A stretch of DNA of 64,000 bases from Novosphingobium sp. 9U (lineage in GTDB: Bacteria > Pseudomonadota > Alphaproteobacteria > Sphingomonadales > Sphingomonadaceae): assembly GCF_902506425.1 (NCBI RefSeq), contig NZ_LR732469.1:248001-312000 (forward strand), in the 5' to 3' direction. Of this stretch, positions 1 to 64,000 are shown one piece after another. How positions within the stretch are numbered: the stretch's first letter is position 1; every line of letters starts with the position of its first letter. The translations under genes were made by a program, and so were the position numbers. The notes under the pieces are model-generated. The model saw nothing but the letters and a program-made list of their open reading frames with translations. It ran no database searches and was not told where the DNA came from.

Positions 1-14
1 GCCGCCCACTCGCT

Positions 15-2444
15 TCATTGCACGGCCCCCTTCAGGATGGTGCGCACCTCTTGCGCGCAAGACGCAGCGCAGGCGCGTTCGGCCAAGGCAACGCACGCCG
101 CCATGTCGAGCCGGCGCACCGCGGCCTTGATCGCCGGGATCGCAGCAGGAGGCGCCGACAGCTCGGTCACGCCCAGGCCGATGAGCACCGGCGCAGCCAG
201 CGTGTCCGCGGCCAAGCCGCCGCACACACCGATCCACCGCCCATGCGAACGCGCGCCCTGCGCCGCCATGCCGATCAGGCGCAGCACGGCGGGGTGCAGA
301 GCGTCGACCTTGGCCGAAACCGCCGCGTTCCCGCGGTCGCAAGCGAGCGCATACTGAGTGAGGTCGTTGGTGCCGATCGACAGGAAGTCCGCCTCTGCGG
401 CGATCTGGTCGGCGAGCAGGGCGGCGGATGGTGTCTCGATCATCACGCCCAGCGCTACCGGCTTGCTGCGCCCGACGGCGGCGATCGCCCGATCGAGCAT
501 GGCGCGGACCGCGCGCAGCTCGGCAAGGTCGGTGATCATTGGCACCATGATGCGGCATTGCTCACCAGGAACACCTGCCACCGCCGCGCATAGCTGGGTC
601 TCCAGCAAGTCGGGCCGGGCGAGGCTGAGACGAACGCCGCGCAGGCCCAGCGCCGGGTTCTCCTCGTGCGCCGCGGGCAGGTAGGGCACCGGCTTGTCCC
701 CGCCGATGTCGAGCGTGCGCAAGATCAGCGGCCGATCGCCGAGCGTCGCCGCAATGCTGGCGTAGAGTGCGCGCTGCTCGTCCTCGTCGGGTGCGTGCTC
801 GCGATCGAGGAACAGGAACTCGGTGCGAAGCAGGCCGCAGCCTTCTGCTCCCGTCGAAACGGCAGCAGCCGCATCGGCGAGCGAGCCCAGGTTGGCGAAC
901 ACCTCGATCCGGGTGCCGTCCGCCATGTGGCAGAGTTCATGCGCCGAGGAGGCGTCCGCCGCGCGGCGCTCTCGCCGCTCGGCAATGGTCTGTGCGACGC
1001 TGGCCAGGCGATCGACTGCCGGTTCGCTCTCGATCCGGGCCGCGTCGGCATCCAGGATGATCGACTGTCCCTCAGGGATGGCGAGGACACCCTCGCCCGC
1101 AGCGACGATCATGGGAATACCGGCCGAACTGGCGAGAATGGCGACATGCGCGGTCGGGCCGCCTGCCGCCGTGACGATCCCGGCCAGTCGCGCTTGATCG
1201 AGCGCCAGGAACTGCGAAGGCAGCAAGTCCTGTGCGATCAGGATCGCGCTCTTGGGCAGCGCAGGCGGGGCTGCCTCGACGCCCGTGAGGGCCTGCACCA
1301 CTTGCTGGCCCACGTCCTCCAGATCGGCCGCGCGCTCCATCAGCAGGCTGTCGCCCGTGGCGCGCAGCACCGCCGCCGCTTGCTCGGTCGCAACGAGCCA
1401 GGCGTGCGCGGCGCTCCGCCCCTCCGCGATCTCGCGCTGGGCGGTGGCGAGCAGATCAGGGTCTTCGATCAAGGCACGGTGCGCCTCACCGATCGCGCCC
1501 GCCTGCATGGCGGCGGTCTGTCGGAGTGCGGCGTCGAGCGCCTCGCGCTCCAGCGCGACCCCGGCTCCGTCACGCGGAGGTGCCACGGTGCGGGCGCGGT
1601 AGTGGAACGCCTGGCCGATCGCGAGGCCGGGCGAGGCGCAGATGCCCCCGCCGCCCTGGGTACTCGGCTTCATGGGAGCTTCGGCGCCCTCCTCGTCCCC
1701 GAAGCGCTCGGCGGCAAAGGCGGCCAAGGCATCAAGCGCAGCCTCTGCATCCGCGCCGCTAGCCTCGGCTTCGATCCGCTGGCCGTGCTTGGCGGCCAGC
1801 GCCAGGAGCGATGTCGTACTGCGCGCATTGGCGAAGGCGTCGCCATTGCGAAGCGTCACCTCGGCGACATAGGGCCGCAGCAAGGCGACGATCCGCGCCG
1901 CCGGACGCGCGTGAATGCCATGCGGCGCGCTGATCTGGATCGTGCGCCGTGCGATGCTTCCGGTCCGCGTCTGCGGCGCCGCGGCGGCGCCTGCCTCGAC
2001 GCTGGCGAAGCGATCACCCGCGGCAAGCAGCCGTCCGGGCCGCTCCACGACGATCCGAGCCCCTTCGCTGACCACGACGATCGGCGTGATCAGGTCTTTG
2101 GCTGCGAGCGCAACGGCGTCGAGGTCGAAGCGGATCAGCGGATCGCCGACCGCCACCCGGTCGCCGGCGCGCACCTGTGCCTCGAAACCGCGGCCACCGA
2201 GCGCGACGGTTTCCAGCCCGATATGCATCAGCAGCTCGACGCCATTAGCCAGCAGCAGCGTGACCGCATGGGCGCTGTCGGGGATCGACAGGACCTGCGC
2301 CGCCGCCGGCGCGCGCAGCACAGCCTCTGTCGGATCGATCGCGGCACCAGGCCCCATCATGCCTTCGCCGAAGACCGGATCGGGCACGCTCGACAGCGGA
2401 GCGAGCCAGCCGGCGAACGGTGCGTGCAGAGCCACGGCGGTCAC
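15..2444 (-). CDS. nagF: Fused PTS phosphotransferase EIIA-HPr-EI (GlcNAc type)
   Basis: Single-chain version of the soluble PTS relay: enzyme I takes phosphate from PEP and passes it through HPr and EIIA to a membrane EIIBC. In order: EIIA-Glc-like domain (about 1-150, phospho-His in LLMHIGLE, near residue 74), HPr (about 165-255, active His in GIHARP, near 178), and enzyme I (about 285-809, active His in GGPTAHVAIL, motifs LRTLDIGGDKP, NPALGLRGVR, IGTNDLTQY, catalytic Cys in CGGLAAD). I start at GTG 2444, which overlaps the TGA of the hexosaminidase (GTGA). The in-frame ATG 66 bases further up would overlap that gene by 70 bases and adds an unconserved tail. No EIIBC permease is visible; it probably lies just left of the window. 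The neighbourhood points to N-acetylglucosamine. Length about 809 aa, complete. Confidence 0.93.
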   Translation of the reverse strand: MTAVALHAPFAGWLAPLSSVPDPVFGEGMMGPGAAIDPTEAVLRAPAAAQVLSIPDSAHAVTLLLANGVELLMHIGLETVALGGRGFEAQVRAGDRVAVGDPLIRFDLDAVALAAKDLITPIVVVSEGARIVVERPGRLLAAGDRFASVEAGAAAAPQTRTGSIARRTIQISAPHGIHARPAARIVALLRPYVAEVTLRNGDAFANARSTTSLLALAAKHGQRIEAEASGADAEAALDALAAFAAERFGDEEGAEAPMKPSTQGGGGICASPGLAIGQAFHYRARTVAPPRDGAGVALEREALDAALRQTAAMQAGAIGEAHRALIEDPDLLATAQREIAEGRSAAHAWLVATEQAAAVLRATGDSLLMERAADLEDVGQQVVQALTGVEAAPPALPKSAILIAQDLLPSQFLALDQARLAGIVTAAGGPTAHVAILASSAGIPMIVAAGEGVLAIPEGQSIILDADAARIESEPAVDRLASVAQTIAERRERRAADASSAHELCHMADGTRIEVFANLGSLADAAAAVSTGAEGCGLLRTEFLFLDREHAPDEDEQRALYASIAATLGDRPLILRTLDIGGDKPVPYLPAAHEENPALGLRGVRLSLARPDLLETQLCAAVAGVPGEQCRIMVPMITDLAELRAVRAMLDRAIAAVGRSKPVALGVMIETPSAALLADQIAAEADFLSIGTNDLTQYALACDRGNAAVSAKVDALHPAVLRLIGMAAQGARSHGRWIGVCGGLAADTLAAPVLIGLGVTELSAPPAAIPAIKAAVRRLDMAACVALAERACAASCAQEVRTILKGAVQ

Positions 2445-4384
2445 GGCAGCACTTCGGCCTTCTGCACGGCCCAGAGCGGATCGGGGCCCTTCGCCGTGTA
2501 GGTGATGCACAGGCTGCGTGCCGGGCGCGATAGCGGCGCTTCGAGCCGCGTGGTGCCCGGATTGTCAGCTGCCTTTGCCAGCGGCAGGACGGCCAGGCGA
2601 TCTCCTTCGCAGCCGTCGCGCACCTCGAACTCCCCGGCCGCCGTGGCGGGAGGCCGAAACACGATCTTGGCCCGGTCGGCGCCGAGTTGGTAGTTGAACG
2701 GCAGTTGCCCGACAGTCAGCGCGATCCTGCGCGCCTTGTCGCTGCCATCGAGCATCCAGCACGGATTCATGATGTCGACCAGGAGGCGCGCGCGCGGGCC
2801 GGTGGCGGGATAGTCGTCCTCCAGGTCGAGCGTCAGCTTGTCCGTGCAGGTGCGCAGCGGTCCTGCAGCTGGCGGATCCTGGAACGCGGTGTCGGCCGCG
2901 GCGAGCCCCAGCGGCCGCAGCCGGTCGAGCTGCGGACGCAGGCGACTGATGAAATCGGCGTAGCTTCCCTTGCTGGCCGACCACGCGATCTCCGCCACGG
3001 CACTCACGCGTGGGAACAGCATCCAGGCGGCGCGGTCTTCGGTGCGCACATGCTCGGTCCACAGGTTCGCCTGCAGGCCAAGGATATGGCGCCGCTGGTC
3101 AGGCGTCAGCGCAGCGGGCGCAGGGTCGAAAGCGTAAACGTCCGCCAGGCTGACCACCATGCCGCGGCCGGGCGGCTCCTGCGGACCGGTGCCCTGGCGA
3201 TGGTCGAGATAGAGCACGGGCGCCGGGCTGAGGATCGTGTCGTGCCCGCTGCGCGCTGCGGTGATCGCGCCGTCAATGCCGCGCCATGACATGACGGTGG
3301 CATCGGCAGGCACTCCGCCTTCCAGCACTTCGTCCCAACCGATCATGCGCCGGCCATGCTCGGCCAGGAGCTTCCCGACGCGAGCCATGAACCAGCCTTG
3401 CAGCGCGTTCTCGTCCTTGAGGCCGAGCGCCTTGATCCTGGCCTGGATCGACGGGTCGGTCTTCCACTGCTCCTTGGCCGCCTCGTCCCCGCCGATGTGG
3501 ATCCAGGGCGAGGGGAACAGCTCCATCACCTCGGTCAGGACATCCTGGAGGAACCCGAAGGTCGGCTCGTCGGTGTTATAGAGCCAGGGGAACACGCCCC
3601 AGTCCGACCACACGTCTTTGGGCAGCGGAACGCCCATGCCGAGCTTCGGATAAGCGCGGATCGCGGACGTCGCATGGCCCGGCATCTCGATCTCGGGTAC
3701 GATGACGATGCCGCGCTCCGCCGCATAGGCGACCAGCGCACGCACTTCGGCCTGCGTGTAAAAGCCGCTGACTGGCGGCAGCGCCGGTGCTCCGGGAGCA
3801 CTCGCCGGTACGCGCGAGCCGGACACTTGCGTCAGGCGCGGGTACTTGCGGATCTCCAGCCGCCAGCCCTGGTCGTCGACCAGGTGCCAGTGCAGGCGGT
3901 TGAGCTTGTGCGCCTCCATCCAGTCGAGCAGGTGGCGGATGAACGCGGGTGACTGAAAGTGGCGCGCGCTGTCCAGCATGACCCCACGCCAGGCGAAACG
4001 CGGCGCGTCGGTGATGGTCACCTCCGGAACGCGGTGATCGGCGCCTTGGCTGGCGAGCTGCCAGAACGTGACGGCGCCGTGGATCAGACCCGCCTCGTCC
4101 GTTGCGGTGATCGTCGCACCGCTCTTGTCGGTGATCAGGCGGTAGCCCTCCGCGGGCATGCCCGGTTTCAGGACAAACCGAACCCGGTAGCCCGAAGCAC
4201 TCTCCGCAATGCCCTGGCTGGCGAGGAGCTCCTTCAAGCGGGCACCAGCCTGCCGGGCGTCACCTTCGATCCGCACCGATCGCAGCGCCCTGCCCTCGCC
4301 CTGCACCGCCACGCTCTGCGGCTGCGGGAGGAGTCGCGGCTGCGCGGCGGTGAGCGCGCTGGCGAGTATCAGACCCAACATCAT
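2441..4384 (-). CDS. Exported beta-N-acetylhexosaminidase, GH20
   Basis: Hydrolyses terminal GlcNAc from chitin oligosaccharides, probably in the periplasm, supplying substrate to the PTS encoded next. A short signal peptide (MMLGLILASALTAAQ) is followed by a GH20 N-terminal domain (about 20-125) and the catalytic barrel (about 130-480) with the D-E catalytic pair at residues 300-301 in HIGGDE. Other family signatures are RGVMLDSARHF, HWHLVDDQGWRLEI and EIEMPGHATSAI. The last ~140 residues form a beta-rich extension with a few Cys. A GAGGGG ribosome-binding site precedes the ATGATG start. The gene is coupled to the fused PTS protein by a GTGA overlap and lies about 120 bases after the TonB receptor, from which it is separated by a strong hairpin. 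Confidence 0.95.
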   Translation of the reverse strand: MMLGLILASALTAAQPRLLPQPQSVAVQGEGRALRSVRIEGDARQAGARLKELLASQGIAESASGYRVRFVLKPGMPAEGYRLITDKSGATITATDEAGLIHGAVTFWQLASQGADHRVPEVTITDAPRFAWRGVMLDSARHFQSPAFIRHLLDWMEAHKLNRLHWHLVDDQGWRLEIRKYPRLTQVSGSRVPASAPGAPALPPVSGFYTQAEVRALVAYAAERGIVIVPEIEMPGHATSAIRAYPKLGMGVPLPKDVWSDWGVFPWLYNTDEPTFGFLQDVLTEVMELFPSPWIHIGGDEAAKEQWKTDPSIQARIKALGLKDENALQGWFMARVGKLLAEHGRRMIGWDEVLEGGVPADATVMSWRGIDGAITAARSGHDTILSPAPVLYLDHRQGTGPQEPPGRGMVVSLADVYAFDPAPAALTPDQRRHILGLQANLWTEHVRTEDRAAWMLFPRVSAVAEIAWSASKGSYADFISRLRPQLDRLRPLGLAAADTAFQDPPAAGPLRTCTDKLTLDLEDDYPATGPRARLLVDIMNPCWMLDGSDKARRIALTVGQLPFNYQLGADRAKIVFRPPATAAGEFEVRDGCEGDRLAVLPLAKAADNPGTTRLEAPLSRPARSLCITYTAKGPDPLWAVQKAEVLP

Positions 4385-4457
4385 GCCGTCCCCTCGCGCT
4401 CCCGGCTCATGCCCGGCTTGTGGACTGTAAGCCCGTTCGCGGACATGGGCGAGATGT

Positions 4458-4496
4458 CATCCCGGCCTGGTCGGGAGAGAGGTCCAGGCCGGGATG
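4458..4496 (-). repeat. 13-bp perfect inverted repeat between receptor and hexosaminidase
   Basis: CATCCCGGCCTGG at 4458-4470 pairs perfectly with CCAGGCCGGGATG at 4484-4496 around a 13-base loop. It sits 10 bases after the TonB receptor stop and 74 bases before the hexosaminidase start, all on the minus strand. No U-tract follows it, so it looks more like an mRNA-stabilising or partial attenuation structure than a full terminator. Such an element would let the receptor be made in excess of the downstream enzymes. Confidence 0.7.
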
Positions 4497-4505
4497 CGCG
4501 CAAGC

Positions 4506-7232
4506 TCAGTACTTCAGGCGGACGCCGGCATAGAAGATCCGGCCGTTGTCGTAGAGCGCGCGGAACGCCGTTGTCTCGCCCGCGTACTGGTGGATCTTCT
4601 CGTTGGTGAGGTTTACCGCGTCCGCCGTCACCGCGATGTTGTCGGTGACCCGCACGTTGACCGAGGCATCGAGCGACTCGGTCGCCGACTGGTTCAGCTG
4701 CGCCGCGCGATCGATGTTGATGAAGAACTTCGAGCGGTAGTTGTACGACAGCCGGGCCGAGAGCCAATCGTTCTCGAAGTATCCGGTCAGGTTCAGCGCG
4801 TGCTTCGAATTGCCCGGGATCGGATCGCCCGAGTCCGACTTCGCATCGGAGTAGGTGTAGTTGACGATGGCACCGAACGGTCCCCAGATCCGGCGCGAAG
4901 CCTGTAGCTCGATGCCCTTGTTAGTGCCGCCCGAGCCGTTCGACCGGCGGTTGATGTCGAACAGGCAGTTATAGAGGTTGGCATTGGCCGTGCCCGCGGA
5001 CTGGCAGCGTGCAAGGTTTGGCGTCGAGGTCTCGACCGGAAACACCTCCTGCACCGTGCGGTTGACGATGTAGGACTTGATGTCCTTGTAGTAGAGCGCC
5101 GCAGCGAAGATGGTTTCGCGATCGGGGTAGAACTCGATCGAGAGATCGGCGCCGTTCGCACGGTAGGGCTTCACGTTCGGATCGCCACCGTCACCCGACA
5201 GCGCGCCCGGGTTCAGGCTCACGCGGGGAACGATGTCGGTGTAGTCGGGGCGTGCCACCGTGCGGCCCGCGGCGAAGCGCACGACGAACTGCGGCGAGAG
5301 ATCGAGCGCCAGGTTCACGCTGGGCAGGATGTCGGTGTAGGCCTTTTTGACCGAGATCGGCAGGTAGACGCCGAAGGCATTGTCGGTCACCGCGCCCGGC
5401 GTGTTCGCCGGCACGCCCAGCTGATTGCCGCTCGACTTCTGCTCGGTGCGGATCACGCGGACGCCGAAGTTGCCGTGGAACGCGTCGCCCGGGCGGCCGA
5501 TCTTGGCCATCGCATAACCGCCGTAGGTTTTCTCGTTGATCGAGAAGTTCTCCGGCGGGTTGAGGATGCGTGCGCGCGCGGAGTCCGGAAGCGCCTTGAT
5601 GATCTGCGCCAGCTTGGCGGCGTCGATGTTGAAGTAGCTCGTCAGAGTGCCTGGCCGGGCGATGTTGTCCAGGAAGTCGTCGGGCGTGGAGCCGCCGGCG
5701 AAGTCGTCCGAAGTGCACGGCGCGCCGCCGCAGCCGGTGCTGGAAAGCGGCACGAAGAAGCCGCCGTAGGTCGTCGCCAGGAAGAAGGTGTTGCGATCGT
5801 GATCGGTGTACTTGCCGCCGACTTTGATTGCGGAGAGCGCGCCCAGATCGAGCTCGTGCTCCCAATCGGCGTAGATGTACTTCTCTTTATCGCGGTTGCC
5901 GATCGAATGGTACGAAGCAAAATCGAAGATTAGGCTGGACGGATCGTTGGGGTTGATGCCGCCGCCGTAGCTGACCTCGGGCACTTTGCCGTCGGTCATG
6001 TCGAAGGTGAATGAGCCGGGCGCGCCGCCTTCGTAGAAGGGCTGGTTCTTGGTGTCGCCCTTGGCCTTGGTCAGGCCCACCTTGACGTGGACGGTGTCCG
6101 CATCGGTCGGCTTCCAGGTCGTATCGAAGTCCGCCGACCACGTCTGCGCCAGCGCTTGGCGGTAGATCGCGTCGTAGACCACGGCGCGGCCCGTGGGCGT
6201 CGACGTGATCGTGCCGGATGTCACGGTGCCGTTCTGGACCACCGCGTTAGTCAGCGTGCCACCGCCCCCCAGCGCGTTCGAGCCCCAGGCCATGAAGTTG
6301 CGGTTAAAGTTGTCGGCGTTGAACCGCGAGTAAAGGCCGGTCGCGACGATCTCCAGCGTGTCGGACGGCTTGAATTGCAGCTCGATGTTGGCGCCATAAC
6401 GCTCGCGCTTTTGCTCGAAGAAGGCCGAGCCGATGAGCGAGGGCACTTGCGCCGCCTGGCCGTTGACCGTGGTGGCGGTATAACCCAGCACCTCGACACC
6501 ATCGCGGCGAATGCGGCGCTTCTGGTAGACGGCGCCAATCAGCACGCCGAAGGTCTCGTCCGCGTTCTTCCAGCTGAGCAGGCCCGATGCCTGCGGATCG
6601 ATCTTGTCCGAACGCTCGGAGTAGACGCCCTGCACCGAGCCCGACAGCGACCAGGCATCTAGGTCCAGCGGATGGCGGGTGTGCACGTTGATGGTGCCGC
6701 CGATGCCGCCCTCTTCCACGTCGGCCTGCGCGCTCTTGTAGACGTCGAGCTGGCCGACGATTTCGGCGGGAAGGGTCAGGTAGTTGAACGACCGCGTGGC
6801 GGAGAGCTGGTCCTCGATGAACCAGTCGGCTGTGGCGATGGCATGGCCGTTGACCAGCGTCTTGGTGAGGTTTGGCGCGGTGCCGCGCAGCGAGACGCGT
6901 TCGCCTTCGCCGAAGGTGCGGTTGATGACGATGCCGGGAATGCGCTGCAGCGCCTCGGCGACGTTCTTGTCGGGGAACTTGCCGATATCCTCGGCGGTGA
7001 TCACGTCGGCGACGATGTCCGACTTGCGCTTGGCATCGATCGAGGCCCGCAGCGAGCCGCGGATGCCGGTCACGACGATGTCGTTCTCGTCTGCGGCACC
7101 CGTATCGTTCGGCGGCGGCGTCACTGCGCCCGACGGCGCCGTGTCAGTCGGCGCGGTGTCTTGCGCGGAGGCTGCGCTTGCCATCAGCGCCAGTGCGCTC
7201 GCCGTGCCGTAAACTAATCCCCGAATGGCCAT
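4506..7232 (-). CDS. TonB-dependent receptor, Xanthomonas/Caulobacter type, likely chitooligosaccharide uptake
   Basis: Outer-membrane active transporter of 908 aa. It has a signal peptide (cleavage near ASAQD), a low-complexity linker, a TonB box (DENDIVVTGI), and a plug domain with SDIVADVITAEDIGKFPD and VSLRGTAPN, typical of the sphingomonad/Xanthomonas subfamily of carbohydrate receptors. A 22-strand barrel ends in a C-terminal aromatic residue (RLKY). The start is preceded by AAGGGGA seven bases upstream. It is first in the leftward arm of the GlcNAc locus and faces the GntR regulator across a short promoter region. The substrate is inferred from its neighbours: GH20 hexosaminidase, PTS, NagB and NagA. 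Confidence 0.93.
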   Translation of the reverse strand: MAIRGLVYGTASALALMASAASAQDTAPTDTAPSGAVTPPPNDTGAADENDIVVTGIRGSLRASIDAKRKSDIVADVITAEDIGKFPDKNVAEALQRIPGIVINRTFGEGERVSLRGTAPNLTKTLVNGHAIATADWFIEDQLSATRSFNYLTLPAEIVGQLDVYKSAQADVEEGGIGGTINVHTRHPLDLDAWSLSGSVQGVYSERSDKIDPQASGLLSWKNADETFGVLIGAVYQKRRIRRDGVEVLGYTATTVNGQAAQVPSLIGSAFFEQKRERYGANIELQFKPSDTLEIVATGLYSRFNADNFNRNFMAWGSNALGGGGTLTNAVVQNGTVTSGTITSTPTGRAVVYDAIYRQALAQTWSADFDTTWKPTDADTVHVKVGLTKAKGDTKNQPFYEGGAPGSFTFDMTDGKVPEVSYGGGINPNDPSSLIFDFASYHSIGNRDKEKYIYADWEHELDLGALSAIKVGGKYTDHDRNTFFLATTYGGFFVPLSSTGCGGAPCTSDDFAGGSTPDDFLDNIARPGTLTSYFNIDAAKLAQIIKALPDSARARILNPPENFSINEKTYGGYAMAKIGRPGDAFHGNFGVRVIRTEQKSSGNQLGVPANTPGAVTDNAFGVYLPISVKKAYTDILPSVNLALDLSPQFVVRFAAGRTVARPDYTDIVPRVSLNPGALSGDGGDPNVKPYRANGADLSIEFYPDRETIFAAALYYKDIKSYIVNRTVQEVFPVETSTPNLARCQSAGTANANLYNCLFDINRRSNGSGGTNKGIELQASRRIWGPFGAIVNYTYSDAKSDSGDPIPGNSKHALNLTGYFENDWLSARLSYNYRSKFFINIDRAAQLNQSATESLDASVNVRVTDNIAVTADAVNLTNEKIHQYAGETTAFRALYDNGRIFYAGVRLKY

Positions 7233-7261
7233 GATCGATTCCCCTTCGAACTGAACCTTGC

Positions 7262-7394
7262 TGGTCTACAAGTAAGTACCACTTACATACCAATATCCAT
7301 ACCATCTCCCCCGAATCGAACGCCGTCAAGGGGTGTTTGCGACATTTTTGTTTCAGACGAGATTAGGGCTTGGCAAGTGGTCTGCTATTGGTCT
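7262..7394. promoter_or_regulatory. Divergent GlcNAc promoter region with repeated TGGTCT half-sites
   Basis: Between the TonB receptor (left) and GntR gene (right) TGGTCT occurs three times: 7262-7267, 7378-7383 and 7389-7394, the last two as direct repeats 11 bases apart. Next to the first copy lies GTAAGTaccACTTAC, a perfect 6-bp inverted repeat, with more ACC/TACCA motifs beside it. TGGTCT is the half-site of operators bound by NagR/DasR-type GntR repressors (family knowledge), so I read these as sites for the adjacent regulator. The assignment is an inference. Confidence 0.5.
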
Positions 7395-7423
7395 TATATG
7401 CAGCAGATGATGGAAGAGACGAC

Positions 7424-8167
7424 ATGGCCAACCTGGCAGGACTGATCGGCGCGCTCGACGATGGCGGGCGCGGCTCGCTCTATGCGAAGCTGCGCGACGC
7501 CCTTCGCGATGCGATCGACCGCGGCGTGCTCAAGCCGCAGGAGGCGCTACCGGCCGAACGCGACATGGCGCAGGACTTCGGGATCTCGCGCATCACCGTG
7601 CGCAAAGCGCTCGATTCGCTTGTGGCCGACGGCCTGCTCACACGCCGGCAGGGTGCGGGCACCTTCGTCGCCGGACGGGTGGAGAAGCAGTTCTCCAAGC
7701 TGTCCTCGTTCTCGGAAGACATGGCGGCGCGCGGGCGCTCGGTGCGTAGCGAGTGGCTGCACCAGGCCGAAGGCGCGGTGACGCCGGACGAGGCGCTGAT
7801 GCTGGGCCTCAGCCCCGGCAGCGCCGTCTACCGCTTCAACCGCATCCGCTATGCCGACGAGCTGCCGATGGCGCTGGAGCACGCGGTCATACCGGGCTTC
7901 GCGCTCAGTGGCCTCGATGTGGTCGGACGCTCGCTCTACGCGGCGCTGCAGGACGCCGGCATGCGGCCGGTCCGCGCGCTGCAGCGGTTGCGCGCCGTGT
8001 CGTTCGATGCCGATCAGGCCAAGCTGCTGGGCATCGAGCCGGGCGCGCCGGGCCTGTTCATCGAACGCCGAGGCTTCCTGGACGATGGCCGCGCCGTGGA
8101 AGCGACGCAGAGCTGGTACCGCGGCGATGCCTACGACTTCGTCGCCGAACTCAACACACGGGCATGA
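7424..8167 (+). CDS. GntR/HutC (UTRA) transcriptional regulator of the GlcNAc locus
   Basis: 247-aa repressor with an N-terminal winged helix (about 25-90: LPAERDMAQDFGISRITVRKALDSL) and a UTRA effector domain (about 105-245), the NagR/NagQ/DasR architecture that senses GlcNAc-6-P or GlcN-6-P in other bacteria. I start at ATG 7424, preceded by GGAAGAG. A TTG 54 bases upstream is in frame but has no ribosome site and overlaps the promoter region. The stop overlaps the ATG of the NagB-II gene (ATGA), so regulator and deaminase are coupled. It probably autoregulates and represses both arms. Confidence 0.92.
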   Translation: MANLAGLIGALDDGGRGSLYAKLRDALRDAIDRGVLKPQEALPAERDMAQDFGISRITVRKALDSLVADGLLTRRQGAGTFVAGRVEKQFSKLSSFSEDMAARGRSVRSEWLHQAEGAVTPDEALMLGLSPGSAVYRFNRIRYADELPMALEHAVIPGFALSGLDVVGRSLYAALQDAGMRPVRALQRLRAVSFDADQAKLLGIEPGAPGLFIERRGFLDDGRAVEATQSWYRGDAYDFVAELNTRA

Positions 8168-9201
8168 CCATGGCAGCACCTGAGACTACGCGCATGTTCG
8201 CCGAGGCTGCAGAGGCCGGCGAAGTCGTGGCGCGGCAACTGGCCGACAACGCGGACACGCTCGCCGCCTTGGGCGAGGCCCTGCGCGAGCGGGCTCCGCG
8301 CGGCGTCCTCACTTGCGCACGCGGCAGTTCAGATCATGCCGCCACCTTCGCCAAGTACCTGATCGAGACGCGCGTACAGGTGCTGACCACTTCGGCCGCG
8401 CCTTCGATCGCGTCGATCTACGGCACGCCGCCGATGACCGGGGACATGCTGGCGATCGCCATCTCGCAGTCAGGCAAGAGCCCCGACATCCTCGCCACTT
8501 TGCAGGCGGCAAAAGCGGCCGGCGCGCGCACTCTAGCGCTGGTCAATGTCGAGGACTCGCCGCTGGCGAGCCTGGCGGACACCATGCTGCCGCTGCGTGC
8601 GGGCCCGGAGACGAGCGTCGCCGCGACCAAGTCCTTCATCGCGACCTTGGCCGCCATCACGGCGCTGGTCGCCAGCTGGACTCGGGACGAGCCGCTTGCC
8701 GAGGATCTCGCCAGCCTGCCCGAGCTGTTGCCGCAGGCCTTTGCGTGCGACTGGTCGGCGATGGTCGATGCGCTCGCCTCGGCAAAGGGCCTCTACGTGA
8801 TCGGCCGTGGTCTCGGCCTTGGTGTGGCGCAGGAGGCGGCGCTCAAGTTCAAGGAGACGTGCGGACTCCATGCCGAAGCCTTCAGCGCCGCCGAAGTGAA
8901 GCACGGCCCGATGGCGCTGGTCGGCCCGGACTTCCCGCTGCTGGTGTTCCGCCAGGATGACGAGACCGCGGGCGGCACCGACGCCTTGGTGGCCGAGATG
9001 GTCGCGCGCGGCGGCACCGTTCTCCTCGCCGGCGGCGAAGCACCCGGCGCGATCGCCATGCCCTTGCCGGTGGCAAGCGCAGCAGTGCAGCCGATCCTTG
9101 CGATTCAGGCCTTCTACCGCGCCGCGAACACGCTTTCGCTGCGGCGCGGCTTCGATCCGGACCGCCCACCCTATCTCGCCAAGGTGACCGAGACGGTCTG
9201 A
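8164..9201 (+). CDS. nagB-II: Glucosamine-6-phosphate deaminase, SIS-domain type (NagB-II)
   Basis: Converts GlcN-6-P to fructose-6-P and ammonia. It has two tandem SIS domains related to the isomerase half of GlmS, with RGSSDHAA, AISQSGKSPD, and AAEVKHGPMAL near the C-terminus, and lacks any glutaminase domain. That distinguishes it from GlmS and matches the NagB-II family of proteobacteria. Length 345 aa. The ATG overlaps the regulator stop; a second ATG six bases on is an alternative start. Its stop overlaps the nagA ATG by one base (TGATG). Confidence 0.92.
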   Translation: MTMAAPETTRMFAEAAEAGEVVARQLADNADTLAALGEALRERAPRGVLTCARGSSDHAATFAKYLIETRVQVLTTSAAPSIASIYGTPPMTGDMLAIAISQSGKSPDILATLQAAKAAGARTLALVNVEDSPLASLADTMLPLRAGPETSVAATKSFIATLAAITALVASWTRDEPLAEDLASLPELLPQAFACDWSAMVDALASAKGLYVIGRGLGLGVAQEAALKFKETCGLHAEAFSAAEVKHGPMALVGPDFPLLVFRQDDETAGGTDALVAEMVARGGTVLLAGGEAPGAIAMPLPVASAAVQPILAIQAFYRAANTLSLRRGFDPDRPPYLAKVTETV

Positions 9202-10328
9202 TGGCGTTCGCACTCATCAATGGTCGCGTGCTGGTCGACGGTGCATTTCGCGATGACGTGGCGGTGACGGTCGAAGGACCGAACATCGTCGCCATCGGCA
9301 ACGCGGATGCCGGCGTCGAACGGATCGACCTGGATGGCGCCATGCTGCTGCCGGGTTTCGTCGACAGCCAGGTGAACGGCGGCGGCGACGTTCTGTTCAA
9401 CGCCGAGCCCACGGTCGAGACCATTGCCGCCATGGGGCAAGCGCACGCCCGCTATGGCACGACGGGTTTCCTGCCGACGCTGATCAGCGACGATCTCGAG
9501 GTCGTGCGACAAGGCATCGCGGCGGTGGATGATGCCATCGCCGCGGGCGTGCCGGGCGTGCTGGGCATCCACATCGAAGGGCCGTTCATCAGCCTGGAGC
9601 GCAAGGGTATCCACAGCGCGAGCCACATCCGCGCGCTCGACGACGCCGGGCTGGAGGTGCTCACCTCATTGAAGCGTGGACGCACCCTGGTGACGCTCGC
9701 GCCCGAGCGCGCGACGCCCGGCTTTATCCGCAGCCTCACGCAAGCAGGGGTCATCGTAGCGGCCGGGCACACGAATGGCACGTACGCGCAAGTGACCGCG
9801 GCGATCCACGCCGGGCTGACCGGCTTCACGCACCTGTTCAACGCGATGTCGCCGCTCACCAGCAGGGAGCCCGGTGCGGTTGGCGCCGCCCTCGACAGCC
9901 TCGAGACGTTCTGCGCGATAATCGTCGATGGCTTCCACGTCAGCCCCGTGACCATGCGCCTGGCGATACGCTGCAAAGCGCACGATCGCTTCATGCTGGT
10001 CACCGACGCGATGCCGACGACAGGCGGATCGCAGCGCAGCTTTTCGCTTCAGGGTCGCCGCATCGAGGCGCAGGATGGGCGGCTGGTCGCCGACGACGGC
10101 ACTCTGGCCGGATCGGACCTCAACATGCTGCAGGCGGTCACCAACGCTGTGGAGATGCTGCAGGTCCCGTTCGAGCAGGCAGTATCGATGGCCACGGCCG
10201 CGCCTTGCGCGTTTCTCCAGCTATCCGCCTATGGCCACATAGCAGTGGGCAAGCGGGCCTCGATGATCGCCGTTCGCGACGGCACGGTCGAGCGCAGCTG
10301 GGTCGATGGCAGCAGCCTGCAGCTGTAG
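9201..10328 (+). CDS. nagA: N-acetylglucosamine-6-phosphate deacetylase
   Basis: Removes acetate from GlcNAc-6-P to give GlcN-6-P for NagB-II. This is an amidohydrolase-fold protein of 375 aa with the metal-site Glu in GIHIEGPF, His residues in AAGHTNGTYAQ and GFTHLFNAMS, and catalytic Asp in MLVTDAMPTTGG. The first metal motif is DSQVNGGG rather than the HxH of many amidohydrolases, as in the Q-x-N single-metal NagA class. It closes the rightward arm of the locus. A short inverted repeat (CCGGATC-A-GATCCGG, 10340-10354) follows without a U-tract. Confidence 0.95.
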   Translation: MAFALINGRVLVDGAFRDDVAVTVEGPNIVAIGNADAGVERIDLDGAMLLPGFVDSQVNGGGDVLFNAEPTVETIAAMGQAHARYGTTGFLPTLISDDLEVVRQGIAAVDDAIAAGVPGVLGIHIEGPFISLERKGIHSASHIRALDDAGLEVLTSLKRGRTLVTLAPERATPGFIRSLTQAGVIVAAGHTNGTYAQVTAAIHAGLTGFTHLFNAMSPLTSREPGAVGAALDSLETFCAIIVDGFHVSPVTMRLAIRCKAHDRFMLVTDAMPTTGGSQRSFSLQGRRIEAQDGRLVADDGTLAGSDLNMLQAVTNAVEMLQVPFEQAVSMATAAPCAFLQLSAYGHIAVGKRASMIAVRDGTVERSWVDGSSLQL

Positions 10329-10357
10329 CGCGGCAGGTACCGGATCAGATCCGGCCG

Positions 10358-10633
10358 TCAGTTCCGGCGGTGCTTGCCGCCATAGTAGGACCCGATGAAA
10401 TCGCCGATCTTCGACATCTCCGCAGCAGCGGCGACGGCGCTGTCGGCACAACAGGGCAGCGGGCCCTTGTCGGCCTCCGCCGCGCGTGCGGCCACGCGGT
10501 CGCACAGCTCTTCGATATCGGCGCGACTCAGCAGGTTCTTCTCACGCAGCAGGCACAGCAGCGTCTGGAGAATGACAAGGCTCTTGTCGCCATTGTCGAT
10601 CTGATCGCTGGCCAGCACATCCAGGTTACGCAT
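10358..10633 (-). CDS. Small conserved-looking hypothetical protein
   Basis: 91-aa acidic, mostly helical protein with two adjacent Cys (LPCC), no signal peptide and no membrane segment. I choose ATG 10633 because AGGAGAG sits five bases before it; the longer frame to 10684 has no such site. I do not recognise the family. It is transcribed against nagA and separated from the efflux operon by about 60 bases, so it is probably a one-gene unit. Confidence 0.7.
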   Translation of the reverse strand: MRNLDVLASDQIDNGDKSLVILQTLLCLLREKNLLSRADIEELCDRVAARAAEADKGPLPCCADSAVAAAAEMSKIGDFIGSYYGGKHRRN

Positions 10634-10692
10634 GGCATCTCTCCTATTTTTTTGGGAGTGTATGCCAAACGCACGAACGTGCAAGGGGTGTG

Positions 10693-12183
10693 TCAGCGCC
10701 TCGTTTGAGGCCCAGTCTCAGGTAAATCCCCCTGCTGCAGCCCGCCGCCCAGAGCCCGATAGAGTTCGATCAGATTGTTGATCCGCGACAGCCGCGTCGT
10801 CGCCAGCTGTTGCTGCGCGGCGTACGTGGTGCGTTGTGCATCGAGCGCGGTCAGGAAGCTGTCCACCCCGGCGCGATAGCGCGCGTCGGACAGGCGCGCG
10901 GCGACTTGCGCCGCCTCTGCTCGGCGAGTCTGCGCATCGATCTGCTCGACAATGGTACCGCGCTGCGCAAGCGCATCGGCCACTTCGCGAAAGGCGGTCT
11001 GGATCGTGCGCTCGTACGTCGCGACCGCGGCCTGCTGCGAGGCGCGCGCATAGTCCAGGTTCGCACGATTGCGGCCGCCGTCGAAGATCGGCAGCCCGAT
11101 CGCGGGCGAGCCGGTGTAGGTATAGCTGCCGGAGCGGAACAGCCCGCTCAGTGCCGTGCCGATGGTGCCGATCGTGCCGGTCAGCGAGATCTGCGGGAAG
11201 AACGCCGCCCGTGCCGCGCCGATATTGGCGTTCTCTGCGATCAGCTGGTGCTCTGCCTGCAGCACGTCTGGCCGCTTCAGGAGCACCGACGAGGACAGGT
11301 CCGAGGGCAGCGCATCGCGCGTGATATCCTCGCCGCCCAGCCCGCCGGGCAACTGCTCGGCCGGCACCGTGGTGCCGACCAGCAGGTTCAGTGCGTTCTG
11401 GTCCTGCGCGATGCGCGTGGTCAGCGCGGCGACATCGTTGCGCGCACCTTCGAAGTTCGTCTCGACCTGGCGGCTCTCCAGCTCGGACGCGACCCCGATG
11501 CGGAACTGCGCGCGTGTGAGGTCCAGGGTTTGCTCGAACGTCTTGAGCGTCTCGCGGGCGATCCGCAGCTGTTCCTGGTCGGACGCCATGGTCGCCCAGG
11601 CCGTGCCGATCTCCGCAATCAGGCTGATGCGGGCGGTGCGCGCCGCTTCCTCGCTGGCGAAGTATTGCTCCTGCGCGGCGCGGCTGAGGTTGCGCAAGCG
11701 GCCGAACAGGTCGAGCTCGAACGACGAGAAGCCGACGTTGGCCGAATAGATCGCAATGTCGGTGGAGAGGGACGTGGAGCCTGTGCCCATACCCACGCCG
11801 GTGCCCGCTCCGCCTGCTCCCGCCGCGCCGAGCGGGCTGTTGGTGTAAGTCGCGCTGCCATTGGCGCTGATCGCCGGCAGCTGGTCGGCGCGCTGCACGC
11901 GGTACTGCGCGCGCGCCTGCAGCACGTTGGCCGCCGCTACCCGCAAGTCGCGATTGTTGGCGAGCCCCGTCTCGATCACCGCGACGAGCCGCGGGTCGGT
12001 GAAGAAGTCCCGCCAGCCGACCAGCGCGATGTCGGCAGGCGCATCGGCGCGGGGCGCAGGATAGGCGCCACCTTGCGGGAACTGCTCTGGCGCAGCCCCG
12101 ACCGGCCGGATGTACTTGGGCGCCAGGTTGCAGCCGCCCAGCAGCGAGGCACCGGCGAGCAGGAACGCGATTCTTTTGGTCAT
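10693..12183 (-). CDS. RND efflux outer-membrane factor, OprM/NodT family lipoprotein
   Basis: Outer-membrane channel of a tripartite pump. A lipoprotein signal with lipobox LLGGC (Cys 18) is followed by two outer-membrane-factor repeats, with typical ITLTGT-like strands, helical coiled-coil barrel segments rich in Ala and Gln, and C-terminal YRALGGGLQ. 496 aa, the usual length. It is the last gene of a three-gene operon, starting two bases after the RND transporter stop. Confidence 0.94.
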   Translation of the reverse strand: MTKRIAFLLAGASLLGGCNLAPKYIRPVGAAPEQFPQGGAYPAPRADAPADIALVGWRDFFTDPRLVAVIETGLANNRDLRVAAANVLQARAQYRVQRADQLPAISANGSATYTNSPLGAAGAGGAGTGVGMGTGSTSLSTDIAIYSANVGFSSFELDLFGRLRNLSRAAQEQYFASEEAARTARISLIAEIGTAWATMASDQEQLRIARETLKTFEQTLDLTRAQFRIGVASELESRQVETNFEGARNDVAALTTRIAQDQNALNLLVGTTVPAEQLPGGLGGEDITRDALPSDLSSSVLLKRPDVLQAEHQLIAENANIGAARAAFFPQISLTGTIGTIGTALSGLFRSGSYTYTGSPAIGLPIFDGGRNRANLDYARASQQAAVATYERTIQTAFREVADALAQRGTIVEQIDAQTRRAEAAQVAARLSDARYRAGVDSFLTALDAQRTTYAAQQQLATTRLSRINNLIELYRALGGGLQQGDLPETGPQTRR

Positions 12184-12185
12184 GC

Positions 12186-15100
12186 TCAGGCTCCCTGCCT
12201 CTCGGGACCATGCGGCATATCCTGGACCGTCTCGCCATCGGGCTCGTCGCGCGCTGCGGGCTCCTTATCGCCGCCCTTGCCGAAGAGGCGCAGGACCACG
12301 ACGAAGAACATCGGCACCAGGAAGATCGCGAAGACAGTCGCGGTCAGCATGCCGCCCACCACCGCGCGGCCGATAGCGTTCTGCCCGCCTGCGCCCGCAC
12401 CGGTCGAGATCGCCAGCGGCAGGACGCCGAAGATGAAGGCGAGGCTGGTCATCAGGATCGGCCGCAAGCGCAGCCGCGCCGCTTCGATCGCGGCCTGGAA
12501 CGGCTTCATCCCGCCCACCACCCGCTCTTCTGCGAACTCAACGATCAGGATCGCGTTCTTGGCCGAGACACCGATGGTCGTGATCAGGCCGACCTGCAGG
12601 TAAATGTCGCTGTTGAGGCCGGTGAGCGCCGCCGCAGTCAGCGCGCCGATCACGCCGAGCGGCACGACCAGGATGACCGAGATCGGCACCGTCCAGCTCT
12701 CGTAGAGCGCGGCCAGGCACAGGAACACGATCAGCATCGACAAGGCGTAAAGCGCCGGCGCCTGCCCGCTCGACAGCCGCTCTTCGTAGGAAAGGCCCGC
12801 CCACTCCAGCGACGTGCCCGACGGCAGCTTGCCATGGATCTCTTCCATGATCTTCATCGCCTCGCCCGAGCTGACGCCCGGTGCCGGAGCGCCCTGGATC
12901 TCCATGGCCGGGCTGCCGTTGAAGCGCGTCAGCTGCAGCGGCGCCAGCGCCCAGTCGAGATTGCTGAAGGCGTTGTACGGCGCCATCTGGCCGTTCTGCC
13001 CTCGCACGTAGAACTCGTTCAAGTTGTCGGGCTGCAGGCGATAGGGTGCATCGGCCTGGACGTAGACGCGCTTGACGCGGCCCCGGTCGATGAAGTCGTT
13101 GACGTAGGATCCGCCCCAGGCAGTGGCGATAGTGGAACTGGCGTCGCCCAGATTGAGGCCCAGCGCCCGCGCCTTGTCCTGGTCGATTTTGACCTTCAGC
13201 TGCGGGGCGTCATCCAGGCTAAGCGGACGCACTTGCGCCAGCCGCTTGTCCTTCGCGGCCATGCCCAGCATCTGGTTGCGCGCCGCCAACAGTCGTTCGT
13301 GGCCGATGCCGCCACTATCGACGAGCTGTGCGTCGAAGCCGGTGGCGTCGCCTAGCTCCTGCACCGCCGGCGGGATCAATGCGAAGATCGTCGCGTCCTT
13401 GAACGCGGGGAACTGCTTATTCGCGCGTGCGACCACGGCCTGGGCGCGGGAATCGGACCCGCTGCGCTCGTCGAAGTCCTTCAGCTTGACGAAGGCGATG
13501 CCGGCATTCTGCCCCTGCCCTGAGAAGCTGAACCCGTTCAGCGTGAAGGCGCCCTCCACTGCTGGATCCTTGCTAAGCACCTCGCGCACGTATTCCAGCG
13601 CGCGCTCGGTCCGCGGCGCCGTCGCTCCAGAGGGAGCCTGGACCACGACGAACAGCGAGCCCTGGTCCTCGTCGGGGAGGAAGCCGGTTGGCAGGCGCCA
13701 GAACAGCAGGCCCACGCCGCCCACGATCACCAGGTAGATCAGGAGCGAGCGCTTCCAGCTGCGCGCCGTGCGCTTAACTCCGCGCTCGTAGGCTTGCGTG
13801 CCCCGGTCGAAGCGATCGTTGAACCAGCGGAAGAAGCGCGCCAGCAGTCCGGTGCCTTCGTGCTTGCTGGGGTCGTGCGGCTTCAGGATCGTGGCGCAGA
13901 GCGCCGGCGTCAGGATCAGTGCCGTCAGGACCGACAGCACCATGGCCGCAACGATCGTCAGCGAGAACTGGCGATAGATGACGCCGGTAGAGCCGCCGAA
14001 GAAGGCCATCGGCAGGAACACCGCCGAGAGCACCAAGCCGATGCCGATCAGTGCGCCGCTGATCTCGTCCATGGACTTGCGCGCCGCGTTCTTGGGACTG
14101 AGCCCTTCGGTGGTGATCAGGCGCTCGACATTCTCCACCACGACGATGGCGTCGTCGACCAGCAGGCCGATCGCCAGCACCATGCCAAACAGGGTCAGCG
14201 TGTTGATCGAGTATCCGGCCAGCGCCATTACCGCGAACGTGCCGAGCAGCACGATCGGCACCGCGATCGTCGGGATCAGCGTTGCCCGCCAGTTCTGCAG
14301 GAACACGAACATGACGACGAACACCAGCACCACTGCTTCGATCAGCGTATGGATGACCTGCTCGACCGAGAGGCGCACGAACGGCGTGGAATCGTACGGG
14401 TAGATGACCTTCACGTCGCGTGGGAGGGTCTTTGACAGTTCGCCGACCCGCTCCTTGACGGCTTCCACCGTGTCGAGCGCGTTGGCGCCGGGCGCCAGAT
14501 TGATGCCGAAGCCGGTCGCCAGCTTGCCGTTGTACTTGAGATCGAAGCCGTAGACTTCCGAGCCGAGCTGCACGCGCGCCACATCCGAGAGGCGCACGAT
14601 CGCGCCGTTCGCATTGCTCTTGAGGCGGATCGCGCCGAACTCCTCGGGCGTCTGCAGCCGCGACTGTACCGATACGGTGGCGTTCAGCATCTGCTCGCTC
14701 GGGGACGGCTGCGCGCCCAGCTGGCCTGCGGAGACTTGCGCGTTCTGCTCGCGCAAGGCCGCAGTGACGTCGGCGATGGTCAGCTGGTAGCTGTTGAGCT
14801 TGGTCGGATCGACCCAGACGCGCATCGCGTATTGCGAACCGAAGGCCTGGGTTTCGCCGACGCCCGTGATGCGGCTGATCGGGTCCAGCAGGCGCGAGGC
14901 GACCATGTCGGCCAAGTCGGCGCCGTCGTGCGTGCCGTCTTCCGAATAGAGGCCTACCACCAGCAGGAAGCTGGCCGACGACTTGGCGACGCGGATGCCC
15001 TGCTGCTGCACTTCCTGGGGCAGGAGCGGTGTCGCCGCCTGCAGCTTGTTCTGCACCTGGACTTGCGCGATGTCGGGATCGGTGCCCTGTTCGAACGTCA

Positions 15101-15374
15101 GCGTCACCGTCACCTGCCCGGCGGACGACGAACTGCTATCGAAGTAGCGCAGGTTGTCGATGCCCTTGAGCTGCTGCTCGATGATCTGGGTGGTGGTGTT
15201 CTCCAGGGTCTGCGCGTCGGCGCCCGGATAGGTCGCGTTGATCGTCACAGTGGGTGAGGCGATCGCCGGGAACTGCGCGACGGGCAGCGTGCGGATGGCG
15301 AGCAGGCCCGCGAGCATCAACAGGATAGCGATGACCCATGCAAAGATGGGTCGATCGATGAAATAGCGCGCCAT
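12186..15374 (-). CDS. RND multidrug efflux transporter, HAE-1 family (AcrB/MexB-like)
   Basis: Inner-membrane proton/drug antiporter of 1062 aa, the standard HAE-1 length. It begins [19 protein letters not shown] and contains the TM4 proton-relay Asp pair in [14 protein letters not shown], the [13 protein letters not shown] motif and twelve predicted membrane helices around two large periplasmic loops. It sits between adaptor (15381-16550) and outer-membrane factor (10693-12183) with spacings of only a few bases, so all three should be cotranscribed. The substrate cannot be read from the sequence. Confidence 0.96.
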
Positions 15375-15380
15375 GCGGGG

Positions 15381-16550
15381 TTACTTCGCTCCGCCCTGCG
15401 AGGGAGCGGAAGCCGGCCGCGCCGGTGCGTTCGGGTGCCAGGGTACCGGCTTCACGGTCGCGCCCGGCTGCGCCATCTGGCTGCCTTCCATGACAACGCG
15501 GTCGCCGGGGTTGAGGCCCGAAGTCACCAGCCAGTCGTTGCCGATCACCCGATCCGTCTTGAGCACGCGCTGCGCCACCTTGTTGTCGGACCCGACCACC
15601 AGCGTTACCGCCTCGCCGCGCTCGTTGCGGGTCACGGCGCGCTGCGGGATGAGCAAGGCATCGCCCTGCACGCCCTCGACCAGTTCGGCCCGCACGTACA
15701 TGCCGGGCAACAACAACGCGCGCGGGTTGGGGAAAACCGCGCGGATTGTCTGCGTGCCGGTGGCCGGATCGACGCTCACGTCGGCGAACTGCAGGCGACC
15801 CTCAATCGGATAGACCGATCCGTCCTCCAGCCGCAGCCGCACGCGGGCGGCACTGCCGCCGCGCGACAGCGATCCGGCCAGCAGCTGCTGGCGCAGGCGC
15901 AGGAGATCCGCGCTCGATTGCGGCACGTCGACGAAGATCGGGTCAAGGCGCTGGATGGTGACCAGCGCGTCGCCCTGCCCGGCGGTCGCCAGGCCGCCGG
16001 TCGTCACGACGCTCCGCCCGATCCGCCCGGAGATGGGCGCGCGAATGGTGGTGCGCGCCAGATCGATCTCGGCGCTGCGCACTGCGGCTTGCTGCGCGGA
16101 CACATCGGCCCGCGCCTGCTGCGCCGTGGTGATCGCATTTTCGTAGTCCTGCCGTGCGATGGCGTTGATCCGCACTAGCTCGCCATAACGACGCTGCAGT
16201 GCAGCACTGGAGGCGATCGATGCGCGCGCCCGCGCCAGGGCGGCGCGCGCACTGGCGACCTGCTGCACGTAAGGCTGCGGGTCGATACGGTAGAGCGCCT
16301 GCCCCGCCGAGACGGTGTCGCCCTCCTGGAACAGCCGAGCCACGATCAGGCCGCTCACCTGCGGGCGCACTTCCGACGTCTCGTAGGCGGTGGTCCGCCC
16401 GGCCAGCGTCACCGTCAAAGTGGCGGGCTGCGGCTTCACCTGCAGCACCCCGACTTCGGGCGTGGGCGGCGCGGCCGGCTGCTTCTCGCCCGACGCGCAC
16501 GCCGCCAGCAGGAACGACGCCAGGAGTGCTGCGCGTGATGAAAGAGCCAT
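15381..16550 (-). CDS. RND efflux periplasmic adaptor (AcrA/MexA-like lipoprotein)
   Basis: Membrane-fusion subunit linking the RND pump to the outer-membrane channel. Signal and lipobox (LLAACASG) are followed by the biotinyl-lipoyl half motifs, an alpha-hairpin, beta-barrel and membrane-proximal domain ending in a Pro/Ala-rich tail. I start at ATG 16550, which has AGGA with correct spacing, giving 389 aa; the frame continues to 16604 but would run through the operator. First gene of the operon, divergent from a TetR gene. Confidence 0.93.
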   Translation of the reverse strand: MALSSRAALLASFLLAACASGEKQPAAPPTPEVGVLQVKPQPATLTVTLAGRTTAYETSEVRPQVSGLIVARLFQEGDTVSAGQALYRIDPQPYVQQVASARAALARARASIASSAALQRRYGELVRINAIARQDYENAITTAQQARADVSAQQAAVRSAEIDLARTTIRAPISGRIGRSVVTTGGLATAGQGDALVTIQRLDPIFVDVPQSSADLLRLRQQLLAGSLSRGGSAARVRLRLEDGSVYPIEGRLQFADVSVDPATGTQTIRAVFPNPRALLLPGMYVRAELVEGVQGDALLIPQRAVTRNERGEAVTLVVGSDNKVAQRVLKTDRVIGNDWLVTSGLNPGDRVVMEGSQMAQPGATVKPVPWHPNAPARPASAPSQGGAK

Positions 16551-16584
16551 TGGTGTCCTGGTGTTTATGGCAGATTGACTTATT

Positions 16585-16600
16585 GTGAATGATCGTTCAC
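16585..16600. promoter_or_regulatory. Palindromic TetR-type operator
   Basis: GTGAATGATCGTTCAC is a 16-bp near-perfect inverted repeat (14 of 16 positions symmetric) in the gap between adaptor and TetR genes. TGAA(N)6TTCA-type palindromes are typical AcrR/TetR operators. Its position lets the regulator control both directions. Confidence 0.7.
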
Positions 16601-16646
16601 TCACATGCTGCTACTGCGAAGAAGGCAGGGCGTCAAGGGAGCATCG

Positions 16647-17273
16647 ATGTCGCATCCTTCTGCCGGACAGCCAGTCTCGGGCGCTCGGCGCACGGCCCAG
16701 GCCCGGCGCGAGCGCATCATCGCGGCCGCGCGGACGCTGTTTGCGCAGCATGGTTTCGACGGCACCGGGATGGCGCAGATCGCCAAGGAATCGCAGATCC
16801 TGGTCGGGCAGATCTATCGCGACTTCGCCGGCAAGGAGGACCTGATCGCAGCCATTGTCGAGCGCGACATCGCCGATCTGCTCGACGATCCCAAGCTAGC
16901 AGGCGCGATGGCGTCGGGTCAGGCCGACCATCTCCTGCAATGGATGCGCGCTTTCATCGGGGAAAGCCTGGACGACGACAGTCGCAAGGTGCTGTCGGAC
17001 ATACTGTCGGAGGGCACGCGCAATCCGCGCATCGCCACGATCCTGCGGCAGGCCTGTGAGCGCCTGCGTGAGCGGATCGCCAGCGCTGCGTTGATCTGGA
17101 TACCGGGGCCCGAGCAGCAGGCCGAGCGCGAGGGCCTGGCCGACCTTATCCTCACCGCATGCGGCGCCCTCCATCACCGCCAGATTTTCGGCCTTGGGAC
17201 AAATGAGGTCATCACCCGAAAGCTGGTCCAGATGGTCGAGGCGGAGATCGAGCGGCTCAGTAAAGCTAGCTGA
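16647..17273 (+). CDS. TetR/AcrR-family repressor of the adjacent RND pump
   Basis: 208-aa regulator with an N-terminal helix-turn-helix (about 17-65: ERIIAAARTLFAQHGFDGTG, then QILVGQIYRDFAGKEDL) and a ligand-binding C-terminal domain. I use ATG 16647 with AAGGGAG before it; ATG 16605 is in frame but lies against the operator with no ribosome site. The divergent arrangement and the palindrome in between suggest local repression of the efflux operon relieved by a pump substrate. Confidence 0.9.
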   Translation: MSHPSAGQPVSGARRTAQARRERIIAAARTLFAQHGFDGTGMAQIAKESQILVGQIYRDFAGKEDLIAAIVERDIADLLDDPKLAGAMASGQADHLLQWMRAFIGESLDDDSRKVLSDILSEGTRNPRIATILRQACERLRERIASAALIWIPGPEQQAEREGLADLILTACGALHHRQIFGLGTNEVITRKLVQMVEAEIERLSKAS

Positions 17274-17573
17274 GGCAGGTTGTTCGCAGGTGGCGTCGAG
17301 GAGTGACAGTTAGGATCCAGGCTGCAATCGATAGACGTGGCGACACCCGGATCAAGAAAGCCGCCGCACCCGGGTCATAGATTTCGCTTCTGTCTCACAT
17401 CCGATTTGTGCAACTTCTCCGGTAATCGGATTTACGAGATTATGGGAGCCTGAAGAGCCGAGGAACCACGGCGGGCGGCTTGACGCCGATGCGGCTGGGA
17501 TGATTGCCGCACACACGTTGAGCCTGCCTCGCCCAGGTCCGAGGCCGCAGCAGCGCAATCGAAAGATCTGTTG
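17274..17573. other. Non-coding leader before the hydroxylase gene
   Basis: No gene is supported in these 300 bases. An 8-bp perfect inverted repeat ATCCGATT (17399-17406) and AATCGGAT (17424-17431) could be an operator or small hairpin upstream of the membrane hydroxylase. I see no clear promoter hexamers. Confidence 0.4.
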
Positions 17574-18569
17574 ATGACCGAGACGATCGCAGCCGAGAGA
17601 CCGTCCTACATGGTGAGCGCGCCCGTTACGATGGGCCTGGACAACTTGCCACGGGTGCAGGGTGGTCCGATCAAGCAGGCGTTCTTCACCCACTTCCAGC
17701 CGGCGTTTCTGATCGCGATCGTCGCGTTCTACTACTACGCGCCGGACGCATGGGTGAAGCCATCGGTCACGCTGTGGATCGGCCTTGGCGTGAAGTTCCT
17801 CATGCTCGGATTCGAATGGATCAGCCCCCGCCACAAGAGCTGGCAGCACACCTGGAAGGAGCTCGCCTGCGACACCTTCTACGTCGCCATGGGCATGATG
17901 GTGGTGCGCGTCCTGTTCGCGCCGATCAGCGACGATGTGATCATCGCCTGGTTCCAGGACAACTTCGACCTGGCCAAGTTCGCCTGGTTCATGACCATGC
18001 CGCTGCTGCTGCAGGCCTTCCTGATCTCCTTCATCGGCGACTACTTCCAGTACTGGATGCACCGCGGCATGCACAACTGGTACCCGCTGTGGGTCACGCA
18101 TGCGCCGCACCACTTCGTCACCCAGCTGAACATCCAGAAGGGCGCCATCGGCAATCCGGTGGAGATCTTCCTGATCGGTCTGGGCGTGGGCGGACTGTTC
18201 GACTTCCTGCCGCGTGCCGCCCTGCTGGCCGGCGCATTCGGAATTGCCGTGGGCACGTACCAGCACTGCAACATCCGCTTCAACACGCCCCGCTGGTGGT
18301 TCAAGATCTTCAACACCACCGAGCACCACAGCCTGCACCACGCGCAGGACTATGACAGCACGCGCAGCAACTACTCGGGCACCTGGATTTTCATCGACCG
18401 CATCCATGGCACCTGCCGCGATGGCGAGGCCGAACTCCTGGGCCAGGAAGGCGGCCGCCGCATGTCGATCTGGGAAACGATGCACTACACCTTCAGCGAG
18501 CCGTACAAGCTTCTCAAGGAGAAGTTCGCGGACCGTCGCCAGATCACCAGCGCCGTTCCCGCCGAGTAA
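17574..18569 (+). CDS. Sterol desaturase / fatty acid hydroxylase superfamily membrane enzyme
   Basis: Di-iron integral-membrane oxygenase of 331 aa. The His clusters expected of the superfamily are present in order: HRGMH, HAPHH and HHSLHH, interleaved with at least four hydrophobic helices. The substrate is unknown; members hydroxylate or desaturate sterols, carotenoids, fatty acids or lipid-A-like chains. ATG 17574 follows a TTG three bases earlier, so either could serve. A GTG-initiated membrane protein lies 83 bases downstream in the same direction, suggesting a two-gene unit. Confidence 0.88.
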   Translation: MTETIAAERPSYMVSAPVTMGLDNLPRVQGGPIKQAFFTHFQPAFLIAIVAFYYYAPDAWVKPSVTLWIGLGVKFLMLGFEWISPRHKSWQHTWKELACDTFYVAMGMMVVRVLFAPISDDVIIAWFQDNFDLAKFAWFMTMPLLLQAFLISFIGDYFQYWMHRGMHNWYPLWVTHAPHHFVTQLNIQKGAIGNPVEIFLIGLGVGGLFDFLPRAALLAGAFGIAVGTYQHCNIRFNTPRWWFKIFNTTEHHSLHHAQDYDSTRSNYSGTWIFIDRIHGTCRDGEAELLGQEGGRRMSIWETMHYTFSEPYKLLKEKFADRRQITSAVPAE

Positions 18570-18652
18570 CGATGCGGACGCCTGCACCAGGCACCGGCAT
18601 AGGCCCCAAGAACAAGGCGGCACCGCAAGTGCGCCATCCCTAAGGAAGACCT

Positions 18653-19339
18653 GTGAACCTACGCGGCATCGACTGGATCTGGACGGTCAGGGGACGCATC
18701 GCGGTCGAGCCGATGCAGTCGCCCGCCGGCGCCTTCGACAAGCTCGATCCCATGTTCCACGAAAAGGGCACGAGCTACCGCGTTGATGGCGACACGCTGT
18801 CCTTCACCAAGAAGGACCAGCTGCCCCAAGACAAGATGTCCGTGTTCGACCACGGCACGCTGCGCATCTCGGACGGTACCCTTCGCTACGAGATGACCAG
18901 CCGGGCGCTGCTCGCCTGCTTCTTGGCACCGGCGCTGTTCTTTGGCGTCGGACACATCGGCGTGGCGATCGACGGCTGGCGCAATCCGCCCGAACTCGCC
19001 GCCGCCAAGGAAGCGGCGGAAAAGAAGCGCTCTCGGGTGAAGGCCGAGGACGTTCCGATGAACCCCATCGACGAGTTCCTCGGCGCCGCCAAGCCGGAGA
19101 AAAAAAAGGAAGACAAGAAGGGCGACGAAGTCGGCAAGCGCAAGCGTAAGCCGTCGATGACCACCGCGTACGTCTTCATGGGCATCTTCTTCGCGCTGTG
19201 GGTCCTTGGCCGCATTCTCGAGAACGTCCTGATCCACAAGCGCATGCGCAGGCTGCTCACGGGCGAGAGTCTCGCGCTGGCTACGGACGAGCAAGGGTTT
19301 CGCCAGTCCGGCTACCCTTCCCCGCGGCAAGCGGCGTGA
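18653..19339 (+). CDS. Membrane protein of unknown function with charged linker
   Basis: 228-aa protein starting at GTG 18653, preceded by AAGGAAG. Soluble N-terminal segment (about 1-80), hydrophobic helix at about 85-103, a long highly charged linker (KKRSRVK, then a Lys/Glu/Asp-rich run about 145-168), and a second helix at about 170-190, followed by a short tail. I do not recognise a family. It follows the hydroxylase-superfamily enzyme and may be its partner or a membrane anchor. Confidence 0.75.
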   Translation: MNLRGIDWIWTVRGRIAVEPMQSPAGAFDKLDPMFHEKGTSYRVDGDTLSFTKKDQLPQDKMSVFDHGTLRISDGTLRYEMTSRALLACFLAPALFFGVGHIGVAIDGWRNPPELAAAKEAAEKKRSRVKAEDVPMNPIDEFLGAAKPEKKKEDKKGDEVGKRKRKPSMTTAYVFMGIFFALWVLGRILENVLIHKRMRRLLTGESLALATDEQGFRQSGYPSPRQAA

Positions 19340-19705
19340 CGAGGAGCGCTGACTGAACGCAGACCGCTCGGCTGAGGGCTGATGTTGTCATTCCCACCCC
19401 GGCTTTGACAAGCCGCGAATCTCGCCGCAACCGGCCCGCCATACGGTTGGCTTCGGTGCTACCGCTACGGCTTACCCCATTACTGCATGGGCTGAGCTAC
19501 TAAAGCCGCCAAATGCCTTGGCGTCTGACCCGCACCAAAACGCACCCTTAGCCCGCATCCTTCGACAAGCTCAGCATGATCGATGCAGGAGCTCTGCCGC
19601 GGTATGAAGCATGCAGAACGGTGCCGCCGTCTGCTCTACCAGGCCTTGTGAAACTGCTGCGGCCGCCAGACCGACCGCAGCCACTGCAATCTTAAAAGCG
19701 CAGGA
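19340..19705. other. Intergenic stretch without supported gene
   Basis: 366 bases between convergent transcription units (the unknown membrane protein and pgl). Short frames lack ribosome sites and coding character. The phrase TTCGACAAGCTCAGCATGA near 19561 resembles an intergenic repeat I recall from sphingomonad genomes, but there is only one copy here, so I do not call a repeat family. Confidence 0.4.
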
Positions 19706-20416
19706 TCACTTCGGCGCCCAGTGGATGTCCACCGGCAGTTCGGTGCTCGCCAGCACGCGGCCGATCGGGAAGGCCGAGGACTTGCCCTGCTTGATGGCGG
19801 TTTCGATCACCTTGCGCTTGTCCTGGCCCGTCACCGCGATCATCAGCGCTCGCGCCGTGGTGATCGCCGCAAGGCTGAGGGTAACGCGCGGCACCGGCGC
19901 GTCGGCCGGCAGCGGATCGGGCATGACGCCGAGCGCACGGCGCTCCTTCGGTCCGGACAGCGCTTCGTCGTAATCGGGCCCGGGAAAGATCGACGCCGTG
20001 TGCCCATCGCTGCCCACGCCCAGCAGGCACAAGTCTAGCGGCCAGTGCAGGTCCTGCATCAGCGCATCCGCAGAGCCCCCGGCCGCCTTGTAATCCGGCA
20101 GCGCGTTGGGAACGATCGGCATCACGCGCGCGCCCTTGGGCAGAAAGTGCTTGGCCAAGACCGTTACGTTGCTCAGCGGATCGCCGAGCGGCACGATGCG
20201 CTCGTCCCCCGGAATGATGGTGACGCGCTTCCAGTCGAGCTTGGCGGCCGCCAGCTTCTCGTAGATCGGCAACGGCGTCTCGCCGCCGGCTAGCGCGATT
20301 ACCGCGGCACCGCGGGCATCGAGCGCGCTTTCGATGATGAAGCCGATATCGCCCGCGACGGCCGACGCCATCTCGGCTGCGTCATCGTATTCCCACCATT
20401 CGACTTCCTCGCTCAC
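19706..20416 (-). CDS. pgl: 6-phosphogluconolactonase
   Basis: Hydrolyses 6-phosphogluconolactone in the Entner-Doudoroff/pentose phosphate route. 236-aa SugarP-isomerase-like fold with ALAGGETPLPIYEKLA, IIPGDERIVP and the signature LLGVGSDGHTASIFPG. I place the start at GTG 20416 (GGGAG seven bases upstream); the open frame extends to 20968 but the extra ~180 residues are antisense to the next gene and unlike any lactonase. It stands alone here, not in the zwf-pgl-edd-glk operon seen in many relatives. Confidence 0.92.
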   Translation of the reverse strand: MSEEVEWWEYDDAAEMASAVAGDIGFIIESALDARGAAVIALAGGETPLPIYEKLAAAKLDWKRVTIIPGDERIVPLGDPLSNVTVLAKHFLPKGARVMPIVPNALPDYKAAGGSADALMQDLHWPLDLCLLGVGSDGHTASIFPGPDYDEALSGPKERRALGVMPDPLPADAPVPRVTLSLAAITTARALMIAVTGQDKRKVIETAIKQGKSSAFPIGRVLASTELPVDIHWAPK

Positions 20417-20579
20417 GTGAGCTCCCTTCTGGTTCCCGGTTCCGGCAATGCCACGCTGGCGTGATCGGGTGATCCCTAGCCGAACCGCGCAGAGCCGCCA
20501 AACGCCGACTGTCGAGAGATGGGGAAAGCCTGGCTTGCTAGCAAGGCGATCAGCCTTGCCAAGCTGCACTGTGTACGTG

Positions 20580-21389
20580 CTACGCAGGTAAAGCTTGGGA
20601 CGGCAGCGGCGATCCGCTGTAGAGTGTCTGCGCCATCTGGAAGCAACTTCCTCCTGCGCGCTTGGCGCAGTACATCGCATCGTCGGCCCGGCGCAGCAGC
20701 ACGCCGACATTGCTTGCGTTTGCGTTCGAAGCGATCCCGACCGAGACCCCGATAGTGGCGCCGCCGCACTGTGGCATCGGTGCCGTAAGCTCTTGTACGA
20801 TGTTGCTGGCGAGCCGCTCCAGAGCGTCGCCAGATATGCCGGGCTGGATGACGCAGGCGAACTCGTCGCCGCCGAGACGGGCGGCAAGCATTCCGGGCCA
20901 ACGCTCGGACATGTGTCGCAACCTGTCGGCCACGCAGCGCAAGACGTCATCGCCTGTCTCGTGCCCATGCCGATCGTTCACGGCCTTGAAGCCATCGAGG
21001 TCGAGCATCAGCACGGTCATGTCGGCGGCCGCGCCGCAGCGAATGCTCCGCAGCCGCTCTGTGAGAGCCCGACGGTTCGGCAATCCGGTGAGCTCATCGA
21101 CATGGGCCGCGCGCACAGCACGCGTGCGCTGCAACTCCATCTCGCGGATGTAGCGCCTCACTTGCAGGTCGCGCACGATGAACAGGTAGAGAAAGGCAAG
21201 GCTGAGAACGAGCGCGATGATCATCACTTCGTCGAGCTGCATGTACTCGAACCGGCGCACCAGATGGCAGAACCGCTCGAATGCCTGGAAGCGCACGGCG
21301 GCGAGCGATGCTGCCAAGGCGCTGCCGAGGACGACCGCAGTTTCGACGTTCAGCGCCGCGAGCCGTGGAACGTGCGGGAACTCTGCCAT
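20580..21389 (-). CDS. Diguanylate cyclase with N-terminal membrane anchor
   Basis: 269 aa. An N-terminal segment with hydrophobic stretches (about 15-30 and 55-75, the latter clearly transmembrane) is followed by a coiled linker and a GGDEF domain (about 95-255: DELTGLPNRRAL, active site LGGDEF). The A-site is intact, so c-di-GMP synthesis is expected. I see no RxxD inhibitory site at the usual place five residues before the motif. GAGGAAG precedes the ATG. No recognisable sensor domain, so the input signal is unknown. Confidence 0.88.
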   Translation of the reverse strand: MAEFPHVPRLAALNVETAVVLGSALAASLAAVRFQAFERFCHLVRRFEYMQLDEVMIIALVLSLAFLYLFIVRDLQVRRYIREMELQRTRAVRAAHVDELTGLPNRRALTERLRSIRCGAAADMTVLMLDLDGFKAVNDRHGHETGDDVLRCVADRLRHMSERWPGMLAARLGGDEFACVIQPGISGDALERLASNIVQELTAPMPQCGGATIGVSVGIASNANASNVGVLLRRADDAMYCAKRAGGSCFQMAQTLYSGSPLPSQALPA

Positions 21390-21515
21390 TGCTCTTCCTC
21401 AATCCCCCGGCAGGATATGACATCAATGCGACTGTCCGGGCCGTTAAAGAGAGCGGCTAACGTGCGATTCACATTTCGGCTTCGCTAGGCAGACCAGGCG
21501 ATTACGCGCCGCCGA

Positions 21516-22301
21516 TCACGGCCGCAGCACCCAGCCGCCGTCGACGTGGATGGTCTGGCCGGTGATCCAGGCGCCGGCCGCCGAGCAGAGCAGTAACGCG
21601 GTGCCGACCAGTTCGTCCGGCTCCCCACGCGAGCGCAGCGCCACGGTCATGTCGAGGAACTTGATGAACGGAGAATCGTCCGGCACCAGCAGTTTGCCGG
21701 CGTCCGACATGACGTTGCCGGGAGCGATGGCGTTGACGGTGACGCCATCCTTGCCGAACTGCTTGGCGAGCGTCGTGGTCAGCCCGACCAAGGCCAGCTT
21801 GGTCACGCCGTAGAGGCCTTGTGCGGGAAAGGCTCCCCCCGAGGACTGGTTGATGATCCGCCCGCCACCGCGTGCGCGCATCGATGGCAGCACCGCGCGC
21901 GAACAGAGCAGCGCGCCGTTGACGTTGACGGCGAACGCGCGGTTCCATGCATCGAGGCTGATCGTCTCGCAATTGTCGTAGCTCACGTCCACCATCAGCG
22001 CCGCGTTGTTGATCAGGATGTCGACACCACCGAACGCGTCATCGGCCGCAGCCGCCATCGCCAGCGTGGATGCCTCGTCCGCGACATCGACTTGCGCGGA
22101 CACGGCCTTGCCGCCCGCCGCCACGATTTCGTCGGCAACGGCCTGGGCGCCCTCGCGATTGAGGTCGGCCACCACGATCGCAGCGCCGGCATTGGCGAGG
22201 CCCATGGCGTAAGCACGGCCGATCGAGTTGCCGCGCCCGCCCGCGCCGGTAACCACCGCAACTTTGCCCTCCAGGCGGAACTGGTCGAGGGTGAAGCTCA
22301 T
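21516..22301 (-). CDS. Short-chain dehydrogenase/reductase (SDR)
   Basis: 261-aa classical SDR: cofactor motif TGAGGRGNSIG, NNAA, catalytic Ser in INQSSGG, Tyr-x3-Lys in YGVTK, and C-terminal HVDGGWVLRP. NAD(P)-dependent oxidoreductase of unknown substrate. It is the last gene of a five-gene leftward operon; its start overlaps the stop of the beta-hydroxyacid dehydrogenase gene by four bases. Confidence 0.9.
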   Translation of the reverse strand: MSFTLDQFRLEGKVAVVTGAGGRGNSIGRAYAMGLANAGAAIVVADLNREGAQAVADEIVAAGGKAVSAQVDVADEASTLAMAAAADDAFGGVDILINNAALMVDVSYDNCETISLDAWNRAFAVNVNGALLCSRAVLPSMRARGGGRIINQSSGGAFPAQGLYGVTKLALVGLTTTLAKQFGKDGVTVNAIAPGNVMSDAGKLLVPDDSPFIKFLDMTVALRSRGEPDELVGTALLLCSAAGAWITGQTIHVDGGWVLRP

Positions 22302-23122
22302 GATGCGGACTCCTTGCTTGCGCCAACGGCGGCTGAGAGGAACGGTGCGGCCGCAACTCGCAGCGCCTCGGCTCCGGGATCGTCGGGCAGTGTCGTCTTG
22401 AGCAAGGCGACATCCTTCACCAGCAGCGGCGCTCCGTGCGAGAAGGCCTCAGGCGTCGGCAGGCGCGCATAGACCTCGAAGCCGAAGCTGCGTCCGCTGC
22501 TGACCTTGATCAGACCGAGCAGCGCCGCGCGGTCCAGCCCCAGCGCCTCGCCTGCCTGGGCGGCCGCGTGCGCCAGACCCATGTTGGCTGCCATCAACGC
22601 ATTGTTGACGATCTTGGCCCGCTGTCCCGCGCCCGCCTTGCCGAGCAGGACGATGGTGGCGCCGAAAGTTGCCAACACCGGCTTGGCCAAGGCGAAAGCC
22701 TCGGGCGCGCCGCCGCACATGACTGCCAGCGTGCCCGCCGCCGCTCCAGGGCCGCCACCGCTGACGGGCGCATCGAGGAAGGCGATGCCCTCCTCGGCGC
22801 ACCGCTGGGCAAGCGCCGCGCAGCTATCGGGAAGGATCGTCGAGTGGATGACGAGGCAGCTGCCCCGCTTCATGGCCGGGATCAGCTCGTCGCAGATCGC
22901 CGCGACGCCGGCATCGTCGACCACGCAGATGCCGACCACGTCGCACCGCTCGCCCAGTTCGGTGACGCTCCCGGCGGCTCGGGCGCCCTTGGCGACGAAC
23001 GGCTCCAGCGCCTCGGCACGGCGAGCCCAGACTACGAGTGGAAAGCCCGCGGCGACGATGCGCTCCGCCATGGGGCCGCCCTGGCTGCCGAGACCGATGA
23101 AACCGACGGTGACCATCGCCAT
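22298..23122 (-). CDS. NAD-binding beta-hydroxyacid dehydrogenase (3-hydroxyisobutyrate dehydrogenase family)
   Basis: 274-aa enzyme with N-terminal Rossmann motif GFIGLGSQGGPMAERI, substrate-loop DAPVSGGGPGAAAGTL and catalytic Lys in GAGQRAKIVNN, which define the family of 3-hydroxyisobutyrate, tartronate-semialdehyde and related dehydrogenases. I start at ATG 23122 which overlaps the previous stop (TGATG); ATG 23116 is an alternative. The substrate is probably a beta-hydroxyacid intermediate in the pathway of this operon. Confidence 0.88.
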   Translation of the reverse strand: MAMVTVGFIGLGSQGGPMAERIVAAGFPLVVWARRAEALEPFVAKGARAAGSVTELGERCDVVGICVVDDAGVAAICDELIPAMKRGSCLVIHSTILPDSCAALAQRCAEEGIAFLDAPVSGGGPGAAAGTLAVMCGGAPEAFALAKPVLATFGATIVLLGKAGAGQRAKIVNNALMAANMGLAHAAAQAGEALGLDRAALLGLIKVSSGRSFGFEVYARLPTPEAFSHGAPLLVKDVALLKTTLPDDPGAEALRVAAAPFLSAAVGASKESAS

Positions 23123-23883
23123 CAGCCCGCAGTGATGCCGGCGTCGATGGTGACGCACGAACCATGGAAGCCGCGCCCCGCGTCGGAGGCGAGCAGCGCG
23201 ATCATCTCGGCCACGTCCTCGACCTCCACGGTACCGCGAAAGCCGGTGTAGCGCTTCAGGAGATCGAAGTCGCAGCCTTCAGGCGGTCGGAAGTCCTTGG
23301 CGATGTTGGTGATCATGCCGCCCGGCGCCACTGCGTTGATGCGGATCGGCTTGCGCTGGTACTCCATCGCCATCGCCTTGGTCATGTTGACGATGCCTGC
23401 CTTGCTGGCGCAGTAGGCGGCGGCGTAAGCCTCACCGATGAACGCGGCGGACGAGGCGACGTTGACGATCGCGCCCTGGGCTTCGAGCAAATGCGGGATC
23501 GCTGCTTGCGAAAGCAGGAACGGCGCGGTCAGGTTCACCGCGATCGTGCGCGCCCACAGCGCCTCGGGCATCTCGTGAGAGTTGGCGAGGTAGATGACGC
23601 CCGCCACGTTGCACAGCGCATGGAGCCGGCCGAACGCATCGACAGCCGCGGTGATCGCCCCTGCGCACGCCGCAGGCTCGGACAAGTCCGCCACATGCAC
23701 CCTCGCCTCGCCGCCAGCAGCACCGAGCAGCCCGCGCGTTTCCTCCAGCCCTTCCGGGTTCAGGTCCACCAGGCACAGCTGCGCGCCCGCACCGGCAAGG
23801 CTGAGCGCAACCGCGCGGCCAAGTCCCGACGCAGCGCCGGTGACCACCGCCACTTTGCCGGTCATGTCGATCTTGATGCTCAT
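23122..23883 (-). CDS. Short-chain dehydrogenase/reductase (second SDR of the operon)
   Basis: 253 aa. Cofactor motif TGAASGLGRAVA, Asp at the end of beta-2 (CLVDLNPEG, suggesting NAD preference), NVAG, catalytic Ser in VASSAAF, Tyr-x3-Lys in YCASK and PG motif NAVAPGGM. I start at ATG 23883 (GGGAG upstream); the frame stays open to 24288 but that part is antisense-like. Overlaps the next gene by one base and follows the carboxymuconolactone-decarboxylase-like gene by 17 bases. Confidence 0.92.
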   Translation of the reverse strand: MSIKIDMTGKVAVVTGAASGLGRAVALSLAGAGAQLCLVDLNPEGLEETRGLLGAAGGEARVHVADLSEPAACAGAITAAVDAFGRLHALCNVAGVIYLANSHEMPEALWARTIAVNLTAPFLLSQAAIPHLLEAQGAIVNVASSAAFIGEAYAAAYCASKAGIVNMTKAMAMEYQRKPIRINAVAPGGMITNIAKDFRPPEGCDFDLLKRYTGFRGTVEVEDVAEMIALLASDAGRGFHGSCVTIDAGITAG

Positions 23884-23900
23884 GGTTTCGCTCCCTGCCC

Positions 23901-24692
23901 TCAGCCGTTCCAGGCCAGGCCCTTCTCGATCTTGGCCGCCTGCTCGAAGACGACGCCCTGCACCACCGATGCCCGCGGCCAGCTGGCATGGATTGCGTAC
24001 TGCAGGACGAATTCGTGCAGCTCGGCGGCCGTGCAGTTGCCGCTCGCCATAGCGGCGTGGAAGTGGCTGCCGATCGGGATCACCGCGGCCGAGTTCGCTA
24101 CGCCCACCAAAGTCAGGAATCGGCGCGAGCGCTGGTCCAGACCGGGGCGGCACCACATCTCGCCGAAGACGAAGTTCAGGATGCCGTCCTGCAGGAAGGG
24201 CGTTCCGTTGCCGACCGGCGGACCATCGAAGGTCATGACATCGGTGAACGCCGCAAAGCCCTGCTCCATCCGCACCTGCGGGTCCCAAGGGTCGGCGCGC
24301 ACGGGAGCGAGCGTCACCGGATCGAGGCCGAGGGCGTCCTGCACACGCGTGATTGCCGCGTCGAGGTCGCCGCCCTTGTCCCAGCCGCAGTACACCGCGA
24401 CATGCAGCGCCGCCTCGCGCAGCTCCGCCAGCGAGAGCTCGCCGGTGGTCAGCGCGCCGCGCACGTAATTGTCGATCGTCTCGGGTGCGCCGTTGTTGCT
24501 GGCCGACGCCGCCAGCGAGATCAGGAACCGCGCGCGCCGATCGAGCCCCGGCCGCGACCAGACTTCGGCATAGATGAAGTCACGCCAGGTCTCCTGCCAC
24601 AAGGTGGCGGGCTCCGCTGCCGTCCTGCCGGTCAGCTCGCTCTGGAGCGCTAGGCCACGCTGCGTCCGCTCACGCGGTTCGAGCAGGCTCAC
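23901..24692 (-). CDS. Tandem carboxymuconolactone decarboxylase-like (CMD) protein
   Basis: 263 aa made of two similar all-helical CMD domains (about 25-120 and 155-255), each with the RPGLDxRxRxxL helix (WSRPGLDRRARFL and WCRPGLDQRSRRF). The CxxC of peroxiredoxin-type AhpD members is absent. Double-domain CMD proteins of this kind accompany dehydrogenase operons and may act as hydrolases or decarboxylases of lactone-like intermediates; the exact reaction is not known to me. The start overlaps the ALDH stop by four bases. Confidence 0.85.
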   Translation of the reverse strand: MSLLEPRERTQRGLALQSELTGRTAAEPATLWQETWRDFIYAEVWSRPGLDRRARFLISLAASASNNGAPETIDNYVRGALTTGELSLAELREAALHVAVYCGWDKGGDLDAAITRVQDALGLDPVTLAPVRADPWDPQVRMEQGFAAFTDVMTFDGPPVGNGTPFLQDGILNFVFGEMWCRPGLDQRSRRFLTLVGVANSAAVIPIGSHFHAAMASGNCTAAELHEFVLQYAIHASWPRASVVQGVVFEQAAKIEKGLAWNG

Positions 24693-26176
24693 TGGCCAGC
24701 CTCCGAAGCGGCCATGCTCATCCAGATGTTCTTGGGCTGAAGGAACTCGTGCAGGCCCTCGACGCCGCCCAGCCGGCCGTGGCCGCTCTTCTTGAAGCCG
24801 CCGAACGGAGCATTGGGCTGCATCGCCTCGCCCGCGCCGTTGACGTGGATCATGCCCGCCTGCAGCTCGCGCGCCACATGGTGGCCGCGCCGCAGGTTCT
24901 GGGTGTGCACGTAGGCGCCCAGTCCATATTCGGTGTCGTTGGCCAGCGCGATCGCCTCGTCCTCGGTGTCGAAGGGCGTTGCCACCAGCACGGGCCCGAA
25001 GACCTCGTTCTGCGCGATTTCGCAGGCGTTCGGCACGTCGGCGAGGACGGTCACCGGCAGGAAGAAGCCGTCGGCATGATCGCCCTCCAGCCGCTTGCCG
25101 CCTGCAACGATGCGCCCACCGGCGCCGATCCCGCGGTCGACCATGCCCTGGATGCGGTCGAGCGCGGTCTGGCTGATCACCGGGCCGAGCACGGTCGATG
25201 CTTCGAACGGATCGCCGGCCTGCACGTGGTCGGCCATGGCGCCGATGATCTGCAGGTACTGATCGTAGACGCCGCGCTGCACCAGCAGCCGGGTCCCGTT
25301 GACGCAGCCCTGGCCGTTCGACGAAATCGCGCCGCTCAGGCCCTTCTTTGCGGCGGTCATCAGGTCCGCGTCGTTAAACACGATCACCGCCGACTTGCCG
25401 CCCAACTCCAACCCGACCGGCTTCAGCGAACGCGCCGCGCTGGTCAGGACCTTGGTGGCGGTCGCGCCCGAGCCGATGAACTCGATCTTGTCGATGCCGG
25501 GGTGCGCGACCATAGCCTCGCCGACGTCGGCAGCGCCGGTCACCAGGTTGGCGACGCCGTCCGGCACGCCTGCCTCGTGCAGCATCTCGACGAGCTTCAT
25601 CACGCTGTAGGGCGCCAGATCGGGCGACTTGAGGACGATGCAGTTGCCGGCCGCGAGCGCCGGCGCGATCACCATCGTCGCGGCGAACAGCGGACCATTC
25701 CAAGGCACGATCACGCCGACCACGCCGTAGGGTTCGAACGCCACGTAGTCGTGCGCCGGGCCGCCCCACATCGGGATCGTGCGGCCATGGATCTTGTCGC
25801 ACCAGCCGCCGAAGTACCGGAACTTCTGCGCCGCGTCGTAGCCCATGTAGGGCGCGACCATCGCCACCGAGCCGTTTTCGGAAACGAGGCTGGGCACGAA
25901 GTCCGATGATTTCGCCTCGAACAGCGCGGCGACCTTGAACATCAGGTCGCGGCGCTTGTCTCCAGGCATCGCCCGCCAGGCCGGGAAGGCTGCCCTGGCG
26001 GCGGCGACGGCGCGATCGACGTCGCCGGCGCTGGCCATCCCGATCTCACGCGTGACCTTGCCGGTCGCGGGGTAGATGTGCGGGATACGTTGGCCGGAGC
26101 CGCTTTCTTCGCGCTGTCCGCCGATAATGTTGGGGAAGCGCGGCAGCGCCTCCGCGTCCGGATCTCTGAAACCCAT
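24689..26176 (-). CDS. NAD(P)-dependent aldehyde dehydrogenase
   Basis: 495-aa ALDH superfamily enzyme: VPWNGPL, LKSPDLAPYS, cofactor site FIGSGATATKV, general-base Glu in LELGGKSA, catalytic Cys in GQGCVNGTRLLV, and NEVFGPVLV. I use ATG 26176 with GGGAG eight bases upstream; two GTGs just before it are possible. First gene of the five-gene operon, divergent from a GntR/FCD regulator. Substrate unknown. Confidence 0.92.
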   Translation of the reverse strand: MGFRDPDAEALPRFPNIIGGQREESGSGQRIPHIYPATGKVTREIGMASAGDVDRAVAAARAAFPAWRAMPGDKRRDLMFKVAALFEAKSSDFVPSLVSENGSVAMVAPYMGYDAAQKFRYFGGWCDKIHGRTIPMWGGPAHDYVAFEPYGVVGVIVPWNGPLFAATMVIAPALAAGNCIVLKSPDLAPYSVMKLVEMLHEAGVPDGVANLVTGAADVGEAMVAHPGIDKIEFIGSGATATKVLTSAARSLKPVGLELGGKSAVIVFNDADLMTAAKKGLSGAISSNGQGCVNGTRLLVQRGVYDQYLQIIGAMADHVQAGDPFEASTVLGPVISQTALDRIQGMVDRGIGAGGRIVAGGKRLEGDHADGFFLPVTVLADVPNACEIAQNEVFGPVLVATPFDTEDEAIALANDTEYGLGAYVHTQNLRRGHHVARELQAGMIHVNGAGEAMQPNAPFGGFKKSGHGRLGGVEGLHEFLQPKNIWMSMAASEAGQ

Positions 26177-26247
26177 GGCCACCACTCCCGCCGACGTTGC
26201 TGCGCTTCACCCGGCCGTTCTGCCGAGGTGCGCCGATTCTGGGGTTT

Positions 26248-26267
26248 GTATAAGACGCGTTTTATAC
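26248..26267. promoter_or_regulatory. 20-bp palindromic operator candidate centred on ACGCGT
   Basis: GTATAAGACGCGTTTTATAC is symmetric at 18 of 20 positions and lies between the divergent ALDH and GntR genes, 72 bases from the ALDH start. FadR-family GntR proteins bind such AT-flanked palindromes, so this is the likely operator of the adjacent regulator. Confidence 0.65.
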
Positions 26268-26311
26268 GGCTCGCAAGCGCTCCTTTTCCGCCGTGACGAT
26301 GTTGCATGGCG

Positions 26312-26331
26312 TATTTACACGCGTATATATG
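26312..26331. promoter_or_regulatory. Degenerate second copy of the ACGCGT palindrome
   Basis: TATTTACACGCGTATATATG shares the central ACGCGT and AT-rich flanks with the site at 26248-26267 but is only partly symmetric. It ends five bases before the GntR start codon, where binding would block the regulator's own translation start region, so it may be an autoregulatory site. Confidence 0.4.
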
Positions 26332-26335
26332 CCGA

Positions 26336-27046
26336 ATGATCGAAAGCGAGGCACGACCAGCTCCCGGCAAGCGACAGATTGTGCAGGCGACGGCCGAGCG
26401 GCTGCGGCATCGGATCTTCGCCTGCCCACCCAACCAGCAGATCGGCTCTCTGCCCGAGCTTGCCCGCGAGTGCGGAGTCGGCATCGTCACCATCCAGCAG
26501 GCCGCGCGCATTCTGGAGCATGAAGGCGTGCTGGAGGTGCGGCGTGGGCCTGGAGGCGGTTATTACGGTCGCCGACCGAACCTGGGCGATCTGGAGCGCA
26601 TCCTGAGCGCTTATTGTCAGAGCGAACCCACCTCCTGGCGGGAAGTGCTCGACATTACGTCGCTGCTGTTCAACCGGCTGTGCGCGGCCGCCGCACGCTG
26701 TGACGATCCGGGGCTGCACGCCGAATTGCGACAACTGGCGGCCCAGATCGGGGCATGCACCGACGGAGCGCTGCTCGGCGACTTTGAGACGCGGCTCCAG
26801 GAATTGCTGTTCCGCATGGTGCGCCGCCCCTTGTTCGAGCTGTTGACGCATGTGGCGCTGGGCACCGCGCAGAGTGCGAAGACCGGCGAGGCGATGCGCG
26901 ATCTCTTCGGTCTCGAGCAGTGGAAGGAAAGCCGCGCGGGCATCATCGCCGCGATCCTCGCCAAAGATCCCGCCCTCGCGCACTTTCAGGCCGATCGCTT
27001 GAACCGTCAGGCGCTGGTCAAGCTCTGTGGCCTTGAAGATTACTGA
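26336..27046 (+). CDS. GntR-family regulator, FadR (FCD) subfamily
   Basis: 236 aa: N-terminal winged helix (about 15-85, GSLPELARECGVGIVTIQQ, then a Gly-rich wing RRGPGGGYYG) and an all-helical FCD-like C-terminal domain (about 100-230). I start at ATG 26336; the longer frame from 26306 runs through the candidate operator. It faces the five-gene dehydrogenase operon and is followed after 100 bases by the lactonase-kinase-aldolase genes, so it could control either or both. Confidence 0.88.
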   Translation: MIESEARPAPGKRQIVQATAERLRHRIFACPPNQQIGSLPELARECGVGIVTIQQAARILEHEGVLEVRRGPGGGYYGRRPNLGDLERILSAYCQSEPTSWREVLDITSLLFNRLCAAAARCDDPGLHAELRQLAAQIGACTDGALLGDFETRLQELLFRMVRRPLFELLTHVALGTAQSAKTGEAMRDLFGLEQWKESRAGIIAAILAKDPALAHFQADRLNRQALVKLCGLEDY

Positions 27047-27146
27047 GGCTTCATAATCTCGTAAGCGGCGACGGCGCCACGGCCGCTTGATCCGGGAACG
27101 AAGGCGATCTACTCCTACAAAAGAGCCGCCGCGGAGAGGACCGAAC

Positions 27147-28043
27147 TTGGCTGAAGCTATCGCCCAAGCGGAACCGTCCGCGACGCCCACCCCCGAACTG
27201 GTCTGGCAACTGGACGCACTCCTCGGCGAAGGGCCGGCGTGGATGCCCGACGAGGGGGCGCTCTGGTTCGTCGACATCAAAGGCGGCAAGCTCCACCGCT
27301 TCCACCCGCAAACCGGCACGCGCGAGACGATCGAGACAGGCGGCCAGCCCAGCTTCGTCGTCGGCTGCGAAGATGGCGGGCTGATCGTCGGCTCCGACAG
27401 CTGCATTCATCGCGTCGAGGCAGGCCGCCTTGGCGCCGTTCTCGCACCGATCCCGCAGCCCGCGCACAATCGCACCAATGACGCGACGGTGGACGCGAGC
27501 GGGCGCTTGTGGGTAGCGACGATGGATGACCATGAGGAGCGAGAGACCGGATCGCTGTGGTGCCTGGAAGCGGGCACGCTACGCCATGCGGGAACCAGCG
27601 CCGTAGTCACCAACGGACCGGCGGTGACGGCGGACGGATGCACGCTCTACCGCGTGAACTCTGGCGAGCGGCGCATAACCCGCCATGCGATGAGCGACAG
27701 CGGCGAACTGGATGCCGGCGAGCTGTTCGTGCAGCTGAAGCCCAGCGAAGGTCACCCGGACGGCATCGTGCTCGACAGCGAGAACTGCATCTGGGTCGGG
27801 CTGTGGGACGGCTGGGGCGTGCGCCGCTATGCGCCGGACGGTACGCTGCTGCTGCACGTCCCCCTGCCCTCCGCGCGCGTGACCAAGGTCGCGTTCGGCG
27901 GCCCCGACCTGAAGACGGTCTACGTTACCACCGCCCGGATCGGACTGGACGAGGAGGCGCTTGCGCGTCAGCCGCTCGCCGGTGGCCTCTTCGCCTTCGC
28001 CGCGCCCGCGCCTGGACTGCCCCTGCCCAAAGTCCGCCTGTGA
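27147..28043 (+). CDS. SMP-30/gluconolactonase-family sugar lactonase
   Basis: 298-aa six-bladed beta-propeller that probably opens an aldonolactone in a sugar acid pathway. Metal ligands expected of the family are seen: Glu in LLGEGPAWMP, Asn in HNRTNDATVD, Asn in VTNGPAVTADG and Asp in SEGHPDGIVLD. The start is TTG 27147 with GGAGAGG seven bases upstream; the frame is open back to 27087 but without support. The stop overlaps the GTG of the kinase gene (GTGA). Confidence 0.9.
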   Translation: MAEAIAQAEPSATPTPELVWQLDALLGEGPAWMPDEGALWFVDIKGGKLHRFHPQTGTRETIETGGQPSFVVGCEDGGLIVGSDSCIHRVEAGRLGAVLAPIPQPAHNRTNDATVDASGRLWVATMDDHEERETGSLWCLEAGTLRHAGTSAVVTNGPAVTADGCTLYRVNSGERRITRHAMSDSGELDAGELFVQLKPSEGHPDGIVLDSENCIWVGLWDGWGVRRYAPDGTLLLHVPLPSARVTKVAFGGPDLKTVYVTTARIGLDEEALARQPLAGGLFAFAAPAPGLPLPKVRL

Positions 28044-28948
28044 GCATACGAGCGGAAATCCTGGGTGATTGGGGCACGAGCAACCTGCGCCTCTGGCTGC
28101 GCTTTGGTGGAGCCGTGGCTGAGCGGCGCGACGGCCGTGGCGTCGGAGCGCTAGCAGCCAATGCTGCGCAACAATTGAGGGACCTGACGGCAGCCTGGCG
28201 CGAGGCTTACGATATCAGCGTAATCGTCCTTTGCGGCATGGCCGGTGCGCGCGGTGGCCTGCACGAGACCGGCTACGTCGAGTGCCCGGCGAGCGCCGCG
28301 GACTGGGCGGGTCGGGCAGCCCGCACCGAGATCGCCGATACGCCCGTCACGATCGGCAGCGGCCTTGCCTTTCGAGATCGGGATGGCCGCGACGACGTCA
28401 TGCGGGGCGAGGAAACGCAGGTGTTCGGCGCGCTGCGACTCCATCCCGAGTTGGCGATCGGCCGGGCGACGATGCTGCTGCCGGGCACCCACTCGAAGTG
28501 GGTCACGCTCGACGGTGGCCGCGTCACGGGCTTGCGCACCTTCATCACCGGCGAACTCTACGCGCTGCTCTCCCGTTCCAGCCTGTTTGCAACCGGTGGA
28601 GCAGACGAGAGCGGACACACTGACGAAGAAGGATTCGCGCAAGGCATGGCGGAGGGGCGCAATGCTCCCGGCCTGACCGGTAGCCTGTTCCAGGCGCGTG
28701 CTGGCCAGTTACGTCAGGGCCGCTCGGCGGCGTGGGCGCGCAGCTATCTGTCGGGCTTGCTGCTCGCCTCCGAGGTGGCGCAAATGCAGCAACTCGGCAT
28801 GCTGCCAAACCAAGTCACCATGATCGGCGCGCACGCCTTGTGCGAGCGCTACCGCACTGTCCTTGCATCGGCTGGCGTGGCCACCCGCCTGCTTGACGAC
28901 GAAGCCTGTACTTTAGCCGGACTGGAACTGATCCTTGCCCACGATTGA
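28040..28948 (+). CDS. dgoK: 2-dehydro-3-deoxygalactonokinase
   Basis: Phosphorylates 2-keto-3-deoxygalactonate with ATP. 302 aa of the DgoK family: N-terminal phosphate motif ILGDWGTSNLRLWL, GMAGARGGLHETGYVECPA, MRGEETQVFGAL, LPGTHSKWV, and C-terminal IGAHALCERYRTVL. It begins at GTG 28040 inside the lactonase stop and overlaps the aldolase gene by 14 bases, so lactonase, kinase and aldolase are translated as a coupled set. Confidence 0.93.
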   Translation: MSIRAEILGDWGTSNLRLWLRFGGAVAERRDGRGVGALAANAAQQLRDLTAAWREAYDISVIVLCGMAGARGGLHETGYVECPASAADWAGRAARTEIADTPVTIGSGLAFRDRDGRDDVMRGEETQVFGALRLHPELAIGRATMLLPGTHSKWVTLDGGRVTGLRTFITGELYALLSRSSLFATGGADESGHTDEEGFAQGMAEGRNAPGLTGSLFQARAGQLRQGRSAAWARSYLSGLLLASEVAQMQQLGMLPNQVTMIGAHALCERYRTVLASAGVATRLLDDEACTLAGLELILAHD

Positions 28949-29567
28949 CAGCCTGCTGGCCGCGGGGGAGCCGCCGATCGTTGCCATCCTTCGCGGCCTT
29001 GCTCCCAGCGATGCGCTGGCGGTCGGCACCGCGCTTGTCGATGCAGGCGTGCGCATGATCGAAGTGCCGTTGAACTCGCCCGATCCGTTCGAGAGCATCG
29101 CGGCCTTGCAGCGGGCGTTCGGCGGAGAGGCGCTGATCGGCGCGGGAACCGTGCTGGACACCGCTTCGGTCGAGCGACTGGCCCAGACCGGCGCCCGCCT
29201 CATGGTGACGCCCAACACGTCGGCGCCGGTGATCGCCCGGGGCGTTGAACTCGGCCTGGAGGTCCTGCCTGGTTTCCTCAGTCCGAGCGAGGCGTTCGCA
29301 GCGCTTGCGGCAGGCGCCCAGCGGCTGAAGCTTTTCCCAGCCGGCGCACAGGGCACCGGCTACTTGCGCGACGTCCGGGCCGTGCTGCCCACGCACGTCG
29401 GTGTCTGGGCGGTCGGCGGCGTCGATGCCGCGAATGCCGGCGAATGGCTGCACGCGGGCTGCGAGGGCGTGGCGCTCGGCTCGGCGGTGTTCAAGCCGGG
29501 CATGGCCGCGGACGAGGTCGGCGAGCGGGCCCGCGCCGTTGTTGCCGCCTGGCGATCCGCGCGCTGA
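28935..29567 (+). CDS. dgoA: 2-dehydro-3-deoxy-6-phosphogalactonate aldolase
   Basis: Class I aldolase that splits KDPGal to pyruvate and glyceraldehyde-3-phosphate. 210 aa, with IVAILRGL, the Glu of MIEVPLNSP, IGAGTVLD, VTPNT and the Schiff-base Lys in LKLFPAG. KDPG and KDPGal aldolases are close relatives; the dgoK partner favours KDPGal. Starts at TTG 28935 within the kinase gene. No galactonate dehydratase (dgoD) is in the window, so that step must be encoded elsewhere. Confidence 0.93.
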   Translation: MPTIDSLLAAGEPPIVAILRGLAPSDALAVGTALVDAGVRMIEVPLNSPDPFESIAALQRAFGGEALIGAGTVLDTASVERLAQTGARLMVTPNTSAPVIARGVELGLEVLPGFLSPSEAFAALAAGAQRLKLFPAGAQGTGYLRDVRAVLPTHVGVWAVGGVDAANAGEWLHAGCEGVALGSAVFKPGMAADEVGERARAVVAAWRSAR

Positions 29568-29621
29568 TCACGGATGCTGCGGCAGGCCGCAGCCATTCGC
29601 CCTGCGCCTCGTTGATCAGCC

Positions 29622-30173
29622 ATGCTGGTGTTCCTGGACTTCGAAGCGTCATCGCTCGGCAAACGCAGCTATCCGATCGAGGTGGGTTGGGTCTTCGAAG
29701 ACGGGCGCTCGCAATCCTACCTGATCCGCCCTGCCGAGACTTGGACGGATTGGGACGTGGAGGCCGAAGCCATCCACGGGATCGCTCGATCAGAACTCGT
29801 CGCCAAGGGCGTGGCGCACGACGAGGTCGCCCGGCAGATGGTGGAAGACCTGAGCGGACACGACTTGGCAGCGAGTGCGCCTTCGTGGGACGGCAAGTGG
29901 CTGAGCACCCTGCTGCGCGCCGCCGGCCTGCCGCGCCATAGTCTCCGCCTGCGAGACAGCGACGATGTCCTTAGCGAGAGTGCGCTGACCATTCTTGCGC
30001 CGGTGATCGGAAGCGATCGGCTCGAGCAAGTCGTCGCCGATGTTCTTGCGAGCACCGACGTGCATGCACCGGATTGGAAGCCGGCACACCGCGCGCTGGC
30101 GGACGCCGAGGAGGAGAGGTCACGCTGGATTGCTGTCAAGGCGGCCGCTCAGCGGATCGCCGCAGCCGCTTGA
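29622..30173 (+). CDS. DEDD-family 3'-5' exonuclease-like protein
   Basis: 183 aa with a DEDD exonuclease fold: Asp and Glu of motif I in LVFLDFEASSLGKRSYPIE, a central Asp/Trp motif (SWDGKWL) and a C-terminal HxxxxD-like motif III (HRALADAEEE), as in the RNase T/epsilon group. All residues for two-metal catalysis seem present. It may trim RNA or DNA ends; the physiological substrate is unknown. It follows dgoA by 54 bases but is functionally unrelated. Confidence 0.78.
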   Translation: MLVFLDFEASSLGKRSYPIEVGWVFEDGRSQSYLIRPAETWTDWDVEAEAIHGIARSELVAKGVAHDEVARQMVEDLSGHDLAASAPSWDGKWLSTLLRAAGLPRHSLRLRDSDDVLSESALTILAPVIGSDRLEQVVADVLASTDVHAPDWKPAHRALADAEEERSRWIAVKAAAQRIAAAA

Positions 30174-30203
30174 CAGACTGTCAGAGCCTTCCGAATCCTG
30201 CGT

Positions 30204-30311
30204 TCAGGCGACCATGAACAGCGCGAACAGGAATATCAGCAGCGCGACCATGCTCGCCATGCAGAGCACGCCGAAAGGGCATTGATGGGCTTGGGGGTGG
30301 ATCCTCTCCAT
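30204..30311 (-). CDS. 35-aa small membrane protein
   Basis: Very short frame, easily missed: MERIHPQAHQCPFGVLC followed by one hydrophobic helix (about residues 15-35, rich in Leu, Phe, Met, Val) that runs to the C-terminus. AAGGGA lies six bases upstream of the ATG, an ideal spacing. Polar, His/Cys-containing head and a single membrane span suggest a small inner-membrane protein. I do not recognise a family. Coding evidence is the ribosome site and the amphipathic composition only. Confidence 0.5.
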   Translation of the reverse strand: MERIHPQAHQCPFGVLCMASMVALLIFLFALFMVA

Positions 30312-30526
30312 GATCATCCCTTCTTCCAGAGTCGTATTCTTTTATACGCGGAACTTACGACATGGTTGCGCTTTGGGCAAGATTGCTGGTGTAAAACGCA
30401 ACGCAACCATTGCGCCGTGATCGCCTTTCGCAGCTTGGCATGGTGGATCGGCCGGGGGATCTTATGAGACGCAATTGCATCCGTGGCTTGCGCCATGATC
30501 GCGACCGCAGCAGACGCTAGAGCTTC

Positions 30527-31702
30527 ATGGCAGACGATCAGCAGCAACCGCATACCCAAGTCGACCACCAGCCTGACGAGGATCGCGAGGAAGGCGCCCA
30601 GCGCCGCTCGCTCAGCCCGCGCACCAAGCTGATCCTGCTTGTCGTCGCGGTGCTCTTGCTGGTCGGCGGCGGTATTTGGTTCTTCCGCCACAAGACTTAC
30701 GGGCAATTCTTCCAGGAGACCAACGACGCGACGATTATGGCGGACGCCGTATCGATCGCGCCGCGCGTGAATGGATACGTCGCGCAGGTCATGGTGCTCG
30801 AGAACCAGGACGTGGCAGTGGGCCAGCCGCTGCTGCGGATCGACGCGCGCAACTACCAGGCGCAAGTGGACCAGGCCCGCGCGCAGATCGCGCAGGCCGA
30901 CGCGAGCGCCGACAATGCACGAGCGTCGATCTCCGAGCAGCAGGCCGCGATCGCCCAGGCCGAGGCCCAGCTCGCCGCTGCACGCTCCAAGGCTGCGCAT
31001 GACGCGGCCGAAGTGGCGCGCTATGTCCCGCTCGCTGCCAGCGGAGCGGAGACGCGCCAGCAACTCGCACAATTGCGACTGGCCGCGACCCAGTCAGCCC
31101 AGCAAGTGCGCGAACTGGCGGCCGGGCTGGAGATCCAGCGGCGCAAGATCACCGGCATCCAGACGCAGATCCGGCAAGCGCAGGCGCAAGCCCAAGGCGG
31201 ACGCGCGCAGCTCGCCTCCGCGCAGGTCGACGTCGGCGGTGCCTTGCTAAAGGCGCCGGTCGCAGGGCGGGTCGGGGACAAGACGGTGACACCAGGGCAG
31301 TACGTGCAGGCCGGCACCCGGCTGATGTCGCTGGTGCCGCTCGACCAGCTCTACGTCGTCGCCAACTTCAAGGAAACGCAGTTGGCGCTGATGCGGCCGG
31401 GACAGCCTGCCAAGATCGCCGTGGACGCGCTGTCGGGCACCGAGCTCGACGGCAAGGTGCTCAGCATCTCGCCCGGCACCGGCGCGCAGTTCTCGATCCT
31501 GCCGCCGCAGAACGCGACCGGCAATTTCACCAAGATCGTGCAGCGCGTGCCGGTGCGCATCGCCATCACCGCGCCTCCTGCGGCGCGCAAGCTGCTGGTG
31601 CCCGGCCTCTCGGTGACGGTGACGGTCGACACCCGCGGCGCCAAGGGCGAGCTCGACCGCATCGAGGAGCAGCAGGAGCGGCTCGAGAAGCAGGGCCGCT
31701 GA
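30527..31702 (+). CDS. EmrA/HlyD-type membrane fusion protein
   Basis: Periplasmic adaptor of an MFS tripartite pump, 391 aa. Cytoplasmic polar N-terminus, one membrane helix (about 35-50), lipoyl half motifs, a long Ala/Gln-rich coiled-coil hairpin (about 105-225), and barrel domain with LKAPVAGRVGDKTVTPGQYV and VVANFKETQLALMRPGQ, typical of EmrA/FarA. First of three genes with junctions of one base or overlap. Substrates of EmrAB pumps are usually hydrophobic acids or uncouplers. Confidence 0.93.
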   Translation: MADDQQQPHTQVDHQPDEDREEGAQRRSLSPRTKLILLVVAVLLLVGGGIWFFRHKTYGQFFQETNDATIMADAVSIAPRVNGYVAQVMVLENQDVAVGQPLLRIDARNYQAQVDQARAQIAQADASADNARASISEQQAAIAQAEAQLAAARSKAAHDAAEVARYVPLAASGAETRQQLAQLRLAATQSAQQVRELAAGLEIQRRKITGIQTQIRQAQAQAQGGRAQLASAQVDVGGALLKAPVAGRVGDKTVTPGQYVQAGTRLMSLVPLDQLYVVANFKETQLALMRPGQPAKIAVDALSGTELDGKVLSISPGTGAQFSILPPQNATGNFTKIVQRVPVRIAITAPPAARKLLVPGLSVTVTVDTRGAKGELDRIEEQQERLEKQGR

Positions 31703-31703
31703 G

Positions 31704-33281
31704 GTGGCGAGCGCGGCTCCTCCTGCCGGCCAGACGAAAGGCCAGAGCGGTACGAGGACGGCGAATGCCGACCTTGGCGCGTGGCTCGCGGTTGCGGCGG
31801 GCACGCTGGGCGCGCTCATGGCGACGCTCGACATCTCCATCGTCAACTCGGCCCTGCCGACGATCCAGGGCGAGATCGGCGCCACGGGGACCGAGGGCGC
31901 TTGGGTCGCCACCGCCTACCTGGTGGCCGAGATCATCATCATCCCGCTTTCCGCCTGGCTGGAGCGGCTGCTCGGCCTGCGCCGCTTCCTGCTGATCGCG
32001 GTGACGCTGTTCACCGGCTTTTCGGTGCTGTGCGGTATCTCCACCACGCTCAACATGATGATCATCGGCCGCGTCGGCCAAGGCTTTACCGGCGGCGCGA
32101 TGATCCCGACCGCGCAGACCATCATCGCCCAGAGACTACCTCCGCATCAGCAATCGATCGGGACTGCCATGTTCGGCCTGGTCGCCACCCTCGGACCGCT
32201 GCTCGGCCCGTTGGTGGGGGGCTGGCTGGCAGAGAACGTCAGCTGGCACTACGCCTTCTTCCTCAACGTGCCGATCTCGGCGCTGCTGATCGTGCTGCTG
32301 GTTGTCGGCCTGCCCGACCAGAAGGCCAAGCTGCACCTGATCCGCCAGGCCGACTGGTTCGGGATCGCCGGCCTCGCCCTCGGCATGGGTGGGCTCACCG
32401 TGTTCCTGGAGGAAGGTTCGCGCGAGGAGTGGTTCGCCTCGCCGCTGATCCAGAAGATGGCGATCATGTCGGTGATCGGGTTTCTACTGCTCGCCTACGG
32501 CCAGGCGACGGCGGCTCGACCGGTAATCAAACTGCGGCTGCTACTGGACCGTCAATTCGGATCGGTCGCGCTGATGGGCGTCGCGCTGGGCGTGGTCCTC
32601 TATGGCACGTCCTATGCGATTCCCCAGTTCCTGGCCGCTATCGCCGACTACAACGCGCTGCAATCGGGCAAGGTGGTGCTGCTCTCGGGCATTCCCAGCT
32701 TGCTGATGATGCCGCTGGTGCCGTTCCTGGTTCGCAAGCTCGATATCCGCATCGCCGTGGCGCTCGGGATGGGGATCATGGGGCTCTCGGCCTACATGGA
32801 GACGGGGCTGACGCTCGAGTCCTCGGGCGGCGACTTCACCGATTCGCAGCTGATGCGCGGCGTCGGGCAGATCCTGGGCATGCTGTTCCTCAGCCAGGCG
32901 GTGGTGCAGTCGGTGCCGGCCGAAGACGCCGGCGATGCCTCCGGGCTGTTCAACGCGATGCGCAACATGGGCGGAAGCTTCGCGCTGGCAGGCATATCCA
33001 TCCTGCAGCAGAGCCGCGTCTGGCTCCATTCTCGCCGGCTGGAGGAGACGCTGAACGCCAACGCGCCTGCGGTGCAGGACTATGTCACCGGCATGGGGCG
33101 CGCCGTCGGCAACCCGGACGCAGGTATGCGGCTGCTCGGGCAACAGATCCAGGGACAGGCGCTGGTCATGACCTACAACGACATCTTCTTCGCCATGAGC
33201 CTCGTCACCATTGCCGTGATCCCGCTCGTGCTGTTCCTTCGGCCCTTGCCCCGGAACGCCTCGCTCGCGGCGGCGCACTGA
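31704..33281 (+). CDS. EmrB/QacA-type MFS multidrug transporter (DHA2 family)
   Basis: 525-aa, 14-helix drug:H+ antiporter. Motif C-like GTLGALMATLDISIVNSALPT in TM1, the second-helix WVATAYLVAEIIIIPLSAWL, GRVGQGFTGGAMIPTAQT and GPLVGGWLAENVSWHYAFFLN are diagnostic. Starts at GTG 31704, one base after the EmrA stop; its own stop overlaps the ATG of the outer-membrane factor. Works with the adaptor before it and the channel after it. Confidence 0.93.
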   Translation: MASAAPPAGQTKGQSGTRTANADLGAWLAVAAGTLGALMATLDISIVNSALPTIQGEIGATGTEGAWVATAYLVAEIIIIPLSAWLERLLGLRRFLLIAVTLFTGFSVLCGISTTLNMMIIGRVGQGFTGGAMIPTAQTIIAQRLPPHQQSIGTAMFGLVATLGPLLGPLVGGWLAENVSWHYAFFLNVPISALLIVLLVVGLPDQKAKLHLIRQADWFGIAGLALGMGGLTVFLEEGSREEWFASPLIQKMAIMSVIGFLLLAYGQATAARPVIKLRLLLDRQFGSVALMGVALGVVLYGTSYAIPQFLAAIADYNALQSGKVVLLSGIPSLLMMPLVPFLVRKLDIRIAVALGMGIMGLSAYMETGLTLESSGGDFTDSQLMRGVGQILGMLFLSQAVVQSVPAEDAGDASGLFNAMRNMGGSFALAGISILQQSRVWLHSRRLEETLNANAPAVQDYVTGMGRAVGNPDAGMRLLGQQIQGQALVMTYNDIFFAMSLVTIAVIPLVLFLRPLPRNASLAAAH

Positions 33282-34753
33282 TGCGGCGCATGGCGCTCTT
33301 TGGCCTAGTAGGCCTCTTGGCCGGTTGCACCGTCGGCCCCAACTACGATGGGCCGCCCGAGGTCGCATCCGCCGCCACGGCGCGCGGCCGATTCGTGCGC
33401 GCCGACGATCAGGCGCTCACCACCGCACCGGGCTTGGCGCGCTGGTGGGACACGCTGGGCGATGCGACATTGTCCGCGCTGGTCGACGATGCCCTGGCGC
33501 ACAGTCCCAACATCGACATCGCGCAAGGCCGCATCCGCGAGGCACGCGCCCGGCTCGATTCCAACCGCGCCAACCTGCTGCCGAGCGTCTCGGCCGCCGG
33601 CATGTACGTCAACGCCCGCCTCCCCGGCTCCGGGCTCGGGGCGCTGTCGGGGGGCTCGTCCAGCGACGGCGAAGGCAGCGGCGGTGAGCAGGAAAGCTCA
33701 GACAGCGGCTCCTCCAGGCTCGAGTTCTACAACCTGGGTGCCAACGTCTCGTGGGAACCGGACCTGTTCGGCGGGCGCCGTCGCGGGATCGAGGCCGCGC
33801 GCGCCACGGTCGCCCAGCGCTTCGCAGACCTTGCCGACGCGCAAGTCTCCTTGAGCGCGCAAGTGGCGCAAAGCTACGTCAACTTGCGCGATGCCCAGGT
33901 ACGCTCGCGCCTCAACGCGGAGTCCAGCGCGAAGCAGCGCCAGGCGCTCGACTTGACTCGCCAGCGCTACGCACGCGGCACCGCCTCGCGGTTGGAGGTC
34001 GAGCGGCTGCAGGTCCAGCTGGAGTCCACCGATGCCCAGAACATCCCCCTGTCCGCGCAAGTGGCGATGTACAAGGATGCGCTCGCGGTGCTGACCGGTC
34101 GCACCCCGGGCGAGCTCGACGCGACCCTGCAGAGCGAGGCGCCCGTGCCGCTTCCGCCCGCGCAAGTGCCGATCGGCGATCCGGCAAGCCTCGTGGCCCA
34201 CCGTCCCGATATCCGCGCTGCCGAGCGCGCGCTCGCCGCCAGCACCGCGAACATCGGCACACAGAAGGCCAAGATGTTCCCCGGCATCAAGTTTTCCGGC
34301 ATCCTGGGCCTCGGCGGGACGAGCCCCGGCGACGTGCTCGACCCTGGCAACCTCAGCCTGCTGCTCATGCCGCAGCTCAGCTGGCCGATCCTCGATTTCG
34401 GCCGCAACCGCGCCGCCGTGCGCGAGGCCGAGGCGCAGCGCGACACGGCCGGTGCGCAGTATCGCCAAGCCGTGCTCGAGGCCTTGCAGGATGCGGAGGA
34501 CAGCCTGGCGCGCTTCGGCGCCACCCGGCGCCAGCTCGCCGGACTGATCCGATCAGAGCGCAGCGCCGCCACGGCCGCGCAGCTGAACCGCCAGCGCTTC
34601 GAGGCGGGTACCAGCACGCTGATCGACCAGCTCGACATCGAGCGCCAGGAGCTGTCCGCGCGAACCGCCGTCTCGCAAGCCCGCGCTCAGCTCACGATCG
34701 ACTACATCGCAGTGCAGAAGGCTCTCGGCCTGGGCTGGAGCGAGCCGAGCTAA
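33281..34753 (+). CDS. Outer-membrane efflux lipoprotein, NodT family
   Basis: 490-aa outer-membrane factor with lipobox LLAGCTVGPNY (Cys 16), paired coiled-coil repeats and WEPDLFGGRRRGIEAARA, characteristic of NodT/OprM proteins. A Ser/Gly/Asp-rich insertion (about 123-147) lies in the first extracellular loop region. It overlaps the EmrB stop by one base, completing a dedicated EmrAB-OMF pump, unusual compared with E. coli EmrAB which borrows TolC. Confidence 0.93.
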   Translation: MRRMALFGLVGLLAGCTVGPNYDGPPEVASAATARGRFVRADDQALTTAPGLARWWDTLGDATLSALVDDALAHSPNIDIAQGRIREARARLDSNRANLLPSVSAAGMYVNARLPGSGLGALSGGSSSDGEGSGGEQESSDSGSSRLEFYNLGANVSWEPDLFGGRRRGIEAARATVAQRFADLADAQVSLSAQVAQSYVNLRDAQVRSRLNAESSAKQRQALDLTRQRYARGTASRLEVERLQVQLESTDAQNIPLSAQVAMYKDALAVLTGRTPGELDATLQSEAPVPLPPAQVPIGDPASLVAHRPDIRAAERALAASTANIGTQKAKMFPGIKFSGILGLGGTSPGDVLDPGNLSLLLMPQLSWPILDFGRNRAAVREAEAQRDTAGAQYRQAVLEALQDAEDSLARFGATRRQLAGLIRSERSAATAAQLNRQRFEAGTSTLIDQLDIERQELSARTAVSQARAQLTIDYIAVQKALGLGWSEPS

Positions 34754-34827
34754 GGCGCCAAGGCACGAAGCTGCTGTCTGACGAAGCTTGGAGCCCGGCC
34801 GCTAGGCCGGAGGGATCTCGGGCGCGA

Positions 34828-35250
34828 TCAGCCGGAGAAAATGGTGCCCAGAAGAGGATTGCGCCGGGGGTCGCCGTCGGCAACCTCGGGTGCGGTTGAG
34901 TTTTCTTCTGCCTTTTCAGTGCTGGCGGATGTGATGCCCAGAAGAGGACCAGCATCTTGGGCAAGGATTGCGTCCGTCTTGTTGGCTGCCATGTCGAGCG
35001 CAGCCTTGGCGTGACGGGCATCGATGCAGATCGCTGGCAAGCCTTCGGCCGTAAGGGCATGAAAGAACCAGACTGACAGCGGACCGGTCTCGAACACCAC
35101 CCGCTTGGCTCTTGGAGCTCGTTTGCGGATCACTTGCGCAATAAGCTCAGGATCCGAGGCGCACTTGCCGCGCCAGATCCGCTTGCCCTCGCGACGCACT
35201 GAGATCGCCGTCTCTTTCATCGAGACATCAAGACCAATATACTCGTCCAT
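34828..35250 (-). pseudogene. Truncated IS110-family transposase
   Basis: N-terminal third of a DEDD (RuvC-like) transposase: MDEYIGLDVSMKETAIS with the first Asp, VVFETGPLS with Glu, and CIDARHAKAALDMAANKTD with the third acidic motif. GGAG seven bases before ATG 35250 shows the original start. After NKTDA the reading diverges from the family and stops after about 140 residues, whereas IS110 transposases are about 300-400 aa with a C-terminal Ser domain. No terminal repeats are visible, as usual for this family. It is immobile on its own and lies right after the Emr operon. Confidence 0.85.
34845..34948. repeat. 14-bp direct repeat in the transposase remnant, resembling a tRNA 3' end
   Basis: TGCCCAGAAGAGGA occurs at 34845-34858 and again at 34935-34948. 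Read on the minus strand the first copy with its flank is TCCTCTTCTGGGCACCA, which looks like a tRNA acceptor 3' end with CCA; the second copy lacks CCA. The two copies bracket the abnormal C-terminal part of the IS110-type frame, so they may mark a deletion or insertion event. Confidence 0.5.
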
Positions 35251-35551
35251 GGTTGTTCTCCGCTGATGCTGGGCCCGGTCACCAATCGAGAGCCCGTTCT
35301 TCATCATACCGGGGAACAACCACCTGCATCAGCACCGATCGCGCAGTGGTGGACCGCTCCCAGCGATTACACCATGTTCATGTGGACTGATCGGCCCTTT
35401 GCAGGCCCCGTGTCGAGCGCACGAATAGCCCGAAAGGGGGACTACCCGTCGTTCCCATAAACTCGCGAAATGGCTGCTCCCGCCCGAAGCCGCTTCCGGC
35501 GCCGTCCGGTCAGCCGATTGCTTTGGTCGCATGCGAAATCATACGCGACGA
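35251..35551. other. Intergenic stretch after the IS110 remnant
   Basis: About 300 bases between the transposase start and the TetR gene end. No frame with a ribosome site or family resemblance. Composition is less GC-rich than the flanks, consistent with debris of the insertion element. Confidence 0.35.
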
Positions 35552-36127
35552 TCAGGCTGGCAAAAGCCCCGCTGACCTATAGCTTTCAATCAGCGTGTCG
35601 AAGAGCGCGATGTTCGAGCGGCTCCTCGCAACGATCTGCGCGCCAGCAACCGCTGCATAGATCGCGCGTGCCCTTGCCTCGCTCTCATCCGGGCCGACGA
35701 TCTTTGCGGCGACGAGCTCCTTGCTCAACCAGGCCACGTTGATGTCGGCAAAAGCCTGGACCTCTCTCAGCACCGGCTCGGGCAGTTCGTCATATTCCGC
35801 AGCCATGAAGCTGCTCAGGCAGATCCGATTTTCGCGGGCTAGCGAGGCGCGGAATACTCCGGGGTATTGCCGCAGGGCGTCCATCGGCGTGTCGGCGTTG
35901 GCCGAGATCGCCTCAAATTCGCGAGATATGTCTTCCCAGTAGCGGCGTGCGACAGCCTCACCGAGAAGCGCCTTGTTGGCGAAATAATAGTTGATGCTTG
36001 CCGCCTTGATGCCGACCGTCGCGGCAAGATCGCGGAAATTGATCCCGGCATAGCCACGAGCCATCGCCGCCTCTCGCGCCGCCAGCAGGATCGCTTCGCG
36101 CGCATTCTCTTTCATCGTTGTTGCCAT
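35552..36127 (-). CDS. TetR-family regulator
   Basis: 191 aa: helix-turn-helix at about 10-58 (REAILLAAREAAMARGYAGI, then VGIKAASINYYFANKALL) and a C-terminal domain of the YcdC/TetR_C_29-like kind with NRICLSSFMAAEYDELP. It is divergent from a glutathione transferase gene, and two matching palindromes in the gap make it the probable local repressor. Confidence 0.9.
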   Translation of the reverse strand: MATTMKENAREAILLAAREAAMARGYAGINFRDLAATVGIKAASINYYFANKALLGEAVARRYWEDISREFEAISANADTPMDALRQYPGVFRASLARENRICLSSFMAAEYDELPEPVLREVQAFADINVAWLSKELVAAKIVGPDESEARARAIYAAVAGAQIVARSRSNIALFDTLIESYRSAGLLPA

Positions 36128-36142
36128 TGTTCAAACCTCCGC

Positions 36143-36211
36143 CTGCCATATGGCAGACAGGGGTTGACTCTGCAAGGTTCGAGTCGTAATCAGCTACCTG
36201 TCATCTGGCAG
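36143..36211. promoter_or_regulatory. Twin palindromes flanking a consensus promoter (TetR/GST gap)
   Basis: CTGCCATATGGCAG at 36143-36156 is a perfect 14-bp palindrome. CTGTCATCTGGCAG at 36198-36211 is the same site with two changes, and both are extended by CAGG. Between them is a promoter for the GST gene: TTGACT at 36164-36169, 17 bases, then TAATCA at 36187-36192, which puts the second palindrome at the transcription start. This is the expected layout for repression of GST and autorepression of the TetR gene. Confidence 0.75.
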
Positions 36212-36245
36212 GCAGGTGACGAACCAGATTAAAGTGAGACACTCC

Positions 36246-36944
36246 ATGACCGACAAGTTGAAGCTCTTTACCTCTCCCTCTGCTTTCCCCAACCCGCAGC
36301 GTTTGAGGATTTTCATGCACGAGAAGGGCATCGCCGATCATTTCGCCGAGACGGTCTACGACATGACGCCCGTCGGGGAGCAGCGTGGTTGGAAGCACTT
36401 GAAAATGAACACCTGGGGGGAAACGCCGACCCTCGCGCTCGCGGATGGATCCTTTCTCAGCGAGACGTCTGCCATCGCACGTTACCTCGACGACACGTTC
36501 GAGGGCCGCAAGATCATGGGTGCGACGCCACACGAGCGCGGTCTCGACCAGATGTGGGATAATCGGGTTTGGGTCCACGTCCTCTATCCGATCGTCACCG
36601 CGTTCCACGTTCTTCATCAGGGTCTCGGTCCGAAGCTCGAGCTGACTCGCAATCCCGCCTGGGGTGAGCACTCACGCAAGGTTGCGCTGACGCACGCCGG
36701 CCTTGTCGATCGGCATCTCTCGGACGGCCGCTCGTGGCTGCTGGGCGGCGACGAGCCGACCTTCTCGGACATCACGCTGGCGACGGCGATCGCCTTCTCG
36801 AAGTTCCCGGTAAACGCCACTCCGCTCGATGAGCGCTTCGAGCACATCGACGCCTTCTTCAAGCGCTGGCAGACCCGGCCGACTTACCTGGCTGCCTATG
36901 CCGATCGGAACAGCGGGGTCGCCGAGCTCGACAACCGTGCTTGA
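36246..36944 (+). CDS. Glutathione S-transferase family protein
   Basis: 232 aa: thioredoxin-like N-terminal domain (about 3-80, KLKLFTSPSAFPNPQRLRIF and the glutathione-binding SETSAIARYLDD) and helical C-terminal domain (about 95-205, with the DxT capping motif in PTFSDITLATAI). The start ATG 36246 has only a weak upstream purine run; the in-frame GTG 36216 would overlap the operator region. Probably detoxifies an electrophile sensed by the divergent TetR protein. Confidence 0.9.
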   Translation: MTDKLKLFTSPSAFPNPQRLRIFMHEKGIADHFAETVYDMTPVGEQRGWKHLKMNTWGETPTLALADGSFLSETSAIARYLDDTFEGRKIMGATPHERGLDQMWDNRVWVHVLYPIVTAFHVLHQGLGPKLELTRNPAWGEHSRKVALTHAGLVDRHLSDGRSWLLGGDEPTFSDITLATAIAFSKFPVNATPLDERFEHIDAFFKRWQTRPTYLAAYADRNSGVAELDNRA

Positions 36945-37031
36945 ATGTTTGGCCACCGATCTCGGCAGTGAGGTGTCACGTTTTCTCGCCCACCATCATT
37001 CACATTGAGATAGGCGGCCAACATGGCACCA

Positions 37032-38423
37032 TCAAACTGCGCCCGCGGGCGTGGGTAGCGCCAGCTTCACCCGCAAGCCCGGGTACGTGTTAGTCAGCGC
37101 TAGGCGAGCACCCAAGCGCTGCGCGGCGGAGTGGACGATGGCGAGGCCTAACCCGCTGCCCTCCGCGTCGCCACTGGTAGTGAGGCGAACGAAACGCTCG
37201 CCCACACGACCAAGGTCCGCATCCGACAGTCCAGGCCCGTCGTCGGCTACACAGATCACGGTCTCCTGCTCCTCGCGGCTGATGGTGACCGCGACCGTTC
37301 TTCCCGAACAATTGTAGCGGATCGCGTTGTCGACGAGGTTCGACAGGATCTCGAACAGCAGCGTGCGATGGCTGGCGATCGGCAGGCCTCCTTCGGGCGC
37401 GTTGAAAGCGATCTCGATGCCCGCATCAATGGCTTGAGCGATGCGGCGGTTGATCACTGCGACGGCGACTTCGCGAAGGTCCACCTGCTCAAGCGGGGGT
37501 GAGGTGCCCGCCTCCTCGGCGCGTGCGAGGGCGAGAAGCTGGGTGACGAGGTGCTCCAGACGATCCGCGGCATCGCCGATTTCACTGAGGGCTTGCGGGT
37601 CGCCGCGCCGGGCGAGCGCAACCTGCACTTTTAGCACCGCGAGGGGCGTGCGCATCTGGTGCGAGGCGTCGGCAGTGAAGCGCCGCACGCCCTCGGTCGC
37701 GTGCTCGAGCCGGGCCAGCAGATTGTCGAACGAACCGGAGAGGGGGCGCAACTCGACCGGCAGCGGACCGGGGCGCAGCGGCGACAAGTCCGGAGTGGCG
37801 AGCGTGTCACGCGCGGCGACGGCGTTGCGCAGCCGATCCAGCGGCCGCAAGCTCCAGGCGAGTGCGGGACGGACCAGCAGCACCGCGACGCCGATCAGCA
37901 AGACCTCGCCGATCAGCAGTGCGAGGACCAGCCGGCGCCACAAGGCGTTGCGCCCCTCCAGCGTCTCGGCGACCTGCACCACCACCGGCTGCTCGATCCT
38001 TGGCAGCGAGCGGCGCACCTCGGCGATGCGGATGCCCTGCCCGCGATAGTCGGCATAGCGAAAGCGCGGTTCATCGAGGCGCAGCTCGCTGATGCGGGGC
38101 GCGGGCAAGTCGGCATAGCCCGTCAGCAGCTCGCCCCCTACCGCGATGCGGTAGTAGACATTGTCGCGCTCCGTATTCTCTAGCATGCCAAAAGCGGCGG
38201 ACGGCAAGTCCAGTGTGACCTCGCCGCGCTCCACCTGCACCGTTTCCGAGATCGCGCCGAGGGCGCCGCCCAGAACGCGATCGTTGGTGCGGCGCACGAC
38301 GTCCGCGATCAGCGTGGCGCCGGCCAGCCCCAGCACGATCGCGATCACCAGCAGCGGCGCGATCATCGAGGCAAGCAGCCGCGTGCGCAGCGCCAGCGAG
38401 CGCTCAGACGTTTCAGCGGCCAT
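37032..38423 (-). CDS. Sensor histidine kinase, TctE-like
   Basis: 463 aa: N-terminal membrane helix (about 18-42), periplasmic sensor domain of the TctE-N type (about 43-165), second helix (about 168-185), HAMP linker, HisKA with DASHQMRTPLAVLK (phospho-His), and HATPase with SNLVDNAIRYN, DDGPGLS and GSGLGLAIV. It overlaps the response regulator gene by 11 bases. The divergent citrate-type transport operon suggests it senses a tricarboxylate. Confidence 0.93.
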   Translation of the reverse strand: MAAETSERSLALRTRLLASMIAPLLVIAIVLGLAGATLIADVVRRTNDRVLGGALGAISETVQVERGEVTLDLPSAAFGMLENTERDNVYYRIAVGGELLTGYADLPAPRISELRLDEPRFRYADYRGQGIRIAEVRRSLPRIEQPVVVQVAETLEGRNALWRRLVLALLIGEVLLIGVAVLLVRPALAWSLRPLDRLRNAVAARDTLATPDLSPLRPGPLPVELRPLSGSFDNLLARLEHATEGVRRFTADASHQMRTPLAVLKVQVALARRGDPQALSEIGDAADRLEHLVTQLLALARAEEAGTSPPLEQVDLREVAVAVINRRIAQAIDAGIEIAFNAPEGGLPIASHRTLLFEILSNLVDNAIRYNCSGRTVAVTISREEQETVICVADDGPGLSDADLGRVGERFVRLTTSGDAEGSGLGLAIVHSAAQRLGARLALTNTYPGLRVKLALPTPAGAV

Positions 38424-39078
38424 CGAGTAAGTAGCCTACTCCGCGTACGGTGCGGATCGCAGGGCCGTCGGGCGCCAGCTTGCCTCGCACACGGGTGATG
38501 TTGACCTCAATAGCGTTGGGGCCGACCGGCTCGTCATAGCCGAACACTTCGGCCTGAAGCGTCTCGCGCGAAACGATCTGGCCCGCCCGGTTGGCGAGCG
38601 CGTCGAGCACCGCCCACTCGCGCCGCCGCAATTCGAGCACGCGTTCACCGACCCGTGCCTCGCCCGTCGAGCGGTTCAGCACAAGCGTGCCGACCGTCAG
38701 CTCGGGCGTGGGGTCGCCACCCCGCCGTCGCCCGAGCGCCCGAATACGGGCCTCCAGTTCCTCGGGTGCGAACGGTTTGCGCAAGTAATCATCGGCGCCG
38801 AGGTCCAGCCCGCGCACGCGATCGTCCAATGCGTCACGCGCGGTGAGCATCAGCACTGCCACTCGCTCGCCGCGCCGGCGAAGGGTGGAAAGCACCTCGA
38901 AACCGTCGATTCCCGGCAGGCCAACGTCGAGCACGATAAGCCCATAGGGCTCGTCGGGCGCGACCATCAGCGCGTCCTCGCCGGTGATGACGTGGTCCAC
39001 CGCGTGCCCCGTTCCGCGCAGCAATGCGACGATGCTGCGCGCCAAGGCCGCGTCATCCTCGACGATCAGGATGCGCAT
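38413..39078 (-). CDS. OmpR-family response regulator, TctD-like
   Basis: 221 aa with receiver domain (phospho-acceptor Asp 51 in LIVLDVGLPG, conserved acidic pair VEDDA, Lys in DYLRKPFAPEEL) and a winged-helix C-terminal domain (NAIEVNITRVRGKL, RTVRGVGYLL). First gene of a two-gene operon, divergent from the porin/CitMHS operon across about 100 bases, so it probably activates that operon. Confidence 0.94.
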   Translation of the reverse strand: MRILIVEDDAALARSIVALLRGTGHAVDHVITGEDALMVAPDEPYGLIVLDVGLPGIDGFEVLSTLRRRGERVAVLMLTARDALDDRVRGLDLGADDYLRKPFAPEELEARIRALGRRRGGDPTPELTVGTLVLNRSTGEARVGERVLELRRREWAVLDALANRAGQIVSRETLQAEVFGYDEPVGPNAIEVNITRVRGKLAPDGPAIRTVRGVGYLLDGR

Positions 39079-39181
39079 GGCCTGCCGCTTCCGTGAAAGG
39101 TTGATGACAGGTTGGTGCGGTAGCCCATGACTGCGAGCTTACCCGAACGCAGAGCCGGGAAGCCAGAGGAGCTTGCAAGAG

Positions 39182-40255
39182 ATGCGTAATCTGATCGTGC
39201 TGCTTTCGATTGTGGGGCTTGCCGTGCCGGCAGCCGCGCAGCGCCCCGCCGGCTATCCGCGATCCTACGAAAGCTTGATGGCCGCGGCTCGTGCCGAGCG
39301 GATCGTGCGCGTCTACGGCAATGCCGATGCAGCCACGATGGCGCCGCTGATCGCCGCGTTCCGCCGCACCTTCCCCAGCGTGCAGGTACAGTACAATGAC
39401 CTGGGATCGACCGACCTCAACCGCCGCTTCGTCAGCGAGACGCGCGCCCGTCGGCCCAGTGCCGATCTGGTCTGGTCGTCGGCCATGGACCTGCAAGCCA
39501 AGCTCATCAACGACGGCTATGCCCAAGCCTATCAAAGCCCCGAGAAGCCTGCCCTGCCTGCGACCGCGGTGTGGAAGAACATGGGCTACGGCGTCACCGC
39601 CGAGCCGGTGGCGCTGGTCTACAACAAGCGACTGATCGGCCAGGGCCAAGTGCCGCGCACGCACGAGGCCTTCGAACGCCTGCTTCGTGATCGGCGCAAG
39701 TTCCTCGCCGGCAAGATCGCAACGTACGATCCCGCACGCTCCGATGTCGGCTACCAGTACCTGGTCGAGGACTATGCGATCACGCGTGACACCCGATCGC
39801 TGCTGCAGGCGATGGCAGCGACGCGCCCGCTGCTGTCGCGCACCACCAAGCCGATGCTCGACGCGGTGGCGCAAGGCCGCGTAGCCATTGCGTACAACGT
39901 GGTCGGACCTTACGCGATCCGGCTTGCTCGAAGCAACGGACGGGTCGGCGTGGTCTTCCCGCGCGATTACACCATCGTCGCTTCGCGCGTCGCCTTCATC
40001 GCCCGCGAAGCGCGGCATCCGGCAGCGGCCAAGCTGTTCCTCGACTTCCTCCTCTCGCGCACGGGACAGTCGCTGCTCGCGCGCCAGTGGCTGCTGCCGG
40101 TGCGCGGCGACGTCGGCTCGCCGCGATTGGCGCCGGGCAAGGCGCGGCCGATCCGGGTCGGCCCGCAGCTTCTCGTTCACCTCGACACCATCAAGCGCCG
40201 TCGGTTCCTGGCCGACTGGAACGCGATCCTTTCCGAAGGAGCCAAGCTGAAATGA
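39182..40255 (+). CDS. Periplasmic solute-binding protein, Fe(3+)/thiamine type, without ABC partners
   Basis: 357 aa with a signal peptide (cleavage after AVPAAA) and a type II periplasmic-binding fold of the AfuA/TctC-like extracellular solute-binding family: VRVYGNADAATMAPLIAAF, ADLVWSSAMD, VALVYNKR, VGYQYL, PAAAKLFLDFLLS. No ABC permease or ATPase gene is nearby. It overlaps the porin gene (ATGA) and may deliver ligand to the TctE-like kinase or collect metal-citrate for the CitMHS carrier; both are inferences. Start ATG 39182; a TTG nine bases upstream is also in frame. Confidence 0.88.
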   Translation: MRNLIVLLSIVGLAVPAAAQRPAGYPRSYESLMAAARAERIVRVYGNADAATMAPLIAAFRRTFPSVQVQYNDLGSTDLNRRFVSETRARRPSADLVWSSAMDLQAKLINDGYAQAYQSPEKPALPATAVWKNMGYGVTAEPVALVYNKRLIGQGQVPRTHEAFERLLRDRRKFLAGKIATYDPARSDVGYQYLVEDYAITRDTRSLLQAMAATRPLLSRTTKPMLDAVAQGRVAIAYNVVGPYAIRLARSNGRVGVVFPRDYTIVASRVAFIAREARHPAAAKLFLDFLLSRTGQSLLARQWLLPVRGDVGSPRLAPGKARPIRVGPQLLVHLDTIKRRRFLADWNAILSEGAKLK

Positions 40256-41733
40256 AGTTCCTGTCCATCGGCTGCGCATCGTTCGCGCTCGCAGCCGTCA
40301 GCCCCGCCCTCGCGCAAGCGCCCAGCGAGGAAGAGCTTCCCGCCCTGGTCCGCGCACAAGCCGCAGAGATCGCGTCACTCAAGGCACGCCTCGACAAGCT
40401 AGAAGCGAGGGAAGCTTCCGCGCAGCCGCCCGTGCTCGCCGCTGCTCCGTCACCCTCGCCTGCGCCTACCGGAAGCAGGCCTCCGCGTGCTGTCGCGGTC
40501 ACAACGCCCTATGCGCCGCAGATCGTGCCGCCCGGCCCGGCCGAGCGGGACATTCGCCGTGCGCAAGAGGCAAACGCGGCGGGCGTCACCACCGAATGGG
40601 GCGCCGGACTGCCGGTGTTCCATTCCGCTGACGGCAACTTCACCTTCAAGCCGCGCGGCCGCATCCTGGCCGATGTCAGCTCTACCTTCGGCTCGCGCTA
40701 TAAGGACCGCAACCTGACCGTCACTGGCATGCGCGCATTGCGCATGGGCGTGGAGGGCGGCGTCGGCACGCAGTTCTTCTATCAGTTCGAGACCGACTTC
40801 TCCGAGAACGAAGTCGACATCGTCACCGCATTCATCGGCTGGCGCGGTCGTATCGCCAAGAGCCTCGACTACGACGTGCGCGCCGGTCACTTGTTCAACG
40901 ACCGTGCTTTCGAGGGCTCGACCGGATCGGACTCGACGCCGTTCCTGGAGCGCAGCACAGTCTCCACCGCCATCATTCCGCAGCGCGGCTTCTATGGCAT
41001 CGGGATCATGCCGCGGCTGTTCTGGAAGACCGCCCATGCCTCACTGACTTTGACCGGCGATCGGGTGGACGGCAACCAGACCACCAGCGACAGCCGCACG
41101 GTGCTCGCCCGCGCGCACTGGAACCCGATCAAGGCCGATCGTGGCGTGCTGCACCTGGGGCTCTGGGGCTTCGACGAGCACTTGTCCGAGGCCGCCACCG
41201 CGCTGACCCGCAACACCGTAATCGGCGGCCGCTTCAACGGCGCACTGCGCGTCTCCAGCGGCACGTTGACGGGCGGCACCGGCACCACCGGCTACGGCGC
41301 CGAGCTGGGCGGCTATGCCGGCCCGGTCTGGATCATGGCCGAGGCCGGCCAGCGACACGCCCGCCTCGACAACGATCGGCCCGACTTCGTCAGCAAGGCG
41401 TGGAGCGTGTCGGGCGGGTGGTTCGTCACTGGCGACCTACCTCCTTACAACCCGCGCTTGGGCAGCTTCGGTCAGCCGACCGTGCTCTCGCCGATCTTCG
41501 AGGGCGGCCCCGGCGCGATCGAGCTCACCGCCCGCTACGAGAGCCTGGACTACACCGACATCCTGAGCGGCGGCCAAGGCTGGGCGGCGACGGTCGGCGC
41601 CAATTGGTACCTCAACAGCTTCACCCGCCTCCAGCTCAACGCCATCCACTGGAACACCGACAACCGGGCCGGCGCCTTTGTGGGCTCCGACAAGGGCCAG
41701 ACCATCAGCACGCGCATCGGCGTCACGTTCTGA
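40252..41733 (+). CDS. Outer-membrane porin, OprP/OprO-like, with coiled-coil N-terminus
   Basis: 493 aa: signal peptide (ALAQ), short coiled coil (EIASLKARLDKLEARE), a Pro/Ala linker, then a 16-strand barrel of the phosphate-selective porin O/P family (FKPRGRILADVSS, FYQFETDFSENEVD, GSYTGF-like strands) ending GVTF with the C-terminal Phe. Coupled to the solute-binding gene by an ATGA overlap. Expected to admit anionic solutes such as citrate complexes. Confidence 0.9.
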   Translation: MKFLSIGCASFALAAVSPALAQAPSEEELPALVRAQAAEIASLKARLDKLEAREASAQPPVLAAAPSPSPAPTGSRPPRAVAVTTPYAPQIVPPGPAERDIRRAQEANAAGVTTEWGAGLPVFHSADGNFTFKPRGRILADVSSTFGSRYKDRNLTVTGMRALRMGVEGGVGTQFFYQFETDFSENEVDIVTAFIGWRGRIAKSLDYDVRAGHLFNDRAFEGSTGSDSTPFLERSTVSTAIIPQRGFYGIGIMPRLFWKTAHASLTLTGDRVDGNQTTSDSRTVLARAHWNPIKADRGVLHLGLWGFDEHLSEAATALTRNTVIGGRFNGALRVSSGTLTGGTGTTGYGAELGGYAGPVWIMAEAGQRHARLDNDRPDFVSKAWSVSGGWFVTGDLPPYNPRLGSFGQPTVLSPIFEGGPGAIELTARYESLDYTDILSGGQGWAATVGANWYLNSFTRLQLNAIHWNTDNRAGAFVGSDKGQTISTRIGVTF

Positions 41734-41758
41734 CCACCTCCATACGAGGACATCCGCG

Positions 41759-43060
41759 ATGAATCTGGCTCTCTACGGCTTCCTCATGGTGGCCACCTTC
41801 ATGACGCTGATCATGACCAAGCGCATGACGCCGCTGGTCGCGCTGATCGTGGTCCCCACCATCTTCGCGCTGATCGCCGGGTTTTCCACTGGCCTTGGCG
41901 ACATGATGATCGACGGCATCAAGAACCTGGCCCCGACGGGGGTCATGCTGCTGTTCGCCATTCTGTTCTTCTCGATCATGACCGACACGGGCCTATTCGA
42001 TCCCTTGGTCAACCGCCTTCTGCGCATCGTCCATGGCGATCCGATGAAGATCCTGATCGGCACCGTGGTGCTCTGCGCGCTGGTGAGCCTCGATGGCGAC
42101 GGTTCGACCACGTACATCATCACCATCGCCGCCCTCCTGCCGCTCTACAAGCGCTTCGACATGAACCGCCTGTACTTGTGCTGCCTGCTGATGGTCACCA
42201 GCGCCGTCATGAACCTCACGCCGTGGGGCGGGCCGACGGCACGGGCCGCCAGCGCGCTGAAGCTCGATCCGGCGGAAGTGTTCCTGCCGCTGATCCCCGG
42301 CATGATCGCCGGCATCGCCTTCCTGATCGGTCTGGCCGCCTGGTTCGGCCGCAAGGAGCGCCGTCGTTTGGGCCATGTTCCGACCAACGAGCCCACGGCC
42401 TTTACCGGCATGGCCGTTTCGCAGTTTCCTGAAGCGCGCCGCCCCAAGCTGCGCTGGATCAACGCGCTGCTGACCGTCATGCTGCTCGCCGGGCTCGTGC
42501 TGGGCGTGCTGCCGCTCTCGATCCTGATGATGCTTGCCTTCGCGATCGCGATGATCATCAACTACCCGCAAGTCGCCGAGCAGAAGGAGCGCATCGCCGC
42601 GCATGCCGGCAACGTGCTGGCGGTGGTCTCGCTGATCTTCGCCGCGGGCATCTTCACCGGCATCCTCTCGGGCACCGGCATGGTCGAGGCGATGAGCCGC
42701 GAAGTCGTCGGCGTCATCCCGCCGGTCCTCGGGCCCTACATGGCGCCGATCACTGCCGCTCTCAGCCTGCCGTTCACCTTCTTCATCTCGAACGATGCGT
42801 TCTACTTCGGCATGCTGCCGATCCTGGCGGAGGCGGGCGCGCACTACGGCATCGAGCCCATGGCGATCGCCCGCGCCTCGCTGATGGGACAGCCGGTCCA
42901 CATGATGAGCCCGCTGGTGCCCTCCACCTACCTGCTCGTCAGCCTGGCCGGCATCGACCTGGCCGACCACCAGCGCTTCACCCTGATCCCGGCGACGCTG
43001 GTGTGCGTGGTTATGACGCTGGTCGGCATGCTCGTCCTCGCCTTCCCGCTGGTGGGGTGA
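41759..43060 (+). CDS. Citrate/metal-citrate:H+ symporter, CitMHS family
   Basis: 433 aa, about twelve membrane helices. Family signatures are ILFFSIMTDTGLFDP, SLDGDGSTTYIITIAALLPL, NLTPWGGPTARAA and FFISNDAFYFGMLPIL. The relatives CitM/CitH carry Mg- or Ca-citrate. GAGGA precedes the ATG. Follows the porin by 25 bases and precedes a TerC-family gene by four bases, in what looks like one transcript. Confidence 0.94.
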   Translation: MNLALYGFLMVATFMTLIMTKRMTPLVALIVVPTIFALIAGFSTGLGDMMIDGIKNLAPTGVMLLFAILFFSIMTDTGLFDPLVNRLLRIVHGDPMKILIGTVVLCALVSLDGDGSTTYIITIAALLPLYKRFDMNRLYLCCLLMVTSAVMNLTPWGGPTARAASALKLDPAEVFLPLIPGMIAGIAFLIGLAAWFGRKERRRLGHVPTNEPTAFTGMAVSQFPEARRPKLRWINALLTVMLLAGLVLGVLPLSILMMLAFAIAMIINYPQVAEQKERIAAHAGNVLAVVSLIFAAGIFTGILSGTGMVEAMSREVVGVIPPVLGPYMAPITAALSLPFTFFISNDAFYFGMLPILAEAGAHYGIEPMAIARASLMGQPVHMMSPLVPSTYLLVSLAGIDLADHQRFTLIPATLVCVVMTLVGMLVLAFPLVG

Positions 43061-43064
43061 CGCC

Positions 43065-43718
43065 ATGACGGACCTCTGGAACCACATCGTCGCCGACTTC
43101 TCGAACCTCGGCTCCCCGTCCGCCTTGGCCGCCTTTACCCAGGTCGTGCTGATCGACGTCATGCTCGCGGCGGACAATGCCATCGTCGTCGGCGCGCTTG
43201 CTGCCGGTCTGCCCCCGGCGATGCGCCGCAAGGTCATCCTGATCGGCGTCGCCGCGGCGCTGCTGCTGCGCATCGCCTTCGCGTTGATGGTCACGCAGCT
43301 GCTGCAGGTGGTCGGCCTGGTGTTTGCCGGCGGACTGCTGCTGCTATGGGTCGGCTGGAAGATGTGGCGCGAGCTGCGCGAAGCCGTGGACGACGACGCA
43401 GGCGAGCCGCTCGTCGCCCAAGCCCCGCGCCGTTTCTGGACCGCCGCCTGGGCAGTTGCGGTCGCCGACGTGTCGATGAGCATCGACAACGTGCTGGCCG
43501 TCGCGGGCGCAGCGCGCGATCACCCCGGCATCCTCGCCGTCGGGCTGATCCTCTCCGTCGCGCTGATGGGCCTTGCCGCCAACGTCCTTGCCCGCGTCAT
43601 CGAGCGCTATCGCTGGATGGCCTATGTCGGCCTGCTGGTGATCCTCTACGTCGCGCTGCGAATGATCTGGGAAGGCCTGACCGACCCTGCGCTTGGCGTG
43701 CTGACCCTGTTCGCATGA
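43065..43718 (+). CDS. TerC-family (YjbE-type) integral membrane protein
   Basis: 217 aa, seven predicted helices, with the paired signatures DVMLAADNAIVVGALAAGLP and DVSMSIDNVLAVAGAARDHP that define the family. TerC-type proteins are linked to metal export, in particular manganese, and metal loading of exported proteins. Its place right behind a metal-citrate carrier suggests handling of the co-imported metal ion. The stop overlaps the next ATG (ATGA). Confidence 0.92.
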   Translation: MTDLWNHIVADFSNLGSPSALAAFTQVVLIDVMLAADNAIVVGALAAGLPPAMRRKVILIGVAAALLLRIAFALMVTQLLQVVGLVFAGGLLLLWVGWKMWRELREAVDDDAGEPLVAQAPRRFWTAAWAVAVADVSMSIDNVLAVAGAARDHPGILAVGLILSVALMGLAANVLARVIERYRWMAYVGLLVILYVALRMIWEGLTDPALGVLTLFA

Positions 43719-44788
43719 GCGCAGACCCGGCCGCGCAAACCGAAGGCGACGGCGCCCGCATCGTCGTGCGCTTTGCTGCCGCGGTGGCGGTGGGCGCGCT
43801 CGGCGGCGCGCTGTTCGCAGGCCTACACACACCCCTGCCCTGGGTGCTCGGCTCGATGGCGGCCTCCGCGGTGGCGAGCATCGCCGGTCTCCCGGTCGCC
43901 GCCGGACCGGCGACCCGCCGGCCGATGGCGGCGGTGATCGGGGTCGTGCTGGGATCATCGTTCCATCCCGGTCTCGCCGGATTGGTGCGCGAATGGTGGT
44001 TGCCGCTCCTGCTGCTGCCGGTGTTCCTGACGATCGCGGCGGTGCTGTGCGTCACCTGGTTCCGCCGGGTCGCCGGCTTCGACCCTGCGCCCGCATACTT
44101 CGCCGGCATGCCCGGAGGCATCGCCGAGATGGTGCTGATGGGTGGCGAGCGCGGCGCCGACGAGCGCACGGTCGGCCTGATCCACGCCGCCCGCATCTTC
44201 CTGGTGGTGTTCGCCCTGCCCTTCATCATCCGCCACTTGCACGAGTCGGCCAAGGCGCCGCCCCTAGCCGTCACTGCGCCCGAGGTCTGGCCCGATGCCT
44301 CGCTGCTGCTGTGGGGCGGCGGCAGCTGGATCGTCGGACTGGCACTCGGCCGCGCGCTGCGCCTGCCGGCCTGGCATCTGATGGGCCCGCTTGCCGTCAG
44401 CGCCGCGCTGCACCTGTCTGGCTTGACCGACTTCCGGGTCCCCGCCTGGCTGCTTTCCGCCGCGCAAGTGGGGCTCGGCGCCACGATCGGCTGCCGCTTC
44501 GGTGGGCTCACTCTGCCTATCTTCACCCGCATCATCGCGCTCGCGGCCGGCTCCACCCTGATCCTGCTGGGCGTGACCTTCGCCTTCGCACTGACGATCG
44601 GCCAACTGACGGGGCTCGACTTCTCCCTGCTCGCGCTCGCCTACTCGCCCGGTGGACTCGCGGAAATGAGCATGGTGGCGCTCAGCCTCGCGCTCGAGCC
44701 CGGCGTCGTCGTCATTCATCACCTTGCCCGCGTGGTCTTCGTGCTTGTCGCCGCGCCCCTTGCCTTTCGCCCGGAGATCCAACGATGA
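43715..44788 (+). CDS. AbrB-family permease-like membrane protein
   Basis: 357 aa with two repeats of about five helices. Family marks are PWVLGSMAASAV, YFAGMPGGIAEMVLMG and the second-repeat equivalent YSPGGLAEMSMVALSL. Formerly annotated as ammonia monooxygenase-like; now grouped with regulators or permeases of unknown substrate. Overlaps both neighbours by ATGA junctions. Confidence 0.9.
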   Translation: MSADPAAQTEGDGARIVVRFAAAVAVGALGGALFAGLHTPLPWVLGSMAASAVASIAGLPVAAGPATRRPMAAVIGVVLGSSFHPGLAGLVREWWLPLLLLPVFLTIAAVLCVTWFRRVAGFDPAPAYFAGMPGGIAEMVLMGGERGADERTVGLIHAARIFLVVFALPFIIRHLHESAKAPPLAVTAPEVWPDASLLLWGGGSWIVGLALGRALRLPAWHLMGPLAVSAALHLSGLTDFRVPAWLLSAAQVGLGATIGCRFGGLTLPIFTRIIALAAGSTLILLGVTFAFALTIGQLTGLDFSLLALAYSPGGLAEMSMVALSLALEPGVVVIHHLARVVFVLVAAPLAFRPEIQR

Positions 44789-45492
44789 TCCGCAAGCCCA
44801 TTCCCCTCGTCTTGCTGCCTGCAATGGGGTGCGACGGCCAGCTCTGGGCGCGCCAGGTAATCGACCTGGCCGACATTGCGCACCCGGAGCTGGGTGATCT
44901 CACCGTCGACGACACGCTCGCCGCCATGGCCGCCCGCGTGCTCGCCCACGCTCCGCCGCGCATCGCAGTGGCGGGCGTCAGCCTGGGGGGCTACGTAGCT
45001 CTCGAGATGATCCGCCAGGCGCCCGAGCGGATCGAGCGCGTCGCACTGTTCGCCACGCGCGCGTCGATGCAGATGCGCCCCCGCACTGTCAGCGAGCAAG
45101 GCACGCTGGCGACCGCGCCCGCCGCCGACCCGATGCTCTCCGCCAACGTGAGCGGCCCCGTCCAGGCGATGGCCGAGCGCGTCGGCGCCCCAGTCTTCGA
45201 GCGTCAGCAGCGCGCCCTCCTTCAACGCCCCGACATCGGACCGGCAATCGACAGCGTGAAGGTGCCGACGCTCGTCGCTGTGGGGGATCGCGATCGGATA
45301 TGCCTGCCCGATGATGCTCGAGCGCTCGCCGATCGCGTTCCGCGCAGCCGCTTCCACGTCTTGCGCAACTGCGGCCATCTTGCACCCATGGAGAGGCCGG
45401 GAGAAGTAACCGGATTGCTGCGCGAGTGGCTAACAGAGGGTTCACCACGCCGGGTGCTCAGCGACCCCGTGACACCGCGTGGTTGCCGGTGA
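44785..45492 (+). CDS. Alpha/beta-hydrolase
   Basis: 235 aa with nucleophile elbow GVSLGG, acidic residue in VGDRDRIC and catalytic His in NCGHLAPMERP, the complete triad. Short cap domain. Probable soluble esterase, lactonase or carboxylesterase of unknown substrate; last gene of the six-gene operon, coupled by ATGA to the AbrB-type gene. Confidence 0.9.
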   Translation: MIRKPIPLVLLPAMGCDGQLWARQVIDLADIAHPELGDLTVDDTLAAMAARVLAHAPPRIAVAGVSLGGYVALEMIRQAPERIERVALFATRASMQMRPRTVSEQGTLATAPAADPMLSANVSGPVQAMAERVGAPVFERQQRALLQRPDIGPAIDSVKVPTLVAVGDRDRICLPDDARALADRVPRSRFHVLRNCGHLAPMERPGEVTGLLREWLTEGSPRRVLSDPVTPRGCR

Positions 45493-46572
45493 CAGATGAA
45501 CATACCTTCTCGCCCATCGCCTGCAGGCGCTTAGTGCCGGCTATCACATTGGTGCCTTCGCCCGATGAATCGAGGAGAGATGCCGCGGTCCTAGTTATGG
45601 TTGGTGTGCGGAGATCGTTGCACGAGATTGTCGACCAGTCGTTCCGGCGGGCGCTAAGGGATGTTATCGCAGTATCCACTTGATCGTCCCGCTGATCCGC
45701 TCTCACCGGACGACAAGCGCCATTCACGGTGGCGCATGGTGCCGCGCGGCAGCACGATCCGGCTTACAGCAAGCTCGCGGGTGTAGAGCGATGGAACGAA
45801 GGCAGCTTGGCCGATCTCCAAGTGCTCGTGGCCTAGCACGGACGTGGCAATCCTGGAGCGCGAGACGCCGCCGAGGGCTCCAGGCCTCACTGTGGGGTCA
45901 AAATGCAGATGTGCAGATGATCGCAGCCGAGGCATGCAACGCCATTGACGCGGCTCCTCTCAGGCCAGTCCTTGATCTGGGCGAGACGCCGTTCCCCCAC
46001 GCGTACGCCCGCAACGTGGGTTCGATCGCCTCGTTCGGGCTCATGCTGTGGCGCGAGCTGATGGTGATCCGGCTCGGCAGCGCTGACAGCAGCTAGCGAT
46101 GGTGTGATCGATGCGCCCGCCACCGGCGGGGAGCGGTTGCGCTAAGGATCTGTATTCGTACAAACAACGACCGAGTTGCGGCCACTCACAGCCAGCTCTC
46201 AGCTCCTCCACTTGAGTCGCCCGTTCATGTTATCCGCACAAGCATCGGCATGCGCGCAGCCCGTGGGAGTGATCACTCAGGGGATGGAAGCGCGTTAGCG
46301 GCAATCGACGGTCTGTCCGTTCTCAACGCCAGCGTCACTGTATCGAGGTGATTGGCCTCAAGGTGCCAACACCAGCATGCCCCGACTGACTTCGACTCCC
46401 TAGGACGCGGAAGAACCAGCGTCCCATGCAGACGGCCTACAAAGCGGCCGAAGCGACCATTATCGAGGCTTGTATATGGCGAGGCAAACCATGAGTTTTT
46501 GCCGGCAAATTGATGTTGATGGCTAGCGACCAGCTTCTGCTGCACGTTTGGCCGTGAGCCAACGATCTACCG
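45493..46572. other. 1.1-kb stretch without a supported gene
   Basis: Frames of up to 138 codons occur on both strands, but none has a ribosome site, known motif or the codon pattern of neighbouring genes. GC content is visibly lower and stops are scattered in all frames. The region looks like decayed sequence between the citrate operon and the RTX lipase-like gene. I see no tRNA, inverted terminal repeats or operator that I would defend. Confidence 0.5.
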
Positions 46573-48165
46573 TTGCCCTCATCATTGAACATTCACAAGG
46601 TGGCGAGCTTGAGAAAGGCTTTCGAAATCACGCTGTTAGCTTCCGGAGTAGGCTTGGCAGCGCTCCTGCTGCTTGTTGGTGCGAAGTTTGGACAGACCGC
46701 CCCGCCCACCGCCATAATGGAGGCGGCGGTAGGGCAAGCATCGGTCAACAGCGGCGAGCGTCGCGCAGCGCCACAGTCAGCCGGCACGCACGTTACTCTG
46801 CCCGAGCTGGTTTACTTCGGCGCCGCCTGGCAGATGCTGAGCAAGCACACGGGCATGCCACCGATCTCATTGGGTGGCGGCTACACGAATGCAAGGGTAG
46901 AGCGAACTGGCGACGGCCTGTTCTTCGCCGGGACCATTGATCGCGTGGACAGCACCGGCAAGGTCACCGATGTGATCCTCGCCTTTGCTGGCGCCCAGGG
47001 TATAGGCGATCTCATCCAGGGTGAGGCGCTGGCCAGTGGCCGCGTGCTCGCAGAGCCGAAGTGGGCCGATGTGCTGTTCGAGCGCATCTGGCGCGATCCC
47101 CGCTATGCGCATGCCCGCATCCATGTGGCCGGCCATTCGCTGGGTGCCGGCTATGCGCTTTTCGTTGGCATGGAAGCGGTTGCCGCGCATGGACGTGAGG
47201 CGGTCAACTCACGCCTCAGCATAACCGTGTTTGGAGTGCCGAACTGGGGACCGCAATCGGCGCGGTACTTCGGTGTTGATCCGCACGCGCTCGACCGCGT
47301 CGTGACCGGGTACACGGCCCTGAACGATCCCGTGATCACGAATGGCGGCACCGACCGGACGGGTGTGTCCGTGTTCCTGCCCGCCTTCAAGGGTCTGACA
47401 GGCTTCAAATCGATGTTCAACGCCGTCGCCGCGCACTGGCCGACCACATACATGACGAGCCTTGGTCTACCTTCCTGGCTGTCGCCACAACAGAAGGCCG
47501 CTTATGTCAAAACAGTGGGCACGCTGTTAATCAGCGGCAACAGTGTCGATCCAAATTCCGGGCCGCCTGGCCGCCTGCCGATCATCGTGGAGGGCAGCGC
47601 CCAGGACGATTCGATCAGCGGCACAGCGGGCGACGACGTCATCGCAGGCCGAGGCGGACGTGACCTGCTGAGAGTCGGCGCGGGGCATGACCGGTTCCTC
47701 TATCTGGAAGCATTGGACAGCGGCCCAGCTCCGGAGAGGGCAGACCGTATCCTCGACTTCGCACCTGGCGACCGGATCGGCCTTTCGCGTATGGACGCTG
47801 ACAGCTCCAGCCCAGGCCGGCAGTCCTTCACCCTCATCCCGGCGCGGCCATTCACCGCACCCCGGCAATTGGCGGTCTGGTCAGATGGCAAAGCGACCTG
47901 GATTGCGGGCAATGTAGACAGGGATAATGCCGCCGATTTCCTGATCCAGCTGGATGGCGACCATCACCTCTCAGCGGCCGACTTCGTCCTCGAGCCGCTC
48001 GCCACCAACAGCGCCTTGGCTCGTTACATCGACGGCAAAGCTGCCGTCCTGAAGTCGCACAGACCCGTCCGGCAGAACTCTATGGTTGCACGGGCAGCTT
48101 GGCCAAGTCCCTGGCTAGAGCCTTGTCGAAGTCGTTGCCCAGTCCGATCGAACCGAGCATGTTGA
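46573..48165 (+). CDS. Lipase-like alpha/beta-hydrolase with RTX repeats
   Basis: Up to 530 aa. One hydrophobic segment near the N-terminus (about 20-38), then a class-3-lipase-like domain with HVAGHSLGAGYALF (nucleophile Ser), a central region, and a C-terminal RTX segment (SISGTAGDDVIAGRGGRD and GAGHDRF, Ca-binding nonapeptide-like) followed by a serralysin-type C-terminal domain. This combination suggests type I secretion or surface exposure. The start is uncertain: TTG 46573 is the first option, GTG 46603 or TTG 46612 (AAGGTGG upstream) are alternatives. Its last ~30 residues overlap the convergent serine hydrolase gene by 86 bases. Confidence 0.82.
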   Translation: MPSSLNIHKVASLRKAFEITLLASGVGLAALLLLVGAKFGQTAPPTAIMEAAVGQASVNSGERRAAPQSAGTHVTLPELVYFGAAWQMLSKHTGMPPISLGGGYTNARVERTGDGLFFAGTIDRVDSTGKVTDVILAFAGAQGIGDLIQGEALASGRVLAEPKWADVLFERIWRDPRYAHARIHVAGHSLGAGYALFVGMEAVAAHGREAVNSRLSITVFGVPNWGPQSARYFGVDPHALDRVVTGYTALNDPVITNGGTDRTGVSVFLPAFKGLTGFKSMFNAVAAHWPTTYMTSLGLPSWLSPQQKAAYVKTVGTLLISGNSVDPNSGPPGRLPIIVEGSAQDDSISGTAGDDVIAGRGGRDLLRVGAGHDRFLYLEALDSGPAPERADRILDFAPGDRIGLSRMDADSSSPGRQSFTLIPARPFTAPRQLAVWSDGKATWIAGNVDRDNAADFLIQLDGDHHLSAADFVLEPLATNSALARYIDGKAAVLKSHRPVRQNSMVARAAWPSPWLEPCRSRCPVRSNRAC

Positions 48166-49435
48166 TCATCATCGTCGCACGAACGTGACGCACCGGATCG
48201 ACCCAGGCCCGGGTGCCAGCAGCACCGTCCCAGCCATACGCACCCTTGCCTCTGCCGAACCCATCGACGTCCTTGAGGACAACAAAGCCACCCGCACCGA
48301 ACCCCGCCGGCTCGCCAGGGGCGACCGGACCAGGGCCGTTCATGAACACGCCCGCCGGCATCAGGTTGGACTTGGCCAATCGCGCGGTGTTGATGCTCAG
48401 AATGCGCTTGCTGCCCAGACGCCCGTCGTTGAGCAACATGCGCAAGAAACGATCGTAATCGCGCGCTGTGCTCACCAGCCCGGCGCCGCCATAAGGGAAG
48501 CTGGGCGCATTCAGGTAGACCGAAGTCGCAGGGCGATCCAACAGTGCGATCGTGTCGTTCACCGGCGTGGTGCTACCAGGCCATGTCTTCTCCAGCGCAG
48601 CACGCGGGCCGTAACTGGCTGCGAGACGCTTGGCTTGAGTCGCGTCCACTCGCCATCCCGTTGAGGTCATGGCCAGCGGCGTCAGCAGTCGCCGCTGCAC
48701 GAAGTCGGCAAGGGGCATGCGGCTCGCTTTCTCGATCACAGCCGCAAGCACGTCTAGTCCCATCGAGTAGTTCCACGCCGTGCCGGGATCAGCCACAAGC
48801 GGCGAGCGTCCTGCGCGACCAGCGAATTCGGCCAGGTTCGGCGCACGCAATGGCCGCATCCTCGACTCCAGCACACGGTTGAACTGGAAAGGCGTCACAC
48901 CCTGCGCCTGCAATTGCTGCTGCGCCGGCGTATTCGGCAGAATGGCGTAGTTCAGGCCAGAGGTATGCGTCATCAGATCGCGGATGGTGATCGTTCGCTT
49001 CGCCGGCCGCGTGATCATGGCCTTGGCGGGGTCAACGAGGACCTTGGCCGTTGCGAACTCCGGGAAGAAGTCGCTGACCGGCTGATCGAGGCGCAGCTTG
49101 CCCTCGTCGATCAGGATCATCGCGGCGATGCCGGTGATCGGCTTGGTCATGGAGTAGATGCGCCAGAGCGTGTCCGGGCTGGCCGGCATGCTGCCGCCGA
49201 AGGCCGTCTTGCCGGCTACGATCCAGGTGGGCGGCTCGTCGCCGACGCCGACTGCGATGGCGATGCCGGGTACCTTGCCATCGCGCACAACCGGATCGAC
49301 GAAGGCTCGCACCGCCGGAAAGGCCACTGCTGCCTTGCGCGTGGTCGCCGGTGCAGGAACAGGAGCCCGCGCGTCCGCGCCAGTGGGGGCGAGGCCCAGC
49401 AGCGCGATCGCGGCATGCATCGGGAAGCGCTTCAT
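48080..49435 (-). CDS. Serine hydrolase, class C beta-lactamase / esterase family
   Basis: 451-aa exported protein: signal peptide, then a beta-lactamase-fold domain with Ser-x-x-Lys in YSMTKP (Ser 95, Lys 98), Tyr-Ser-x in NYSMG and a C-terminal GWDGAAG replacing Lys-Thr-Gly. This pattern fits the EstB/serine esterase and D-aminopeptidase-like group rather than a true AmpC. I start at ATG 49435, with GGAG nearby. It follows the mannitol-dehydrogenase-family gene by 41 bases and may share its transcript. Confidence 0.9.
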   Translation of the reverse strand: MKRFPMHAAIALLGLAPTGADARAPVPAPATTRKAAVAFPAVRAFVDPVVRDGKVPGIAIAVGVGDEPPTWIVAGKTAFGGSMPASPDTLWRIYSMTKPITGIAAMILIDEGKLRLDQPVSDFFPEFATAKVLVDPAKAMITRPAKRTITIRDLMTHTSGLNYAILPNTPAQQQLQAQGVTPFQFNRVLESRMRPLRAPNLAEFAGRAGRSPLVADPGTAWNYSMGLDVLAAVIEKASRMPLADFVQRRLLTPLAMTSTGWRVDATQAKRLAASYGPRAALEKTWPGSTTPVNDTIALLDRPATSVYLNAPSFPYGGAGLVSTARDYDRFLRMLLNDGRLGSKRILSINTARLAKSNLMPAGVFMNGPGPVAPGEPAGFGAGGFVVLKDVDGFGRGKGAYGWDGAAGTRAWVDPVRHVRATMMINMLGSIGLGNDFDKALARDLAKLPVQP

Positions 49436-49476
49436 TACCTTCGCTCCCGGCTTGAGTTTCTTCACCAGAGGATGGA

Positions 49477-50958
49477 TCACGAAGTGAATGCCTTTCGTGC
49501 CTGAGCTAGTGTTACTCGGGCGCCGGACGCATAGAGCGACCGGAGCCAGCGCTCCACCGGACCGATCAGGCCTGGGCTCTCGCCCAAGTTCCCGAACAAC
49601 GGCTTGATCGACAGAAGCGCGCGAGGATCAGCGCCGCCCTCCAGCGCCTTTTCCCGCAGCAATCCGGCAAGCGGATGCGCGACCACCAGCGGCTGCCCCG
49701 CTTCATCTTCGCCACGTACCCGGCGCAGCCATGCCGCCAGCGCGAGGGCAAGCAACTCGATCGGCGCACCAGCCGCCAGGCGATCGCGGATCGGGTCGAG
49801 CAGCAGATTGATCGGCGCATCCGCATTGACCCGGTCGACGGTGTCTTTGATCCGTCGGTTCGAGAACCGAACGACGAGTTCCGCCTTGTAAGCGGTCAGG
49901 TCAACGCCGGGCAGCGGTGGCAGCGTGGGCCCGGTCTCCCGGTCCATCGACGCCTGCATGTAGCTGCGGATGTCCTGATCGGGCAGCGCCTCGTCGATGT
50001 GCGTGTAGCCGGCGAGACGGCCGAGCCCCGCTATGCCGAGATGGCTGGCGTTGAGCAGGCGCAGCTTCATCATCTCATAGGGCTGGACGTCATCGACGAA
50101 CTGGGCGCCGACCCGCTCCCACTCGGGCCGTCCGGCGACGAAGGCGTCCTCGACCACCCATCGCGTGTACCGCTCCGACACGACCGGCCAACGATCCGCG
50201 ATGCCGTAGGACGAGGCGAGATCGGCGATATCCTCGGGCATGGTAACCGGGGTGATGCGGTCCACCATGGTCCTGGGAAAGCTCGCCTCGCGCGTGATCC
50301 AGTCGGCGAGCGAAGGATCCTGCCGCTCTGCCACTGCCAGCACGGCGCGGCAGAGCACCGCGCCATTGTGCTGGATGTTGTCGCAACTCAGTGCGGTGAA
50401 TGCAGGTAAGCCGCGCTGTTTGCGACAACGATAGCTCTCGACCAGGATGCCGATCGCCGATCGCGGTCCGTGGGGATGAGCCAAATGATGGACAATCGCC
50501 GGATGGTTGAAGTCCAGTTGCCGGGTGGCGGGGTTCAGGCAGTACCCGTTTTCGGTGCTGGTCAGGCTCACGATCCGGACAGCGCGATCGGTGATCGCCT
50601 CGATCACTGCACGCGAACTTTCGCCGGCAAATATGACACGGCAGAGCGAGCCGATCACGGTGGCCGTCTCGCTCTCATCCTGCCGCTCGATCAGCGGGCA
50701 GAGACCGTCTTGCGGCTCCAGGGCTTCGAGCATGCGGCGATCGGCGGGCAGCAGGCCTACGCCGATGATGCCCCACTCAGTTGCCGTGGGCTCGGCGTTC
50801 ATCAGCGCACAGGTGTAGCGTGCCATGTGCGCGCGGTGAAAGCCGCCAAGCCCCAGGTGCACGATCCCTGCCGCCACACGCGCGGGAACGTAGGCCGGGC
50901 GACCGATATCTGCTCGGAGCGCCGGGAGGCTGGCGCGCGATAGCGGCAGAGGGCTCAC
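49477..50958 (-). CDS. Mannitol dehydrogenase-family oxidoreductase
   Basis: 493-aa polyol-specific long-chain dehydrogenase. N-terminal NAD-binding domain with VHLGLGGFHRAHMARY, SLTSTENGYC, and C-terminal domain with VVEDAF, KLRLLNASHLGIAGLG and YMQASMDRE around the catalytic Lys. Family members oxidise mannitol or reduce fructuronate (UxuB); the ROK kinase next door suggests mannitol to fructose followed by phosphorylation. Starts at GTG 50958 overlapping the kinase stop (GTGA). Confidence 0.9.
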   Translation of the reverse strand: MSPLPLSRASLPALRADIGRPAYVPARVAAGIVHLGLGGFHRAHMARYTCALMNAEPTATEWGIIGVGLLPADRRMLEALEPQDGLCPLIERQDESETATVIGSLCRVIFAGESSRAVIEAITDRAVRIVSLTSTENGYCLNPATRQLDFNHPAIVHHLAHPHGPRSAIGILVESYRCRKQRGLPAFTALSCDNIQHNGAVLCRAVLAVAERQDPSLADWITREASFPRTMVDRITPVTMPEDIADLASSYGIADRWPVVSERYTRWVVEDAFVAGRPEWERVGAQFVDDVQPYEMMKLRLLNASHLGIAGLGRLAGYTHIDEALPDQDIRSYMQASMDRETGPTLPPLPGVDLTAYKAELVVRFSNRRIKDTVDRVNADAPINLLLDPIRDRLAAGAPIELLALALAAWLRRVRGEDEAGQPLVVAHPLAGLLREKALEGGADPRALLSIKPLFGNLGESPGLIGPVERWLRSLYASGARVTLAQARKAFTS

Positions 50959-51842
50959 GATCGGAACGCCTGTTCGCCCAGCACGATCGCGCCGAGCGGG
51001 CCTGCCCTGTCCCCCAGCGCCGGGGGAACGACATAGGTGTCCGCTTGCGCGACTTCCGGCATCGACACGTAGCCTGTCAGGCTCCTGGTCATCGCGGTGC
51101 GTACGCGTGGAAACAGACGCGCAGTCCCCACCATGACGCCGCCCATGATGATCCGGCGTGGCACGCCCGTCAGCACCAGGGTGTGAAGAAGCTGCCCTAA
51201 TGCATGCGCCACTCCATCCCACACCGTGTTGTCGGGCGCGAGCGTCTGCCCTGGCTCGCCAACGCGGGCGGCGATCGCTGGAGCGGAAGCGAGCCCCTCC
51301 AGGCAGTCGCCGTGGAACGGACACACGCCGGGCCACAGGTCGCCCACCTGTCGAGCCGGGCGGATGTGACCAAACTCGCTATGCGTCAGCCCGTCGACCG
51401 GCTCGCCGCCTGCAACCAGACCCACCCCGATGCCGTTGCCCACCGTGACGTAAGCCAAGTCCTGCAAACCCTGTGCAGCGCCCCAACGCGCTTCCGCCAG
51501 CGCCGCGCCGACGACAGCCGTGTGGAAACCGGTCGGAACCTGCGTGCGCCTGGCCAAGCGCCCAGCGACATCGGTGTTCGTCCAGCCCGGCTTGGGCGTC
51601 GCGGTGATGTGACCATAGGACGCGGAACCGCAATCGATCGAGATCGGGCCGAAACTGGCGATGCCCAACGCGACAAAGCCATGCCAGCGATCTAGTACCG
51701 CCTCGATCGCGCTCAAGGTCTGGTTCGGGTCGGTGGTCGGTATCTGGACCTCGTCCACGACTGCATAGGGTCCGCGCGCCAGGATGCAATCGATCTTGGT
51801 ACCGCCCAGTTCGATGCCGGCGATCAGCGGCGCATCGATTAT
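50955..51842 (-). CDS. ROK-family sugar kinase (fructokinase-like) with non-canonical start
   Basis: 295 aa. N-terminal ATP site LIAGIELGGTKIDCILA, FGPI and GHITATPKPGW, TVGNGIGVGLVAGG, and the zinc-binding region GHIRPARQVGDLWPGVCPFHGDCLEG (given in two parts: HSEFGHIRPAR; CPFHGDC) identify a bacterial fructokinase-type ROK kinase. Remarkably, no ATG, GTG or TTG lies in frame between the beta-glucosidase stop and the glycine motif; the first GTG (51758) would delete the ATP site. AAGGAG at 51854-51849 is followed after six bases by ATA (51842) and then ATC, giving [M]IDAPLIAG, which matches the usual N-terminus. I therefore propose AUA or AUC initiation. Confidence 0.8.
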   Translation of the reverse strand: MIDAPLIAGIELGGTKIDCILARGPYAVVDEVQIPTTDPNQTLSAIEAVLDRWHGFVALGIASFGPISIDCGSASYGHITATPKPGWTNTDVAGRLARRTQVPTGFHTAVVGAALAEARWGAAQGLQDLAYVTVGNGIGVGLVAGGEPVDGLTHSEFGHIRPARQVGDLWPGVCPFHGDCLEGLASAPAIAARVGEPGQTLAPDNTVWDGVAHALGQLLHTLVLTGVPRRIIMGGVMVGTARLFPRVRTAMTRSLTGYVSMPEVAQADTYVVPPALGDRAGPLGAIVLGEQAFRS

Positions 51843-51875
51843 CGAACTCTCCTTCCGCCAGCAGGCCTTGCGCGC

Positions 51876-53189
51876 TCAGATCGTTCCGGTACGCGCAATG
51901 CGGCCGAGGTAATGTGCGCTGGGCTTGGGCGTTCGCACGAACGTCTCGCGGTCCACCGACACCAGGCCGAACTGCTGGGTGTAGCCTGCGGTCCACTCGA
52001 AATTGTCCAATAGCGACCAGTGGATGTAGCCACGCAAGTCGACCCATTCGGCGAGGCAGTCGCGCACCTCTTCCAGACATTCGTCGATGAAGTTGATGCG
52101 TTCACGGTCATCGTGCGTGGAGATGCCGCTTTCGGTGATGATCACCGGCTTGCCGCTCTGCTTCGCGGCGTAGCGGACCATGGCCCCGAGTGCGGGCGGG
52201 TAATACTCATAGCCCGCGTCTGTCTTGCGCGCACCTTCGGGTACCGGCATCGGTCCCGCCGGCCCGATCAGGATGCGGGTGTATGTCTGCACGCCCACAA
52301 AGTCTGCCGGCACGCCAGGGTCTAACCACGCACCATAAAGCTTGTGCACAAGGTCCGCCTTGAGCGCCTCTCCGCCTGTCACCGCTTGCAACTCCTGCAT
52401 CGACAAGCTGATGCCGACCGGGAAATCGCCCGGTCCAGCCTTTATCGCCGCATAAGCCAGAGCATGGGCCTTGCGCATCGGCGGCTCGATCTCGTCAGCA
52501 TCGGCAAAGATCCAGGACGAGAAGCGATCCGAGCCACACGCCTTGGCCGACGCTGCGAGCATCTGCGCCACGCGCGGCCGTATCTTGGCTGCCGCTGGAA
52601 CGAGCACAGGGATCAGCCGCGGCGCGTTCATCTCGTTGAAGGTGGTTGCGCCGGAGATCAGGTTGCCCAGCTTTGCCGTCGTGCGATCGGCGAAGCGGGC
52701 GAACAGTTCGGGGCCATCCACCGCCAGGAACCCGCCGCGTGCGGCGTACCAGCGCGGCACGGTGAAGTGGTTATAGGTGACGATGGGCGCGAGACCGTGC
52801 GCGTGGCACGCCTCCAGCATACGACGATAATGGTCGAGCGTTGCTTGCGAGAACACGCCGGGCTCGGGCTCGATCCGCGCCCATTCGACTCCGAAGCGAT
52901 GCGTGTTGAAGCCCAGCGATGCTGCGATCCGGATGTCCTCCTCGAAGCGGTCGTAACTATCGCAGGCATCGCCGGCAGGTTCGCGAAACAACGTGCCGGG
53001 CACATGCTCGTTCAGCCAGCTGTCCGAGTTGACGTTGTTGCCCTCGCTCTGGTGCGCGGAGATGGCGGTGCCCCAATAGAAGCCCTTGGGTGCCTTCATT
53101 GCCTTACGCGCAGGAGCCGCTGCAGCGATCCCGGCGCGGCCTGCCAAGGCGGCTGCCGCTGCAGCTTTGATGATGGTGCGCCTTTGCAT
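51876..53189 (-). CDS. Exported beta-glucosidase, GH1
   Basis: 437 aa. Twin-arginine-like signal (MQRRTIIKAAAAAALAG) directs export. The GH1 barrel shows the acid/base Glu 186 in TTFNEMN and nucleophile Glu 353 in IITESG, with ISAHQSEGNN near the N-terminus and HWSLLDNFEWTAGY near the C-terminus. AAGGAG six bases before ATG 53189 defines the start; the frame is open to 53450 without support. First gene of a leftward operon with ROK kinase, mannitol-dehydrogenase-family enzyme and serine hydrolase; it would release glucose or related sugars in the periplasm. Confidence 0.93.
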   Translation of the reverse strand: MQRRTIIKAAAAAALAGRAGIAAAAPARKAMKAPKGFYWGTAISAHQSEGNNVNSDSWLNEHVPGTLFREPAGDACDSYDRFEEDIRIAASLGFNTHRFGVEWARIEPEPGVFSQATLDHYRRMLEACHAHGLAPIVTYNHFTVPRWYAARGGFLAVDGPELFARFADRTTAKLGNLISGATTFNEMNAPRLIPVLVPAAAKIRPRVAQMLAASAKACGSDRFSSWIFADADEIEPPMRKAHALAYAAIKAGPGDFPVGISLSMQELQAVTGGEALKADLVHKLYGAWLDPGVPADFVGVQTYTRILIGPAGPMPVPEGARKTDAGYEYYPPALGAMVRYAAKQSGKPVIITESGISTHDDRERINFIDECLEEVRDCLAEWVDLRGYIHWSLLDNFEWTAGYTQQFGLVSVDRETFVRTPKPSAHYLGRIARTGTI

Positions 53190-53230
53190 CAGCCGCTCCT
53201 TGTCTGTTGACCGGCACCATGCCGAAGTCC

Positions 53231-53400
53231 TCCGGCTATATCCGGCTATCCTTCGCATGACAGGCAGATGCGTTTGCCGAGAGGCAGAGAGCCTGTGCCG
53301 CTGCGCCTGCAAGGTCGCCCGATCACCGCGATGATCCGGCACATCCTTTTCCCGGATCGGCATACTGAGTGGCCTGCCACTCCTCAACCTATCCGATAGG
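53231..53400. promoter_or_regulatory. Repeats in the beta-glucosidase/TonB-receptor divergent promoter region
   Basis: TCCGGCTAT is repeated at 53231-53239 and 53241-53249, and CCTATC-C-GATAGG at 53388-53400 is a perfect 6-bp inverted repeat. Either could bind a regulator of the beta-glucosidase operon or of the once-functional receptor. No regulator gene is adjacent, so this stays tentative. Confidence 0.3.
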
Positions 53401-53462
53401 AGGATCGCAGCTATCAGACGTGATGCGGCAAACGCACCCAAGTATCGCATAAGGGAGAGATC

Positions 53463-53846
53463 ATGACCAGGCTCAAGATCGCGGTGATCCGCAGCGTTCT
53501 GCTATCCGGCGCCACCTCCATGGCCCTGCTGGCGCACTTGGCACCGGCGCAGACGTTGTCGGCGACTGCGCAGCCGGAGCCGGTCGCACCCGACAATGGC
53601 GGCATCGCAAGCAACAGCACCGGCGCGCAGGATATCGTCGTCACCGCGCAGAAGCGAAGCGAACGCCTGCAGGACGTGCCGGCATCGGTCGCGGTGCTCA
53701 GCACGCAGGACTTGACCAAGCAAGACGCGGTGCGCTTCGAGGATTACGCCACCCGAGTTCCCGGCCTGACCTTCACCTCGGTTCGCACCGGGCAGGCGCA
53801 AGTCACCTTACGCGGCATCACTACGGGCGCTGCGCAGTCGACCTGA
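53463..53846 (+). pseudogene. TonB-dependent receptor fragment (signal, TonB box, start of plug)
   Basis: 127 residues: signal peptide (LAPAQT), linker, TonB box and plug start AQDIVVTAQKRSERLQDVPAS, up to FTSVRTGQAQVTLRGITTG. It then stops exactly where the plug should continue (usually a VGxYxDDVP motif); receptors are 700-900 aa. The sequence after the break is lldD-like, so this is a deletion product. The receptor would have served the divergent beta-glucosidase operon. Confidence 0.9.
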
Positions 53847-53854
53847 TCCACGGC

Positions 53855-54546
53855 CTCGCACTTACCGTGGATACGCCTGTCGCTGGAATCGGGAGCGCGA
53901 CGGGGTGAGCGGCCTGTCCTTGCCTCCCATCTTACCCTGAAATTCCTGCTCAGCTTCGCTCTCCACCCCACCTGATCTCTGCCCGCGCTGACAGGATCGA
54001 AATTCGATCTGGCGAACGTCAGCCACAAGGTGGATGCGCTGGCGTCAGGTCCCATAAGCCTCTTCGATTATATGGGGGCAGTTCGATCGTTCTGTTACCT
54101 GGCGCGACGTCGAATGGCTTGAGCGCGAGTGGAACGGTCCGCTCGCCATCAAGGGCGTGATGGGGGATGCTCGCGGGTCGATAAAGTCGGGTGCGACCGG
54201 CGTGATGATCTCCAATCATGGTGGACGCCAGTTGAACGGCGCACCCGCACCCGCCCATCAGATTGCAGCTATCCGCGAAGCCGTTGGTGATGCACCGGAC
54301 GTTATCTGCGATGGCGGGATCCGGCGCGGTTCCGACATCGTCAAGGCAATCGCGTTAGGCGCAATGGCCTGTTCGATCGGACGTCCCTACCTCTACGGCC
54401 TTCCAGCCGGTGGAGAGGCCGGGTTAGACCGCGTGCTGACACTGCTGAGCGAAGAGCTCGAAGGCACCATGGCGCTCGCAGGGGTGAACGACAGCGCCTC
54501 TTTGGCTCGTCGCCACGTGCGGGAGCGAGGGCGATCCAAAGGATGA
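53855..54546 (+). pseudogene. lldD: Decayed L-lactate dehydrogenase / FMN alpha-hydroxyacid dehydrogenase (lldD) 3' part
   Basis: Conserved LldD blocks appear in order but in shifting frames: LALTVDTPVAG (53855-), NRERDGVSGLSLPP (53887-), TLKFLLSFALHPT then a TGA at 53973-53975 where Trp is expected, then SKFDLANVSHKVDALASGPI, and after another shift at the G5 run 54074-54078, QFDRSVTWRDVEWLEREWNG (54079-) to the C-terminal GGIRRGSDIVKAIALGA. The catalytic SNHGGRQL is intact, but three frameshifts and one nonsense codon, plus loss of the first half, make it non-functional. The last 130 codons still read open. Confidence 0.85.
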
Positions 54547-54744
54547 GTGCATTACCATTCCATGGCCACTTCACTGTCATGTAGCTCAGGTTGGTGCAAC
54601 GGGCATTCATTGAACTTACGGCTGGAGAACCTCTCGGCCAGAAACTGCACGACAATATCGATCTTGACCCATAATGCCGTTCAGCGGCACTTGGGCATTT
54701 CCGCACTTAAGCCGCTTGTTCATCTCTGCCGGGCGCCGCCTTTG

Positions 54745-54870
54745 GAGCTATACGATCACGTCCACGTGCTGGCGGACGCCTTCACCTTTTACCCCTGTGA
54801 TCGCCGCGCTGCTTGCCGCTCACTCTCTTGGACGAGTGCGGACGGACGCAGCGATGCCAAAAAGGCGGTG
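54745..54870 (+). pseudogene. Possible remnant of a cation-diffusion-facilitator transporter
   Basis: In one frame YDHVHVLADAFT and, after a shift, PVIAALLAAHSLGR resemble the transmembrane segment (HVLADALTSVLAIxALL) of DmeF/CzcD-type metal exporters. Stops and frameshifts surround it. This is a weak resemblance judged by eye. The remaining bases 54547-54965 contain no supported gene and look decayed. Confidence 0.3.
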
Positions 54871-54965
54871 ATGCTTATCTCTCGGGCGACCGGTAATCCA
54901 TGATGAGAGCAATCCTCTCGACCGCCGTATCCGCACATTGTACGCTGTTCGCGCGGAGATGTCGC

Positions 54966-55355
54966 TCAATGCAGCGTGGCCAGCGCTTCGCGGCAGTCGT
55001 GACCGCATTCGCGGCACATCGTCGCGCATAGCCGGCAGTGCTCGTGATCGTGCTTGTCGCACTCTGCAGCGCACATGAAACACGCCTCCAAGCAGGCGGT
55101 CAGCATAACGCGCACCATTGCATCGTTATCGGACGTCTGGCGTACCCCGACCTTGGCTGCTGCGTTGCAGATGTCGGCGCAGTCGATGCACGCGCGGATG
55201 CATTGCGCCATGTCTATAGGCTCGGCCGAGCATGCATCTGCGCAGGAGGTGCAGAACAGCGCACAGTACATTGCGTGCTTCGCAGTTTGTGCCATTGGCT
55301 CGTTGGTGTGGCCATTTGCGTCGGGGTGGAGCGCAAGCATCTTCCGAACAGACAT
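54966..55355 (-). CDS. Four-helix-bundle copper-binding protein (Csp/DUF326 family)
   Basis: 129 aa with about sixteen Cys arranged along helices: CALFCTSCADAC, CIRACIDCADIC, CLEACFMCAAECDKHDHEHC and CATMCRECGHDC. In copper storage proteins such Cys line the core of a four-helix bundle and bind many Cu(I). No secretion signal is evident, so cytosolic (Csp3-like) storage is more likely. GAGAGG precedes ATG 55355. A start at Met 21 is possible. Single gene. Confidence 0.9.
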   Translation of the reverse strand: MSVRKMLALHPDANGHTNEPMAQTAKHAMYCALFCTSCADACSAEPIDMAQCIRACIDCADICNAAAKVGVRQTSDNDAMVRVMLTACLEACFMCAAECDKHDHEHCRLCATMCRECGHDCREALATLH

Positions 55356-55485
55356 AAGCTACCTCTCGTGTTCTGGTCTAAGCTGAGGTGATGCGCCCGT
55401 GCGCCGCAGTGTCAATGGCCTACGAGGCTCGCGTCCGGAGCGTGCATCGCAGGCCATCCGTTTGGCGCAACAGCGCGCGCAAGAG

Positions 55486-55626
55486 TCAGAGCCAAACCAA
55501 CCCGATAATGAGTAGGACGGTCCCGACCAGCCCTATGACAACACGCCTCGACCGCGGAAGCACATCATACAACTGGATCGCCGCAGCCACCAGCAGCGTG
55601 CCGAGCAGCGCGCTCGCCCAATACAT
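55486..55626 (-). CDS. 46-aa small membrane protein
   Basis: MYWASALLGTLLVAAAIQLY, a short basic loop (LPRSRR), then a second hydrophobic helix VVIGLVGTVLLIIGLVWL: a two-helix hairpin. AAGGAGAGG directly upstream of ATG 55626 is an excellent ribosome site, which is why I reject the longer frame starting at 55734. The layout resembles small stress-related or DUF-type membrane proteins; I do not recognise the family. It lies 130 bases upstream of the copper-storage-like gene on the same strand. Confidence 0.7.
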   Translation of the reverse strand: MYWASALLGTLLVAAAIQLYDVLPRSRRVVIGLVGTVLLIIGLVWL

Positions 55627-55937
55627 TGCCTCTCCTTCTTGCGGTCCACAATACCATTCCCTTGCGCAACTCGGAAGACATGCGGCACCGAAGGCTCCTG
55701 ATGGTAGGCTGTCGAGCGTCGCGCCTGTTGGCACCTAGACGGCTAATGGAGAGGGCCCTCCCGCCGTTCTAACAGGTGAGCAGCGCTCGGACTTTGTCTG
55801 GTAGGCTAGCTGAGCTAAGGTGCGTTGATCCGAAAGCGTTCTCCGCAAGGGGTCGGCCTACGTTCAGACGATCAAAGACGTGGTCCCGGCCGGGCGCCGC
55901 ATCTAAGGTATCGCACCGATCGTGCTATGATCTCACG
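55627..55937. other. Intergenic stretch without supported gene
   Basis: No gene seen. A TATGAT hexamer at 55926-55931 could be the -10 element for the candidate small RNA that follows, but no good -35 box is present 17 bases upstream. Confidence 0.35.
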
Positions 55938-56070
55938 CTTGCGCGCAGCGCAACCAACCCCCGCGCCTTCGCACTTGCACCATAACGGATGCGTCAATAG
56001 AGAGGGTGTGCCTTTCAGGCATCCTCTCCCAATCTTTTGACAGCCCGATCCATAGTGATCGGGCTTTTTT
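55938..56070 (+). ncRNA. Candidate small RNA with intrinsic terminator
   Basis: A non-coding stretch of about 130 bases downstream of TATGAT (55926-55931) folds into a hairpin GAGAGG...TGCCT-ttc-AGGCA...CCTCTC (56000-56028) followed by a strong rho-independent terminator (56042-56070). No gene on this strand would otherwise use that terminator; the nearest upstream genes run the other way. The exact 5' end is a guess from the -10 element. No known RNA family recognised. Confidence 0.45.
56042..56070 (+). terminator. Rho-independent terminator
   Basis: AGCCCGATC (56042-56050), loop CATAGT, GATCGGGCT (56057-56065), a perfect 9-bp stem followed by a run of T. Orientation is rightward. It has no rightward protein gene to serve, which supports the small-RNA call. 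Confidence 0.85.
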
Positions 56071-56328
56071 CTTGCCGCCCCAACCTTGTTTGCTATCCCG
56101 AACCTGCGGGCGAACCCGTGAATAATCGACATTCCGGGGCCGGCGTTGGAGAGGGTGCCTAGACAGCCGGCCGGCCCCCCTCAATTGGCCCACCCAGCGG
56201 CTTTCAGAGCACCTGATGTCGGAAGATCCTTGCCTATCGCATGTGGATGGGCATGAACGGGAAGGAACCAGCCAATCCCGCAAAGCATTGCATTTCTGCC
56301 GATTTTGCCAATGCCAGTGGACTGCGGG

Positions 56329-56347
56329 GACCCCCTGCGGAGGGGTC
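56329..56347 (-). terminator. Hairpin after tRNA-Ser
   Basis: GACCCC (56329-56334) and GGGGTC (56342-56347) form a short GC-rich stem starting three bases past the CCA end of the minus-strand tRNA. There is no T-run, so it may be a processing or weak termination structure. Confidence 0.35.
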
Positions 56348-56439
<92 letters not shown>

Positions 56440-56597
56440 GCGAGGTCTTTGCTGGTAGCGGGAACGGGTCCCGCCGGTCGAGCGAAGCGCGCGGTTAGCC
56501 CAAGGTTGTCGGCTTGCCAAGAGCTTTGTCGCTGGAAATCGGGGATGATCCGGGCGACTTGCTTGTTTAGGTTCTGCGCGGGTCCTATATTTCGACC

Positions 56598-56987
56598 ATG
56601 AACAGCATGAACCGTGCCTCTTTCTATCTCCCTCAAGCCGGCCGCGTGATTGAAGCGCCGCGCAGCGCGCGCGCCCGTTTCGCGATCGGTAACATCGTCC
56701 GCCACAAGCTGCACGACTTTCGCGGCGTGGTTTTCGACATCGACCCCGTCTTCGCCAACAGCGAGGAATGGTATGAATCGATCCCTGCCGACGTCCGGCC
56801 CCAGCGCGAGCAGCCGTTCTATCACCTCCTCGCCGAGAGCGAGGACAGCAGCTACGTCGCCTATGTCAGCCAGCAGAACCTGCTCGAGGATGGCGAAGGC
56901 GGGCCGGTTGACCATCCTTCGATTGCGCAGATGTTCGACGACTTTGCCGACGGCCACTACCAGGTGCGCCGTGGCGTCTCGCACTAG
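56598..56987 (+). CDS. hspQ: Heat shock protein HspQ
   Basis: 129 aa with the HspQ/YccV hemimethylated-DNA-binding-like domain: FAIGNIVRHKLHDFRGVVFD at about 28-47, then RPQREQPFYHLLAES, YVAYVSQQNLLED. In enterobacteria HspQ modulates Lon-dependent proteolysis. The N-terminal ~20 residues are an extension relative to E. coli. A second ATG at 56607 could also start the protein. Single gene downstream of tRNA-Ser on the other strand. Confidence 0.93.
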   Translation: MNSMNRASFYLPQAGRVIEAPRSARARFAIGNIVRHKLHDFRGVVFDIDPVFANSEEWYESIPADVRPQREQPFYHLLAESEDSSYVAYVSQQNLLEDGEGGPVDHPSIAQMFDDFADGHYQVRRGVSH

Positions 56988-57013
56988 AGCCCTGATGGCC
57001 TAGGCTGTGTCGG

Positions 57014-57478
57014 TCAGCCGGCCGGGCGCGGCCCTTTCAGGTGTGCCCGCCCATCGGCGCCGGCGATGATCGGGGGCGTGCCGAAACTGCGCTCGATCCG
57101 CAGGTAGGACAGTGCCATGGTCGCGATCTGCCAGCGGCCATCGCGCTTGACGTAAGTTTCCAGGTAGTGGCCCCAGCCGTGGTTCTGGCTGCCATCCTCC
57201 CAGATGTTGTAGTCTTCCATCGCCCACACGCCGGTAGCGCTGTCCGGGCCGGTCAACTCGATCTCCGGCATGTGGCCGTGGTGCACGCTCTGCAGGATGG
57301 TCATGGCCCGCGCATAGTCCATGAAGGCGTCGCGCCCCACGACGCGCTGCCCGCCGGCCCTGGTAAGGTCGACGACGACATCGGGCGCGAAGACTGCCTC
57401 ATAGAGGTCCCAGTCCTTGGTATCGAGCGCACGGAAGTAGCGGGCCTTGAGCTTCCGGATCTCCTCGACATCATCCAT
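57014..57478 (-). CDS. SnoaL/NTF2-like protein
   Basis: 154 aa with the NTF2-fold signature of the SnoaL_4 group: EIRKLKARYFRALDTKDWDLYEAVFAPDVVVD, given here as RYFRALDTKDWDLYEAVF, then HHGHMPEIEL and GWGHYLETYVKRDGRWQIA. Members are polyketide cyclases, dehydratases or ring-cleaving enzymes of diverse substrates; the specific role is unknown. GGAGAGG upstream of the ATG. Single gene between hspQ (convergent) and the ABC-2 permease. Confidence 0.88.
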   Translation of the reverse strand: MDDVEEIRKLKARYFRALDTKDWDLYEAVFAPDVVVDLTRAGGQRVVGRDAFMDYARAMTILQSVHHGHMPEIELTGPDSATGVWAMEDYNIWEDGSQNHGWGHYLETYVKRDGRWQIATMALSYLRIERSFGTPPIIAGADGRAHLKGPRPAG

Positions 57479-57557
57479 GCTGCGATCCTCTCCAAATGCG
57501 ACGGGAGGATGCTATGTTGCTCTAATGGGCAGCGCCAGTCCCCGCGAGGGAGCGGAT

Positions 57558-58451
57558 TTAGCTCTTCAGCTTCCAACCGGAGCGCAGCACCAGGTAAGTC
57601 ACCAGCGCCAAAGCGGCATTGAGCACACCCAGGCCGATCGCGGAGTGCAGTACGGCGGTGTTGGTGTCGCCGATGTCGCTCACGCCCAGGAAGCCGAAGC
57701 GAAAGCCGGAGATCACGTAGAAGAACGGGTTGAAGCGGCTGATCGTCTGAAACGCGGGCGCAAGATTGTCGATGACGTAGAAGGTGCCCGAGAGGAGCGA
57801 GAGCGGCGCGATCACGAAGTTGGTGACTGCGGCGTTGTGATCGAACTTTTCGGCCCAGATCGAGGACAGGAAGCCCAGCAGCGCCAGGAAGAACGAGCCC
57901 ATCAGGCCGAACCATACGATCGCCCAAGGGTGCGCGGGCCGCAGGTGCACGTCGGGCCACAGCAGCATCGCGCCGGTCAGCGCCAGGCCGACCAGGATTG
58001 CGCGGGTCACCGCCGCCGAGGTCATCGCCAGCATCAGCTCGCCCTCTGTCAACGGCGGCATCAGGAAGTCGATGATGGTGCCCTGGATCTTGCCCGAGAG
58101 GAAAGAGAAGCTCGCGTTGGCGAAGGCGTTCTGCATCATGCCCATGACGATCAGGCCTGGCGCCACGAAGGTCGCGAAGTTGACGCCGAGCACTTCCTTG
58201 CCGCCGCGGCCCAGCGCCACAGAGAAGATGACCAGGAACAGCATGGTCGTGATCGCAGGCGCCCAGATGGTCTGGGTCTGCACCTTGAAGAAACGGCGCA
58301 CCTCCTTCATATACAGGGTCTTGAGCCCGATCCAGTTCACTTGGTGGATCACGGGCTCTCCCATTGCTGGGAAGGTGCGGGCCGGAAAGCTGCGAGCCCC
58401 CGGGATCTGGGCGGGCGAAATGAGTTCCGCCGAAGAGGGTTGATCGGCCAT
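57558..58451 (-). CDS. ABC-2 type transporter permease
   Basis: 297 aa with six predicted helices and the ABC-2 membrane domain: KEVRRFFKVQTQTIWAPAIT, VAPGLIVMGMMQNAFANASF, MPPLTEGELMLA, PLSLLSGTFYVIDNLAP and FNPFFYVISGFRFGFLG. Proteins of this type export drugs, polysaccharides or lipids with an ATPase partner; none is adjacent, so it may lie elsewhere. I use ATG 58451; ATG 58364 is a possible shorter start. Divergent from gcrA. Confidence 0.88.
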   Translation of the reverse strand: MADQPSSAELISPAQIPGARSFPARTFPAMGEPVIHQVNWIGLKTLYMKEVRRFFKVQTQTIWAPAITTMLFLVIFSVALGRGGKEVLGVNFATFVAPGLIVMGMMQNAFANASFSFLSGKIQGTIIDFLMPPLTEGELMLAMTSAAVTRAILVGLALTGAMLLWPDVHLRPAHPWAIVWFGLMGSFFLALLGFLSSIWAEKFDHNAAVTNFVIAPLSLLSGTFYVIDNLAPAFQTISRFNPFFYVISGFRFGFLGVSDIGDTNTAVLHSAIGLGVLNAALALVTYLVLRSGWKLKS

Positions 58452-58582
58452 GGTGCCGCGACTATCGGCTGGCCGCTCCGCAGGCAAGTCCCTCGGGCAG
58501 GGTCCGGCAGGCAAGATTGGGCACATCGGTGCCACGGATGACGATACGGCCTCGCGTTGGAGGCTCAACGAACGGATTGCAG

Positions 58583-59287
58583 ATGAGCTGGACGGACGAG
58601 CGGATCGAGAAGCTGCGGAAGATGTGGGAGGGCGGTGCGACCGCCAGCCAGATCGCCGACGACCTGGGCGGTGTCAGCCGCAACGCGGTGATCGGCAAGG
58701 CGCATCGCCTTGGCCTCAAGGCACGGCCCTCTCCCGTCAAGCCGAACGAGAAGCCGGCTCGCCCTGCTCCGGTGGCCAAGCGCCCGAGCCCGAGTGAGTC
58801 GCGCGACGACGAAGTGAACGAGACGCCCGATCGCCCCGAGCCCGTGGCCGCTGCTCCCGTGTCCGAGCGTCCGGCGCCGACGCCCACGCCTGCTCCCGCC
58901 AGCCCTGCTGCTGCCGAGCCTGCTGCGGAGGAACCCGTTCGCGCGCCACAGCCGCGGATCGTCTCGGTTGGGCCCGGTGGCTTCTTGCGCCAGGGTCCGG
59001 GCGACCAGCAACAGCCGATCCCTCCCGCACCGCCGCGCCGCCTGGTGCCGGCCAAGCCGAGTGCCGAGATCGCCGGCAAGACCAGCCTGCTCGACCTTAA
59101 CGATCGCATCTGCCGCTGGCCGATGGGGCACCCGGGCGAACCGGACTTCCACTTCTGCGGCGACAAGGTGAACCCTGGGTTCCCGTACTGCGTCGACCAC
59201 TGCGGCCGTGCGTATCAGGCACAGCTGCCTCGCGGTGCGCGCCGTCCGCCCCCGCCCCTGCCCTTTGGCGGCCCGCGGGTTCGCTGA
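58583..59287 (+). CDS. gcrA: GcrA cell cycle regulator
   Basis: 234 aa. The N-terminal helix-turn-helix MSWTDERIEKLRKMW, then ASQIADDLGGVSRNAVIGKA and HRLGL is the hallmark of GcrA, the alphaproteobacterial sigma70 cofactor that acts at CcrM-methylated promoters. A long Pro/Ala-rich linker (about 50-150) leads to the C-terminal domain with CRWPMGHPGEPDFHFCG and YCVDHCGRAYQ, Cys residues typical of the family. I find no GANTC site in the 130-base upstream gap. A rho-independent terminator follows. Confidence 0.95.
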   Translation: MSWTDERIEKLRKMWEGGATASQIADDLGGVSRNAVIGKAHRLGLKARPSPVKPNEKPARPAPVAKRPSPSESRDDEVNETPDRPEPVAAAPVSERPAPTPTPAPASPAAAEPAAEEPVRAPQPRIVSVGPGGFLRQGPGDQQQPIPPAPPRRLVPAKPSAEIAGKTSLLDLNDRICRWPMGHPGEPDFHFCGDKVNPGFPYCVDHCGRAYQAQLPRGARRPPPPLPFGGPRVR

Positions 59288-59295
59288 TCTGAAAG

Positions 59296-59328
59296 AAGGC
59301 CGGTGTCGGGTGCGACGCCGGCCTTTTG
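59296..59328 (+). terminator. Rho-independent terminator after gcrA
   Basis: AAGGCCGGTGTCG and CGACGCCGGCCTT form a 13-bp stem (one G-T pair) with a four-base loop, ending in TTTT, nine bases after the gcrA stop. Confidence 0.85.
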
Positions 59329-59385
59329 CGTTTACGGATTACACGCGGTGGACCATCGCGGTTTGCCCGATCTTCCGCCCGCTCC

Positions 59386-60786
59386 TCAGCCTCGTGCCAG
59401 GCCGCGCTCCTTGCTCCCCTGCAGCAGCGCCGCGCAAGCTGCTCCCGTCAGCGTCAGCCCTGCCATGACCGCCATCGTGAGCAGGTAGGACGAAGGCGCA
59501 GGGAAGTGCGCTCCGCCTTCCGGCGCCGCCACCGTCCGGCTCGCCAGCAGCATGGCGATGACCTGCGCGCCCACCGCCGCGGCGATGCCGCGCACGACCT
59601 GCATCGAGCCGATCGCCTCGCTGGTGCGCTCCTGCGGCACGGAAGCGACGACGATGTTGGGGATCGCGGCTTGCAGGATCGTGGTGCCGAACGAAATTAC
59701 GCACAGCAGCGCGATGACGAGGCCGAGCACGTTGGGCAGCAGCATCGCCGCGCACCAACCCGCCGCCGCGAGCAGCGCGCCCGCCGTAACCGTCATCCGG
59801 TTGCCCGCGCGCCGGATCAGCCAGCCGGCGAACGGTCCCGCAAAGAACGACAGGAAGTTCGACGGCAACTTGGCCAGGCCCGCCACCGTGGCGCTGAGTC
59901 CGAGGCCGACGGCGGTCCACCCGGGCGACTGCATGTAGGACGAGAACACGTAGACGATCTGCATCGTCCCCATGCCGAGCAGTACGGTGATGAGATTGGC
60001 GACGGCGAAGTTGCGGTCGCGGAACAGGCGCAAGTCGACGAACGGCTCTTCCGCGCGCAAACTGCGGCGTGCCCAGATCGCGAAGAGCACCGCGCAGACC
60101 GCCAGCATCGCCAGGATCTGCGGGGCGAACCAGCCGGCCTGCTTGGTCGCGCCCAGCGCGTAGAGCAGGAGTCCAATGGCGGGCACCGGCAGCAGCCCCT
60201 CCACCCAGTCGATCGGGCGCCGCGTGGGTGTGCCCGGCTTGTCCGGCACGAAGGCGGCGATCGCGGTCACCGAGAGCGCCAGCAGCGCCGCGCTAGCCCA
60301 GAACAGTGCATGCCAATCGAGATTGTCGACGATCACGCCGCCAGCGACGAGGCCGAGCGCAGCCCCGGCACCCAGCGCAGTGGTCAGCACGCCGATGCCC
60401 ATCGGCACCTTGTCCTCTGGCAGGCTCTCACGCACGATGCCGATCGAGAGCGGCAGCACTACGGCGGACAACCCCTGCAGCGCCCGGCCGACAAGCACCA
60501 CGCCGAAATGCGTGCTGACCGCGCTGATCACCGAGCCCACAAACGCCAGCGCCAGCAGGATCAGCACCAGCCGCTTGCGTCCGCGGATGTCACCCAGGCG
60601 TCCCACCACGGGCGCGGTAGCGGCGGCGATCAGCATGTGCACGGTGATCAGCCAGCCCACCTTCAGCGGATCGCCGAACTGTCGGGTCAAGGTCGGCAGC
60701 GCGGCATAGACCATCGAGGCTTCGAAGGTGACGGTCATCTCCGCCAAGAACAAGGCGGCGATGATCAGTGCCGGTGCGGATCGCAT
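59386..60786 (-). CDS. MFS multidrug exporter, DHA2-like
   Basis: 466 aa, with about fourteen helices. Motifs: TFEASMVYAALPTLTRQF in TM1, the loop 2-3 motif GRLGDIRGRKRLVLI and motif C region GVLTTALGAGAALGLVAGG. I start at ATG 60786 with AGAGGA before it; the frame stays open to 61122 antisense to the cyclophilin gene. Single gene, divergent from the cyclophilin; no adaptor or outer-membrane factor here, so it probably works alone. Confidence 0.9.
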   Translation of the reverse strand: MRSAPALIIAALFLAEMTVTFEASMVYAALPTLTRQFGDPLKVGWLITVHMLIAAATAPVVGRLGDIRGRKRLVLILLALAFVGSVISAVSTHFGVVLVGRALQGLSAVVLPLSIGIVRESLPEDKVPMGIGVLTTALGAGAALGLVAGGVIVDNLDWHALFWASAALLALSVTAIAAFVPDKPGTPTRRPIDWVEGLLPVPAIGLLLYALGATKQAGWFAPQILAMLAVCAVLFAIWARRSLRAEEPFVDLRLFRDRNFAVANLITVLLGMGTMQIVYVFSSYMQSPGWTAVGLGLSATVAGLAKLPSNFLSFFAGPFAGWLIRRAGNRMTVTAGALLAAAGWCAAMLLPNVLGLVIALLCVISFGTTILQAAIPNIVVASVPQERTSEAIGSMQVVRGIAAAVGAQVIAMLLASRTVAAPEGGAHFPAPSSYLLTMAVMAGLTLTGAACAALLQGSKERGLARG

Positions 60787-60919
60787 CGGGGTTCCTCTTC
60801 CATGCGCCGGCTTGGTTGCCGGCCTTCTTGCTCGCAAGCCTATTGAACTTGTGTTCAGCAGCCAAGCGGTTTGGTGAGGCGGGTTGCCCGGCGGTGGAAA
60901 GCAAGGGCAAGGTCGCCCC

Positions 60920-61549
60920 ATGCTCAAGCGATTCGCGCCCCTTCTCGCCCCCGCCCTGCTCGCTCTAAGCGGTGCCGCACCTGCGCCCACTCCCGCCAAG
61001 GACGTCACCGTCGCAATCACCACCAGTGCCGGCACGATCACCGTCGACCTCGATGGTGAGCATGCACCGCTGACCACCGCCAACTTCCTCAAGTACGTGG
61101 ACGGTCGCAAGTTCGACGGCACCGCCTTCTACCGCTCGATGCACCTCGACTGGGGCACCCCGCCCAACGGGCTGATCCAAGGCGGCACGCAGAACGATCC
61201 CAAGCGCACCTTCAAGCCGGTGGCGCACGAGCCGACCAGCCAGACCGGCTTGCTCCACAAGCGCGGCACGATCTCCATGGCGCGCTTTGCTCCGGGCACG
61301 GCGACCGGCGATTTCTCCATCATGCTCTCGGACCAGCCCGGTCTCGACGCCAAGCCGGATGCGCCGGACGCCGATGGCAAGGCAGGCTTCGCTGCATTCG
61401 GCCAGGTCGTCGGGGGGATGGACGTGGTTGACAAGATCTGGGCCATGCCGCGGTCCGCCACCAACGGCGTCGGCGTGATGAAGGGCCAGATGCTCGATCC
61501 GGTGGTGAAGATCGTCAGCGTTCGCCGGATTGCAACGCCCGCTAGCTGA
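60920..61549 (+). CDS. Exported cyclophilin-type peptidyl-prolyl isomerase
   Basis: 209 aa. Signal peptide (PLLAPALLALSGAAP), then the cyclophilin barrel with ITTSAGTITVDLDGEHAPLT, FYRSM, the GTISMAR strand and AFGQVVGGMDVVDKI. The usual FHR/QGGD active-site motifs are modified to FYRS and QGGTQND, as in the PpiA/SlyD-neighbour subgroup of alphaproteobacteria; catalytic activity is likely but not certain. ATG 60920 follows AAGG. Convergent with the M23 peptidase gene. Confidence 0.9.
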   Translation: MLKRFAPLLAPALLALSGAAPAPTPAKDVTVAITTSAGTITVDLDGEHAPLTTANFLKYVDGRKFDGTAFYRSMHLDWGTPPNGLIQGGTQNDPKRTFKPVAHEPTSQTGLLHKRGTISMARFAPGTATGDFSIMLSDQPGLDAKPDAPDADGKAGFAAFGQVVGGMDVVDKIWAMPRSATNGVGVMKGQMLDPVVKIVSVRRIATPAS

Positions 61550-61569
61550 GCCGCGCGAACGTCAGCGGA

Positions 61570-62265
61570 TCACTTCGGGGCGGCTCGCCCCGTCAGCAGC
61601 GGATAGGGATTGATCGCTGTCCCTTGCTGCGACCAGCCCTGTGACGGATCGGCGCTCCACACGGCAAAGTGCAGGTGCGGCGCGGCGGGATCGGCATTGC
61701 CGGTATGCCCCACCGTGCCCAACCGCTGCCCAACCTGCACGGTCATGCCCTCGCGCAAGGCAGGATCGTAGCCGGCGAGGTGCGCGTAGTAATAGATCAG
61801 CCGCCGGTCGGGCGAGCGGATGTAGATCGTGTTGCCTCCATCGTGAGAGAGGAACAGCTTCTCCACCCGGCCCGGCGAGGCGGCGAGCACCGGCGCGCCC
61901 TCGCCCGCCATGATGTCGATAGCATCGTGCTGGCGCGCGCCTTGAGCCCGGCCTTGCGAGAACGTGTCGGTGAGGCTCGCCGCGGCCACTCCAACCACTG
62001 GGATCGCAAGCCGACCGACCTGCACCGGAGCGAGCACGTGAGGTCGGGTGGGCGCAGCCCCGGGCGCTCCACCGGTCAGTCCATCGAGGAGCCCGGACCG
62101 GCCATCCGGCGCGCCTGCGTCGCGTGTCACCGCGCCTGCGGAGCCACGATGATCCGCGGCGATATGGCCGTGGAACAGCCACGCGCCCAGCGCGACCCAG
62201 AATGCCGAAGTCAGCACCACGCTCAAGGTGATGGCGCGGCTCAGTCCGGGCCAGCCGACCTGCAT
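61570..62265 (-). CDS. M23-family peptidase with N-terminal membrane anchor
   Basis: About 231 aa: one N-terminal hydrophobic helix (ITLSVVLTSAFWVALGAWLF), a flexible Gly/Pro-rich linker, and a LytM domain with zinc ligands His/Asp in RQHDAIDIMAGEG, and HxH in PHLHFAVW, plus YYYAHLAGY. The ligand set looks complete, so it should cleave peptidoglycan cross-links in the periplasm. Start uncertain: ATG 62265 or GTG six bases earlier; neither has a good ribosome site. Confidence 0.85.
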   Translation of the reverse strand: MQVGWPGLSRAITLSVVLTSAFWVALGAWLFHGHIAADHRGSAGAVTRDAGAPDGRSGLLDGLTGGAPGAAPTRPHVLAPVQVGRLAIPVVGVAAASLTDTFSQGRAQGARQHDAIDIMAGEGAPVLAASPGRVEKLFLSHDGGNTIYIRSPDRRLIYYYAHLAGYDPALREGMTVQVGQRLGTVGHTGNADPAAPHLHFAVWSADPSQGWSQQGTAINPYPLLTGRAAPK

Positions 62266-62302
62266 CGTCACGCCGGGTATGCCGCTGTGCTCGCCCGCCG
62301 CG

Positions 62303-62326
62303 CCAGTACAGTCCCCAGTACAGTCC
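62303..62326. repeat. 12-bp exact tandem duplication
   Basis: CCAGTACAGTCC twice in a row, upstream of the M23 peptidase start. Length a multiple of three, so it would be tolerated if the longer frame were translated (repeat of Asp-Cys-Thr-Gly on the minus strand). Confidence 0.7.
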
Positions 62327-62497
62327 ATCGCCCGGTGAGTACGAGTGCAGTAGCAGACACGTGAACATCCCCTCGGTTCGAGGTGGCCCGGCGCCACCTC
62401 GCGGTCCGTCCTACAAACGAACATTCCGGGGAATGGCTGCGCTACAACAAACAAGCCGTCTTGACTTGACGGACGGTCGCGTGTGCTTGGGCAAGCC

Positions 62498-63664
62498 ATG
62501 AGCGAAGACGAGACGCATACCGTGCGTGCAGGCTGGCTGCACCGGCTGGGCCTCACCCCGCGCCGCCGCGCATCCGATCCCCCGGTAGACGCGTCGGCCT
62601 GCCCTCCTCCTACGGACACTACGCTGCAGCGCCGGCGCGAGATGCTGGCCGACGTGTCGAGCTTCCTGATGGCGCACGGGCTGCCGGTGAACAGCTTCAC
62701 GCTCGATGTCGCACACAAGGTCATGGCCGAGACCGACACGCGGCTGATGCGCGCCGTGGAGGACCGGGTGCGGGCGGGCGAGCCGATCACGCTCGATTGG
62801 CTCGAAACCGTTGCGGACCGGTGTGGCAAGCCCGAGGGCACGCAGGCGCTGCAGGACCTGATCGAGCGCCTGGAAAGTACCATCACCCAGTTCGCGCAGA
62901 CTGCCAGCGATGCGCGCAGTGCGACAAGCCGCTACAGCAGTGCGCTCGAGCAACACGCCGAAGGTCTTGACGCCAATGACGCGCTGCAGGGCGGGGACAC
63001 GATCGCTGCGCAGATCGCCGTCATGGTGCACGACATGCTGGCTCGCACGCGCCTGCTGGAGGGCGAGCTCGACCGCTCCGCACGCGAAACGCGCAAGCTG
63101 GAGAAGAACCTTGCCGATGCGCGGCGCGAGGCCGAAGTCGATTATCTCACCGGTCTGCCCAACCGCCGCGCCTTCGAGGCCGTGTTCGCGCAGGAAGTCG
63201 CCGAGGCACAACAGGCTGGCCACGCGCTGTGCGTCGCCTTTTGCGACATCGACCACTTCAAGCGCATCAACGATGCTCACGGCCACGAGGCGGGAGACCG
63301 CATCTTGCGCACCGTGGCGAAGACGCTTTCCAGGCTCCTGCCCAATGCCTGCCACGTGGCGCGCCATGGCGGCGAAGAGTTCGTGATCGTCATGCGCGGG
63401 CTGAGCATGGCAGAGGCCGTGGCCAAGCTCGACGAAGTGCGCGGAGCGATGGCTGGGCGGCGCCTGATCAACCGATCCACCGATATCCCGTTTGGCCAGA
63501 TCACGTTCTCCGCCGGGATTGCCGACGTTCGCGCGCACGAGGATCCGCGCGAAGCGCTGCGCTGTGCCGACCGGGCCCTCTATGTCGCCAAGAGCGAGGG
63601 CCGTAATCGCATCGTCTGTGCACCAGTACCCTTTGTTGATGGGATGCGGACCGCCAATTCCTAA
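62498..63664 (+). CDS. Diguanylate cyclase (soluble, helical N-terminus)
   Basis: 388 aa. Basic N-terminus, an all-helical region (about 40-210) including a coiled coil (ARTRLLEGELDRSARETRKL), then a GGDEF domain (about 215-375): DYLTGLPNRRAFEAVF, DIDHFKRINDAHGHEAGDRI, active site RHGGEEF, and ADRALYVAKSEGRNRI. The architecture resembles Caulobacter DgcB-like cyclases that act in surface attachment. No transmembrane segment. I start at ATG 62498; a GTG 15 bases up is in frame. Confidence 0.9.
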   Translation: MSEDETHTVRAGWLHRLGLTPRRRASDPPVDASACPPPTDTTLQRRREMLADVSSFLMAHGLPVNSFTLDVAHKVMAETDTRLMRAVEDRVRAGEPITLDWLETVADRCGKPEGTQALQDLIERLESTITQFAQTASDARSATSRYSSALEQHAEGLDANDALQGGDTIAAQIAVMVHDMLARTRLLEGELDRSARETRKLEKNLADARREAEVDYLTGLPNRRAFEAVFAQEVAEAQQAGHALCVAFCDIDHFKRINDAHGHEAGDRILRTVAKTLSRLLPNACHVARHGGEEFVIVMRGLSMAEAVAKLDEVRGAMAGRRLINRSTDIPFGQITFSAGIADVRAHEDPREALRCADRALYVAKSEGRNRIVCAPVPFVDGMRTANS

Positions 63665-63860
63665 CGCAAACGCCGAGTCGCAAACACATGCGCAATGCCG
63701 TTCTCGATTGTCGGCCATGCCGCCCGACTCTCGCATATGATCTTCAAACCGCTGTACTTTCGCCGAAATCCTGTGCTCGATTACTTTGCAGGCCGCGAAG
63801 CCGTATTGCTGACCCTGAAAGCGGTCAGGAATCGTTAGGGAATTCGGCTTATGATCCAAC

Positions 63861-64000
63861 GTGGATAAAAGCACGGGAAGAGCCGCGGTGCAGGGACAGA
63901 ATTCATTTACGGCTGACCTGAGAGTCACCTCCACCCGCCGCGTCGCAATCATGGGCATCCAGGCCCTGAGTTGTGTCTCCATCGCAGTGGCTGTCTTTGG
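63861..64000 (+). CDS. 5' end of a gene cut by the window edge
   Basis: An open frame from GTG 63861 (or GTG 63888) runs off the window: about 20-30 polar residues (QNSFTADLRVTSTRRVAI) followed by a start of a hydrophobic segment MGIQALSCVSIAVAVF. It looks like the N-terminus of a membrane-anchored protein. Too short to assign. Confidence 0.4.
   Translation, partial: MDKSTGRAAVQGQNSFTADLRVTSTRRVAIMGIQALSCVSIAVAVF

What the first reader, a model, noticed from the sequence alone, without database searches (positions are those of the whole stretch)
51759..51878. ROK kinase with no standard start codon: probable AUA/AUC initiation, in frame with the preceding stop
Between the beta-glucosidase TGA (51878-51876) and GTG 51758 there is no in-frame ATG, GTG or TTG, yet this stretch encodes the conserved ATP-binding IAGIELGGTK of the kinase. 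AAGGAG at 51854-51849 is spaced six bases from ATA at 51842-51840 (and nine from ATC), so the N-terminus [M]IDAPLIAG would be normal. The kinase frame is also continuous with the beta-glucosidase frame across its TGA, so readthrough would give a fusion. Options are a rare AUA/AUC start, readthrough, or a recent ATG-to-ATA mutation lowering kinase level. Seen directly; interpretation is inference.
Basis: partly seen in the sequence, partly recalled or inferred. Interest (0 to 1): 0.8.

Follow-up and report, generated by a model that had tools for sequence, protein, structure and literature searches.

The report
Dead duplicate of a sugar kinase
The kinase gene that seems to start at an unusual codon is most likely a recently broken spare copy: it has lost its start codon and key active-site residues, while an intact copy sits elsewhere in the same genome, so no unusual translation start is needed to explain it.

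Summary
The kinase frame (51875-50955, minus strand) has no ATG, GTG or TTG before GTG 51758, and ATA 51842-51840 stands six bases after AAGGAG. The same genome (probably Sphingomonas, from named hits) has a second copy of this locus 2.04 Mb away. There the kinase has ATG where the window has ATA, and 107 of 119 homologous proteins have Met in that column. So ATG most likely became ATA.

The gene is not a working kinase waiting for an AUA start. Four residues found in 119 of 119 homologues are changed or missing: the catalytic Asp, the phosphate-binding Thr, and two Gly, one by in-frame deletion. The paralogue departs at 0 of 124 conserved columns, the window copy at 6. The two loci decay in complement: the window keeps the beta-glucosidase and the mannitol-dehydrogenase motifs but has a dead kinase and a truncated TonB receptor; the other copy keeps kinase and receptor but has lost the glucosidase and both dehydrogenase motifs. 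Best reading: a recent pseudogene. Weak AUA initiation, or translation as a coupling leader, remains possible but would not make an active kinase.

The parts
50955..51842 (-). ROK-family (fructokinase-like) pseudogene, frame open from the ATA to TGA 50957-50955
   Evidence: PF00480 3.7e-48; start codon lost and four invariant residues changed or missing
51840..51842 (-). ATA where the paralogue has ATG
51849..51854 (-). AAGGAG, surviving ribosome-binding site
   Evidence: the paralogue has AAAGGGGA at the aligned place
51756..51758 (-). internal GTG (residue 29 counted from the ATA) from which a gene caller starts a 267-aa protein that lacks the N-terminal motif
   Evidence: (P0001)
51516..51518 (-). 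codon 109, Ala in place of the catalytic Asp (D in 119 of 119 homologues)
   Evidence: role of the Asp: PMC5458393, PMC10031466
51435..51437 (-). codon 136, Asn in place of the Thr of GTG (T in 119 of 119)
   Evidence: equivalent to PsNagK T132 by spacing (my comparison)
51282..51284 (-). codon 187, Ala in place of the Gly of LASGPA (G in 119 of 119)
51143..51144 (-). junction of an in-frame one-codon deletion in the GGG loop (placing within the run is arbitrary)
51876..53189 (-). GH1 beta-glucosidase, full length, N-terminus signal-like by eye; upstream gene
   Evidence: PF00232 3.9e-56; the Glu of FNEMN and of ITESG conserved in 120 of 120 homologues
49477..50958 (-). mannitol-dehydrogenase-family gene; its GTG start overlaps the kinase TGA (GTGA)
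   Evidence: database start P0121 begins at this GTG; motifs HLGLGGFHR and KLRLLNASH kept
48080..49480 (-). beta-lactamase-family (PF00144) gene, nearly full Pfam match here, a fragment in the paralogous locus
46573..48165 (+). lipase-like gene (label mine, from a GHSLG motif seen by eye), 65% identical to one at the paralogous locus
53463..53846 (+). N-terminal stump (127 aa) of a TonB-dependent receptor; the paralogous locus has a 763-aa receptor
   Evidence: PF07715

Best explanation
The locus (TonB receptor, GH1 beta-glucosidase, ROK kinase, mannitol-type dehydrogenase, beta-lactamase-family gene, lipase-like gene) exists twice in this genome. Each copy has lost some genes whose partner survives in the other. 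In the window copy the ROK kinase is a recent pseudogene: its ATG became ATA, and its catalytic Asp, phosphate-binding Thr and two invariant Gly are changed or gone. The reading frame is still open because the loss is recent; in addition its end overlaps the start of the dehydrogenase gene, so translation through it may still help express that gene. Shown: sequence state, paralogue, invariant-site losses, complementary decay. Inferred: loss of enzyme activity, order of events, coupling, and whether the second copy arose by duplication or by acquisition.
For: Paralogue at G000:C1:2336507-2337496, 77% identical DNA, with ATG at the aligned base. Met in that column in 107 of 119 homologues. A109, N136, A187 and the missing Gly replace residues found in 119 of 119 and in 28 of 28 whole-genome relatives, the paralogue among them. 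6 of 124 conserved columns departed against 0 of 124 in the paralogue; 2 of 118 other homologues depart at 5 or more. Longest of 60 terminal branches, 0.356 against 0.304 for the next and 0.057 for the paralogue. In a characterised ROK kinase the Asp-to-Asn mutant has no detectable activity and the Thr-to-Val mutant about a tenth of kcat (PMC10031466), with the same 27-residue spacing. Complementary losses: in the other copy GH1 is down to two scraps, the beta-lactamase-family gene is a fragment and both dehydrogenase motifs are changed; in the window the receptor is cut to 127 aa. Two ROK genes and two Mannitol_dh_C genes in the genome. A neutral walk to five hits at conserved codons takes a median 17 substitutions, and the frame is still open in 1993 of 3000 runs.
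Against: The frame is open for 295 codons and the deletion is in frame. Over its whole branch omega is 0.051, not different from the rest and far from 1 (LRT 30.9), so most of the divergence happened under constraint; a relaxed phase is not resolved, and dS is saturated. Two other homologues depart at as many conserved columns (P0061 8, P0100 6), cause not examined. Of 119 homologues 12 have no Met in the column, and most were seen as proteins, not DNA. The cluster of the window's own protein counts 2 member sequences (P0001), so a second near-identical sequence may exist that I could not see. No expression, activity or second-strain data.
Confidence: 0.88

Rival explanations
1. Genuine AUA (or AUC) initiation of a functional kinase, possibly as a level control.
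For: Good SD at six bases and a conserved N-terminus.
Against: The product lacks the catalytic Asp and three other invariant residues. The paralogue has ATG, and nothing seen shows the ATA conserved elsewhere. No close relative of the window copy was found among 195 genus genomes or the 120 listed proteins.
Confidence: 0.03
2. Retained pseudokinase: the open frame is translated (from AUA weakly, from GTG 51758, or by readthrough) because it couples translation to the overlapping dehydrogenase start, or because the protein binds sugar without phosphorylating it. This overlaps with the best explanation, which allows coupling.
For: GTGA overlap of kinase stop and dehydrogenase start; frame open and deletion in frame; ExGH (SEFGH) and the Cys/His cluster kept.
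Against: A recent neutral pseudogene would also be open in about two of three cases. The window's dehydrogenase itself departs at 8 of 166 conserved columns, so it may not be under strong selection either.
Confidence: 0.12
3. Readthrough of the GH1 TGA giving a beta-glucosidase-kinase fusion.
For: Frames in phase.
Against: The phase is inherited: the paralogue has it too, with its own ATG after the TGA. The GH1 N-terminus looks like a signal (by eye), so it would be exported, away from a kinase that needs ATP (inference).
Confidence: 0.01
4. Sequencing or assembly error at the ATA.
For: Draft assembly in 75 contigs; one strain only.
Against: An error at one base would not explain three further substitutions at invariant residues and an in-frame deletion.
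Confidence: 0.03

Closest known systems
ROK-family putative fructokinases of the PDB (3ohr, 1xc3, 3lm9; Bacillus subtilis YdhR is recalled, not from a call)
   Same: Aligned over residues 4-294 of 295, E 2.4e-64 for 3ohr; glycine-rich N-terminal motif, ExGH and the CPxHGDC cluster present
   Different: Catalytic Asp, Thr of GTG, one Gly of GGG and Gly of SGPA altered or missing; no ordinary start codon
Duplicated pseudogenes of bacteria (review PMC11078800, passages seen)
   Same: Second intact copy, disabling changes, decay spread over the neighbourhood
   Different: No frameshift or premature stop: start loss and active-site loss only, so a gene caller reports a shortened gene (P0001)
Complementary loss after duplication (duplication-degeneration-complementation; term recalled)
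   Same: For GH1, kinase, receptor and the beta-lactamase-family gene one copy is whole and the other broken; for the dehydrogenase one copy keeps the motifs
   Different: Here it runs gene by gene along two copies of one operon-like locus; whether the copies arose by duplication or by acquisition is not shown

Membership tests
ROK sugar kinase, active | N-terminal nucleotide-binding motif (DxGxT; E-L-G-G-T-K in this subfamily) | tested here: met
   residues 11-16 counted from the ATA; motif list from PMC5458393 (passages)
ROK sugar kinase, active | strictly conserved catalytic Asp in the active-site loop | tested here: not met
   Ala at 109; D in 119 of 119 homologues and 28 of 28
ROK sugar kinase, active | ExGH sugar-contact motif | tested here: met
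   SEFGH
ROK sugar kinase, active | zinc motif (subfamily form CPxHGDC; the paper's form is CxCGxxGCx(E/D)) | tested here: met
   CPFHGDC, as CPYHGDC in 3ohr
ROK sugar kinase, active | phosphate-binding Thr of GTG and intact GGG loop | tested here: not met
   Asn 136 and a missing Gly
Duplicated pseudogene | intact second copy in the genome | tested here: met
Duplicated pseudogene | disabling changes | tested here: met
   start lost, catalytic residue lost
Duplicated pseudogene | relaxed selection after the loss | tested here: inconclusive
   excess at conserved columns and longest branch but branch omega 0.051
Duplicated pseudogene | no functional product | not testable with these tools
   no expression or assay data
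AUA-initiated gene | no standard start in the conserved frame | tested here: met
AUA-initiated gene | non-standard start conserved in relatives | tested here: not met
   ATG in the paralogue; Met in the column in 107 of 119 proteins
AUA-initiated gene | product begins at the AUA | not testable with these tools
   needs proteomics or a reporter

The most novel reading that the evidence does not exclude
A catalytically dead ROK pseudokinase frame is kept open and translated, weakly from an AUA start or from the internal GTG, because ribosomes leaving its TGA start the overlapping dehydrogenase gene (GTGA): a pseudogene retained as a translational leader in a pair of operons that complement each other.
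Probability: 0.1. Interest if true: 0.5.

Novelty: new member of a known kind. Interest (0 to 1): 0.25.

Why it matters
It shows how a start-codon loss hides a pseudogene: with no frameshift or stop, gene calling moves the start inward and reports a shortened kinase. It also gives a tidy case of two copies of one operon-like locus sharing out their surviving genes, caught while one gene is still decaying.

Tried and rejected
AUA initiation as the main account was dropped once the paralogue showed ATG and the active-site residues proved lost. Readthrough was dropped because the in-phase arrangement is shared by the paralogue, which has its own ATG. Looking for near relatives that keep the ATA found none: in 195 genus genomes (own included) the best DNA match outside the own genome was 126 bits, and among the 120 proteins listed (7999 candidates scored) none but the window's own GTG-started protein was above 81% identical. 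A branch model of selection could not isolate the phase after the loss, as dS is saturated. One search was a useless alignment (loci not turned to one strand) and was replaced; rows L003 (same locus as L001), L026 (partial) and L030 (motif not mapped) were left out. The paper on initiation at all 64 codons (Hecht 2017) is not held, so no rate for AUA is quoted; passages of PMC11497404 gave nothing on AUA starts. Listings only were seen (duplicated operons; AUA/ATA starts; Sphingomonas, ROK, pseudogene: no paper), and nothing from them is used. Locus L034 was fetched and not used.

Full report
What is there. On the minus strand the GH1 beta-glucosidase ends at TGA 51878-51876. The frame that follows is open to TGA 50957-50955 and is a ROK-family kinase (PF00480, 3.7e-48). 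Its first ATG, GTG or TTG is GTG 51758-51756, the 40th codon after the TGA and residue 29 counted from the ATA. AAGGAG 51854-51849 is followed after six bases by ATA 51842-51840. IAGIELGGTK lies between the ATA and the GTG.

Is it more than chance? A run of 39 codons without a start-like codon has a probability of about 0.05 at the rate seen in the rest of the frame (20 of 267), so it is only mildly odd by itself. The meaning comes from comparison.

The second copy. The window's genome (4.64 Mb, 75 contigs) has one other similar stretch, at C1:2336507-2337496, 77% identical. It has ATG where the window has ATA: the alignment around it reads GATA in the window and GATG in the paralogue, with ribosome-binding site and following codons conserved. 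Of 119 homologous proteins (P0002-P0120, all listed except the window's own P0001), 107 have Met in that column; 11 have another letter and one a gap. These were seen as protein predictions. The in-phase arrangement with the GH1 stop is present in the paralogue too, so it is inherited and says nothing for readthrough.

The kinase is dead by sequence. In an alignment with those 119, four places that hold one residue in 119 of 119 are altered in the window: Asp to Ala at 109, Thr to Asn at 136, Gly to Ala at 187, and one missing Gly in the GGG loop by an in-frame deletion. At columns at least 97% conserved (124 columns, 118 sequences) the window copy departs at 6, the paralogue at 0; among the other 118 the median is 0, the maximum 8, and 2 reach 5 or more. 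The 28 other rows (the paralogue among them) have Asp, Thr, Gly and a GGG run, 28 of 28 each. The solved putative fructokinase 3ohr aligns over nearly the full length and has Asp and Thr at those places. ROK kinases are described as having a strictly conserved catalytic Asp (PMC5458393, passages). In Plesiomonas NagK the mutant D105N had no detectable activity, and T132V fell from a kcat of 202 to 18.4 (PMC10031466, passages); the window has Asn, not Val, at the second place. The spacing of 27 residues between the two is the same in the window (109, 136), which is my own comparison.

The neighbourhood decays in complement. The second locus (L033) has an intact 763-aa TonB receptor, an intact kinase, a dehydrogenase gene and a lipase-like gene (label mine). 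Its GH1 is reduced to the last 29 residues (tblastn) and an N-terminal scrap that is clear by eye in translation but weak as a DNA match (E 0.31), and the beta-lactamase-family gene to a C-terminal fragment. The window has a full-length GH1 (the Glu of FNEMN and of ITESG conserved in 120 of 120), a nearly complete beta-lactamase-family match and the lipase-like gene, but the receptor is cut to 127 aa (53463-53846) and the kinase is dead. The GH1 departs at 4 of 109 conserved columns; three of the four are shared with its 89% identical relative P0241, and one, Trp for Gly at 382, is its own. The dehydrogenases also differ. The paralogue's has Glu for the first Gly of the glycine-rich motif (HIELGGFHR) and Ile for Asn in KxxxxNxxH (KLRLLIASH); PMC4022671 gives HxGVGxFxR and KxxxxNxxH as motifs of this family (passages). 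The window's keeps both (HLGLGGFHR, KLRLLNASH) but departs at 8 of 166 conserved columns, where 7 of 118 homologues reach 5 or more, so it too may be failing. The genome has two ROK genes and two Mannitol_dh_C genes.

Origin of the pair. In the 11 loci of named relatives that I checked (of 67 fetched), no match to the other genes of the locus lies within the up to 6 kb held on each side of the ROK homologue, so the ancestral order rests on the two copies in this genome. Contig lengths that recur for kinase and dehydrogenase (13861, 26885 and 6110 bases) suggest that the two genes neighbour each other elsewhere. In the tree the paralogue groups with the metagenomic P0006 (support 95), and the window copy falls next to them without support (29) inside a clade of nine (support 91). 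So the two copies may have parted before the paralogue's lineage split from P0006, and a second acquired locus is as possible as a duplication.

When. The window kinase has the longest terminal branch of 60 sequences (0.356; next 0.304; paralogue 0.057). Over its branch in a codon model of seven sequences omega is 0.051, not different from the rest (p 0.32) and far from 1 (LRT 30.9). dS is saturated, so this says only that most divergence predates the loss. In a neutral simulation from the paralogue's sequence, five hits at conserved codons need a median of 17 substitutions (1.9%), and the frame is still open in 1993 of 3000 runs. An open frame is thus what a recent pseudogene would show.

How it works, as far as it does. 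The kinase stop overlaps the dehydrogenase start (GTGA), and the database protein P0121 begins at this GTG. In the paralogue a TTGA overlap is possible, but its database protein P0126 begins at a GTG two bases after the stop. Close coupling of translation is therefore likely (inference). It gives a possible reason to keep the frame open, and it is the part of the case that stays interesting. Whether any ribosome starts at the ATA is not known; that near-cognate starts work weakly in E. coli is recalled (source not held). The gene caller's product begins at GTG 51758 (P0001, 267 aa) and lacks the N-terminal motif. Its cluster counts 2 member sequences, so another near-identical sequence may exist that I could not see.

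Verdict. A real observation with an ordinary cause: start-codon loss in a decaying second copy. The organism is put in Sphingomonas from the best named hits; the species was not sought.

Noticed in passing
window 53463-54546: A TonB receptor stump (127 aa) is followed by a 162-residue frame (54058-54546) matching only the C-terminal part of FMN-dependent dehydrogenase (positions 198-349 of 350), as if a deletion had removed what lay between.
   Followed up: partly
L033 14450-14582: In the paralogous locus GH1 survives only as an N-terminal signal-like scrap and its last 29 residues, a near-complete internal deletion.
   Followed up: yes
L033 15518-16999: The paralogue's mannitol-type dehydrogenase has both family motifs changed (HIELGGFHR, KLRLLIASH), so it too looks inactive.
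   Followed up: yes
window 49477-50958: The window's dehydrogenase keeps the motifs but departs at 8 of 166 conserved columns; 7 of 118 homologues reach 5 or more.
   Followed up: partly
window 52044-52046: The window GH1 has Trp where 120 of 120 homologues have Gly (residue 382 from ATG 53189), its 89% identical relative P0241 included.
   Followed up: partly
P0061, P0100: Two homologous kinases from other sources depart at 8 and 6 conserved columns; perhaps sequence errors or other decaying copies.
   Followed up: no
window 51826-51837: An out-of-frame ATG just after the ATA opens a three-codon frame ending in TGA; probably meaningless.
   Followed up: no
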